Source of the DNA: Nocardioidaceae bacterium
GTDB lineage: Bacteria; Actinomycetota; Actinomycetes; Propionibacteriales; Nocardioidaceae
Assembly: GCA_029268205.1 (NCBI GenBank)
Contig: JAJUGK010000006.1
Coordinates: 1 to 39,830 of the forward strand
Direction of reading: 5' to 3'
DNA: 39,830 nucleotides
Shown: piece by piece, positions 1 through 39,830 of the stretch
How the letters are laid out: the number at the start of each line of letters is the position of its first letter
Position numbering within the stretch: position 1 is the first letter of the stretch
The notes under the pieces: model-generated
Told to the model about the DNA's origin: nothing
Database searches by the model: none
The model's input: the letters and a program-made list of their open reading frames with translations, nothing else
Program-made: the position numbers and the translations under genes

Positions 1-488
1 AGCTGCCAGCACACGTCGGGCTTGGTCTCGACGAAGTGCACGCCCTCGCGCTCGGCCTGGTGGTGGAAGGCGCAGCCCTCCCCGCCGGCGAAGCCGGGGC
101 GGTTGAAGAACACACAGACGCCCTCGTGCACCAGGGTCTTGCGCTCGCCGTCCTCGATCTCGATCCACTGCCGGCGTTTGGGCTTCACCCCGCGCTTGCC
201 GTCGGGGCGACCGATCTCGTGCATCTGCCAGTGCTCGGGCTCGAGCTTGTCGACCCAGCCGGCGACCCGCTCCTCGTCGTCGGCGTCGGCGAAGTGCGCG
301 CCGAGCGTGCAGCAGCCGTAGTCGGGACGGTCGGCGCTGATGCCGGCGCACCCCCCGCCGAAGATGCAGGTCCAGCTCGAGGTCAGCCAGGTCAGGTCGC
401 AGCGGAACACCTGACCACCATCGCCCGGGTCGGCGGGGTCCTCGAACTCCACCCACGCGCGCGGGAACACCAGATCGACCTCGGGCAC
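1..488 (-). CDS. Cysteine-rich conserved hypothetical protein (3' end outside window)
   Basis: The track omits this gene, but the minus strand reads open from a GTG at the right end down to base 1 with normal codon bias. The visible 162 residues carry eight cysteines, including CIFGGGC, a CC pair, and single cysteines in GVCVFF and EGCAFHH, plus a PKRRQW segment. The spacing suggests a bound metal or an iron-sulphur cluster, as in YkgJ/DUF3109-type cysteine-cluster proteins. That assignment is inference, and no function can be given. It starts 58 bp from the divergent ppx-family gene, so the two probably share a promoter region. There is no signal peptide or membrane segment, so it is likely cytosolic. 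Plus-strand ORFs over this stretch are shadows. Confidence 0.72.
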
Positions 489-533
489 GCGCGCAACACT
501 ACGTCGGGCCGGGGTACGGGGCCCGCCGGGCGG

Positions 534-539
534 TACCGT
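534..539 (+). promoter_or_regulatory. -10 element of a probable leaderless promoter for the ppx-family gene
   Basis: TACCGT matches the actinobacterial -10 pattern TANNNT and ends 7 nt before the ATG. This is the spacing expected when transcription begins at the start codon. It favours the ATG over the GTG nine bases upstream, which overlaps this element. No clear -35 was seen. Confidence 0.5.
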
Positions 540-546
540 GGACCCC

Positions 547-1488
547 ATGCGGTTGGGCGTGCTCGACATCGGCTCCAACACCGGTCACCTCCTCGTCGTG
601 GACGCTCACGGCGGCGCCGCGCCGCTGCCGGCGTACTCCTACAAGGAGCACCTGCGGCTGGCCGAGAGCATCGATGAGAACGACGCGGTGACCCCCGACG
701 GCGCCGACCGCCTCGCCGCCTTCGTCGGCACCGCCCTCGAGGTCGCCGAGGCGAAGGGGTGCGAGGAGGTGCTCGGCTTCGCGACCTCCGCCGTCCGCGA
801 CGCGGTGAACACCGACGACGTGCTCGCCCACGTGCAGCGCCGCACCGGTGTCGCGCTCGACGTCGTCGAGGGGGAGGACGAGGCGCGGTTGACCTTCCTC
901 GCGGTGCGGCGCTGGTTCGGCTGGTCCTCGGGTCGGCTCGCGGTGTTCGACATCGGTGGCGGCTCGCTGGAGATCGCCGCCGGGGTCGACGAGGCCCCCG
1001 AGATCGCCTGGTCGCTCCCGCTGGGGGCCGGCAGGCTGACCCGTCGGTGGTTCCCCGAGGACCGCCCGCGCGAGGAGGCCGAGCTGCGCGACGTACGCCG
1101 GGTGGTGCGCACCGCGGTCGCCCGCGACGCCGGCGGCCTGCTGCGGCACGGCACCCCGGACCACGCGGTCGCGACGTCGAAGACGCTGCGCTCGCTGGCG
1201 CGGATCTGTGGCGCCGCACCGTCGGCCCAGGGGCCGTTCGTCAGGCGGGTGCTGCCCGCCGACGAGCTCGGGCGCTGGATCCCGAAGCTCGCCGGGATGC
1301 GCCACGACCAGATCGCGGCCCTGCCGGGCGTCGCCGCCAACCGCGCGCACCAGATGCTCGCCGGTGCCCTCGTGGCCGAGGCGATCTTCGACATCTTCGG
1401 GCTCACCGAGCTCGAGGTCTGCCCCTGGGCGCTGCGCGAGGGCGTCATCCTCGAGCGCCTCGACCGGTTGAGCGTGCGCACCCGATGA
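547..1488 (+). CDS. ppx: Ppx/GppA family phosphatase (exopolyphosphatase / pppGpp hydrolase family)
   Basis: Actin-fold (ASKHA) phosphatase of 313 residues. The N-terminal phosphate-1 motif LDIGSNT (about residues 6-12) and the phosphate-2 motif [11 protein letters not shown] (about 133-143) are intact. Family members hydrolyse terminal phosphates of polyphosphate or the 5' phosphate of pppGpp. The short form without the C-terminal HD domain is the one usual in actinobacteria, and which substrate is used cannot be read from sequence. The ATG was preferred because TACCGT lies 7 nt upstream. The stop overlaps the next start as ATGA, so it is translationally coupled to the isomerase-fold gene. 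The same pair precedes proC in mycobacteria. Confidence 0.9.
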
Positions 1489-2288
1489 CCCGACCGTCCT
1501 CCGGCCCGCTGTTCGCCCTCTCGACCTCGTCGGTCTACCCCGACACGACCGCCGACGCGTTCGCCTACGCCGCACGGCTGGGCTTCGACGCGGTCGAGGT
1601 GATGGTCGCGCTCGACCCGCTCAGCCAGGAGATCGACGGCATCAAGAAGCTCGCCGACCACCACGAGATGCCGGTGTGCTCGATCCACGCCCCGACGCTG
1701 CTGGTCACCCAGCGGGTGTGGGGCACCGACCCCTGGGTCAAGCTCGAGCGCAGCGCCGAGATGGCGCACGCGGTGGGCGCCGACGTGGTCGTGGTCCACC
1801 CGCCGTTCCGCTGGCAGCGCGAGTACGCCGCGGGCTTCGTCGAGGGGATCGCCGACCTCGAGGCCCGCACCGGGATCGCCTTCGCGGTCGAGAACATGTA
1901 TCCCTGGCGCGCCTCGGCCAAGCGCGAGCTGCAGGTCTACCAGCCCGGCTGGGACCCCTCCGAGCACGACTACGCCAATACCACCGTCGACCTGTCCCAC
2001 GCGGCCACCGCCCAGGTGGACTCCCTGGAGCTGGTCAAGCGGTTGGGTGACCGGTTCCGGCACCTGCACCTGACCGACGGCAGCGGGTCGGCCAAGGACG
2101 AGCACCTCGTGCCCGGCCGCGGCAAGCAGCCGGCGGCCGCGCTGCTCGAGCACCTCGCCCAGGAGGGCTTCACCGGCCATGTGGTGCTGGAGATCAACAC
2201 CCGCAAGGCCGACCGGGCCCAACGCGAGTCCGACCTGTTGGAGTCCCTGGCCTTCGCCCGGCTGCACTTCGCCACCGCGGTCGGCTGA
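1485..2288 (+). CDS. Sugar phosphate isomerase/epimerase family protein (TIM barrel)
   Basis: 267 residues with the features of the xylose-isomerase-like TIM barrel (AP endonuclease 2 superfamily). [10 protein letters not shown] is the first barrel strand. ENMYPWRAS and VDLSHA are central strands that usually carry metal ligands, HLHLTDG is a metal-site strand, and GHVVLEIN closes the barrel. Glu, His and Asp residues suited to a divalent metal are present. The substrate is unknown. Members do isomerase, epimerase or endonuclease chemistry. The start overlaps the ppx-family stop by four bases. The protein is conserved beside ppx and proC across actinobacteria, so its role is probably housekeeping. 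Confidence 0.85.
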
Positions 2289-2329
2289 CGGCCCTCGCCG
2301 TACGCGCCGCGACGGTGCATCATCGCGAG

Positions 2330-3052
2330 ATGGCCGGAAGCGCGATCGTCGTGGCGGACCTCGCCGTCCGCCGCGGTGGCGTGCCCGTGCTCACCGGGCT
2401 CGACCTCGAGGTGCGCGCCGGCGAGGTCACCGGCCTGCTCGGCCCCTCCGGCTGCGGCAAGACCACGCTGCTGCGAGCGATCGTCGGCACCCAGCTGGTC
2501 GCCGGCGGCAGCGTCGCCGTCCTGGGACACCCGGCCGGGTCCGCGCGGCTGCGCCACCGAGTCGGCTACGTGACGCAGGCGCCGAGCGTGTACGCCGACC
2601 TCACGGTGCGCGAGAACCTGCGGTTCTTCGCCCGGGTGCTCGGCCTGCGGCGGGCGCGGGCGGCGGTCCGGACCGAGGAGGTGATCGCGGAGGTCGCGTT
2701 GGAGGGCCAGGCGGGCCGGCTGGTCCGGACCCTCTCGGGCGGCCAGCGTTCGCGGGTCTCCCTCGCGGCCGCGCTGCTGGCGGACCCCGACGTCCTGATC
2801 CTCGACGAGCCGACGGTCGGGCTCGACCCCGTCGTCCGCCGGGACATCTGGGCGGCCTTCGCGGCCCGGGCGGCCGCCGGCGCGACGGTGCTGGTCTCCA
2901 GCCACGTCATGGACGAGGCCCACCGGTGCGACCGACTGCTGCTCATGCGCGCGGGCGCTATCGTCGTCGACGACACCCCCGACGGGGTCTGCGCCCGCAC
3001 CGGCGCCCCCGACGTGGAGGCCGCGTTCCTCGCCCTGGTGGAGGGGTCGTGA
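2330..3052 (+). CDS. ABC transporter ATP-binding protein
   Basis: Complete nucleotide-binding domain of 240 residues: Walker A GPSGCGKTT (about 38-46), Q-loop in YVTQAPS, signature LSGGQRSRVSLA (about 135), Walker B VLILDEPTVGLD, and H-loop SSHVMDEA. The combination with an ABC-2 type permease next door suggests an exporter of the DrrA/CcmA type for drugs, lipids or polymers. The substrate is unknown. The ATG was chosen over a GTG 15 bases upstream because the -10-like CATCAT sits 6 nt before the ATG. The 3' end overlaps the permease start as GTGA, so the two are coupled. Confidence 0.93.
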   Translation: MAGSAIVVADLAVRRGGVPVLTGLDLEVRAGEVTGLLGPSGCGKTTLLRAIVGTQLVAGGSVAVLGHPAGSARLRHRVGYVTQAPSVYADLTVRENLRFFARVLGLRRARAAVRTEEVIAEVALEGQAGRLVRTLSGGQRSRVSLAAALLADPDVLILDEPTVGLDPVVRRDIWAAFAARAAAGATVLVSSHVMDEAHRCDRLLLMRAGAIVVDDTPDGVCARTGAPDVEAAFLALVEGS

Positions 3053-3783
3053 CCCCGCGGGTCACGGTCGCCGTCGCGACCCGGGTGCTGCAGCAGGTGC
3101 GCCGCGACCACCGCACGCTGGCGATGCTGCTGGTCGTCCCGGGCTTGCTGCTGTGCCTGCTGGGCTGGGTGTACGCCGACCTGCCCGCGCAGCGGTTCGA
3201 CGCGCTCGCCCCCGGTCTGTTGGCGGTCATCCCGTTCATCGTGATGTTCCTGGTCTCCTCGGTGACGACGCTGCGCGAGCGCTCGTCGGGAACCCTCGAA
3301 CGACTGCTGGCGCTGCCGATGGGCCGCGGCGACTTCCTGCTCGGCTACGCCCTGGCCTTCGGCCTGCTCGCGATCGGCCAGGCGCTGGTCGCGGTCGGCG
3401 CCTGCCTGACGCTGGGCCTGGAGGTCGCCGGGCCGACCGGGTGGCTGGTCGTGGTCGCGATCGCCGACGCCCTGCTCGGGGTGGCGCTCGGTCTGGGGGT
3501 CTCGGCGTTCGCGGCCACGGAGTTCCAGGCGGTGCAGTTCATGCCCGCGCTGGTGATCCCCCAACTCCTCGTCTGCGGGCTGCTCGTGCCGCGAGCGTCG
3601 CTGCCGACGGGCCTGGAGGAGGTTGCGGCGCTGCTGCCGCTCTCGTACGCCGTCTCGGCGATGCAGGCGGTGGTGGCGAGCCCGACCGCCGCCGGCGTGG
3701 GGAGCGATCTCGCCGTCGTCGTCGGCTTCGCGGTCGCGCTGCTCGCCCTCGGCGGCCTCACCCTGCGCCGGCGGACTCCCTGA
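3049..3783 (+). CDS. ABC-2 type transporter permease
   Basis: 244-residue membrane protein with about six hydrophobic segments: LAMLLVVPGLLLCLLGWVY, LLAVIPFIVMFLVSSVTTL, FLLGYALAFGLLAIGQALVAV, WLVVVAIADALLGVALGLGV, a segment around FMPALVIPQLLVCGLLV, and a C-terminal LAVVVGFAVALLALGGL. The cytoplasmic RERSSGTLERLLALPM loop after the second segment is characteristic of ABC-2 permeases. One copy of each subunit implies a homodimeric permease with two copies of the upstream ATPase. The GTG start shares GTGA with the ATPase stop. The substrate is not inferable. Confidence 0.88.
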   Translation: MTPRVTVAVATRVLQQVRRDHRTLAMLLVVPGLLLCLLGWVYADLPAQRFDALAPGLLAVIPFIVMFLVSSVTTLRERSSGTLERLLALPMGRGDFLLGYALAFGLLAIGQALVAVGACLTLGLEVAGPTGWLVVVAIADALLGVALGLGVSAFAATEFQAVQFMPALVIPQLLVCGLLVPRASLPTGLEEVAALLPLSYAVSAMQAVVASPTAAGVGSDLAVVVGFAVALLALGGLTLRRRTP

Positions 3784-3802
3784 CCGGCCGGCGCCGGCGA
3801 CG

Positions 3803-3808
3803 TACGCT
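3803..3808 (+). promoter_or_regulatory. -10 element of a probable leaderless promoter for proline dehydrogenase
   Basis: TACGCT (TANNNT) ends 7 nt before the ATG of the proline dehydrogenase gene, and no Shine-Dalgarno sequence lies between. This suggests a leaderless transcript starting a new unit after the ABC genes. Confidence 0.45.
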
Positions 3809-3815
3809 GGCCGGC

Positions 3816-4751
3816 ATGTCCCTGCTCCGCGAGCCGATCCTGGCGCTCTCGCGCAGCGACCGGGTGCGGGAGTCCCTGCAGCGACTGCCGGTGACGCGGG
3901 GCGTCGTCGACCGCTACGTCGCCGGGGAGACCACCGAGGACGCCGTCCGAGTCGCGGCCGCGCTCGTCGACCAGGGGCTGCATGTCACGCTCGACCACCT
4001 CGGTGAGGACACCGTCGAGGTCGCGCAGGCCCGGGCCACCGTGGACGCCTACCTCGAGCTCCTCGCCGCGCTCGCCGCCGGCGGGCTGGCCCGGCGCGCC
4101 GAGGTGTCGGTCAAGCTGACCGCGCTGGGCCTCGCGCTGCCCGGGCCGGGTCCGCGCCTCGCGCTCGAGCACGCCCGGCGGATCTGCCACGCCGCGCGCA
4201 ACGCCGGCACCACGGTGACCATCGATATGGAGGGGCACGCGCTGGTCGACCCGACCCTGACGATCCTGCGCGACCTGCGCAAGGACTTCCCCGAGACCGG
4301 CGCCGTGCTGCAGGCCTACCTGCACCGCACCGTGGCGGACTGCCGCGCGCTGGCCCACGAGGACTCCCGGGTACGGCTGTGCAAGGGCGCCTACGCGGAG
4401 CCGGGGACCGTCGCCCACCAGGGCCGCGACGAGGTCGCCCGGGCGTACGTGCGCAACCTGCGGATCCTGATGGCCGGCGCCGGCTACCCGATGGTCGCCA
4501 CTCACGACCCGCGGCTGATCGAGATCGCCTCCGCGCTGGCCGCCCGCCACGGGCGACGGCCGGGGAGCTATGAGTTCCAGATGCTCTACGGCATCCGGCC
4601 CGACGAGCAGCGGCGGCTGGCCGCGCAGGACGAGACCGTGCGGGTCTATGTGCCCTACGGCGAGCAGTGGTACGGCTACCTCATGAGACGTCTCGCGGAG
4701 CGGCCGGCCAACCTGACATTGTTCGCTCGGTCCCTGGTGTCGACGAGGTAG
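3816..4751 (+). CDS. Proline dehydrogenase (monofunctional)
   Basis: 311-residue FAD-dependent proline dehydrogenase, which oxidises L-proline to 1-pyrroline-5-carboxylate. It has the beta-alpha barrel pattern of the family: SVKLTALGL, VTIDMEGHA, QAYLHRT, RLCKGAYAEP, ATHDPRL, FQMLYGIRP, and a C-terminal YVPYGEQWYGYLMRRLAERPAN. The arginine pair in YLMRRLAER is the usual carboxylate-binding site. The length fits the single-domain enzymes of Gram-positives, not the PutA fusion. It lies directly before proC, which runs the reverse direction of proline/P5C chemistry. The stop is immediately followed by the first candidate proC start. Confidence 0.92.
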   Translation: MSLLREPILALSRSDRVRESLQRLPVTRGVVDRYVAGETTEDAVRVAAALVDQGLHVTLDHLGEDTVEVAQARATVDAYLELLAALAAGGLARRAEVSVKLTALGLALPGPGPRLALEHARRICHAARNAGTTVTIDMEGHALVDPTLTILRDLRKDFPETGAVLQAYLHRTVADCRALAHEDSRVRLCKGAYAEPGTVAHQGRDEVARAYVRNLRILMAGAGYPMVATHDPRLIEIASALAARHGRRPGSYEFQMLYGIRPDEQRRLAAQDETVRVYVPYGEQWYGYLMRRLAERPANLTLFARSLVSTR

Positions 4752-5591
4752 GTGGGGCACGTGGAGGCTTCGACGCAGACGGTGGGCGCGAGCGTCGCCA
4801 TCCTGGGCGCGGGAGTGATGGGCGAGACCCTGCTCTCGGGGATGCTGCGCGGCGGCCGGCCGGCCGCTTCGCTGCTGGTCGGGGAGAAGCGCGCCGAGCG
4901 GGCCGCCGAACTGACCGAGCGGTACGGCGTTCGGGTGCTCGACAACCCCGAGGCGGCCACCCTCGCCGACACGGTGCTGCTGGTCGTCAAGCCGCAGGAC
5001 ATGGCCGACCTGCTGGCCGAGGTCGCGCCGGTGCTGCGTCCCGGACAGCTGCTGGTCTCGCTCGCCGCCGGGATCACCACGGGGTGGATCGAGGCGCGGG
5101 TGCCCGAGGGCGTCGCGGTCGTGCGGGTCATGCCCAACACCCCGGCCCTGGTCGACGAGGGCATGGCCGCGATCTCCGCCGGTTCGGTCTGCACCGAGGA
5201 GCACCTGGTCGAGGCCGAGGCCGTGCTCGCCGCGACCGGCAAGGTGCTGCGGGTGCCCGAGCGCCAGCAGGACGCGGTGACGGCGATCAGCGGGTCGGGC
5301 CCGGCGTACATCTTCTTCGTGGTCGAGTCGATGATCGAGGCGGGCGTCCACCTCGGGCTGCCCCGCGCGACCGCCACCGATCTGGTCGTCCAGACCGTGA
5401 TCGGCTCGGCCAAGCTGTTGCGCGAGACCGGGGAGCACCCGACCGTGCTGCGCGAGCGGGTGACCTCGCCGGGCGGGACGACGGCCGCGGCCGTACGCGA
5501 GCTGGAGGAGCACAAGGTGCGCGCCGCTTTCCTGGTGGCGATGGAGGCTGCCCGCGACCGGTCCCGGGCGCTGGCCGAGGGGAGCGCCTGA
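4752..5591 (+). CDS. proC: Pyrroline-5-carboxylate reductase
   Basis: 279 residues. It reduces 1-pyrroline-5-carboxylate to proline with NAD(P)H, the last step of proline synthesis. Visible features are the Rossmann motif ILGAGVMGE (about 17-25), VKPQD, the P5CR motif RVMPNTPALV, the substrate loop AISGSGPAY, and the dimerisation signature ERVTSPGGTTAAAVREL near the C terminus. The length is normal. The first GTG abuts the proline dehydrogenase stop. A second GTG nine bases on (VEASTQ) is the better start if AGGTGGGG acts as the ribosome binding site. ProC next to a small HTH gene, bS22 and an epimerase is conserved in actinobacteria. Confidence 0.94.
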   Translation: MGHVEASTQTVGASVAILGAGVMGETLLSGMLRGGRPAASLLVGEKRAERAAELTERYGVRVLDNPEAATLADTVLLVVKPQDMADLLAEVAPVLRPGQLLVSLAAGITTGWIEARVPEGVAVVRVMPNTPALVDEGMAAISAGSVCTEEHLVEAEAVLAATGKVLRVPERQQDAVTAISGSGPAYIFFVVESMIEAGVHLGLPRATATDLVVQTVIGSAKLLRETGEHPTVLRERVTSPGGTTAAAVRELEEHKVRAAFLVAMEAARDRSRALAEGSA

Positions 5592-5594
5592 GCG

Positions 5595-6821
5595 ATGCCG
5601 ATGGAGTCCGCGGTCCCGGCCGCTCCGGTGACCTGCCCGGGCGGCTCGGTGGTGGTCTTCGACCCCAGCATGACCGGGTACGACTTCGGCCCCACCCACC
5701 CGATGGCGCCGGTGCGGGTCGACCTGACGATGCGGCTGGCCACCGACCTCGGTGTCACCGGCCCGGGCGGGGTGCTGCGCGAGGTGCCCGCTCCGATCGC
5801 GACCGACGACGAACTCGCCACCGTGCACTCCGGCGCGCTGCTCGAGGCGGTCATGACCGCCGGCCGCGATCCCCGGCGCGCCGACTACTCCTTCGGGCTC
5901 GGCAGTGAGGACAACCCGGTCTTCGTCGGCATGCACGACGCCGGCGCCCACGTCGTGGGGGCAACCGTCGAGGCGATGCGTCAGGTCTGGACCGGCCGGG
6001 CGACCCACGCCGCCAACGTCGCCGGCGGGCTCCACCACGCGATGCCCGGCCGGGTCAGCGGGTTCTGCATCTACAACGACATCGCCGTGGGCATCAAGTG
6101 GCTGCTCGACAACGGCGCCGAGCGGGTGGCCTACGTCGACGTCGACGTCCACCACGGCGACGGGGTGGAGCGGATCTTCTGGGACGACCCGCGGGTGCTC
6201 ACCATCAGCCTGCACGAGACCGGTCAGATGCTCTTCCCGGGCACCGGCTTCCCCCAGGACCTCGGCGGGCCCGACGCGCGGGGGAGCGCGGTCAACGTGG
6301 CGCTGCCGCCCGGCACCTCCGACGCCGGCTGGCTACGCGCCTTCCACGCCGTCGTCCCCGAGCTGCTGCGCGAGTTCGAGCCCGACATCCTCGTCACGCA
6401 GCACGGCTGCGACACCCACCTCGAGGACCCGCTGGCCCACCTGATGCTCACCGTCGACGGGCAGCGCGCGTCGTACCTCGCCCTGCACGAGCTCGCCCAC
6501 GAGGTCTGCGACGGCAAGTGGGTCGCGACCGGGGGCGGGGGCTATGCGGTCGTCGACGTCGTCCCGCGGGCGTGGAGCCACCTGCTGGCCATCGTCGGCG
6601 GCGCCCCCCTCGACCCCGACCAACCCACCCCCGAGGACTGGCGCGAGCACGTCCAGATCGCGCTGGGCCGCACCGCACCCTTCCGGCTCACCGACGGCCG
6701 CAGCCCGGCCTACCGCGACTGGCGCGACGGCTACGACCCCAACACCTGGCTCGACCGGGCCATCCACGCCACCCGGGAGGCCGCCTTCCCCCTCCACGGC
6801 CTCAACGTGCACGGCTACTGA
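5595..6821 (+). CDS. acuC: Acetoin utilization protein AcuC (class I-like histone deacetylase family)
   Basis: 408-residue zinc-dependent deacetylase of the arginase/HDAC fold. Catalytic elements are all present: AGGLHHAM (tandem His), VDVDVHHGDGV (zinc Asp and His), LFPGTGF, QHGCDTH (second zinc Asp) and TGGGGY (transition-state Tyr). AcuC enzymes remove acetyl groups from acetyl-lysine, with acetyl-CoA synthetase as the classical target. The target here is unknown. The C-terminal 70 residues (PEDWREH... onward) are typical of actinobacterial AcuC. It begins three bases after the proC stop, so it is probably co-transcribed with proC. About 200 bp of noncoding sequence follows. Confidence 0.9.
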   Translation: MPMESAVPAAPVTCPGGSVVVFDPSMTGYDFGPTHPMAPVRVDLTMRLATDLGVTGPGGVLREVPAPIATDDELATVHSGALLEAVMTAGRDPRRADYSFGLGSEDNPVFVGMHDAGAHVVGATVEAMRQVWTGRATHAANVAGGLHHAMPGRVSGFCIYNDIAVGIKWLLDNGAERVAYVDVDVHHGDGVERIFWDDPRVLTISLHETGQMLFPGTGFPQDLGGPDARGSAVNVALPPGTSDAGWLRAFHAVVPELLREFEPDILVTQHGCDTHLEDPLAHLMLTVDGQRASYLALHELAHEVCDGKWVATGGGGYAVVDVVPRAWSHLLAIVGGAPLDPDQPTPEDWREHVQIALGRTAPFRLTDGRSPAYRDWRDGYDPNTWLDRAIHATREAAFPLHGLNVHGY

Positions 6822-6932
6822 CGACGCGGTTGCGGCCCCTGCTCGACCGGGCAAATCGGGCCCCTGTCCACGCGACACGCCGAAGAAGGGCAAAGTTTTT
6901 CCCCGAAACCGGCGTCACCCCTTCCCCAGGAG

Positions 6933-6969
6933 TCACACCAGCCCCTATCCTCGCGGCATGCTGGTGTGA
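6933..6969. promoter_or_regulatory. 10-bp inverted repeat (TCACACCAGC-N17-GCTGGTGTGA) upstream of the HTH gene
   Basis: The two 10-bp arms are exact reverse complements separated by 17 nt. A -10-like TATCCT lies in the spacer at 6946-6951, so a protein bound here would cover a promoter. The core CACCAGC-N17-GCTGGTG recurs in front of aroQ with the same spacing. A 17-nt loop and no T-tract make a terminator unlikely. Autoregulation by the small HTH protein is a guess. Confidence 0.55.
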
Positions 6970-7020
6970 GACTGCGGTGGGGAAGCCGCGGGCGCCGGCC
7001 ACAAGAAAGTGCGGTGCACG

Positions 7021-7227
7021 ATGGCTGCTCCAGGTTCCGGAGAGGTCTCCGGTCCGACGTTCCTGACCGTCGCGGAGGTCGCGCAGGTGATGCGCGTGTC
7101 CAAGATGACGGTCTACCGACTGGTCCACTCCGGCGAACTGCCGGCGGTGCGGGTCGGGCGGTCCTTCCGGGTCACCGAGAAGGACGTCGACGAGTACCTG
7201 AAGAACTCCTACTTCCAGACCGGCTGA
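7021..7227 (+). CDS. Small helix-turn-helix (excisionase/MerR-like) DNA-binding protein
   Basis: 68-residue protein that is essentially one winged helix-turn-helix domain: FLTVAEVAQVMRVSKMTVYRLV, then SGELPAVRVGRSFRVTEKDVDEYL. The pattern VSKMTVYRLVHSGELPAVRVG is the excisionase-family (xisA/BldC-like) fold. Close relatives sit in the same position between proC and bS22 in mycobacteria and streptomycetes, so it is a chromosomal regulator and not a phage excisionase. No ligand or dimerisation domain is present, so it probably binds DNA cooperatively. The ATG was chosen over an in-frame GTG twelve bases upstream. A strong 10-bp dyad sits about 50 bp upstream and is a candidate autoregulatory site. 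Confidence 0.88.
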   Translation: MAAPGSGEVSGPTFLTVAEVAQVMRVSKMTVYRLVHSGELPAVRVGRSFRVTEKDVDEYLKNSYFQTG

Positions 7228-7271
7228 GGCTCACGATCCGTCTCGGTTTCCTGCTGGCTGGGCACCCCGGA

Positions 7272-7277
7272 TACGCT
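7272..7277 (+). promoter_or_regulatory. Possible -10 element upstream of bS22
   Basis: TACGCT in the gap between the HTH gene and the bS22 gene fits TANNNT and lies about 55 nt before the bS22 GTG. No convincing -35 was found, so read-through from the HTH gene remains possible. Confidence 0.3.
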
Positions 7278-7332
7278 GGCCCCTCGTCCTGCGCCACCGT
7301 GCAGCGATCTGATCGTCCAGAGAGGTCCACCT

Positions 7333-7434
7333 GTGGGTTCCGTCATCAAGAAGCGCCGCAAGCGCATGGCCAAGAAGAAGCACCGCAAGCTGCTGAAGAA
7401 GACCCGCGTCCAGCGTCGTCGTCTCGGCAAGTGA
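7333..7434 (+). CDS. 30S ribosomal protein bS22 (AURKAIP1/COX24-domain small basic protein)
   Basis: A 33-residue, extremely basic protein too short for the ORF track. It starts [18 protein letters not shown] and ends RVQRRRLGK. This is the AURKAIP1/COX24 domain protein that occupies this locus across actinobacteria and was identified as the extra small-subunit protein bS22 in mycobacterial ribosomes. It probably binds 16S rRNA near the decoding region. The GTG start has GAGAGG about 8 nt upstream. Nearly half the residues are Lys or Arg, and the reading frame ends with TGA directly after GK, as in relatives. The minus-strand ORFs across it are shadows. Confidence 0.93.
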
Positions 7435-7472
7435 GCCTGCGCGGGCGCTGAGCAGAGCGGACTGACCTACTG

Positions 7473-8492
7473 GTGGGGCGCGTCGTACTCGTCACGGGGA
7501 TCTCGCGGGGGCTCGCCCTGCGGTTCGCGCGCGGGCTGACCGGCGAGCCGGGCATCGACCGGGTCATCGGCGTCGACGTCACCCCGCCCCGCGGGGACCT
7601 CGGGGCGGTGCAGTTCGTGCGGGCCGACATCCGCAACCCGGTGATCGCCAAGGTGATCGCCAAGGAGGACGTCGACACCGTCGTCCACATGAGCGTGGTC
7701 GCCACACCGGGCGACAACGCCGGCCGCAGCTCCATGAAGGAGCTCAACGTCATCGGCACCATGCAGCTGCTCGCGGCGTGCCAACGCGCGCCCGGGCTGC
7801 GGCACCTGGTCGTCAAGTCCTCGACGACGGTGTACGGCGCCTCGAGTCGCGACCCGGCGATGTTCACCGAGGACATGCCGCCCAAGCGGCTGCCGCGGTC
7901 GGGCTACGCCAAGGACGTCTACGAGGTCGAGGGGTACGTCCGGGGCTTCGCCCGGCGGCGTTCCGATGTCACGGTGACGATGCTGCGCTGCGCCAACAGC
8001 ATCGGTCCGCGCATCACCTCACCGCTGGCGCAGTACTTCCGGCTGCCGGTGATCCCGCGCGTCCTGGGGTACGACGCCCGCATGCAGTTCCTGCACGAGA
8101 CCGACCTGCTCGAGGTGCTCCGGCACGCCACGTTCGCCGGCGTGCACGGCACCTTCAACGTCGCCGGTGACGGGATCATGACCCTCTCCCAGGCCATCCG
8201 CCGCACCGGGAAGCCGAGCGTGATGGTGCCCGGCTTCGCCGCGATGACGGCGGGGTCGCTGATGCGCCAGACCAAGCTCGTCGACTTCTCCGCCGAGCAG
8301 GTCAAGTTCCTCACCTACGGCCGGGGCGTCGACACCTCGGCGTGCGCCCGGGTGCTCGGCTTCCGGCCGCGCTACACCACCGCCGAGGCGTTCGCCGACT
8401 TCGTCGAGTCGCTCCCGCCCGGCCTCACCGCCCCCTCGCGCCTGCTGGTCGACCACGTGGGCGCCCCTGTCCCCGGAGGCGACCGTGGCTGA
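7473..8492 (+). CDS. SDR-family NAD-dependent epimerase/dehydratase-like protein with a degenerate active site
   Basis: 339 residues of extended-SDR fold: VVLVTGISRGLA (cofactor loop), GVDVTP, FVRADIRNP, VVHMSVVA, VVKSSTTVYGAS and MLRCANSIGP. Two hallmarks are weak. The glycine motif reads TGISRGLA where TGxxGxxG is usual, and the catalytic YxxxK is absent, the nearest match being GYAKD. A mycobacterial relative in the same syntenic position (annotated galE2), as I recall it, also lacks the tyrosine. A sugar epimerase role is therefore doubtful, and a binding or membrane-lipid role alongside the next gene is possible. The 3' end overlaps the acyltransferase start by eight bases. Confidence 0.82.
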   Translation: MGRVVLVTGISRGLALRFARGLTGEPGIDRVIGVDVTPPRGDLGAVQFVRADIRNPVIAKVIAKEDVDTVVHMSVVATPGDNAGRSSMKELNVIGTMQLLAACQRAPGLRHLVVKSSTTVYGASSRDPAMFTEDMPPKRLPRSGYAKDVYEVEGYVRGFARRRSDVTVTMLRCANSIGPRITSPLAQYFRLPVIPRVLGYDARMQFLHETDLLEVLRHATFAGVHGTFNVAGDGIMTLSQAIRRTGKPSVMVPGFAAMTAGSLMRQTKLVDFSAEQVKFLTYGRGVDTSACARVLGFRPRYTTAEAFADFVESLPPGLTAPSRLLVDHVGAPVPGGDRG

Positions 8493-9705
8493 CGCAGAGA
8501 TCATCCCCCTCGGCACCCGGGGTCGCCCCGGGCGCGGCAGCGGCCGGACCAAGCCGTCCGCGGCCGCGCGCAACCTGGCGCCCGCCCGTACGGCGCCGAA
8601 GGCCAAGCCGCCGGTCGAGCCCGCTGCCCCCGCGGAGTCCGTCGCGCCCGCGGAGCCGGACCCGGTCGAGGAGCGCGCCGTCGCGCCGGATCCGGTCGAG
8701 CAGCGCCCCGTGGAGCAGCCGCCGGCCGCCGAAGCCACCGAGCCCGACGTCGCGGCCCCAGGGGCGCACGACCCGATCGACCCCAACGAGGCGGCCGACC
8801 CGACGCCCCGCCCCGGTGCCACCACCCGCGACCGCATGCCCGGCATCCCGGTCAGTGACTGGGCGGCCGCCCTGGCCACCGGCGCCCGGGAGGTGCTGGG
8901 CGAGGCGGGGCTGCGCCACCGGATCAACGGCGACTACGAGGTCGACGAGTACGGCTTCGACCGCGAGATCGCCGAGAAGCTCTTCTTAGCGGTGCTGCGC
9001 CCGATCGCCGAGAAGTGGTTCCGCATCGAGGTGCGGGGGGCGGAGAACATCCCCACCGAGGGCGGCGCCCTGGTCGTCTCCAACCATTCGGGCACCATCC
9101 CCGTCGACGGCCTGATGACCGGCTTCGTCATCCACGAGCACGCCGGCCGACACCTGCGCCCGCTCGGGGCCGATCTGGTCTTCCGGCTGCCCGTGGTCGC
9201 CAACCTCGCCCGCAAGGCCGGCGCCACTCTGGCCTGCAACGAGGACGCCGAGCGGATGCTGTCGGGCGGTGAGCTCGTCGGCGTCTGGCCCGAGGGGTTC
9301 AAGGGCATCGGCAAGCCCTACTCCGAGCGCTACAAGCTCCAGCGTTTCGGGCGCGGCGGGTTCGTCTCGGCCGCCATGCGCACCGGGGTGCCGATCATCC
9401 CGTGCTCGGTCGTCGGCGCCGAGGAGATCTACCCGCTGGTCGGCAACGTCCCCTCCCTCGCCCGCCTGCTGGGCGTGCCCTACATCCCGATCACGCCGCT
9501 CTTCCCGTGGCTGGGACCCCTGGGGCTGGTGCCGCTGCCGTCGAAGTGGCTCATCGAGTTCGGCGAGCCGATCCGCACCGACTCCTACGACGAGGGCGCC
9601 GCCGACGACCCGATGCTGGTCTTCAACGTCACCGACCAGGTGCGCGAGACCATCCAGCAGACGCTGTACTCGCTGCTGATGCAGCGCCGCTCGGTCTTCG
9701 GCTGA
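8485..9705 (+). CDS. 1-acyl-sn-glycerol-3-phosphate acyltransferase-like (PlsC/LPLAT family)
   Basis: 406 residues. Residues 1 to about 115 are a low-complexity Pro/Ala/Glu-rich tail, probably disordered. The C-terminal ~260 residues form the acyltransferase domain with NHSGTIPVD (the HX4D catalytic motif), PLGADLVFRLP, and VWPEGFKGIG (glycerolipid-binding block). It should acylate a lysophospholipid or other membrane lipid on the cytoplasmic face, with the acceptor unknown. The GTG start overlaps the SDR gene. Leu168 is encoded by TTA, a rare codon at this GC content. The gene is convergent with the anti-sigma gene, 42 bp away. Confidence 0.87.
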   Translation: MADAEIIPLGTRGRPGRGSGRTKPSAAARNLAPARTAPKAKPPVEPAAPAESVAPAEPDPVEERAVAPDPVEQRPVEQPPAAEATEPDVAAPGAHDPIDPNEAADPTPRPGATTRDRMPGIPVSDWAAALATGAREVLGEAGLRHRINGDYEVDEYGFDREIAEKLFLAVLRPIAEKWFRIEVRGAENIPTEGGALVVSNHSGTIPVDGLMTGFVIHEHAGRHLRPLGADLVFRLPVVANLARKAGATLACNEDAERMLSGGELVGVWPEGFKGIGKPYSERYKLQRFGRGGFVSAAMRTGVPIIPCSVVGAEEIYPLVGNVPSLARLLGVPYIPITPLFPWLGPLGLVPLPSKWLIEFGEPIRTDSYDEGAADDPMLVFNVTDQVRETIQQTLYSLLMQRRSVFG

Positions 9706-9747
9706 CGACCCGGGCTGAGAGCGACCGCGGCGTACGTCAGCGCGTGG

Positions 9748-10998
9748 TCACTTGCCGCCGAGCAGCGTGCCGAGCAGGTCGCCGAGGCTCTCGCCGAGCT
9801 CCTGCAACGGCTTCTCGGTGGGCGTGGGCGACGGGGAGGCGCCACCCTTGTCGCCCTCGGGCGCCTTGGTGGAACCACCGTCCCCCTTCGGCGCGGCCGG
9901 CTTCGTGCCGGTGTTCTGGCCGCGGGGGTTGAGCAGGTCGACGACGGTGCCGAGCAGGCCCTTGGGGACCTCGTCGGTCGTCCCGGGCTGCGGCGCGGCG
10001 GGCGCGTCCCCGCCGGCGGCCGGCGGCTCGGCCTGCTGGCCGCCCTCGTCGCCGGGACGGGCCGGTCGGGTCGGCGACGCGGGTGCCGAGGGGAGGGTGG
10101 GGATCTCGATCTCGACCTCGGGACGCACCGGGTGGGCATTGGTGAGCTCGCCGTCGGCGTCGCCGGTGGCCTGGAGCGCCTGCTTGACCTCGTCGAGTGC
10201 CAGGAAGGTCGTCGGCAGCTCCAGCACCTCGCCGGGGCCGCACTCGCCGCACAGCGTCGCGGCCTCGGCATCGAGGTCGCGCACCCGTACGGCGAGGTCG
10301 GCGAGATCGCCGTGCAGCGCAGCGGGCACCTGGTCGGTCAGCGCGTCGAGGCTCCGCAGCGAGGTCGCCAGGAACGCGCGCACCGTCTCGACGTCGGCGA
10401 CGTCGCCGGACTCGCGGTAGGAGGCGAACAGCAGCGCGGTGCCCTCGTTGGTGTGGCCGAGGAAGTCGTCGAGCGTGGCGCGGATCCGCTCCTCGAGACC
10501 CACAGCGTCGCCGTCGGCGGCCAACCGGGCGGCCTCGGCGAGGCGGCCGGTGGCGCGGTCGAGCAACTGGTGGCCCTTGCCGTCCTCGCTGAAGGTGAGG
10601 GAGGAGCGGGCCTGCTCGATGCCGCGCTTGATCGGGTAGAGCGCCTCGCCGGGGAGGGCGTCCTGCGCAGCCGTGGCCATCGTGGCCGAGCCGCCGAGCA
10701 GGACGGCGACCGAGGCCGCGGCGACGAAGCGGCGCTCGCGGGCACCCCGGGTGCGCGGGGGCAGGCTCAGGCGGGCCGCCTGGGGCGTGAGGGTGGTCTC
10801 GGCCTCGGCCATGAGCCGTTCGCGGAGGTCGTCGACGAAGGCGGCCCGCGGAGCCGGGGCCTCCATCGACCGCAGCGCGCCGACGAGTTCGAGCAGGGGT
10901 GCGTCGGCGCGCTCGTCACCGGCCTCGCCGCGGTCGAGCGCAGCGAGGCTGTCGGCGAAGTCCTCGGCGCGCCGTCGCGCCAGGAACCGGGAGTTCAT
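9748..10998 (-). CDS. rsbN: DUF5667 membrane protein, probable anti-sigma factor of the BldN-like sigma (RsbN-like)
   Basis: 416 residues. Residues 1-90 are cytoplasmic and charged (MNSRFLARRRAEDFADSL...). One membrane segment spans about 91-111. The DUF5667 domain follows, with the signature ALPGEALYPIKRGIEQAR, then a long acidic/Pro-rich exterior tail. A short soluble N terminus before a single membrane span is the usual anti-sigma layout. RsbN, the BldN-specific anti-sigma of Streptomyces, occupies the same place immediately downstream of bldN. The binding role here is therefore by position and architecture, not by a zinc anti-sigma motif, which is absent. It has its own leader of 175 bp with a BldN-type promoter. 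It ends in KPLQELGESLGDLLGTLLGGK. Confidence 0.72.
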   Translation of the reverse strand: MNSRFLARRRAEDFADSLAALDRGEAGDERADAPLLELVGALRSMEAPAPRAAFVDDLRERLMAEAETTLTPQAARLSLPPRTRGARERRFVAAASVAVLLGGSATMATAAQDALPGEALYPIKRGIEQARSSLTFSEDGKGHQLLDRATGRLAEAARLAADGDAVGLEERIRATLDDFLGHTNEGTALLFASYRESGDVADVETVRAFLATSLRSLDALTDQVPAALHGDLADLAVRVRDLDAEAATLCGECGPGEVLELPTTFLALDEVKQALQATGDADGELTNAHPVRPEVEIEIPTLPSAPASPTRPARPGDEGGQQAEPPAAGGDAPAAPQPGTTDEVPKGLLGTVVDLLNPRGQNTGTKPAAPKGDGGSTKAPEGDKGGASPSPTPTEKPLQELGESLGDLLGTLLGGK

Positions 10999-11050
10999 CG
11001 CACGTGTCCTGTCGTAGGTGCCGCAGGGAGGGATGCGGCGTCTACGGGGA

Positions 11051-11079
11051 GCAACGAGGCCCGCGCGCGGAAAGTTACG
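11051..11079 (-). promoter_or_regulatory. Predicted BldN-type ECF promoter of the rsbN-like gene
   Basis: Read on the minus strand: -35 CGTAAC, 17-bp spacer, -10 CGTTGC. This matches the layout I recall for sigma-BldN targets in Streptomyces (CGTAAC, about 16 bp, CGTTG). The predicted start lies about 45 nt upstream of the rsbN-like ATG. It would give a negative feedback loop, with sigma making its own anti-sigma. Confidence 0.6.
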
Positions 11080-11173
11080 CCACACGCCCCCCGCTTGCCC
11101 GAACCTTGCGTCGGCCATGCAGCGACGTTGCGGATCCTCCTGCCGGCCGGGTGTGCGGCCACGGCGTACGCCC

Positions 11174-11977
11174 TCATCGCAGGCCCTCCGGGAGCAGCTT
11201 GGCCAGGTTGCGGACGCCGCGCAGCTGCAGCTGCTTGATCGCACCGTCGGTGCGGCCGAGCACCTTGGCGGTCTCGGCGATCGACATCCCCTGGAGGAAG
11301 CGCATGATCAGGCACTCCTGCTGCTCCTTGGGCAGCTTGCCCAGGGCCTCGAGCAGCGCCTCGTTGGTGAGGGTCTGCAGGACCGCGCCCTCGGGACCCT
11401 CGGTGGTGGTGTCGAGGTCGCCCATGTCCTCGGTCGACTGCTCGAGCCGGGTGCGGCCGGCCTTGTAGTGGTCGGCGGTGAGGTTGCGGGCGATGGTCAT
11501 CAGCCAGGCGCCGAAGTCCTTGCCCTGCCAGCGGAAGGTGCTCATGCTGCGCAGCGCGCGGAAGAACGTCTCGGAGGTGAGGTCCTCGGCCAGGGCGACC
11601 GTGCCGACGCGGTAGTAGAGGAAGCGGTAGACCGCCGGGTGGTAGTGGTCGTAGAGCAGGCCGAAGGCCTCGCTGTCGCCGCCACGGGCGAGCTCGACCA
11701 GCGCGATCAGCCGCTGTCCCTCGGCCTCGTCGGCTTCGGAGGAGGCGGCCAACGCGGAGTCGTCGCCCTGGCCGCTGGGCGGCTCCATCGCCAGTTGCGA
11801 GAGCGCCATGGCCTCGACCAGTGCGGGCCGGGGGCGGTGCGGCGTACCGAAGACCGTGGTCGGGGTGCCGGTGGTGGCGAGCGCGGGGGCGAAGGGGTCG
11901 TTGCCCTCCACGGCGGCGCGCAGCGCACGGCGCAGGGTTTCGAACCCTCGCCGGAACTCCGCGGCGCGCGTGTACAT
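11174..11977 (-). CDS. bldN: BldN-like ECF RNA polymerase sigma factor with N-terminal extension
   Basis: 267 residues. Region 2 runs from about residue 90 to 160: FGLLYDHYHPAVYRFLYYRVG, AEDLTSETFFRALRSM, and the -10 recognition stretch FRWQGKDFGAWLMTIARNL. Region 4 runs from about 205 to 262: LPKEQQECLIMRFLQGMSIAETAKVLGRTDGAIKQL. The closest match I can recall is Streptomyces BldN, including the WQGKDFGAWL block and the C-terminal LAKLLPEGLR. An unstructured ~88-residue N-terminal extension precedes region 2. Pro-sigma-BldN also carries a removable extension of about that size. The ATG follows GGAGAGGGAGAGG. Its partner anti-sigma gene lies 175 bp downstream. Confidence 0.83.
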   Translation of the reverse strand: MYTRAAEFRRGFETLRRALRAAVEGNDPFAPALATTGTPTTVFGTPHRPRPALVEAMALSQLAMEPPSGQGDDSALAASSEADEAEGQRLIALVELARGGDSEAFGLLYDHYHPAVYRFLYYRVGTVALAEDLTSETFFRALRSMSTFRWQGKDFGAWLMTIARNLTADHYKAGRTRLEQSTEDMGDLDTTTEGPEGAVLQTLTNEALLEALGKLPKEQQECLIMRFLQGMSIAETAKVLGRTDGAIKQLQLRGVRNLAKLLPEGLR

Positions 11978-12138
11978 CGCCTCTCCCTCTCCGGCCTCCC
12001 CGCCGGACCCTACTCAACGGTAATCAACAACCGTGCACCTGACCAGAGGGCCGGGAGATTCTTTGCCCGACCATCTGCGCGGTCCCCGTTGCTGCCACCC
12101 GAACCGACCCGGAATCACCCGAGTCGCCCCGAGCCGTG

Positions 12139-12190
12139 CAGGTCACAGGGCCCGATTGTGCCTGTGATCGGCCGGGAACGATGTGACCTG
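12139..12190. promoter_or_regulatory. Cluster of TGTGA half-sites / alternative hairpins upstream of bldN
   Basis: CAGGTCACA (12139-12147) and TGTGACCTG (12182-12190) are perfect 9-bp inverted arms. Inside, TCACAGG (12143-12149) pairs with CCTGTGA (12161-12167), sharing bases with the outer arm. The three TGTGA/TCACA half-sites are 20 and 19 bp apart, putting them on one face of the helix. It could be an operator for bldN, 160 bp upstream of its start, or alternative RNA hairpins after the serB-like stop. Confidence 0.45.
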
Positions 12191-12206
12191 AGCCATTCTG
12201 AGACGC

Positions 12207-13079
12207 TCAGCGCAGTCGGCGACGCAGGGCTGCCGCAGCGGCGGTCGCGCCCGCGGCCGCACCGGTCCCCGCGGCGGCGATCATCCCCACGCGGGCGGCC
12301 TTGCGGCCGGTGCGGTAGTCGCGGATCCGCCAACCGTGGGCCCGGGCGTACTCGCGCAGCCGGCGGTCGGGGTTGATCGCGCACGGGTCGCCGACCAGGG
12401 AGAGCATCGGCAGGTCGTTGAACGAGTCGGAGTACGCCGAGCACCGGGCGAGGTCGAGCGACTCCCGCTCGGCCAGGGCGACCACCGCCTCGGCCTTCGC
12501 CGGCCCGTGCAGCAGGTCGCCGACCAACCGGCCGGTGTAGACGCCGTCGACGTGCTCGGCGACCGTGCCCATCGCGCCGGTCAGGCCGAGCCGACGGGCG
12601 ATGATCCGGGCGATCTCGATGGGGGCGGCGGTCACCAGCCACACCCGCTGGCCCTGGTCGATGTGGATCTGCGCCAGCGCCCGGGTGCCGGGCCAGATGC
12701 GGCTGGCCATCACCTCGTCGAAGATCTCCTCGGCCAGGTGCTCGAGCTCGGTGACGGTGTGCCCGGCGATGAAGGCCAGCGCCGAGGAGCGGCTGGCCTC
12801 GATGTGCTCGGGGTCCTCCACGCCGGCGAGGCGGAAGTAGGCCTGCTTCCACGCGGCGCCGAGGATCTCGCGGGTGGTGAAGAACTCGCGCTTGTAGAGC
12901 CCCTTGGCCAGATGGAAGATCGAGGCGCCCTGCATGACGGTGTTGTCGACGTCGAAGAACGCCGCCGCCGTCGGGTCGGGGGTCACCGACAATGCCGACT
13001 CGACCTCGGCCGCCGACGCGGCCGCCTGCCCCGCCAGCGTCGAGCGGCGGCGCAGGTTCGGGGTCCGGTGGGGATGCAC
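12207..13079 (-). CDS. serB: HAD-IB family hydrolase (SerB1-like phosphatase)
   Basis: 290-residue haloacid dehalogenase-superfamily phosphatase. Motif I is [10 protein letters not shown] (nucleophile Asp in DVDNT), motif II is VTAAPIEI, a motif III lysine lies around GPAKAEA, and motif IV is [10 protein letters not shown]. These are the HAD-IB (phosphoserine phosphatase/SerB) signatures, but this subgroup (Rv0505c-type) is not proven to act on phosphoserine. The C terminus is Ala/Gly-rich and hydrophobic ([20 protein letters not shown]), a possible membrane anchor. The GTG start faces the divergent acyl-CoA ligase gene across 97 bp. It is conserved upstream of bldN in related genomes. Confidence 0.86.
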
Positions 13080-13176
13080 ACGAGCAGACTAGGGCGTACG
13101 TGCCCTACGTCATACGCTCCACGAGCAATACCCCGACGGACGGATGACGGCCGCGGCGCTGTGCCAGACTCGCAGC

Positions 13177-14790
13177 ATGGTCGCGAACCTCGCCGCGCTC
13201 CTCGACGACGCCGTCGCGCGTACGCCGGACTCACCCGCGCTCGTCGAGGCCGGGACCGGCGCGGTGACCACCTGGTCGGCGCTCGCGGACGCGGTCGGTC
13301 GCAGCGCCCGCGGGCTGGTCGAGGCCGGGCTGGTCGCCGGTCACCGGGTCGCGCTCTGTCTCGGCAACACCCCCGACTTCGTCGTGGCCTACCTCGCCGC
13401 GCTCCGCGCCGGCCTGGTCGTGGTACCGATCAACCCCCGCGCCACGGCCACCGAGGTCGGCCGGATGCTCGGTGACAGTGGCTCCCGACTGGTGGTCGCC
13501 GAGGCGGCGACCGCGGCGACCGTCCGCGCGGCCGTGGCCGGGCTCGCGGAGGCGATCGCCGCGGGTGACGAGCGGGTACGCGACGGCGTGGGGCCGCCGG
13601 GGGTGGCGCTCACCGACTCCGAGCCCGAGTCCCGCGGGCCCGGCGGCCCGGACGGCGAGCGCGCGTGGTCCGCCTTCCGCGCCGACGCCCCGCTGGAGGG
13701 TCCGCCGCCCCAGGACCCCGAGACGCTGGCCGTGCTGCTCTACACCAGCGGCACCTCGGGGCGACCGCGCGGCGCGATGCTCTCCCACCGTGCGCTGCTG
13801 GCCAACCTCGAGCAGACCGCCGCGGTCGAGCCGCCGCTGCTCACCGCCGACGACCGGGTGCTGGCGGTGCTGCCGCTGTTCCACATCTACGGCCTCAACG
13901 CCGTGCTCGGCAGCGCGCTGCGCGAGCGCGCGACGGTCGTGCTCGTGCGGCACTTCGACCCCGACTCCTGCCTCGACGTGGTCGCCGAGCACGGCGTGAC
14001 GGTCCTCCCGGTCGCCCCGCCGGTCTTCGGCTACTGGCGCACGCTCGACCGGGTGGCCGAGCGGCTGACCGGCGTCCGCCTGGTGCTGTCGGGCTCGGCC
14101 CCGCTCGCGCCCGAGGTGCTCACCGAGTTCGAGGAGCGCACCGGGGTGCCCGTCCACCAGGGGTACGGCCTCACCGAGGCCGCGCCGGTGGTCACCTCGA
14201 CGCTGGCTGCCGCCGAACGCCCACCGGCCCACGCCGTGGGTCCGGCGCTGCCCGGGGTGGAGATCGCGCTGCGCGAGGAGACCGGCGAGGCCCCGGAGCC
14301 GGGTGACCCCGGGGAGATCCTGATCCGCGGGGCCAACCTGTTCTCCGGCTACTGGCCCGACGGCTCCGACGGCCCCGACGCCGAGGGCTGGTGGGCGACC
14401 GGCGACGTCGGCTACCTCGACGCCGACGGCGTGCTCCACCTCGTCGACCGGCTCAAGGAGCTGGTCATCGTCTCCGGCTTCAACGTCTATCCCTCCGAGG
14501 TCGAGGAGGTGCTCGTCGAGGTCGACGGGGTCGCCGAGGCGGCCGTACTCGGCGTCCCCGACGAGGAGACCGGCGAGGCCGTGCGCGCCTACGTCCGCGT
14601 CGAGGACGGCCGCGACCCCGCGCAGGTGCTGGCCGCCGCCCGGGCGTACGCCGAGGAGCGGCTCGCGCGGTTCAAGCAGCCGAACGCCTACGAGGTCGTC
14701 GCCGAGCTGCCGCGTACGCCCACCGGCAAGATCGCCAAGGGTCGGCTGCGCGCCGCGATCCGTCGTCAGCAGCTGGACCTGCTCGCATGA
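13177..14790 (+). CDS. AMP-dependent acyl-CoA synthetase/ligase
   Basis: 537-residue ANL-superfamily adenylating enzyme. Motif A3 is LLYTSGTSGRPRGAMLS (about 190), A5 is QGYGLTEAAP, A7 is GWWATGDVGYLD, A8 hinge is DRLKELVIVSGFNVYPSEVE, and the catalytic A10 lysine is in PRTPTGKIAKG. It activates a carboxylic acid to acyl-AMP and then acyl-CoA, probably a fatty acid, though the chain length is not inferable. The ATG was chosen over one 33 bases upstream because it starts the conserved LAALLDDAVARTPDSPAL block and has the -10-like CAGACT 6 nt before it. The stop overlaps the glutaredoxin start (ATGA). Confidence 0.9.
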   Translation: MVANLAALLDDAVARTPDSPALVEAGTGAVTTWSALADAVGRSARGLVEAGLVAGHRVALCLGNTPDFVVAYLAALRAGLVVVPINPRATATEVGRMLGDSGSRLVVAEAATAATVRAAVAGLAEAIAAGDERVRDGVGPPGVALTDSEPESRGPGGPDGERAWSAFRADAPLEGPPPQDPETLAVLLYTSGTSGRPRGAMLSHRALLANLEQTAAVEPPLLTADDRVLAVLPLFHIYGLNAVLGSALRERATVVLVRHFDPDSCLDVVAEHGVTVLPVAPPVFGYWRTLDRVAERLTGVRLVLSGSAPLAPEVLTEFEERTGVPVHQGYGLTEAAPVVTSTLAAAERPPAHAVGPALPGVEIALREETGEAPEPGDPGEILIRGANLFSGYWPDGSDGPDAEGWWATGDVGYLDADGVLHLVDRLKELVIVSGFNVYPSEVEEVLVEVDGVAEAAVLGVPDEETGEAVRAYVRVEDGRDPAQVLAAARAYAEERLARFKQPNAYEVVAELPRTPTGKIAKGRLRAAIRRQQLDLLA

Positions 14791-15095
14791 GCGAGCCCCG
14801 GGTCCTCGTCTACACCCGCCCGGGTTGTCACCTGTGTGAGCAGGCCGAGGCGGTCGTCGCGGCGGTGTGCGCCGAGGTCGGAGCGACCTGGGAGGCCCTC
14901 GACGTGACCGGTGATGACGCGCTGCTCGAGCGCTACCACGACGAGCTGCCGGTGACCTTCGTCGACGGGCGCCAGCACGACTTCTGGCGGGTGGACCCCG
15001 ACCGGCTCCGGGCGGCCCTGAGCGACTCGGCCGAGGGCTCCGCCGACGAGCCGGGCTCCGGCGTACGCCGTCGGTGGTGGCGCCGCGGGGGTTGA
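14787..15095 (+). CDS. Glutaredoxin family protein
   Basis: 102-residue thioredoxin-fold protein beginning with the beta strand VLVYTRPGC. The redox centre is CHLC, the cis-proline is in ELPVTFVDG, and the C-terminal helix is DPDRLRAAL. A strongly basic tail (VRRRWWRRGG) follows. This DUF836-like glutaredoxin is found next to hemA in mycobacteria and next to rex in streptomycetes. Its electron donor and target are unknown. It may keep HemA or other thiol enzymes reduced, which is inference. It overlaps the ligase stop by four bases and is separated from rex by a 200-bp promoter region. Confidence 0.87.
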   Translation: MSEPRVLVYTRPGCHLCEQAEAVVAAVCAEVGATWEALDVTGDDALLERYHDELPVTFVDGRQHDFWRVDPDRLRAALSDSAEGSADEPGSGVRRRWWRRGG

Positions 15096-15109
15096 CCGAC
15101 CCCGGTGCG

Positions 15110-15125
15110 GGTGAGAGATCTCACC
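15110..15125. promoter_or_regulatory. Short palindrome GGTGAGA-GA-TCTCACC downstream of glutaredoxin
   Basis: Seven-base arms around a 2-nt centre, about 25 nt upstream of the Rex operator. It may be a weak hairpin ending the glutaredoxin transcript or a second protein-binding site. There is no T-run after it. Confidence 0.3.
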
Positions 15126-15151
15126 TGTGCTAGCCCGCGGGCCGGACCGGT

Positions 15152-15169
15152 TTGTTCTCACGTTCACAA
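15152..15169. promoter_or_regulatory. Rex operator (ROP site)
   Basis: TTGTTCTCACGTTCACAA aligns without gaps to the 18-bp Rex consensus TTGTGAANNNNTTCACAA. The right half matches 7 of 7 and the left half keeps TTGT. It overlaps the -35 and spacer of the rex promoter, so Rex bound in low-NADH conditions would block its own operon. Confidence 0.85.
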
Positions 15170-15180
15170 ACTCCTACAGT
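15152..15180 (+). promoter_or_regulatory. Promoter of the rex-hemACDB operon
   Basis: -35 TTGTTC and -10 TACAGT are separated by exactly 17 bp and embedded in the Rex operator. Transcription would start near 15187, leaving a leader of roughly 110 nt before the rex start. Confidence 0.7.
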
Positions 15181-15296
15181 GACAGGACCGTAGGCCCCCG
15201 GCGGCCGGGAACCGGGCATGTTCTGGCATGTCACGGCCCGCCTGCCGGAGCCGTTCCGCCCGTCGTCGGCGATTCCCGCAGCGGCCCAGGAGAGAC

Positions 15297-16079
15297 GTGA
15301 GCGCAGGACGTAGGAGAGCACCCGAGGTGCGCGCGACCGGCGCCGCGACCCCGGGCTCGCCGCTCGACCCCACCGCATCGGTGCCCGCCACCGTCGCCGT
15401 CGGCGGCGCGGCGATCCCCGAGGCGACCGTCGCCCGGCTGCCGGTCTACCTGCGGGCGCTCACCGCTCTGGCCGACGCCGGCACCACCACCTGCTCCAGC
15501 GAGGAGCTGGCGGCCGCGGCCGGGGTCAACAGCGCCAAGCTGCGCAAGGACCTGTCCTACCTCGGCTCCTACGGCACCCGCGGGGTCGGCTACGACGTCG
15601 AGTACCTCCGCTACCAGATCGCCCGCGAGATCGGCGTGACCCAGGACTGGCCCGTGGTCATCGTCGGCATCGGAAACCTCGGTCACGCCCTGGCCAACTA
15701 CTCCGGGTTCCGCTCGCGCGGGTTCCGGATCGTGGCCCTGCTCGACGCCGCCGCCGGCCGCCGGGGCGAGGAGGTGGCCGGCCTCCCGATCCGCAGCTTC
15801 GACGAGCTGGAGTCCGTGGTTGCCGAGCACCGGGTCGCCATCGGGGTGGTCGCCACCCCCGCCGCGGCCGCGCAGGAGGTCTGCGACCGGCTGGTCGCCG
15901 CCGGCGTCACCAGCATCCTCAACTTCGCCCCGACCGTGCTCGCGGTGCCCGAGGGCGTCGACGTCCGCAAGGTCGACCTGTCGATCGAGTTGCAGATCCT
16001 CGCCTTCCACGAGCAGCGCAAGGCCCAGGCCGAGGGCGGGGCCGCGCGTGCGGCCGACGCCGCGGAGGTGATCGCGTGA
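15297..16079 (+). CDS. rex: Redox-sensing transcriptional repressor Rex
   Basis: 260 residues. The N-terminal winged helix carries [28 protein letters not shown], the Rex DNA-binding signature. The Rossmann domain has [16 protein letters not shown] (NAD(H)-binding GxGxxG), and the C-terminal domain-swapped helix is [14 protein letters not shown]. Rex senses the NADH/NAD+ ratio and represses respiratory and heme genes when NADH is low. The GTG start was chosen because AGGAGAG lies just upstream. The track's longer start would add a basic run that is unlikely to be translated. The GTGA overlap with hemA shows coupling. A Rex site lies in its own promoter. Confidence 0.95.
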
Positions 16080-17374
16080 GCGTCCTGGTCCTCGGGGTCT
16101 CCCACAAGAGTGCGCCCGTCGCCGTCCTCGAGCAGCTCGCGCTCGGCGACGACGGCGTCCGCAAGCTGCTGCTCGACGTCCTCGACTGCGAGCACGTCGG
16201 CGAGGCCACCGTGCTGGCCACCTGCAACCGGCTCGAGGTGTACGCCGACGTCGACCGCTTCCACGGCAGCGTCGAGATGCTGAGCCGGCTGCTGTGCGAG
16301 CGCAGCGGCGTCGCGCCCGAGGACGTCCTGCCGCACCTGTATGTGCACTACGACGACGGCGCGGTCGCCCACCTCTTCCACGTCGCGGCCGGGCTGGACT
16401 CGATGGTGCTGGGCGAGGGGCAGATCCTCACCCAGGCGCGCGAGGCGCTGCGCCTCGGGCAGGACGTCGGCTCGGTGGGCTCGACCCTCAACGTGCTCTT
16501 CCAGCAGGCCTTCCGGGTCGCCAAGCGCGCCCACGCCGAGACCGGCATCGACTCCGTCGCCCCGTCGGTGGTCAGCGCCGCGCTGGAGCGCGCCACCGAG
16601 GTGCTCGGCACGCTGGCCGGACGTACGGCGCTGGTCGTCGGTGCCGGCGCGATGGCCTCGCTCGCCGTGGCCACCCTGGCCCGGATGGGCATCGGGGCGC
16701 TCACCGTCGTCAACCGCGACGTCGCCCGTGGCGTACGCCTGGCCGAGCAGTACGGCGGCACCGGCAGCACCTGGGACCGGGTGCCCGCGCTGGTCGCCGA
16801 GGCCGATCTGGTCGTCTCCTGCACCGGTGCGACGAGCACGGTGCTGTCGGCCGGCACCGTCGCCGAGGCGCGGACCGGGCGCACCGAGCCGCTGGCGCTG
16901 GTCGACCTCGCGCTGCCCCACGACATCGAGCCCGAGGCGGCGCTGGTCCCCGGCGTCTCCCTGATCGACCTCGCGCGCCTCTCCGAGGAGTTGCGCGGCA
17001 CCGCCGCCTCGAGCGAGGTGGCCGAGGTCCGCGGGATCGTGGGCGAGGAGATCGCGGCGTTCCTGAGCGCCCGCCGGGCCGCGAGCGTGACGCCGACCGT
17101 GGTCGCGCTGCGCTCGATGGCCACCGGCGTGGTCGAGAGCGAGATCGACCGGCTGGCAGCGCGGCTGCCCGGGCTCGACGAGGCTGCCCGCCGCGAGGTC
17201 GAGCACACGGTGCGCCGGGTCGCCGACAAGCTGCTGCACCGCCCGACCGTGCGGGTCAAGGAGCTGGCCAACGAGAGCGGCGCGGTGTCCTACGCTGCCG
17301 CGCTCGCCGAGCTGTTCGCCCTCGACCCCGACACCGTCGACGCCGTGACCCGCGCCGAGGGGGTGGCCGAATGA
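16076..17374 (+). CDS. hemA: Glutamyl-tRNA reductase
   Basis: 432 residues. It reduces glutamyl-tRNA(Glu) to glutamate-1-semialdehyde, the committed step of the C5 heme pathway. The N-terminal catalytic domain opens with [11 protein letters not shown] and holds the nucleophile Cys50 in [30 protein letters not shown] is the family signature, the NADPH domain has [13 protein letters not shown], and a C-terminal dimerisation helix follows. All landmarks and length are normal. It is coupled to rex and hemC by four-base overlaps, so heme entry is under Rex control. HemL, the next enzyme, lies 13 kb away. Confidence 0.96.
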
Positions 17375-18369
17375 CCGAGCAGCCGCTGCGCATCGGCACC
17401 CGGGCCTCGCACCTGGCGCGCACCCAGTCCGGCCACGTCGCCGACGCCCTGAGCGCCGCGCTCGGTGTGCCGACCGTGCTGGTCGATGTCACCACCCACG
17501 GCGACACGTCGCGGGCCCCACTGGCCTCGATGGGCGGCACCGGTGTGTTCGTCTCCGCCCTGCGCGAGGCGCTGCAGGCCGGGGAGGTCGACGTCGCGGT
17601 GCACTCGCTGAAGGACATCCCCACCACGCCCGCGCCCGGCATCACCCTCGCGGCGGTGCCGCTGCGCGAGGACCCGCGGGACGTCCTCATCGCCCGCGAC
17701 GGGCTCACCCTCGGCGAGCTCCCGCCCGGCAGCACCGTCGGCACCGGCTCGCCGCGCCGGCGCTCCCAGCTCGCCGCCCTCGGGCTCGGGTTGGAGCTGC
17801 GCGAGCTGCGCGGCAACGTCGAGACCCGCATCGGGCGGGTCCGCGACGGCGAGCTCGACGCGATCGTCCTGGCCCGCGCCGGGCTCTCGCGGCTCGGTCG
17901 CGCCGACGACGCCACCGAGGTCCTCGACCCCCTCCAGATGCTCCCCGCCCCCGGGCAGGGTGCGCTGGCGGTGGAGTGCCGCGACGACGACGAGCGCGCA
18001 GCGGCGATCGCCGCGGCCCTCGACGACCCGGCGACGCGTGCGGCGGTCACCGCTGAGCGCGCCGTCCTCGCGGTGCTCGAGGCCGGTTGCTCCGCGCCGG
18101 TCGGCGCGCTGGCCGAGGTGGCCGAGGGCGACGATGGCGAGGAGCTCTACCTGCGGGCGGTCGTCCTCGCCGCCGACGGGTCGGTCTCGATCCGGCGCTC
18201 GGCCACCGGGACGCCGGAGTCGGCGTACGACGTGGGCGCCGCCCTGGCCGCCTCGATGCTCGAGGAGGGGGCCGCCGATCTGATGGGCGCCCCGCCGGGA
18301 GCCCCGCCGGGAGCAGCGCCGGGAGGCGTACCCGGAGCCCCGCCGGGCGCTCCGCCGGGGACGCCCTGA
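17371..18369 (+). CDS. hemC: Porphobilinogen deaminase (hydroxymethylbilane synthase)
   Basis: 332 residues. It polymerises four porphobilinogens into hydroxymethylbilane. Landmarks are [14 protein letters not shown], the catalytic Asp in [44 protein letters not shown], and the dipyrromethane-cofactor Cys240 in [10 protein letters not shown]. The last 28 residues are unusual, a Gly/Pro/Ala tail made of repeated APPG units after the normal end of the domain. The DNA there is a GCCCCGCCGGGA-like tandem repeat. The tail is probably disordered and not needed for catalysis. It overlaps hemA by ATGA. A 124-bp gap follows before cobA/hemD. Confidence 0.95.
18283..18366 (+). repeat. GC-rich tandem repeat encoding the HemC APPG tail
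   Basis: Imperfect copies of gccccgccggga encode APPG/APPGA units at the extreme 3' end of hemC. In-frame slippage would change the number of units without affecting the enzyme core. Confidence 0.7.
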
Positions 18370-18493
18370 CGCGGGGCCGACACCCCCGCCGCGCCGCTCC
18401 CTGAGCGGGCATCAGCACGCAGCACCAGTCCGAAGCACGAGCACCACCCAGGCACTGCCACCAGCAGTGACGACACCAGACGAAGTAGGCGAC

Positions 18494-20194
18494 GTGACCA
18501 AGCAGGCAACCAAGACCGCGGCCGCTGTGAAGCCGGCCGAGTCCACCCGCGCGACCGCGAAGACCACCCGTTCGGCGAGGACGAGCGCCGCCAAGCCGGT
18601 GCCGCAGCGGGTCGCGTTCGTGGGCAGTGGGCCGGGCGACCCGGACCTGCTCACCGTGCGCGCCGTCGAGCTCCTCCGGGCCGCGGAGATCGTGGTCACC
18701 GAGGTGCCCGGGCACGAGGACCTCGTCCGCGCCGTGGTCGAGGACGCGGAGCTGCCCGAGTTCGTCGACGGCGGCTTCGGCGAGGACGGCCAGCCGCTGA
18801 CCCACGCCTCGCGCGCCAAGGTCGTGGTCAAGCAGGTCAAGACCGGCAAGCGGGTGGTCCGGCTGATCTCGGGCGACCCGTTCGTCTACGCCTCCGGGCC
18901 CGAGGAGGCCCAGGCGTGCGCCAAGGCCGGACTCGCCTTCGAGATCGTGCCCGGCGTCTCCGCGGTGACCGCGGTGCCGGCGTACGCGGGCATCCCGCTG
19001 ACCACCAAGACCCAGCGTGAGGTCGCCGTCGTCACCTGCGGTGAGGCGAAGATCGACTGGCGCCAGTACGCCGACGACCGCACGCTCGTGCTGCTCTCGG
19101 CGGTCGGCCAGATCGCGGAGATCTCCGAGTCGCTGATCGCGGCCGGCCGCGCCGCCGACACCCCGGTGTCGATGACCCGCGTGGGCACCACCACCGACCA
19201 GCGCACCGTGATCTCCACCCTCGAGAACATCGCCGCCGACGCGCGCGAGGCGCGGATGACCCCGCCCGCCGTCATCGTCGTCGGCGACGTGGTCGACCTG
19301 CGCGACGCGCTGTCGTGGTTCGAGACCAAGCCGCTGTTCGGCTGGCGGGTGCTGGTGCCGCGCACCAAGGAGCAGGCAGCCTCGCTGACCCTGAGCCTGC
19401 GCAGCCACGGCGCGGTGCCCGAGGAGGTCCCGACCATCTCGGTCGAGCCGCCGCGCAACCCCCAGCAGATGGACAAGGCCATCCACGGCCTGGTCGAGGG
19501 CCGCTACAAGTGGGTGGCGTTCACCTCGGTCAACGCCGTGCGCGCGGTCCGCGAGAAGTTCGACGAGTACGGCCTCGACGCCCGCGCGTTCTCCGGGCTG
19601 ATGATCGCCGCGGTCGGCGACAAGACCGCCGAGGCGATCGAGGCCTGGGGCCTGCGCGCCGACCTCGTGCCCTCCGGTGAGCAGTCCGCCCGCGGCCTGC
19701 TCGAGGACTGGCCGCCGTACGACGAGGTGCTCGACCCGCTCAACCGGGTCTTCCTCCCGCGCGCCGACATCGCCACCGAGAACCTCGTCGCGGGTCTGCT
19801 CGACCTCGGCTGGGAGGTCGACGACGTCACCGCCTACCGCACCGTGCGGGCCGCTCCGCCGCCGGCGCCGGTGCGCGAGGCGATCAAGACCGGCAAGTTC
19901 GACGCGGTCGTGTTCACCTCGTCCTCGACGGTGCGCAACCTGGTCGGCATCGCCGGCAAGCCGCACCCGACCACCGTCATCGCGGCGATCGGGCCGGCGA
20001 CGGCGAAGACCGCCGAGGAGCACGGCCTGCGGGTCGACGTGATGGCATCGAAGCCGTCGGTCGAGGTGCTGGTCGAGGCGCTGGCCGACTTCGGTGCGGC
20101 GCGGCGGCTGTCGCTGATCGAGGCCGGCGAGCCGGTCACCAAGCCGTCCGAGCGGCGCCCCGCGGGTCGCCGGAAGGCCAAGTCGTCGTCGTGA
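18494..20194 (+). CDS. cobA-hemD: Bifunctional uroporphyrinogen-III C-methyltransferase / uroporphyrinogen-III synthase (CobA-HemD fusion)
   Basis: 566 residues in two parts. Residues ~35-275 form a tetrapyrrole methylase with the SAM loop [41 protein letters not shown] and [11 protein letters not shown]. This would methylate uroporphyrinogen III to precorrin-2 for siroheme and cobalamin. Residues ~280-540 form a HemD domain ([45 protein letters not shown]), which closes hydroxymethylbilane. The fusion is common in actinobacteria. The Lys/Thr/Ala-rich N terminus is probably disordered. This GTG was chosen because GTAGGC precedes it. A GTG 27 bases upstream lacks a site. GTGA overlaps hemB. 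Confidence 0.93.
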
Positions 20195-21210
20195 CCGACG
20201 GGCCGACCGCCGGGACCCCCCGCCCCTCCGGGAGCGCGGGGGGATTCCCCGCGGTACGGCCGCGCCGGCTGCGGCGTACCCCGGCGTTGCGACGGATGGT
20301 CGCCGAGACGCACGTGCGCCCCGAGCAGCTCGTGCTGCCGGTCTTCGTGGCGGAGGGCGCGCGCGAGCAGCGCCCGATCGCCAGCATGCCGGGGGTCGTG
20401 CAGCACACCCGTGACACGCTGCGCGCCGAGGCCGCTCGCGCGGCCGAGGCGGGGCTCGGCGGGATCATGCTCTTCGGCGTCCCGGAGACCAAGGACGCGA
20501 CCGGGTCCGGCGCCGTCGACCCGGGCGGCATCCTCAACGTCGCGATCGCCGACGTCGTCGCCGAGGTCGGCGACGCGCTGCCGGTGATGGCCGACCTGTG
20601 CCTCGACGAGTTCACCGACCACGGCCATTGCGGGGTGCTCGACGTCCGGGGCGCGGTCGACAACGACGCCACGCTCGAGGCGTACGCCGCGATGGCGCTC
20701 GCCCAGGCCGGCGCCGGGGTCGGGGTCGTCGCGCCCAGCGGGATGATGGACGGACAGGTCGGCGTGGTGCGGGCCGCGCTCGACGCCGCCGGACACGCCG
20801 ACGTCGCCGTGCTGGCCTACGCCGCGAAGTACGCTTCGGCGTTCTACGGACCCTTCCGCGAGGCGGTCGACTCGAGCCTGGTCGGCGACCGGCGCACCTA
20901 TCAGCAGGACCCCGCCAACGCCCGCGAGGGCGTACGCGAGGCGCTGCTCGATGTCGACGAGGGTGCCGACCTGGTGATGGTGAAGCCGGCCCTGGGCTAC
21001 CTCGACGTGCTGCGCCGGGTCGCCGACGCGGTGCCGGTGCCGGTCGCGGCCTACCAGGTCTCGGGCGAGTACGCCATGCTCGAGGCCGCCGCCGCGAACG
21101 GGTGGATCGACCGGCAGCCCGCGATCCTGGAGTCGTTGCTGTCCATCCGCCGTGCCGGGGCCGACGTGGTCCTGACCTACTGGGCGCTAGAGGCCGCGCG
21201 CTGGCTCTGA
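20191..21210 (+). CDS. hemB: Porphobilinogen synthase (delta-aminolevulinate dehydratase)
   Basis: 339 residues. It condenses two 5-aminolevulinates into porphobilinogen. [18 protein letters not shown] is the N-terminal arm and start of the barrel. The two Schiff-base lysines sit in [16 protein letters not shown] and [11 protein letters not shown]. The metal segment reads [14 protein letters not shown], with two of the three cysteines of the zinc type and Asp at the middle position, a hybrid often seen in actinobacteria. [10 protein letters not shown] and the C-terminal [11 protein letters not shown] are typical. It is the last gene of the rex-hem operon. Repeats and a toxin-antitoxin pair follow. 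Confidence 0.95.
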
Positions 21211-21240
21211 CGTCATACGTCCTATAGCTCCACGCGCGGG

Positions 21241-21290
21241 TGACGCTGCCGTGGGGCGTCAGCTGCACGGGCGTACGACGTCAGCGGGCC
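21241..21290 (+). repeat. Left direct repeat flanking the MntA/HepT islet
   Basis: Begins TGACGCTGCCGTGGGGCGTC, identical to 20 bp on the other side of the toxin-antitoxin pair. It continues into a block AGCT-CACGGGCG...GACGTCAGCGG that matches the right copy with three mismatches. The segment also contains CCGTG...CACGG arms that could form the hemB terminator hairpin. Confidence 0.75.
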
Positions 21291-21310
21291 GCGCGACGTC
21301 AATACGCCGG

Positions 21311-21316
21311 TACTCT
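21311..21316 (+). promoter_or_regulatory. -10 element of a leaderless promoter for the MntA/HepT pair
   Basis: TACTCT ends 6 nt before the ATG of the nucleotidyltransferase gene. No ribosome binding site lies between, so the transcript is probably leaderless. Confidence 0.45.
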
Positions 21317-21322
21317 CGATGC

Positions 21323-21640
21323 ATGAGCGCGACCACCGCTTCCCGGCGCCTTCGGGCTGTGCTGGATGAGCACGGCGAACGGGTGTCGGCCATCTTGAGC
21401 AGGTACGCGGCTACCAACCCGCGGCTCTTCGGCTCGGTTGCTCGCGGGGACGCCCGCGAGGACAGTGACGTCGACCTGCTCGTGGATCTAGCGCCGGACG
21501 CGGGCAATGAGTTGTTGCGCGTTGCTGGCATGTCCGAGGAGCTCTCCGACCTGCTCGGGGTGAGGGTGGACGTGGTCGCTGCCAGCCTCCTCAGGGAGGA
21601 GGTCTCCACGACCGCAATGGCTGAAGCGGAGGCAGTGTGA
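21323..21640 (+). CDS. mntA: MntA-type nucleotidyltransferase antitoxin
   Basis: 105-residue minimal nucleotidyltransferase. The catalytic signature is LFGSVARGDAREDSDVDLLVD, i.e. G37-S38 followed after ten residues by D49-x-D51, with a third acidic position near VRVDVV. In the MntA/HepT system this enzyme transfers AMP from ATP to a tyrosine of HepT, silencing the toxin. The ATG was preferred over the track's upstream start because the conserved region begins here and TACTCT lies just before it. Codon use is less GC-biased than in the flanking heme genes (gatcta, gttgct), which suggests transfer. It overlaps hepT by GTGA. Confidence 0.88.
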   Translation: MSATTASRRLRAVLDEHGERVSAILSRYAATNPRLFGSVARGDAREDSDVDLLVDLAPDAGNELLRVAGMSEELSDLLGVRVDVVAASLLREEVSTTAMAEAEAV

Positions 21641-21960
21641 GCCGGACGCAGCACCAGCGGTTCGCCGATATCCGAGCCGCCATCGACCGCTGCCAGTCCT
21701 ACCAGCAGTACCTGGACTCGCCCGAGCTCGGCGCGATGGCGTACGACGCGGTCCTGCGCAATCTGGCGGTGATCGGCGAAGCAGTGAAGTCTCTGCCGGC
21801 TGAGATCAAGGATGCCCATGACGACGTGCCATGGGCGTCAATCGCCGGGTTGCGCAACGTGGTGGTGCATGAGTACTTCCGGGTGGACCCCGATCTGATC
21901 CGCGACGTGGTGACCAACCATCTGGTCATGCTGGCGGGGGCCGTCGACCCCGCAGGTTGA
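21637..21960 (+). CDS. hepT: HepT-like HEPN-domain ribonuclease toxin (DUF86)
   Basis: 107-residue all-helical HEPN protein. The active-site motif RX4HXY is present as RNVVVHEY (about residues 73-80), preceded by VPWASIAGL, a strong DUF86 signature. HepT cleaves RNA and is inhibited when MntA adds AMP to the tyrosine of this motif. Here both catalytic Arg and His and the acceptor Tyr are intact, so the toxin looks functional. GGAGG precedes the GTG start, and the GTGA overlap fixes stoichiometry with the antitoxin upstream. The whole pair sits between direct repeats at the end of the hem operon, a typical mobile-islet position. Confidence 0.9.
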   Translation: MSRTQHQRFADIRAAIDRCQSYQQYLDSPELGAMAYDAVLRNLAVIGEAVKSLPAEIKDAHDDVPWASIAGLRNVVVHEYFRVDPDLIRDVVTNHLVMLAGAVDPAG

Positions 21961-22002
21961 CGGCACGGTGGGCCTCCCGGCAACCTCGGGCAGCTCGGCG
22001 TA

Positions 22003-22071
22003 TGACGCTGCCGTGGGGCGTCGTACGTCCGACGACCTCTAGCTCCACGGGCGGATGACGTCAGCGGCCCA
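22003..22071 (+). repeat. Right direct repeat flanking the MntA/HepT islet
   Basis: Shares 20 exact bases with the left copy, then carries an 18-bp insertion, then AGCTCCACGGGCG...GACGTCAGCGG. Its last bases include the stop codon and final codons of the SnoaL-like gene on the minus strand. The target of any insertion may therefore have been that gene's 3' end. Confidence 0.72.
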
Positions 22072-22573
22072 GGACGGTACGCCGCAGCACCGCCAACGGG
22101 TCCTGGTCGTCGCGACGCCCCCGTGGGCCCTCGGCGCGGGGAGGCACCAGCCGGCCGGCGTCGCTGCGGGTCCACTCGCGGACGGCGAACCGCTCGCGGA
22201 TGCGCCACCCGGCGTCGGTGCGGACGAAGTGGTCGACGTAGCGGAAGCCCGAGGTGAAGTTCAGGCCCGCGTCGGTGCTCGGGGTGCCCCAGTGGACGGC
22301 GGTCCCGTAGGTCTCGGCGACGGCCCGATCGCCGTCGACCTCGGCCAGGTGGTTGCCGATCAGGTGCATCGTCCCGTCGAGTCGGGGCAGCAGCCCGCGC
22401 AGCCAGGCGACGTAGTCGTCGGCCCGGCCGCTGAACCCGGTGTGGTGGTCGACCCCGTCCTCGGCGTACACCGCGCGGATGCCGTCGTAGTCGAGCCGGT
22501 CGACCGCGCGGCAGTAGCGCAGGACGACATCGTGGATGGCGCGGCGGTCGGCCTCGACGCGTTGATCGGTCAT
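22061..22573 (-). CDS. SnoaL-like / nuclear transport factor 2-fold protein
   Basis: 170 residues of the NTF2-like cone fold. AIHDVVLRYCRAVDRLDYDGIRAVYAEDG is the SnoaL-type start, YGTAVHWGT and FTSGFRYVDHFVRTDAGWRIRER form the sheet, and VREWTRSDAG follows. Members are dehydratases, isomerases, polyketide cyclases or ring-hydroxylating dioxygenase beta-like proteins. The substrate is unknown. MTDQ was chosen because GAGGAGTGACCCC lies upstream. The longer track start would overlap the preceding gene. It is the last gene of a minus-strand run of oxidation-related genes, 4 nt after the previous stop. Its last codons lie inside the repeat that flanks the toxin-antitoxin islet. Confidence 0.82.
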   Translation of the reverse strand: MTDQRVEADRRAIHDVVLRYCRAVDRLDYDGIRAVYAEDGVDHHTGFSGRADDYVAWLRGLLPRLDGTMHLIGNHLAEVDGDRAVAETYGTAVHWGTPSTDAGLNFTSGFRYVDHFVRTDAGWRIRERFAVREWTRSDAGRLVPPRAEGPRGRRDDQDPLAVLRRTVLGR

Positions 22574-22577
22574 GGGG

Positions 22578-23825
22578 TCACTCCTCCTCGCGCGGTCCGA
22601 CGCGGTGACCCAGGTCCGCCAGCGCCAGGCGCGCACGGCCCCACCGTCGGTCGGTGGAGTAGGCCAGCCACTCCTCGACCATCTCCAGCCGCCCGATGAC
22701 GTCGCGGAAGCGGCGGAACGCACCCCGGCCCTCGATCACGGCGCGAAGCTCGTCACGGGCAGCGGGGTCGGGCTGGTCCTGGGCGAAGTCGGCCAGGTCC
22801 TGCCAGCCGCTCCGCGATCCGGTGCCGTAGAACCGGAGCCACCGGTCGGGCTCGCTGTCGACATCCACGGCGTCCTCGCCCACCATCGCTGCATCGGTGA
22901 TCGCCTCGGCGACGACCTCACCGGTGTGCAGATCGAGATATCCGCCGGTCGCGGTCTCGGGATCCCCCTCGAGCAGCTCACTGAGTGCCTCCAGGTCGAC
23001 CGGGACGGCGCCGCCGTCGAGCGGTTGCCTCCGCAGGACGGCCACCAGGTCATCTGCGAGCACCTCGTCCCCGGGCCACCCGCGCCACAGGAGCCGGTTG
23101 ACGATCGACAGAGCGATCGGCTCGGCCCGGGAGCGCTGCTGGTGGAGTGCGAGCGGGATGCCCGAACCCACCTGCTGGAGCATGGTGTCGACGTCACGCC
23201 CGACGATGGAGTCGAGGAAGGCGCCGGCGTCGGAGGCGACCAGCGCGGCCCGCAGGGCGCGGCGATCCGGGAGCAGGGCGCCGGTCGGGGCCGGCCAGTC
23301 CACGGCGCGGGGATGTCCCTGCTCCGGCAGGGCCGGCGGGTCGTCCTCGCCCCGGTCCTCGCGCCACCGCCGGCCGTACTGATCCGGGATCGTCCCCCAT
23401 CCCGCTGCGGGCAGCGGACGGTCGGGGCGTACCCCCAGAACCTCCAACGGATCCACCTTCGCCTCGACGGTGCAGTGGTGCGTCCACGTGTCGCCGAGGT
23501 CGAACACGAACCGGAACTCGTCGCCGGGTCGGAGGGTGCGGGCGAGCCTCGTCCTGGCACTGTCCATCGGTTCCAGCAGGCGGCCGCCCGCGGAGGCGGC
23601 GAACTCCGCGGCCGACTCCGCGTCGGTGATCTCGCGTCCGTCGGCCAGGGTGAACAACGACAGGTGCGCATGGTCCCAGCGACCGAAGGCGGTGTTCACC
23701 GCATCGGCGAACTGGGCGAAGGTGTGCGACGGACCCACGACCAGCACCCGGCCCGGAAGTGGCCAGAGGTCCTCACCCCGCCCCCCGAGAAGGTCGACGC
23801 GGACCGCGAGCCAGGTGCGTGCCAT
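22578..23825 (-). CDS. Fusion of plasmid pRiA4b ORF-3-like domain and UPF0158 domain
   Basis: 415 residues. The N-terminal half (about 1-160) resembles the plasmid pRiA4b ORF-3 / IS1096 TnpR-like family, with FVFDLGDTWTHHCTVE as the diagnostic stretch. The C-terminal third (about 285-410) matches UPF0158: GYLDLHTGEVV, RWLRFYGTG, then IEGRGAFRRFRDVI and a closing WLAY...RARLALADLG. No catalytic residues are recognised in either domain, and no function is known. The middle is Leu/Ala-rich helical. The two families are usually separate proteins. It lies between the DinB-like and SnoaL-like genes, in line with co-transcription. Confidence 0.75.
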   Translation of the reverse strand: MARTWLAVRVDLLGGRGEDLWPLPGRVLVVGPSHTFAQFADAVNTAFGRWDHAHLSLFTLADGREITDAESAAEFAASAGGRLLEPMDSARTRLARTLRPGDEFRFVFDLGDTWTHHCTVEAKVDPLEVLGVRPDRPLPAAGWGTIPDQYGRRWREDRGEDDPPALPEQGHPRAVDWPAPTGALLPDRRALRAALVASDAGAFLDSIVGRDVDTMLQQVGSGIPLALHQQRSRAEPIALSIVNRLLWRGWPGDEVLADDLVAVLRRQPLDGGAVPVDLEALSELLEGDPETATGGYLDLHTGEVVAEAITDAAMVGEDAVDVDSEPDRWLRFYGTGSRSGWQDLADFAQDQPDPAARDELRAVIEGRGAFRRFRDVIGRLEMVEEWLAYSTDRRWGRARLALADLGHRVGPREEE

Positions 23826-23855
23826 GCGGGCAAGGGTGGCACGTCCTCGCGGGAG

Positions 23856-24392
23856 CTACCGCCCGACGTCCCACGCGTGGTGGATGACGTCGTGCAGGTG
23901 GTAGCGCGCGAGGCTGGCGACGGTGAACTCGTGTCCGTCGTCGCGGCGGCCCGCGCGGCCCCAGTCGGCGTCGGTGAGCTTCTCGTACGTCGCGCAGACC
24001 GCCTCGGACTCCTGGATGAGCTCGCGCCGCACGGTCGCGGGATCGGCGCGGTGGTAGGCCTCGTCGCGGGCGGTCGCGTCCTGGTCCCAGCCCGGGAAGA
24101 CGAGGTCGGCGTGCTGGAGCATCAACCACACGCGCGCACCCATCACCCGGTGCACGTCGCGGACGTGGCAGGCGTACTCCAGCGGCGACCACACCCGGGG
24201 CGCGGGCCGGGTGCGGCTGGCCTCGCCGAGCTGGTCGAGCAGGTCGAGCCAGAGGGCGGTGTTGCCGGCGATCGTGGCGGGGATCGAGGCGACGCCGACC
24301 CGCGCCGCGTCGTACCCGCAGTCGGCACACGGGCGCTCGAGCACCCAGGTCCAGTCCTTGGTGTCGGGCGGGATCGGGTCAGGCGCGTCCAT
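23856..24392 (-). CDS. DinB-family four-helix protein (DUF664/DinB_2-like)
   Basis: 178 residues of the DinB/YfiT-like putative metalloenzyme fold. The metal-site histidines appear to be in LEYACHVRDVH and YHLHDVIHHAWDV, the pattern of metal-dependent S-transferases or thiol-dependent enzymes of this family, which in actinobacteria often use mycothiol. The N-terminal C-x2-C (CADCGYDAARV) is an extra feature sometimes found in DinB-like proteins of this group. A role in detoxifying reactive products is inference. It lies 27 nt after the decarboxylase-like gene and 30 nt before the pRiA4b/UPF0158 gene on the same strand. Confidence 0.82.
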   Translation of the reverse strand: MDAPDPIPPDTKDWTWVLERPCADCGYDAARVGVASIPATIAGNTALWLDLLDQLGEASRTRPAPRVWSPLEYACHVRDVHRVMGARVWLMLQHADLVFPGWDQDATARDEAYHRADPATVRRELIQESEAVCATYEKLTDADWGRAGRRDDGHEFTVASLARYHLHDVIHHAWDVGR

Positions 24393-24419
24393 GGGTCCGA
24401 TCCTCCCACCCCGGTGGGG

Positions 24420-25043
24420 TCAGGAGCCGAACAGCATCCGGAACCGCCGGGCGACGAGGGTCAGCAGCGGCCGGCGACCGGCGAGGAACCCGATCGGGCC
24501 GGAGGGGTCGACGCGCCAGTCCGCGCGCACCAGGCCGAGCGGTGTGCGCAGCCGCACCGGGCTGACGGTGATCCCCGGCCGTCCGTGGACGGCCCCGTCC
24601 TGCGCGAGCCGGAACCGCAGCCGCGCGGGGAGGGGGAGGACGCGCACGCGCGCCAGGCGGGTGCCGGCGACCTCGGCGCCCCCGCTCCGCATGACGTACG
24701 CCGTGGGGCCCGCGGCGTCGCCGGTGGTGAACTCCGCCAGGTCCTTGGGGATCGCCCACAGCTCCCGGCCGCCGGCCATCGACGCCGGGCTGTCGACCCA
24801 GATGTGGGTGATGTGCACCCGCGGGCGCCAGCCCTGACGCACGAGCACGGTGGTCATCAGCTCGCCGTAGGTCAGCGGGCTCGGCTCGTCGTAGACCACC
24901 CACGCCGCGGCGACCACCGCCCGGCCGAACAGGCGCAGCGGGCGTACCCCCTCGGGTACGTCCGGCGCCCGGTCGGCGGGCACGAGGAACACCGACACCA
25001 CCGCGTGACCGTGCAGGTCCCACGGCTCGGCCGGGTAGCTCAC
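24420..25043 (-). CDS. Acetoacetate decarboxylase-like protein (ADC family)
   Basis: 207 residues of the acetoacetate decarboxylase fold. The candidate Schiff-base lysine is in ELWAIPKDLAEF, corresponding to the catalytic region of ADC. YGELMTTVLV and ITHIWVDSPASMAGGRELW are also conserved in the family. Many actinobacterial members lack proven decarboxylase activity and may be cyclases or dehydratases. Substrate unknown. The GTG start at the monooxygenase stop (GTGA) was preferred, with a GTG six bases upstream as an alternative. Coupled to the monooxygenase, it suggests a ketone or beta-keto-acid pathway. Confidence 0.8.
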   Translation of the reverse strand: MSYPAEPWDLHGHAVVSVFLVPADRAPDVPEGVRPLRLFGRAVVAAAWVVYDEPSPLTYGELMTTVLVRQGWRPRVHITHIWVDSPASMAGGRELWAIPKDLAEFTTGDAAGPTAYVMRSGGAEVAGTRLARVRVLPLPARLRFRLAQDGAVHGRPGITVSPVRLRTPLGLVRADWRVDPSGPIGFLAGRRPLLTLVARRFRMLFGS

Positions 25044-26458
25044 CCCCACGTGAACTCCGCGGGGTCGAGCGCGTCGAGCCGGGCGTCGTACTCCCGGGTG
25101 CTGCCCGGCCAGTTGGAGGTGATGCGCCCCGAGACCGGATGGCGGTACCAGTTGTCGCAGTGCACCCAGGTGGTCGTGGCCAGCCGCTGCTGGATCTCGG
25201 CGTCCCAGGCGAGCTCGGCGGCCTCGGTGACCTCGACCGACCGGGCACCCGTCCGTCGCGCCCGGTCGAGCACGTTGCGGATGTGGCGCGACTGCGCCTC
25301 GAGCATGACGATGATCGAGGAGCCGCCGAGGTTGGTGTTGGGGCCGTAGAGCAGGAAGAGGTTCGGGAAGCCGGGCACGTGCACCCCCAGGTGCGCCCGG
25401 GCCCCGTCGCGCCACTGCTTGGCCAACGGCGTCGCGTCGCGTCCGGTCACCTCGATGCCGTGGTCGAAGTTCTGGGTCTTGAAGCCGGTGCCCCAGATCA
25501 GCACGTCGGCGGCGCGCTCGACCCCGCCCGCCCGGACGCCGCCGGGGAGGACCTCGTCGACCGGGTCGGTCACCAGCTCGACGTGCGGCTGGGAGACGGC
25601 GGGATAGAAGTTGTTGGAGAACAGGATGCGCTTGCAGCCGATCGGGCTGTCGGGGGTGAGCTTCGCGCGCAGTACGGGGTCGGGGACCTGCCGGCGCAGG
25701 TGGGCCAGGGCGACCCGGCGCTGCACCTCCCCGACCGCGGAGCCGTCGTGCATCCCGCGGGAGAAGCCCTCGCCGAGCGAGCGGAAGAACCGCCGTTCCA
25801 CCGCGACCCCCGGGGCGTACCAGTCGGGCAGCGGGCCGTCGGGCTTGGGGAGGATGTAGTTGGCCGACCGCTGGAAGAGCGTCACCTCCGCCGCCCGCTC
25901 CACCAGGTGCGGGACGAACTGGATCGCGCTGGCGCCGACGCCGATCACCGCGACCCGCTTGCCGTCGAGGTCGGCGTCGTGGTCCCAGCGCGCGGAGTGG
26001 AAGGCGGTGCCGGCGAAGGAGTCGGCACCAGGGAGGTCGGGGATGTGCGGCTCCGAGAGCTGCCCGACGGCGCTGACGAGGACCTCGACCTGCTCGGTGC
26101 GGCCGTCGGCGAAGCCCACCGTCCACACCGCCTCGCCCTCGTCCCAGGTCGCGGAGACCACGGTGCGGCCGTACGAGATCAGCGGGCTGACCCCGAACCG
26201 GTCGGCCACGTCGCGCAGGTAGCCGTGGATCTGGTCCTGCAGCGCGTAGCGGCGGTGCCAGCGCGTGGTCGGTGCCCAGGAGTAGGAGTACAGCGGGGAG
26301 GGGACGTCGCAGCCCGCGCCCGGGTAGTGGTTGTCGCGCCACACGCCGCCGAGGTCGTCGGCGCGCTCCCACAGCCGCAGGTCGGTGTGGCCGGCGCGCA
26401 ACAGTTCGACGGCGATGCCGATGCCGCCGAATCCGGTGCCGATGATGCCGACGCGCAT
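25040..26458 (-). CDS. Flavin-dependent monooxygenase, probable Baeyer-Villiger type
   Basis: 472 residues. The FAD Rossmann motif is GIIGTGFGGIGIA at the N terminus, a second nucleotide-binding motif for NADPH is VAVIGVGASAIQ, and the fingerprint FAGTAFHSARWD fits the BVMO pattern FxGxxxHxxxW(P/D). GGVWRDNHYPGAGCDVPS and ADVLIWGTGFKTQNF are also typical. Such enzymes insert oxygen next to a ketone to give an ester or lactone. The substrate is unknown, and N- or S-oxidation cannot be excluded. The ATG overlaps the tetR stop by one base, so the regulator and enzyme are translated together. Confidence 0.9.
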   Translation of the reverse strand: MRVGIIGTGFGGIGIAVELLRAGHTDLRLWERADDLGGVWRDNHYPGAGCDVPSPLYSYSWAPTTRWHRRYALQDQIHGYLRDVADRFGVSPLISYGRTVVSATWDEGEAVWTVGFADGRTEQVEVLVSAVGQLSEPHIPDLPGADSFAGTAFHSARWDHDADLDGKRVAVIGVGASAIQFVPHLVERAAEVTLFQRSANYILPKPDGPLPDWYAPGVAVERRFFRSLGEGFSRGMHDGSAVGEVQRRVALAHLRRQVPDPVLRAKLTPDSPIGCKRILFSNNFYPAVSQPHVELVTDPVDEVLPGGVRAGGVERAADVLIWGTGFKTQNFDHGIEVTGRDATPLAKQWRDGARAHLGVHVPGFPNLFLLYGPNTNLGGSSIIVMLEAQSRHIRNVLDRARRTGARSVEVTEAAELAWDAEIQQRLATTTWVHCDNWYRHPVSGRITSNWPGSTREYDARLDALDPAEFTWG

Positions 26459-27114
26459 CAGATCTCCTTCTCGTTCGGGGATTGGGGCTGCTCGGAGAGT
26501 GGACGGTCGTCCCTGGGTGGGGCGTCCCCGGTGATGCCGGCGGTGCGGAGTACGCCGAGGACGGCCGCGGTGGTCAGGTCGAGGACGTCGGACCGGGTGA
26601 GCGTGGCCCGCTGCAGCCACTCGCGGCAGGCGGCCTTGACCAGCGGCGCGACCGTCCGCAGCCGGGCGCGCAGCTGTGGCTCGTCGGGGAGCGCGAGCGC
26701 GTCGAGCACGAGCCGCGCGGCGTTGTCGTCGGCCTCGTCGACGAGCTCCTGCAGGTCGGAGCCGGCCTCGGTGCTGACCGCGCCGGCGACGTTGACCCAG
26801 CCCTGGCCGTAGGTCGCCGCCCCCTCCAGGATCCAGTCCATCGTCCAGCGGGTGCGCTCGGCGAGCGGCTTCGCGGCCAGGTCGTCGGGCAGCTCGCCGG
26901 CCGGCATCACCACGGTGGAGCGCATCGCCTCGAGGAAGAGCGCGCGCTTGGTGCCGAAGTAGTGGTGGACCAGTCCGCGGGTGACGTCGGCGGCGCGCGC
27001 GACCTCGCTGGTGGAGACCCGGTGGTAGGGCCGGTCGGCATACAGCGCGCGTGCCGCCTCGAGGATCTGCTGGCGGCGCGCGTCGGGGGAGAGCCGACGG
27101 GCGGAGGTGGTCAC
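26458..27114 (-). CDS. TetR/AcrR family transcriptional regulator
   Basis: 218 residues. The N-terminal TetR helix-turn-helix is QQILEAARALYADRPYHRVSTSEVARAADVTRGLVHHYFGTKRALFLEA, a textbook match (about residues 15-65). The C-terminal ligand-binding part is helical. It probably represses both its own operon (monooxygenase, decarboxylase-like, and so on) and the divergent GMC oxidoreductase, since a 23-bp quasi-palindrome lies between the two start codons. The inducer is unknown, possibly a ketone or sterol-like compound judging from the neighbours. The GTG start was taken because ACCACCTCC follows directly and the domain begins soon after. Confidence 0.92.
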   Translation of the reverse strand: MTTSARRLSPDARRQQILEAARALYADRPYHRVSTSEVARAADVTRGLVHHYFGTKRALFLEAMRSTVVMPAGELPDDLAAKPLAERTRWTMDWILEGAATYGQGWVNVAGAVSTEAGSDLQELVDEADDNAARLVLDALALPDEPQLRARLRTVAPLVKAACREWLQRATLTRSDVLDLTTAAVLGVLRTAGITGDAPPRDDRPLSEQPQSPNEKEI

Positions 27115-27131
27115 GGCGGCATCGTGACGAA

Positions 27132-27154
27132 GTTATTGGCAACCTGTCAACAAC
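27132..27154. promoter_or_regulatory. Probable TetR-family operator between tetR and the GMC oxidoreductase gene
   Basis: The arms GTTaTTGgCA and TGtCAAcAAC are reverse complements at 8 of 10 positions around a 3-bp centre, giving a 23-bp dyad. It overlaps the -35 and spacer of the plus-strand promoter and contains a minus-strand TTGACA. One bound dimer could therefore repress both divergent genes. Confidence 0.7.
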
Positions 27155-27164
27155 GGCGTAGTCT
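27136..27164 (+). promoter_or_regulatory. Promoter of the GMC oxidoreductase gene
   Basis: -35 TTGGCA and -10 TAGTCT are separated by exactly 17 bp. The -10 ends 6 nt before the GTG start, so the transcript is probably leaderless. The -35 lies inside the TetR-type operator. Confidence 0.65.
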
Positions 27165-27170
27165 GCCGCC

Positions 27171-28961
27171 GTGGCTCTGCGCATCCCCTCCCCCCGTACT
27201 GGCCCCCGTACTGGCCCCCGTCGCGGCCCCCGCACCGGCTCGCGGGAGGAGACCTTCGACGCCGACGTCCTCGTCGTCGGCTCCGGCTTCGGCGGCTCGG
27301 TCACCGCGCTGCGACTGGCGGAGAAGGGCTACCGCGTCCTGGTCGTCGAGGCCGGCCGACGGTTCGAGGACGAGGACTTCCCGAGGACGTCGTGGAGCCT
27401 GCGGCGCTACCTCTGGGCGCCGGCCGCGCGCTGCTTCGGCATCCTGCGGATCACCCCGCTGGGGGAGGTGCTGATCGCCAGCGGCGCGGGCGTCGGCGGC
27501 GGATCCCTGGTCTACGCCAACACGCTGTATGAGCCGCTCGACGGGTTCTACCGCGACCCGCAGTGGGCCGACATCACCGACTGGCGTGAGGAGCTCGCCC
27601 CGCACTACGACCAGGCCAAGCGGATGCTGGGGGTCACGACCTACCCCGGCCACACGCGGGCCGACGAGCTGCTCGCCGAGGTCGCCCGCGACCCCGGCAT
27701 CGAGGAGCCGGCCCACCCCGCCGACGTCGGTGTGCTGTTCGGCGAGCGGCCCGGGGAGGAGGTGGCCGACCCGTTCTTCGGCGGCGTCGGACCGGCCCGC
27801 CGGGCCTGCATCGACTGCGGCGCCTGCATGACCGGCTGCCGCCACAACGCCAAGAACACCCTGATGAAGAACTACCTGCACCTGGCCGAGCGGGCCGGGG
27901 CGCGGGTGCTGGCGATGACCACCGTCGACGGTGTCGCGCCGCTGGGCGACGGCACCGGGCGGGACGGGTACGTCGTCACCGCCCACCGCACCGGTAACCG
28001 GGTACGGCGCCGTTCGTTCACCGCGCAGCACGTGGTCTTCGCCGGCAACGCCCTGAACACCCAGAAGCTGCTGCACCGACTCCGGAGCACCACGCTGCCG
28101 CGGCTCTCGGCGCGGGTCGGGGAGCTGAGCCGTACCAATTCCGAGGCCGTCCTGAGCGCGCGGACGCTCGACCGCGATGCCGACCTCACCGCCGGCGTGG
28201 CGATCACCTCCTCGGTGCACCCCGACGAGAGCACCCACATCGAAGCGGTCCGCTACGGCCGTGGCTCGAGCGCGCTGGCCCTGCTCAACGCGCTGCTGAT
28301 CGACCCCGAGGACGGGGTGCCGATGTGGCGCTCGGTGGTGCGCACCTACCGCCGCGAGGGCCTGCGTCGCGCGTGGCGCCTGCACACCCCGCGGCGCTGG
28401 GCGGAGCAGAGCATCATCGTGCTGGTCATGCAGTCGCTCGACAACTCGGTGACGACCTTCCGCAAGGGGATCTTCCGGCGGATGACGAGCCGGCCCGGCG
28501 TCGGTGAGCCGAACCCGCGCTGGATCCCGATCGCGCACCGGTTCACCCGCCGTCTCGCCGAGCGCCTCGGCGGCGTGCCGGGCGCCTCGGTCGGCGGGCT
28601 GGTCGGGATGCCCCTGACCGCGCACTTCATCGGCGGCTGCGTCATCGGCACCTCCGAGCGCGACGGAGTCGTCGACCCCTACCACCGTGCCTTCGGCTAC
28701 GAGAACCTGCACATCACCGATGGCTCCACCATCTCGGCCAACCTCGGGGTCAACCCGTCGCTGACCATCACCGCACAGGCTGAGCGGGCCATCTCGCTGT
28801 GGCCCAACAAGGGGGAGGACGATCCCCGCCCGCCGCTGGGGGCGCCGTACGAGCGGGTCGCGCCGGTGGCGCCGCAGCGACCGTTGGTCCCTGCCGACGC
28901 CCCGGGCGCCCTGCGCCCGGTCGACCTCGGGATGCCGCAGGTGCGCGCCTCCGACGGCTGA
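27171..28961 (+). CDS. GMC-family oxidoreductase, cholesterol-oxidase-like (ChoD-like)
   Basis: 596 residues. The FAD-binding motif VLVVGSGFGGSVTALRLAEKG (about 34-54) and IASGAGVGGGSLVYANTL are GMC/ChoD hallmarks. A Cys-rich insert CIDCGACMTGCRHNAKNTL follows in mid-protein, and the C-terminal block HITDGSTISANLGVNPSLTITA closes the FAD site. It is likely to oxidise a sterol-like or other alcohol to a ketone, with sterol specificity unproven. The N terminus has a repeated RTGP/TGPR tail. No secretion signal is visible, so it is probably cytoplasmic. Regulation by the divergent TetR is likely. Confidence 0.87.
   Translation: MALRIPSPRTGPRTGPRRGPRTGSREETFDADVLVVGSGFGGSVTALRLAEKGYRVLVVEAGRRFEDEDFPRTSWSLRRYLWAPAARCFGILRITPLGEVLIASGAGVGGGSLVYANTLYEPLDGFYRDPQWADITDWREELAPHYDQAKRMLGVTTYPGHTRADELLAEVARDPGIEEPAHPADVGVLFGERPGEEVADPFFGGVGPARRACIDCGACMTGCRHNAKNTLMKNYLHLAERAGARVLAMTTVDGVAPLGDGTGRDGYVVTAHRTGNRVRRRSFTAQHVVFAGNALNTQKLLHRLRSTTLPRLSARVGELSRTNSEAVLSARTLDRDADLTAGVAITSSVHPDESTHIEAVRYGRGSSALALLNALLIDPEDGVPMWRSVVRTYRREGLRRAWRLHTPRRWAEQSIIVLVMQSLDNSVTTFRKGIFRRMTSRPGVGEPNPRWIPIAHRFTRRLAERLGGVPGASVGGLVGMPLTAHFIGGCVIGTSERDGVVDPYHRAFGYENLHITDGSTISANLGVNPSLTITAQAERAISLWPNKGEDDPRPPLGAPYERVAPVAPQRPLVPADAPGALRPVDLGMPQVRASDG
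27192..27239 (+). repeat. Four 12-bp tandem units at the 5' end of the GMC oxidoreductase gene
   Basis: Two exact copies of CCCCGTACTGGC are followed by two diverged copies. They encode RTGPRTGPRRGPRTG. The 12-bp period keeps the frame, so copy number can vary without disrupting the protein. Confidence 0.85.
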
Positions 28962-28995
28962 TCGGCAGCCGGCCGGGACCAACCTGGGAAAGACA

Positions 28996-29038
28996 GGCCC
29001 GGAACGACAGCCCCGGAACGACAGCCCCGGGAACGACA
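28996..29038. repeat. Three tandem 14-15-bp units downstream of the GMC oxidoreductase gene
   Basis: The unit is GCCCCGGAACGACA. The first copy differs by one base and the third has one extra G. A degenerate fourth copy (GGGAAAGACA) may precede them. The block lies just before a strong terminator, and no ORF explains it. Confidence 0.85.
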
Positions 29039-29040
29039 AG

Positions 29041-29072
29041 GGGCCCGGTCCCGCCGAAGCGGGGCCGGGCCC
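29041..29072. terminator. Bidirectional hairpin between the convergent GMC and lytic transglycosylase genes
   Basis: GGGCCCGGTCCCGC, loop CGAA, then GCGGGGCCGGGCCC gives a 14-bp stem with one G-T pair. It sits between two convergent stops. There is no long T-run, as is normal in high-GC actinobacteria. Confidence 0.85.
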
Positions 29073-29117
29073 TCTGCCTGGGAGGTCGCCGACGCGGGGC
29101 CGACGAAGCGGGTGGGA

Positions 29118-30443
29118 TCAGCCCTTGCCGCCACCGAGGAGGCCGCCGACCAGACCGTCGACGACTCCGCCCACGGTGCCGAGGAGGCCCTGCAGCAGTG
29201 CCTGGACGGCACCGAGGCCGCCGTTGAGGACCTGCTGGCCACACGCGGCGAGACCGCCGAGCAGCTGGATCTCCTGGGAGGTGAAGGTCGCCTGACAGGT
29301 CGCGATCGCCTGCTCGAGTGGGGTCAGCGTCTTCACGACGGTGTCGGCGACGTCGTCGACGGTGTCCTTGACGACCTTGCCCGGGTTGGGGACCTTCGGC
29401 GTCTTGGGTGCCTTCGGCGCATCGGGCGCGGTGCCCTTGTCGTCGTCGCCGGGGGCCGGCGTGCCGGGGCCGGGGTCGCTGCCCGGGGTCTGCGGGCCGG
29501 TCCCGTCGGTCGGGGCGCTGTTGCCGCCGCGCGGGGCGTTGGGGCCGGTCTGCTTGCGCGACTTGCGGCCCTTGGTGCCGTCGGAGACGACCGCGTCACC
29601 GGTGTTGGGCGTCAGCATCCGGGCGCTGATGGTGCCGTTGGGCACCGCGGAGTAGTCGCCGCTCTGGTAGGCGCGCATCAGCGACAGCACCAGGTCGACG
29701 TACGCCTCGGAGTGGTTGTAGCGGTAGACCGCGGCGCGCTGCCCCGGCGTGGTCGCGAGGTCCTCGGTGCCGGAGCAGAGGTAGACCGCGCTGGCCAGGG
29801 CCGCGTCGTGGATGTTCTGCGGGTCGCGCTTGCCGTCGCCGTTGGCGTCGACCCCGACGATCGCCCAGGTGGAGGGGATGAACTGCATCGGGCCCACGGC
29901 GCGGTCCCAGACCGGGTCGTTGTCGTACTGGCCGGCGTCGGTGTCGGGGATCTCGGCGGTGTTGTTGGTGCCGTCGAGCGGGATGCCGAAGATGCCGGGA
30001 CGGCTGTTGCCGTCGTCGTCGAGGATGTTGCCGCCGTAGCGACCGTGGTCGGACTCCACCCGGCCGATCGCGGCGAGCAGCTCCCAGGAGAGGTTGCAGG
30101 CGGTGTCGGCGGAGTTGATGACCTGCGCGGCGCGCTGGTAGGCGGCCAGGGCGGCGGCGGGGATGCCGTTGGGGGAGGCGTCGCGGACCATCGCGCGGGT
30201 GGCGGTCGCGGACGGGACCTCGGCGGTGACCGCGGCGGGGAGCGAGACCGACGCCGGGTCCTCGACCACCTCGGCCGGCAGCAGCGAGCCGTCGGGGAGC
30301 GAGGAGGCGGTGGGGGCCTCCCGGCCCTCGTCGGCGGTCGCGGTGCTGGTGGCCGCGATGCTGGTCGTCCAGGCCCCGGAGAGCAGCGCCAGCGGCACGA
30401 GTGCCGTCGCCTTCTGCCAGGGCTTCATCCGCTTGGTCGCCAT
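29118..30443 (-). CDS. Secreted lytic murein transglycosylase
   Basis: 441 residues. The N-terminal signal peptide has a basic stretch, the hydrophobic core ALVPLALLSGAWTTSIAA, and probable cleavage near residue 37. The transglycosylase domain (about 105-235) shows LLAAIGRVESDHGRYGG with the catalytic glutamate, AVGPMQFIPSTWAIVG, DPQNIHDAALASAVYLC and AVYRYNHSEAYVD. It cleaves peptidoglycan glycan strands. A Pro/Gly/Thr/Lys-rich linker leads to a helical C-terminal part (VVKDTVDDVADTVVKTLTPLEQAIATCQ) ending in Gly/Leu-rich GLVGGLLGGGKG. The ATG at the signal peptide was chosen. A BldN-type promoter lies about 60 nt upstream, suggesting control by the sigma factor at 11.2-12.0 kb. Confidence 0.9.
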   Translation of the reverse strand: MATKRMKPWQKATALVPLALLSGAWTTSIAATSTATADEGREAPTASSLPDGSLLPAEVVEDPASVSLPAAVTAEVPSATATRAMVRDASPNGIPAAALAAYQRAAQVINSADTACNLSWELLAAIGRVESDHGRYGGNILDDDGNSRPGIFGIPLDGTNNTAEIPDTDAGQYDNDPVWDRAVGPMQFIPSTWAIVGVDANGDGKRDPQNIHDAALASAVYLCSGTEDLATTPGQRAAVYRYNHSEAYVDLVLSLMRAYQSGDYSAVPNGTISARMLTPNTGDAVVSDGTKGRKSRKQTGPNAPRGGNSAPTDGTGPQTPGSDPGPGTPAPGDDDKGTAPDAPKAPKTPKVPNPGKVVKDTVDDVADTVVKTLTPLEQAIATCQATFTSQEIQLLGGLAACGQQVLNGGLGAVQALLQGLLGTVGGVVDGLVGGLLGGGKG

Positions 30444-30509
30444 AGTCTCTTCGTCTTCTCCCGTGTGGTCTGCCCGTCCAGCCGCTGAGTGCGCGGACGG
30501 ACAAGTGAG

Positions 30510-30537
30510 ACAACGAACACCCCACCCATCGGTTACG
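30510..30537 (-). promoter_or_regulatory. Predicted BldN-type ECF promoter of the lytic transglycosylase gene
   Basis: On the minus strand: -35 CGTAAC, 16-bp spacer, -10 CGTTGT. The layout is the same as upstream of the rsbN-like gene in this window and as I recall for Streptomyces sigma-BldN promoters. The predicted start is roughly 60 nt before the ATG. Confidence 0.6.
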
Positions 30538-30654
30538 CCGACCGGGACCTGCGCAGAACCCGAGTCGTTGCAGGGAGCAGCCCCCGTCGTCGTAGCCGAG
30601 GGCACCTGCGTTCAGTGCACTCGTGTACGCCGAGTCAGCGTAGGGCACCGGCGG

Positions 30655-30667
30655 CTGGTGTGACCAG
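30655..30667. promoter_or_regulatory. Small dyad CTGGT-GTG-ACCAG upstream of hemL
   Basis: 13-bp dyad with 5-bp arms, about 75 nt before hemL. It contains GCTGGTGTGA, the same 10-mer as one arm of the dyad before the HTH gene, but has no partner at the 17-nt spacing. Possible half-site only. Confidence 0.3.
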
Positions 30668-30738
30668 ACGCACCGAACGGGCGGGGCCCGCGACCGGGTG
30701 GCCCGGCGGGGTGGTGCGGTCGGGGACAATGAACCCCG

Positions 30739-32091
30739 ATGGCTTCCTCCGCTGCTGACCCCGCTGCCTCCGCCGAGCTGTTCGCGCGCGCCCGCGCCGT
30801 GACCCCCGGCGGGGTGAACTCGCCCGTGCGCGCCTTCTCCAACGTCGGCGGCACCCCCCGCTTCATCGAGCGCGCCGAGGGGGCCTGGCTGCACGACGCC
30901 GACGGCAACGCCTATGTCGACCTGGTCGCGTCCTGGGGCCCGATGCTGCTCGGGCACGCCCACCCGGAGGTGACCGCGGCCGTGCAGGCGGCGGTGAGCC
31001 GCGGGACGTCGTACGGCACCCCGACGCGGCCCGAGGTCGAGCTGGCCGAGGAGATCGTCGCGCGCACCCCGGTCGAGCGGGTGCGGCTGGTGTCGTCGGG
31101 CACCGAGGCGACGATGTCGGCGATCCGGCTCGCGCGCGGGTTCACCGGCCGCGACGTCGTGGTGAAGTTCGCCGGCTGCTACCACGGCCACGTCGACGCG
31201 CTGCTGGCCGCGGCCGGCTCCGGTGTCGCCACCCACGCGGTGCCGGGCAGCCCCGGCGTGCCCGAGGCCGTCGCCGCCGCCACGCTGGTGCTGCCCTACA
31301 ACGACCGGGCCGCCGTCGCGGCCGCCTTCGCCGAGCACGGCGACCGCATCGCCTGCGTCATCACCGAGGCCGCCCCCGGCAACATGGGCGTCGTGCCCCC
31401 GGCGTACGTCGACGGCGAGGGCTTCAACGCCTACCTCGCCCGCACCTGCCGCGACCACGGGGCGTTGTTCATCAGCGACGAGGTGATGACCGGCTTCCGC
31501 GCCTCCCGCCGGGGTCAGTGGGGCCTCGACGGCGCGCACGAGGGCTGGACGCCCGACCTCATGACCTTCGGCAAGGTGATGGGCGGCGGCTTCCCGGCCG
31601 CGGCGTTCGGTGGCCGGGCCGACGTGATGGCGCTGCTCTCGCCCGACGGGCCCGTCTACCAGGCCGGCACGCTCTCCGGGAACCCGGTCGCCTGCACCGC
31701 GGGGCTCACCACGCTGCGGTTGGCCACCGACGACGTCTACGCCCATCTCGACCGTACGGCGACCGTGCTCGCCGAGGCTGCGTCGCAGGCGTTCACCGCC
31801 GCCGGCGTACCCCACCTGGTCCAGCGCACCGGCACGATGTTCAGCCTCTTCCTCACCGAGGACGAGGTCGCCGAGATCGTCGACTTCGCCGGCGCGCAGG
31901 CGCAGGCCCTGCACCGGTTCCGCGCGTTCTTCCACGCCATGCTCGAGCAGGGGGTCTACCTCCCGCCGAGCGCGTACGAGGCGTGGTTCGTCTCCGCCGC
32001 CCACGACGACCGGGCGGTCGAGCACGTGCTGGCCGCCCTCCCCGCCGCGGCGCGTGCCGCGGCGGCCGCCACCCCGGGAGAGACCGCATGA
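30739..32091 (+). CDS. hemL: Glutamate-1-semialdehyde 2,1-aminomutase
   Basis: 450-residue PLP enzyme converting glutamate-1-semialdehyde to 5-aminolevulinate, the step after HemA. Landmarks are [65 protein letters not shown], the PLP lysine in [13 protein letters not shown], and [13 protein letters not shown]. The length and all motifs are normal, with an Ala-rich tail. It is separate from the rex-hem operon and heads the cytochrome c maturation cluster, sharing ATGA with the histidine phosphatase gene. The -10-like GACAAT lies 8 nt before the ATG. Confidence 0.96.
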
Positions 32092-32864
32092 GCACCGCAC
32101 CCGCGAGCCCGAGCAGCACGATCGTCCACCTGCTGCGCCACGGCGAGGTGCACAACCCCGACGGCATCCTCTACGGCCGCGCGCCCGGCTACCGGCTCTC
32201 CACGCTGGGCCGGCAGATGGCGGAGCGGGTCGCGGAGGTGATCGGCGACCGCGACATCACCCACCTGGTCGCCTCGCCGCTGCAGCGCGCCCAGGAGACC
32301 GCCGCACCGCTGGCCGCCGCACGCGGCCTCGAGGTAGTCACCGACGACCGGATCATCGAGTCCGACAACGTCTTCGCCGGCAAGCCGTTCTCGGTCAGCG
32401 CCAGCCTGCTGCTGCGGCCCAGCGTCTGGCCGCACATGTGGAACCCGTTCCGCCCGTCGTGGGGCGAGCCGTACGTCGAGATCGCCGAGCGGATGATGGC
32501 CGCCGTCCGCGACGCGCGTGCCGCCGCCGAGGGGCACGAGGCCGTCCTGGTCTCCCACCAGCTGCCGATCTGGACCACCCGGCTGCACGTGGAGCGCAAG
32601 CGCTACTTCCACGACCCGCGCAAGCGCGAGTGCACTTTGTGCAGCCTGACCTCGCTGCACTTCGAGGGCGACCGGGTCGTGCGGGTGACCTACTCCGAGC
32701 CGGCCGGCGACCTGATCCCGGCCGCGGCGCGGGGTGCCGCCTTCTCCGCCGGCGCCGACGACCCGGCCGAGGTGGCCGACGCCGTCGAGCAGGCCGAGCA
32801 GGCCGCGAACGCCCCCGACGACGTGCCGACCGGCACCCCGCCCGACGACAGCGCCCGGCCATGA
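32088..32864 (+). CDS. Histidine phosphatase (phosphoglycerate mutase-like) family protein
   Basis: 258 residues. The catalytic phosphohistidine motif is [13 protein letters not shown] (RHG near the N terminus), the second block is [10 protein letters not shown], and the proton donor/second His is in [10 protein letters not shown]. This branch-2-like phosphatase is conserved between hemL and the thioredoxin gene in mycobacteria (Rv0525 position). The substrate is not known and phosphoglycerate mutase activity is not implied. The C-terminal 50 residues are acidic and probably disordered. ATGA overlaps on both sides tie it into a hemL-phosphatase-tlpA-ccdA-resB-ccsA transcript. Confidence 0.88.
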
Positions 32865-33463
32865 GGTCTCGACCCTTCGACAAGCGCAGGGCACCGCTCC
32901 GCTCGACCGGCGGGGTGCTGCTCGCTGCACTGCTGCTCGTCGGCTGCTCCGAGGGCGCGGAGCTGCAGTCCGGCGATCAGGGATTCGTCTCGGCCAACGG
33001 AGCGATCAGCCGGGTGAGCACCGACGACCGCACGGCGCCCGACGGCGCGGTGGCGGGGGAGAACCTCGCCGGTGAGCGGGTCGCGCTCGACGACTTCGCG
33101 GGGCAGGTCGTGGTCGTCAACGTCTGGGGCTCGTGGTGCGGCCCGTGCATCCGCGAGGCGCCGCACCTGGTCGAGGCCGCGCAGGAGCTCGACGGCGACG
33201 AGGTGGCCTTCCTCGGCATCAACACCCGTGACCTCTCCCGCGATCCGGCGCTGGCCTTCGAGCGCAAGTACGACCTCCCCTACGAGAGCATCTACGACCC
33301 CGCCGGCGAGGTGCTGCTCGCCTTCCGCGGCACCATCCCGCCCAGCGCCATCCCCAGCACGCTCGTGATCGACCGGGACGGCCGGATCGCCGCCCGGGTG
33401 CTGGGTGAGGTGACCGCCTCCACCCTGGTCGGTCTGGTCGAGGACGTCCTCGCTGATGGCTGA
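32861..33463 (+). CDS. TlpA/ResA-like thioredoxin lipoprotein
   Basis: 200 residues. The lipobox LLLVGC (Cys29) follows a basic and hydrophobic signal, so it is lipid-anchored on the outer face of the membrane. The thioredoxin fold has VVVVNVWGSWCGPCIREAPHL with the WCGPC redox site, and the cis-proline is in IPSTLVIDRDG. It should reduce the cysteines of apocytochrome c CXXCH motifs so that ResB/CcsA can attach heme, receiving electrons from CcdA encoded next. The ATG overlaps the phosphatase stop. Confidence 0.93.
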   Translation: MRSRPFDKRRAPLRSTGGVLLAALLLVGCSEGAELQSGDQGFVSANGAISRVSTDDRTAPDGAVAGENLAGERVALDDFAGQVVVVNVWGSWCGPCIREAPHLVEAAQELDGDEVAFLGINTRDLSRDPALAFERKYDLPYESIYDPAGEVLLAFRGTIPPSAIPSTLVIDRDGRIAARVLGEVTASTLVGLVEDVLADG

Positions 33464-33483
33464 GCCGATGCGTGGGGCAGCCG

Positions 33484-34242
33484 ATGGGTGAGGTGTTCTC
33501 CGAGACGGTCTTCTCCGGCTCGCTCCTGCTGGCGCTGCCCGTGGCGCTGCTCGCGGGTCTGGTGTCGTTCTTCAGTCCCTGCGTCGTGCCGCTGCTCCCG
33601 GGCTACCTCTCCTACACGACCGGCCTGACCGGTGCCGACCTCGAGGCGGCGTACGACGGGGGCCGGCGCAGCCGGATGCTGGCGGGCAGCGCGCTGTTCG
33701 TGCTCGGCTTCGCGGCGGTCTTCGTCGCCTTCGGGGCGATCTCGGGGGCGTTCGGGTCGTGGCTGTTCGAGTACCGCCGGCAGATCTCGGTCGTCCTCGG
33801 CGGCCTGACGATCCTGGTGGGGCTCGCCTTCGCCGGCGCGATCCCGTTCCTCCAGCGTGACGTGCGCGTCCACCGGGTGCCGGCCGTCGGTCTGGCGGCC
33901 GCGCCCATGCTCGGCGTGCTGTTCGGCCTCGGCTGGACCCCGTGCATCGGCCCCACCCTCGCCGCGGTCAACGCGCTGGCGATGAGCGAGGCGAGCGCGG
34001 TGCGCGGAGCGGTGCTGAGCCTGGTGTACGCCGTGGGGCTCGGGCTGCCGTTCATCGTCGCGGCCCTGGCCTTCCGGCGGATGTTGGGTGCGGTGCGCTG
34101 GGTGCGGCGCCACCAGGTGTGGGTGACCCGGGCCGGGGGTGCGATGTTGGTGGTCGTCGGGCTGCTGCTGGTCAGCGGGCTGTGGGACCGGTGGGTGTAT
34201 GAGCTGCAGACCTGGTACTCCGGGTTCTCGGTGGCGATTTGA
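33484..34242 (+). CDS. ccdA: Cytochrome c biogenesis protein CcdA
   Basis: 252-residue membrane protein with six hydrophobic segments. The two redox cysteines lie in FFSPCVVPLLPGY (first segment) and GWTPCIGPTLAAV (fourth), the DsbD/CcdA transmembrane thiol relay. It passes electrons from cytosolic thioredoxin across the membrane to the TlpA-like lipoprotein. The ATG preceded by GGGG was chosen over a GTG twelve bases upstream. Its neighbours on both sides are the rest of System II. Confidence 0.94.
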   Translation: MGEVFSETVFSGSLLLALPVALLAGLVSFFSPCVVPLLPGYLSYTTGLTGADLEAAYDGGRRSRMLAGSALFVLGFAAVFVAFGAISGAFGSWLFEYRRQISVVLGGLTILVGLAFAGAIPFLQRDVRVHRVPAVGLAAAPMLGVLFGLGWTPCIGPTLAAVNALAMSEASAVRGAVLSLVYAVGLGLPFIVAALAFRRMLGAVRWVRRHQVWVTRAGGAMLVVVGLLLVSGLWDRWVYELQTWYSGFSVAI

Positions 34243-34252
34243 GGAGCAGGCG

Positions 34253-35899
34253 ATGAGCAGCAAGGCGCCGGAGCGCACCTACGACCCGGACGCCCCCGCG
34301 ACCCCGCCGCCGGGCCTCGGGCCGCGCGAGCTGGCCCGCTGGGCGTGGCGGCAGCTGACCTCGATGCGCACCGCGCTGCTGCTCCTGCTGCTGCTGGCGG
34401 TCGCCGCCGTGCCCGGCAGCCTGATCCCCCAGGACGACGTCGACTCCTTCGCGGCGATCCGCTACCGCGACGAGCACCCCCGGCTGGCGCCGGTCTTCGA
34501 CGCGCTGGGGCTCTTCAACGTCTACAGCTCGCCGTGGTTCAGCGCGATCTACCTGCTGCTGATGGCCTCGCTGATCGGCTGCATCCTGCCGCGCACCCGG
34601 GTCTACTGGCGCGCGCTGCGGGCCCGTCCTCCGCGGGCGCCGCGCAACCTGGCCCGGATGCCGGTGTCGGCCTCCCACGAGGTCGTTCCCGACGATCCCG
34701 CCGCCGACCCGGCCGCGGTGCTGGAGCGCGCGGCCGCGGAGCTGAGGTCCCAGCGCTACCGGGTCGAGCACGTCCCCGGTGAGTACGTCAGCGCCGAGCG
34801 CGGCTACCTGCGCGAGGCCGGCAACCTGGTCTTCCACCTGGCGGTGCTCGTGGTGCTGGTCGGCGTCGCCGCGGGGTCGCTGTTCGGCTACAAGGGCGGC
34901 GCGATCATCGTCACCGGCAAGGGCTTCTCCAACGTCCTGACCCAGTACGACGACTTCGTCCCCGGCGCGTTCTTCGACCCCGACGACCTGGCGCCGTACT
35001 CCTTCACCGTCGACGACTTCGACGTCGACTTCATCCTCGAGGGCGAGCAGCGCGGCCTGCCGCGCGACTTCACCGCGCACGTGCGCTATCGCAACGCGCC
35101 CGGTGACGAGCCGACCGACTACGACCTCGCGGTGAACCACCCGCTGCGGCTCGACGGCGGCGACGTCTACCTCGTCGGCCACGGCTACGCGCCGCACATC
35201 ACCGTGCGCGACGGTGACGGCGAGATCGCCTACTCCGGGCCCACCGTCTTCCTGCCCGAGGACGCCAGCTTCCGCTCGTTCGGCGTGGTGAAGGTGCCGT
35301 TCGCCGAGCCGGAGCAGATCGGGCTGGAGGGGTTCTTCTACCCGACCTTCGCGATGGTCGACGGCGACCCGATGACCGTCTATCCCGACGCCGCCAACCC
35401 GCTGCTCTCGATGCTGGTCTACACCGGCGACCTCGGGCTCAGTGAGGGATCGCAGTCGGTCTACGCCCTGGAGAAGGCCGGCCTCGACCAGGTCACCGAC
35501 GACGACGGCAAGCCCCTGCGCATCGACCTCTCGCCCGGCCAGGTCACCGACCTGCCCGACGGGCTCGGCTCGGTGGAGTTCACCGGCCTGAGCCGCTGGG
35601 TGAAGGTGCAGACCGCGCACACGCCCGGCACCTTCGTCGCCCTCGGCGGTGTCGTCCTCGCGCTGCTCGGCCTGATGCTGTCGCTGTTCATCCGCCCCCG
35701 ACGGGTGTGGGTGCGCGTGCGCGAGGTCACCGGCCAGCAGGCCGACGGCGGTACGGCCGGCGAGGGGCGGCGCCGTACCCTGGTCGAGGTGGCCGGCCTC
35801 GACCGTTCGGGCAGCAGTGATGACCCCGGCGAGCTCGCCGTCGCCGTCGACGACCTGGCGCGCAGCCTCGCCGGGACCCGAGTGGAGGAGAACCAGTGA
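34253..35899 (+). CDS. resB: Cytochrome c biogenesis protein ResB (Ccs1)
   Basis: 548 residues. Three N-terminal membrane segments (starting ALLLLLLLAVAAVPGSLIPQ, IYLLLMASLIGCILPR and NLVFHLAVLVVLVGVAAGSL) precede a large exterior domain of about 350 residues. One final membrane segment (FVALGGVVLALLGLMLSLFI) is followed by a cytoplasmic tail. ResB with CcsA forms the System II cytochrome c synthetase that carries heme out and ligates it. Length and topology match ResB proteins of actinobacteria. The start ATG has GAGGAG about 8 nt upstream. GTGA overlaps the ccsA start. Confidence 0.94.
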   Translation: MSSKAPERTYDPDAPATPPPGLGPRELARWAWRQLTSMRTALLLLLLLAVAAVPGSLIPQDDVDSFAAIRYRDEHPRLAPVFDALGLFNVYSSPWFSAIYLLLMASLIGCILPRTRVYWRALRARPPRAPRNLARMPVSASHEVVPDDPAADPAAVLERAAAELRSQRYRVEHVPGEYVSAERGYLREAGNLVFHLAVLVVLVGVAAGSLFGYKGGAIIVTGKGFSNVLTQYDDFVPGAFFDPDDLAPYSFTVDDFDVDFILEGEQRGLPRDFTAHVRYRNAPGDEPTDYDLAVNHPLRLDGGDVYLVGHGYAPHITVRDGDGEIAYSGPTVFLPEDASFRSFGVVKVPFAEPEQIGLEGFFYPTFAMVDGDPMTVYPDAANPLLSMLVYTGDLGLSEGSQSVYALEKAGLDQVTDDDGKPLRIDLSPGQVTDLPDGLGSVEFTGLSRWVKVQTAHTPGTFVALGGVVLALLGLMLSLFIRPRRVWVRVREVTGQQADGGTAGEGRRRTLVEVAGLDRSGSSDDPGELAVAVDDLARSLAGTRVEENQ

Positions 35900-36897
35900 G
35901 CAACGCCGACTTCGCGTCGCTGAGCAACACCGCGATCACGTTCGCCGGTGTCGTCTACTTCGTGGCGCTGCTCGCGCACCTGGTGGAGTGGTCGCGGCTG
36001 CGGGCCGTGGTGCCCGCCGAGGCCGGCGCCGGCGACCCGGTCCGGTCCGAGGGCGACCTGCTCGTCGCCACTGGCGGCCCCGCCGAGGACAACCCCAAGG
36101 TCGCCTTCTGGGCCCGGCTCGGCGTCGTCCTCACCGCGATGGCGGCCCTGATCCACCTGGTCGGGGTCGTGTGCCGCGGCCTCGGCGCCGACCCGGTGCG
36201 GGTGCCGTGGGGCAACATGTATGAGTTCACGATCACCGCGAGCCTGGTCGTGGTGGTGCTCTACCTCGCGCTGCACCGCAAGCTCCAACTGGCCTGGCTC
36301 GGCCCGGTGCTGGTCGGCTTCGTCTGGGTCGTGCTGCTGGCCGCGGTGCGCATCCTCTACGTACCCGTCGCGCCGCTGATGCCCTCGCTGCAGTCGCCAT
36401 GGCTGGTCATCCACGTGTTCGCCGCGATCCTCGCCACCGGCGCCTTCACCCTCGCCGGCCTCGCCTCGATCATCTACCTGATCAAGGAGAGCCGGGTCCG
36501 CAAGGACAAGGTGCGTCCGGGTGGCTACCTCGACCGGGTGCCGTCGCTGCCCGCCCTCGACCGGGTCGCCTACCGCGTCACCGCCTTCGCCTTCCCCGTG
36601 TGGACCTTCGGGGTGCTGATCGCCGGACCGATCTGGGCCGAGAACGCCTGGGGCCGCTACTGGGGCTGGGACCCCAAGGAGGTCTGGTCCTTCATCACCT
36701 GGGTCGTCTTCGCCGCCTACCTCCACGCCCGCGCCACGCGGGGCTGGAAGGGTCGGCACGCCGCGATCCTGTGCCTGGTCGGACTCGTGACGCTGTGGTT
36801 CAACTTCGTCGGCATCAACTACGTCTTCGGCGACACCAGCCAGCACTCCTACGCGCTCGAGGTCGTCGCAACCGTGTCGTTGGCTGTCACCAGCTGA
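35896..36897 (+). CDS. ccsA: Cytochrome c biogenesis protein CcsA (CcsB/ResC)
   Basis: 333-residue polytopic membrane protein with about eight hydrophobic segments. The tryptophan-rich heme-handling WWD domain is AENAWGRYWGWDPKEVWSFI, and conserved histidines flank it in WLVIHVFAA and YLHARATRG, as in the CcsA/ResC family. It works with ResB to move heme and attach it to apocytochromes. The GTG overlaps the resB stop. The C terminus ends next to a CACCAGC-N17-GCTGGTG dyad that lies in front of aroQ, its left arm inside the last codons. Confidence 0.95.
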   Translation: MSNADFASLSNTAITFAGVVYFVALLAHLVEWSRLRAVVPAEAGAGDPVRSEGDLLVATGGPAEDNPKVAFWARLGVVLTAMAALIHLVGVVCRGLGADPVRVPWGNMYEFTITASLVVVVLYLALHRKLQLAWLGPVLVGFVWVVLLAAVRILYVPVAPLMPSLQSPWLVIHVFAAILATGAFTLAGLASIIYLIKESRVRKDKVRPGGYLDRVPSLPALDRVAYRVTAFAFPVWTFGVLIAGPIWAENAWGRYWGWDPKEVWSFITWVVFAAYLHARATRGWKGRHAAILCLVGLVTLWFNFVGINYVFGDTSQHSYALEVVATVSLAVTS

Positions 36898-36918
36898 CAG
36901 TGGACGACACCGCTGGTG
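36888..36918. promoter_or_regulatory. Inverted repeat CACCAGC-N17-GCTGGTG between ccsA and aroQ
   Basis: Perfect 7-bp arms with a 17-nt spacer. The sequence and spacing equal the core of the dyad upstream of the HTH gene at 6.9 kb. The ccsA stop lies in the spacer. It lies just upstream of the -10 of aroQ, so it could be an operator. Confidence 0.5.
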
Positions 36919-36926
36919 CGGCGGCG

Positions 36927-36932
36927 TACGGT
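36927..36932 (+). promoter_or_regulatory. -10 element of a leaderless promoter for aroQ
   Basis: TACGGT ends 6 nt before the GTG start of aroQ. No Shine-Dalgarno is present, so transcription probably begins at the start codon. Confidence 0.45.
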
Positions 36933-36938
36933 GCGGGG

Positions 36939-37394
36939 GTGAGCGCGCGACGTCTGCTGTTGGTCAACGGCCCCAACCTCAACCTGCTGGGCACCCGGGA
37001 GCCGGCCGTCTACGGCCACCAGACGCTCGCCGACGTCGTCGACCTGGTCGAGAAGACCGCCCAGGAGTCGGGGTACGCCGTCCGCGCGGTGCAGTCCAAC
37101 CACGAGGGCGTGCTGATCGACGCGATCCACGACGCGCGCACCGACTGCGCCGGGATCGTGATCAACCCCGGCGGGCTCACCCACACCTCGGTGGTGCTCC
37201 GCGACGCCCTGACCGGGGTCGGGCTCCCCGTCGCCGAGGTGCACATCTCCGACGTGCACGCGCGCGAGGAGTTCCGGCACTTCTCCTACGTCTCCGACAT
37301 CGCCACCGTGGTGGTCGTCGGCGAGGGGGTGGCCGGGTATGCCCGTGCCGTGCGCGAGCTGGTCGCAACCCTGGGCCGACCCGAGCCGGACTGA
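36939..37394 (+). CDS. aroQ: 3-Dehydroquinate dehydratase, type II
   Basis: 151 residues, the standard type II length. It dehydrates 3-dehydroquinate in the shikimate pathway. LLLVNGPNLNLLGTREPAVYG is the N-terminal signature with the mobile-lid Arg and catalytic Tyr, QSNHEGVLIDAIHDA and VINPGGLTHTSVVLRDAL follow, and VEVHISD-type VAEVHISDVHAREEFRHFSYVSD carries the catalytic His. The GTG was chosen because the conserved region starts immediately and TACGGT precedes it. It is the last plus-strand gene before the convergent flagellar sigma gene. Confidence 0.95.
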   Translation: MSARRLLLVNGPNLNLLGTREPAVYGHQTLADVVDLVEKTAQESGYAVRAVQSNHEGVLIDAIHDARTDCAGIVINPGGLTHTSVVLRDALTGVGLPVAEVHISDVHAREEFRHFSYVSDIATVVVVGEGVAGYARAVRELVATLGRPEPD

Positions 37395-37431
37395 GCGCCT
37401 GGCCGGACCCCCGGACCGAGCCGGACGGGTC

Positions 37432-38334
37432 TCAGGCGCTCAGGCCGACCGAGCCGAGGCGGGCGAACGGCGTACGCCGGGTCGCGACCGCCTCGAAGTA
37501 CGCCTCCCGGCGCCGCGCGGCGCAGCCCTGCGGGCGCTTCGCAGGGGTGACCAGCTCGGGGGCGAGCGCGGCGTTCATCGCATCCTTGAGCAGCACCAGC
37601 GCCTCGGCCCGCATCTGGGAGATCCGGGACTCCGAGACCCCGAGGTCCTCGGCGATCTCGGCCATCGGGCGCTCGGCGAAGAAGTAGTCCTCGACCACCT
37701 TGCGCAGTCGCTCGGGCAGCTCGGCGACCGCGTCGACGAGGTAGCCCAGCTGCTCGCGGTGCTCCAGGTGGGTCTCGGGCGACGGCTCGGTCGTGGGCAG
37801 CAGGTCCTCGACCGGGGTGTCACCGAAGCCCTGCAGCGACATCACGCTGGCGCGGGAGACGTCGTCGTCGTTGGCCACGACCTCCTCCGGGCGCAGGCCC
37901 AGGGCGCTGGCCACCTCGGCGGTGGTCGGGACGCGGCCGAGTTCCGCGGCCAGCTTGGTCCGGGCCTCGTCCAGCTCGCGGGCGCGGCGACGGACCGAGC
38001 GCGAGGCCCAGTCGATGCCGCGCAGCTCGTCGAGGATCGCGCCGCGGATGCGGGTGGCGGCGTACCGGGCGAACACCACGCCGCGCTCGGCGTCGAAGGA
38101 CCGGGCGGCCTGGACCAGCGCGGCCATGCCGGCGGAGGTCAGGTCGTCGCGCGAGACGTGTGCCGGGACGCGGCCCATCGTCTCGCGGACCAGGTGGCCC
38201 ACGAGCGGCAGGTGGCTGGTGATCAGCTCGTCGCGCGGGTCCGCGGTCGGCGGGACTGGGGCGCCGGCCGGGGAGTCGGGGAGGGAGTCGACGGGGGCGA
38301 CACGGGGGGAGGGAATGACAGGGACCGTGCTCAT
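37432..38334 (-). CDS. fliA: FliA/WhiG-family RNA polymerase sigma factor
   Basis: 300 residues. Region 2 shows LVGHLVRETMGRVPAHVSRDDLTSAGMAAL and RYAATRIRGAILDELRGIDWASRSVRRRARELDEA, characteristic of sigma-28 (FliA/WhiG/SigD). Region 3 contains PTTAEVASALGL, and region 4 has LPERLRKVVEDYFFAERPMAEIAEDLGVSESRISQMRAEAL. Given FlgN next door, it most likely drives flagellar genes. A developmental WhiG role is possible but less likely. The N terminus is Pro-rich. The ATG is 184 bp from the divergent flgN gene with repeat-rich DNA between. Confidence 0.93.
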   Translation of the reverse strand: MSTVPVIPSPRVAPVDSLPDSPAGAPVPPTADPRDELITSHLPLVGHLVRETMGRVPAHVSRDDLTSAGMAALVQAARSFDAERGVVFARYAATRIRGAILDELRGIDWASRSVRRRARELDEARTKLAAELGRVPTTAEVASALGLRPEEVVANDDDVSRASVMSLQGFGDTPVEDLLPTTEPSPETHLEHREQLGYLVDAVAELPERLRKVVEDYFFAERPMAEIAEDLGVSESRISQMRAEALVLLKDAMNAALAPELVTPAKRPQGCAARRREAYFEAVATRRTPFARLGSVGLSA

Positions 38335-38405
38335 GACATCGACTCTTGGGGGTCGGCGGCCGCAGTTCCAGAGTCAGCGGCCGAGACTGCACGTTCGTCG
38401 GGACG

Positions 38406-38452
38406 GTCCGAACCGGTCCGGCAACCGGGCATAGTCCGAACGGGCTATGCCG
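38406..38452. promoter_or_regulatory. Repeat-rich control region between the flagellar sigma and FlgN genes
   Basis: GTCCGAAC occurs twice, 28 bp apart. The second copy lies in the loop of the perfect 7-bp dyad GGCATAG...CTATGCC. No sigma-28 promoter of the TAAA/GCCGATAA kind was recognised. The region is a candidate target for a flagellar regulator. Confidence 0.4.
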
Positions 38453-38517
38453 GACCACCCTGCGGGGTGGCGCGGCGAACTGCTCACCTCGCGGGCGGCC
38501 CGGCCGACTGTGAGGAG

Positions 38518-38925
38518 GTGGAGAACCTGTCCCTGGTCCTGTGGCGCGAGCGGGAGCTGCTGGAGACGCTGCAGTGCTGCCTGGAGCAGGAGCAATTGGT
38601 GCTCACCAACGACCGCACCCGCTGGCTCGCGCGCGTGGCCCGGGAGGTCGAGGAGGTGTTGACCGAACTGCGGGAGACCGAGCTGCTGCGGTCGGTGGCC
38701 GCCGACGCCGTCGCCCGGTCCCACGGACTCCCCAGCCACCCCAGTCTGCGGGCGATCGCAGCCGTCGCCGGCGAGCCCTGGCGCACGATCCTGCTCGACC
38801 ACCACGCGGCGCTGATCCGCGCGACCGCCGAGCTGAGCGAGCTCGCCGCGGTCAACCGCGAGCTGTTGCGCGCCGGGCACGCCGCGACCCGCGAGGCCCT
38901 GACCGAGCTGGGCGTCGCATCGTGA
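38518..38925 (+). CDS. flgN: Flagellar export chaperone FlgN family protein
   Basis: 135 residues, nearly all helical, with a long coiled-coil-like pattern: LVLWRERELLETLQCCLEQEQLVLTNDRTRWLARVAREVEEVL. This is the FlgN-like fold, which binds the hook-filament junction proteins FlgK and FlgL before export. The start is uncertain. GAGGAGG runs straight into the GTG, leaving no spacer, so an in-frame CTG nine bases later would be better spaced. GTGA overlaps the next gene. It faces away from the flagellar sigma gene. Confidence 0.8.
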   Translation: MENLSLVLWRERELLETLQCCLEQEQLVLTNDRTRWLARVAREVEEVLTELRETELLRSVAADAVARSHGLPSHPSLRAIAAVAGEPWRTILLDHHAALIRATAELSELAAVNRELLRAGHAATREALTELGVAS

Positions 38926-39434
38926 CCACCAGCGCTCTCCAGGATGCGGCAGCGCTCGTGGGCCGCGCCCACGAGTGCGGCCTGCGGGTGCTGGGAGCCG
39001 CGGTGGCGGACGGGTCCGCCGCGCCGGCCACCCGCGGTGCGGAGCCGGCGCGGGTGGCTGCCCGGGTCGACGAACTGGCCGCCCAGCTCCGGGGCCTGGC
39101 TGCCGCCGGCTATCTCGGGTCCGTCGGCGGAGCGGCGCTCGTCGCCGACCTGGAGACGCTGGCCGGCGCGTTGCGCGGCGCGGACCCCGCGGCGATCCGG
39201 CCCGCCACCGAGCGGGTCGGCGATGCGGTACGGCGGATCGCCGCCGGGCTGGTCACCCGGCCCGGCGACGTGATCGACGGGACCGACGGGGCCGGCGCAT
39301 CCGGGATCGGCACCGCCGAGCGCGACCGGTCGGCGGCGATCGCGCACCTGCAGGTGCAGGAGGCGGTCTACCGGTCCGCGATCGCGGCGACCGGACGGGT
39401 GGTCCCGGCCAGGCTGGCCGAGTTCCTGCGCTGA
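38922..39434 (+). CDS. Uncharacterised protein of the flagellar neighbourhood
   Basis: 170 residues, Ala/Gly-rich and predicted helical, with no recognised domain, signal or membrane segment. The last 35 residues (AIAHLQVQEAVYRSAIAATGRVV...) are the most structured. They could be a helical interface, since similar endings occur in proteins beside FlgN in related actinobacteria, as I recall. It shares GTGA with flgN, so the two are coupled and it is likely to act in flagellar assembly. A second chaperone or an adaptor for FlgK is possible but unproven. Its 3' end overlaps the convergent minus-strand gene by 67 bases. Confidence 0.7.
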   Translation: MTTSALQDAAALVGRAHECGLRVLGAAVADGSAAPATRGAEPARVAARVDELAAQLRGLAAAGYLGSVGGAALVADLETLAGALRGADPAAIRPATERVGDAVRRIAAGLVTRPGDVIDGTDGAGASGIGTAERDRSAAIAHLQVQEAVYRSAIAATGRVVPARLAEFLR

Positions 39435-39830
39435 GCGCCGCCGCGCCGCACGGCGGTGATCCGTACGGTCAGCGCACCACCGGCGGCCTGCCGCGTCGTG
39501 CGCGGGTCCCAGACCCGGACCCGGGCCCGTCCCCGCGCTGGAGCGCGGAAGGTGCCGCGGTAGACGTGAGCGTTGCTGCACCGGCGCCTCGTGCCGTGCG
39601 CGGTGAGCGGGACCGCGACCCCCTGCACGTGCAGGGCGAAGTGGTCGGCGTCGGGCTGCGCCAGGTCGAGCGAGTGCTGGGGCCGCAGCCGGCCGGCGTA
39701 CCGCACGCAGGCCCCGTCGTAGCGCACCCCGCCCCGCTGGGCGACACCGCGCACCACGACCCGGTAGCGGGTCCCGCGGCGCAGCGCCCGCCGGGTGCGT
39801 ACGCCCGCCGCGGCGCGGGCCGGGAGGGTG
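39368..39830 (-). CDS. Partial protein of unknown function, beta-rich (5' end outside window)
   Basis: The minus strand stays open from the window edge to a TAG inside the 3' end of the upstream plus-strand gene. The visible 153 residues include GTRYRVVVRGVAQRGGVRYDGACVRYAG, a Cys in RRCSNAHVYRGTFRAP, and RARVRVWDPRTTRQAAGGALTVRITAV. Alternating hydrophobic strands suggest an immunoglobulin-like or beta-sandwich domain of an exported protein. The signal peptide would lie outside the window, so this is inference. The two cysteines could form a disulphide. The track start at 39757 is an internal GTG. Confidence 0.6.
   Translation of the reverse strand, partial: TLPARAAAGVRTRRALRRGTRYRVVVRGVAQRGGVRYDGACVRYAGRLRPQHSLDLAQPDADHFALHVQGVAVPLTAHGTRRRCSNAHVYRGTFRAPARGRARVRVWDPRTTRQAAGGALTVRITAVRRGGAQRRNSASLAGTTRPVAAIADR

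Follow-up and report, generated by a model that had tools for sequence, protein, structure and literature searches.

The predicted promoter of an exported lytic transglycosylase (LT) of the MltB/SltB type was located at a site that, judging from comparative sequence analysis, is very probably read by an ECF sigma factor of the BldN family, whose gene lies at a distance of 18.5 kb in the same window (the whole stretch of DNA analyzed, 39,830 nucleotides from a Nocardioidaceae bacterium). Control of this gene by BldN was considered very likely, and the promoter represents a new case of an already known promoter class. The features involved are listed in Table 1.

Table 1. Location of the predicted BldN promoters and associated features (positions in the window unless a contig or locus is named).
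Feature	Location	Strand	Remarks
rsbN-position ORF, presumed anti-sigma factor	9748..10998	-	416 aa (DUF5667); directly after bldN
rsbN-position promoter CGTAAC-N17-CGTTG	11052..11079	-	54 nt upstream of the ORF
BldN-family ECF sigma factor	11174..11977	-	267 aa; best NCBIfam model TIGR02952 (BldN family), 4e-55
Exported lytic transglycosylase (SLT_2/MltB type)	29118..30443	-	441 aa; Pfam SLT_2 4e-10; hydrophobic N-terminal segment
LT promoter, -10 box CGTTGT	30510..30515	-	16 bp after the -35 box
LT promoter, -35 box CGTAAC	30532..30537	-	Exact; identical box in all detected rsbN promoters
Intergenic region with the LT promoter	30444..30738	.	295 nt; between LT and the divergent class-III aminotransferase
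Class-III aminotransferase (hemL-like), divergent neighbor	30739..32091	+	Aminotran_3 6e-77
Small RNA (L004/L323)	G000:C49:1911-2038	-	Plus 19 relatives
ABC ATPase promoter sites	L138, L163, L175, L185, L196, L201, L211, L212, L217, L223

The LT Gene and Its Upstream Region

The site reads CGTAAC-CGATGGGTGGGGTGTT-CGTTGT with a spacer of 16, and its -10 box ends 66 nt upstream of the LT ATG at 30443 on the minus strand. The Streptomyces sigma-BldN promoters (bldM p1 and those of rsbN, the chaplins and the rodlins) resemble it in having CGTAAC at -35, CGTTG at -10 and a spacer of 16. When compared with the S. coelicolor BldN site from bldM, reported as CGTAACN16CGTTGA (PMC2375139), the -35 box was exact, the spacing of 16 was the same and five of the six bases of the -10 box agreed, the last base being T here vs. 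A in S. coelicolor. The LT leader was also searched for known RNAs such as a c-di-AMP riboswitch; this reading was discarded, as no Rfam match reached the gathering score and the search otherwise gave one chance hit.

The LT protein scored above the gathering score of the Pfam SLT_2 domain (39.8 vs. 24.3 bits), contains the segment GPMQFIPSTW and has a glutamate, E130 (in RVESDHG), that is invariant in 22 homologues and that would be catalytic by analogy with the family. The predicted model was mostly confident in the catalytic core, with a pLDDT of about 80–95 over most of residues 90–265 (64.9 for the whole protein), and its seven best PDB fold matches were Slt35 and SltB1-3, none with an E-value below 0.001; identity to solved structures was 14–17%. 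Taken together with the hydrophobic N-terminal segment, these features indicated an exported enzyme of the MltB/SltB type, for which a peptidoglycan-cleaving activity is predicted. It is an exported form from an actinobacterium and differs from the known MltB/SltB (Slt35) enzymes by its divergent sequence, a linker that is disordered and a hydrophobic C-terminal tail. This tail (29118-29360, minus strand) is rich in Gly, Leu and Val, is predicted to be helical and was present in several, not all, of the orthologues; it is a possible envelope anchor.

The BldN Locus and the Rarity of the Motif

The organization of the sigma factor locus, with a presumed anti-sigma ORF (DUF5667) in the rsbN position, resembled that of the Streptomyces sigma-BldN system, in which the sigma gene is followed by rsbN with a BldN-type promoter of its own; that of S. 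venezuelae rsbN is BldN-dependent (PMC4255298). The sigma factor reached 186 bits with the BldN family model, just below the curated cut-off of 206, the next model giving 102 bits; its region 2 is preceded by roughly 90 aa of N-terminal extension. The promoter just after the sigma gene was conserved ahead of the rsbN-position ORF in 39 of 43 BldN loci, while permuted boxes gave a mean of 0.04 and a maximum of 4. A weight matrix trained on rsbN promoters only, with the rsbN site of the window in the training set and the LT site outside it, scored the former at 24.2 bits and placed the latter second with 19.6 bits, the next best site in the window having 13.3. The spacer was 17 in 32/39 of the rsbN promoters and 16 in 14/21 of the LT promoters; the other targets likewise had mostly 16, and the longer spacer perhaps makes the rsbN feedback promoter weaker.

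The pattern CGTAACN{15,18}CGTTG occurred exactly twice in the window, with 0.02 occurrences expected from dinucleotide shuffles and none of 100 shuffles reaching two. In the whole source assembly (2.6 Mb, 81% complete) seven matches were found vs. none for the reversed pattern. Six of them lie ahead of coding sequences, namely the rsbN-position ORF, the LT, one peptidase of the S15 type, two trypsin-like proteases (for one of which the Pfam match was sub-threshold) and one exported protein, an orthologue of a G001 alpha/beta hydrolase; the seventh site lies ahead of a small-RNA element before guaA. The first-pass annotation of this DNA had placed CGTAAC-N16-CGTTGT about 60 nt before the LT start codon and had matched both boxes to an rsbN-like promoter, with spacers of 16 and 17, and both points were borne out at 30537-30510 and 11079-11052 of the minus strand. 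Its view that two such promoters were unlikely by chance agreed with the shuffles; the LT site, which it called the second BldN-type promoter, is real, and the count fell short of the at least seven such sites in the assembly.

Conservation of the Site at LT Genes of Relatives

Orthologues were gathered from 59 relatives. The exact motif was present upstream of 21 of the 45 best LT matches in relatives with BldN (permuted boxes: mean 0.03, maximum 2), and was found 0 times on the opposite strand of the same 45 regions; four further upstream regions from BldN-bearing relatives contained one-base variants. About half of the best LT matches in BldN-bearing genomes had no exact site, and these were partly distant paralogues. 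When all 23 CGTAAC words in these upstream regions were taken irrespective of the -10 box, 21 of them proved to be followed by CGTT at a distance of precisely 16 or 17 nt. The spacer and flanks of the LT sites were only 29–34% identical across 11 genera, whereas the identity of the boxes was 1.00 by construction. Conserved boxes at an exact spacing of 16/17 within diverged flanks are the footprint expected of a two-box sigma promoter.

These data also bear on two other explanations of the site. In actinobacteria, genes for cell-wall hydrolases are under the control of MtrA, a regulator that binds repeats resembling GTNAC, and the -35 word fits such a half-site, so that GTAACC could be a response-regulator half-site of the MtrA type with an incidental CGTT downstream. 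A direct repeat was rejected, however, as tandem GTNAC was found at only one of the 23 conserved sites, against 21 with the spaced CGTT, and we regard this explanation as very improbable. A chance match in GC-rich DNA is more improbable still: reversed-control matches do occur in some relatives, but the expectation in the window (0.02), the ratio of 7:0 in its own genome and, above all, conservation across genera with diverged flanks refute it.

Outside these relatives the picture was mixed. No exact site was detected near the LT homologues of two BldN-bearing genomes of g35, outside the order and probably Streptomyces. In G134, which belongs to another family of the same class, a site was found at 1270390, 258 nt before an LT match at 1270648, so that the link between the BldN motif and the LT may predate the order. 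As a separate observation, an exact BldN-type site lies between hemB-like and hemL-like genes in family f4 (L167-L170 and L172-L174), matching the LT promoter in position and direction, with no LT ORF within 2 kb downstream; it could be a promoter orphaned by loss of the gene or the driver of a non-coding transcript.

Loss of the Motif Excess in Natural bldN-Less Genomes

Among the 59 relatives, the ratio of motif to reversed-control matches was 402:141 in genomes with BldN vs. 16:36 in those without (Fisher 8e-10). Extended to 160 Nocardioidaceae genomes, the motif to reversed-motif ratio was 1142:164 in the 138 with a BldN orthologue vs. 25:47 in the 22 without (Fisher 2.6e-23; per-genome Mann-Whitney 1.8e-12), in a contrast whose genomes are not phylogenetically independent. 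This problem of kinship is limited, since the contrast also held for losses of bldN within a genus, with and without BldN, respectively: 174:23 vs. 4:8 in g5, 502:42 vs. 2:3 in g7 and 264:38 vs. 10:18 in g19. One exception was G334, which had five motifs and no bldN found; its assembly is fragmented and bldN may have been missed for this reason. None of the five LT genes of BldN-less genomes had the motif, a weak contrast because these LTs are remote homologues.

A real ECF-type promoter whose only reader, or one of whose readers, is a different ECF sigma factor with similar specificity would be compatible with the absence of the LT site from some BldN-bearing genomes, and related ECF factors do recognize overlapping motifs. 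Nevertheless, the same motif stands ahead of rsbN, beside bldN itself, in those 39 of 43 loci, and its genome-wide excess is gone without bldN even between species of one genus. We therefore consider another ECF factor an unlikely reader, and BldN the preferred one.

Other Predicted Targets of the Motif

In 12 genomes of the family, 32 of 89 motif matches were followed within 150 nt by a ribosome-binding site and a signal-like ORF, compared with 2.0% of background positions (p = 1e-31); genes with signal peptides were thus 18 times more frequent behind the motif than behind the background. Genes that recurred behind the motif were rsbN and the LT, and besides these an ABC ATPase, proteases of the trypsin-like and subtilisin-like kinds and further exported proteins. 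The ABC ATPase had a BldN-type promoter in 10 of the 12 genomes surveyed; its resemblance to Mce/Mkl led us to read it as Mce-type, Pfam confirming only ABC_tran. The spacer of these promoters often ended in TTTACT before CGTTGGTA.

A motif that is frequent genome-wide and has no positional preference was the finding that the first-pass annotation had named as evidence against its proposal; instead, the motif was rare and placed before signal-peptide genes in the proportion given above. The genome-wide scan that it had suggested gave an excess over the reversed control that was confined to genomes carrying a BldN orthologue. Its prediction of a cell-wall remodeling enzyme in the BldN regulon is thereby supported at the level of sequence, by the conserved LT promoter and by the bldN-dependent motif excess.

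One target of the motif was non-coding: an unannotated small RNA made up of a pair of hairpins, both of which carry a CUCCCUCC-type loop; the second is terminator-like. Compensatory changes were observed in 13 of its 27 predicted pairs. A covariance model of the RNA, from which the promoter had been left out, detected exactly one copy in 20 of the 59 relatives, all of them BldN-bearing. An exact CGTAAC-N16/17-CGTT was located just upstream in 20/20, including eight that had been found by the RNA model alone; as these eight were found without the promoter and yet had it, they check the promoter assignment independently. The small RNA matched no Rfam family at its threshold, and BldN-bearing genomes from beyond the order yielded no convincing homologue. 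Identity with 6C RNA or alpha-r14 was rejected, the similarity being sub-threshold only (22 bits vs. 47 and 28 bits vs. 58.8, respectively). Its loops resemble anti-Shine-Dalgarno sequences, which would make a function as a regulator possible.

Discussion

In the mechanism that we propose, where recognition by BldN, control by RsbN, the start site, the enzyme activity and the physiological timing and purpose are all predicted, RsbN would release the sigma factor and make BldN polymerase available. The polymerase would contact the -35 box CGTAAC and the -10 bases CGTT, with transcription starting about 60 nt before the LT ATG; the LT would then be exported and cleave peptidoglycan locally. The enzyme would be one arm of an envelope and exported-protein regulon whose predicted members also include the rsbN feedback, the Mce-type ATPase, secreted serine proteases, other hydrolases and the small RNA.

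BldN has so far been known as a switch of development in Streptomyces. Its known main targets there are bldM and two groups of aerial-hypha proteins, the chaplins and the rodlins (PMC4125116, PMC4255298), whereas those predicted in Nocardioidaceae are the LT, the Mce-type ATPase, exported proteases and the small RNA. The regulon outlined here resembles the Streptomyces sigma-E cell-envelope regulon (PMC6767563) in that an ECF sigma factor controls cell-envelope genes, although here this control is predicted. Sigma-E, however, belongs to a sigma family other than that of BldN. Its -35 element is GGAAC, compared with CGTAAC at the LT site.

In a survey of 100 genomes, convincing BldN orthologues were reported only from morphologically complex actinomycetes (PMC4255298); one paper describes the Nocardioides strain that it used as mycelial and sporulating. 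The wider interest lies in a conserved set of envelope functions, predicted to form a BldN regulon, in a family where convincing BldN orthologues had gone unrecognized. It is an evenly balanced proposition that BldN of Nocardioidaceae, instead of regulating aerial hyphae, switches on a program of envelope proteins and exported hydrolases (the LT, the ATPase of an Mce-type lipid importer and secreted proteases) together with a hitherto undescribed small RNA with two anti-Shine-Dalgarno-like loops, and that this set may be nearer to the ancestral regulon than the chaplins are. The role of BldN outside Streptomyces thus becomes testable on named targets, which are the cell-wall hydrolase, the ATPase of the Mce type, the proteases that are exported and the small RNA.
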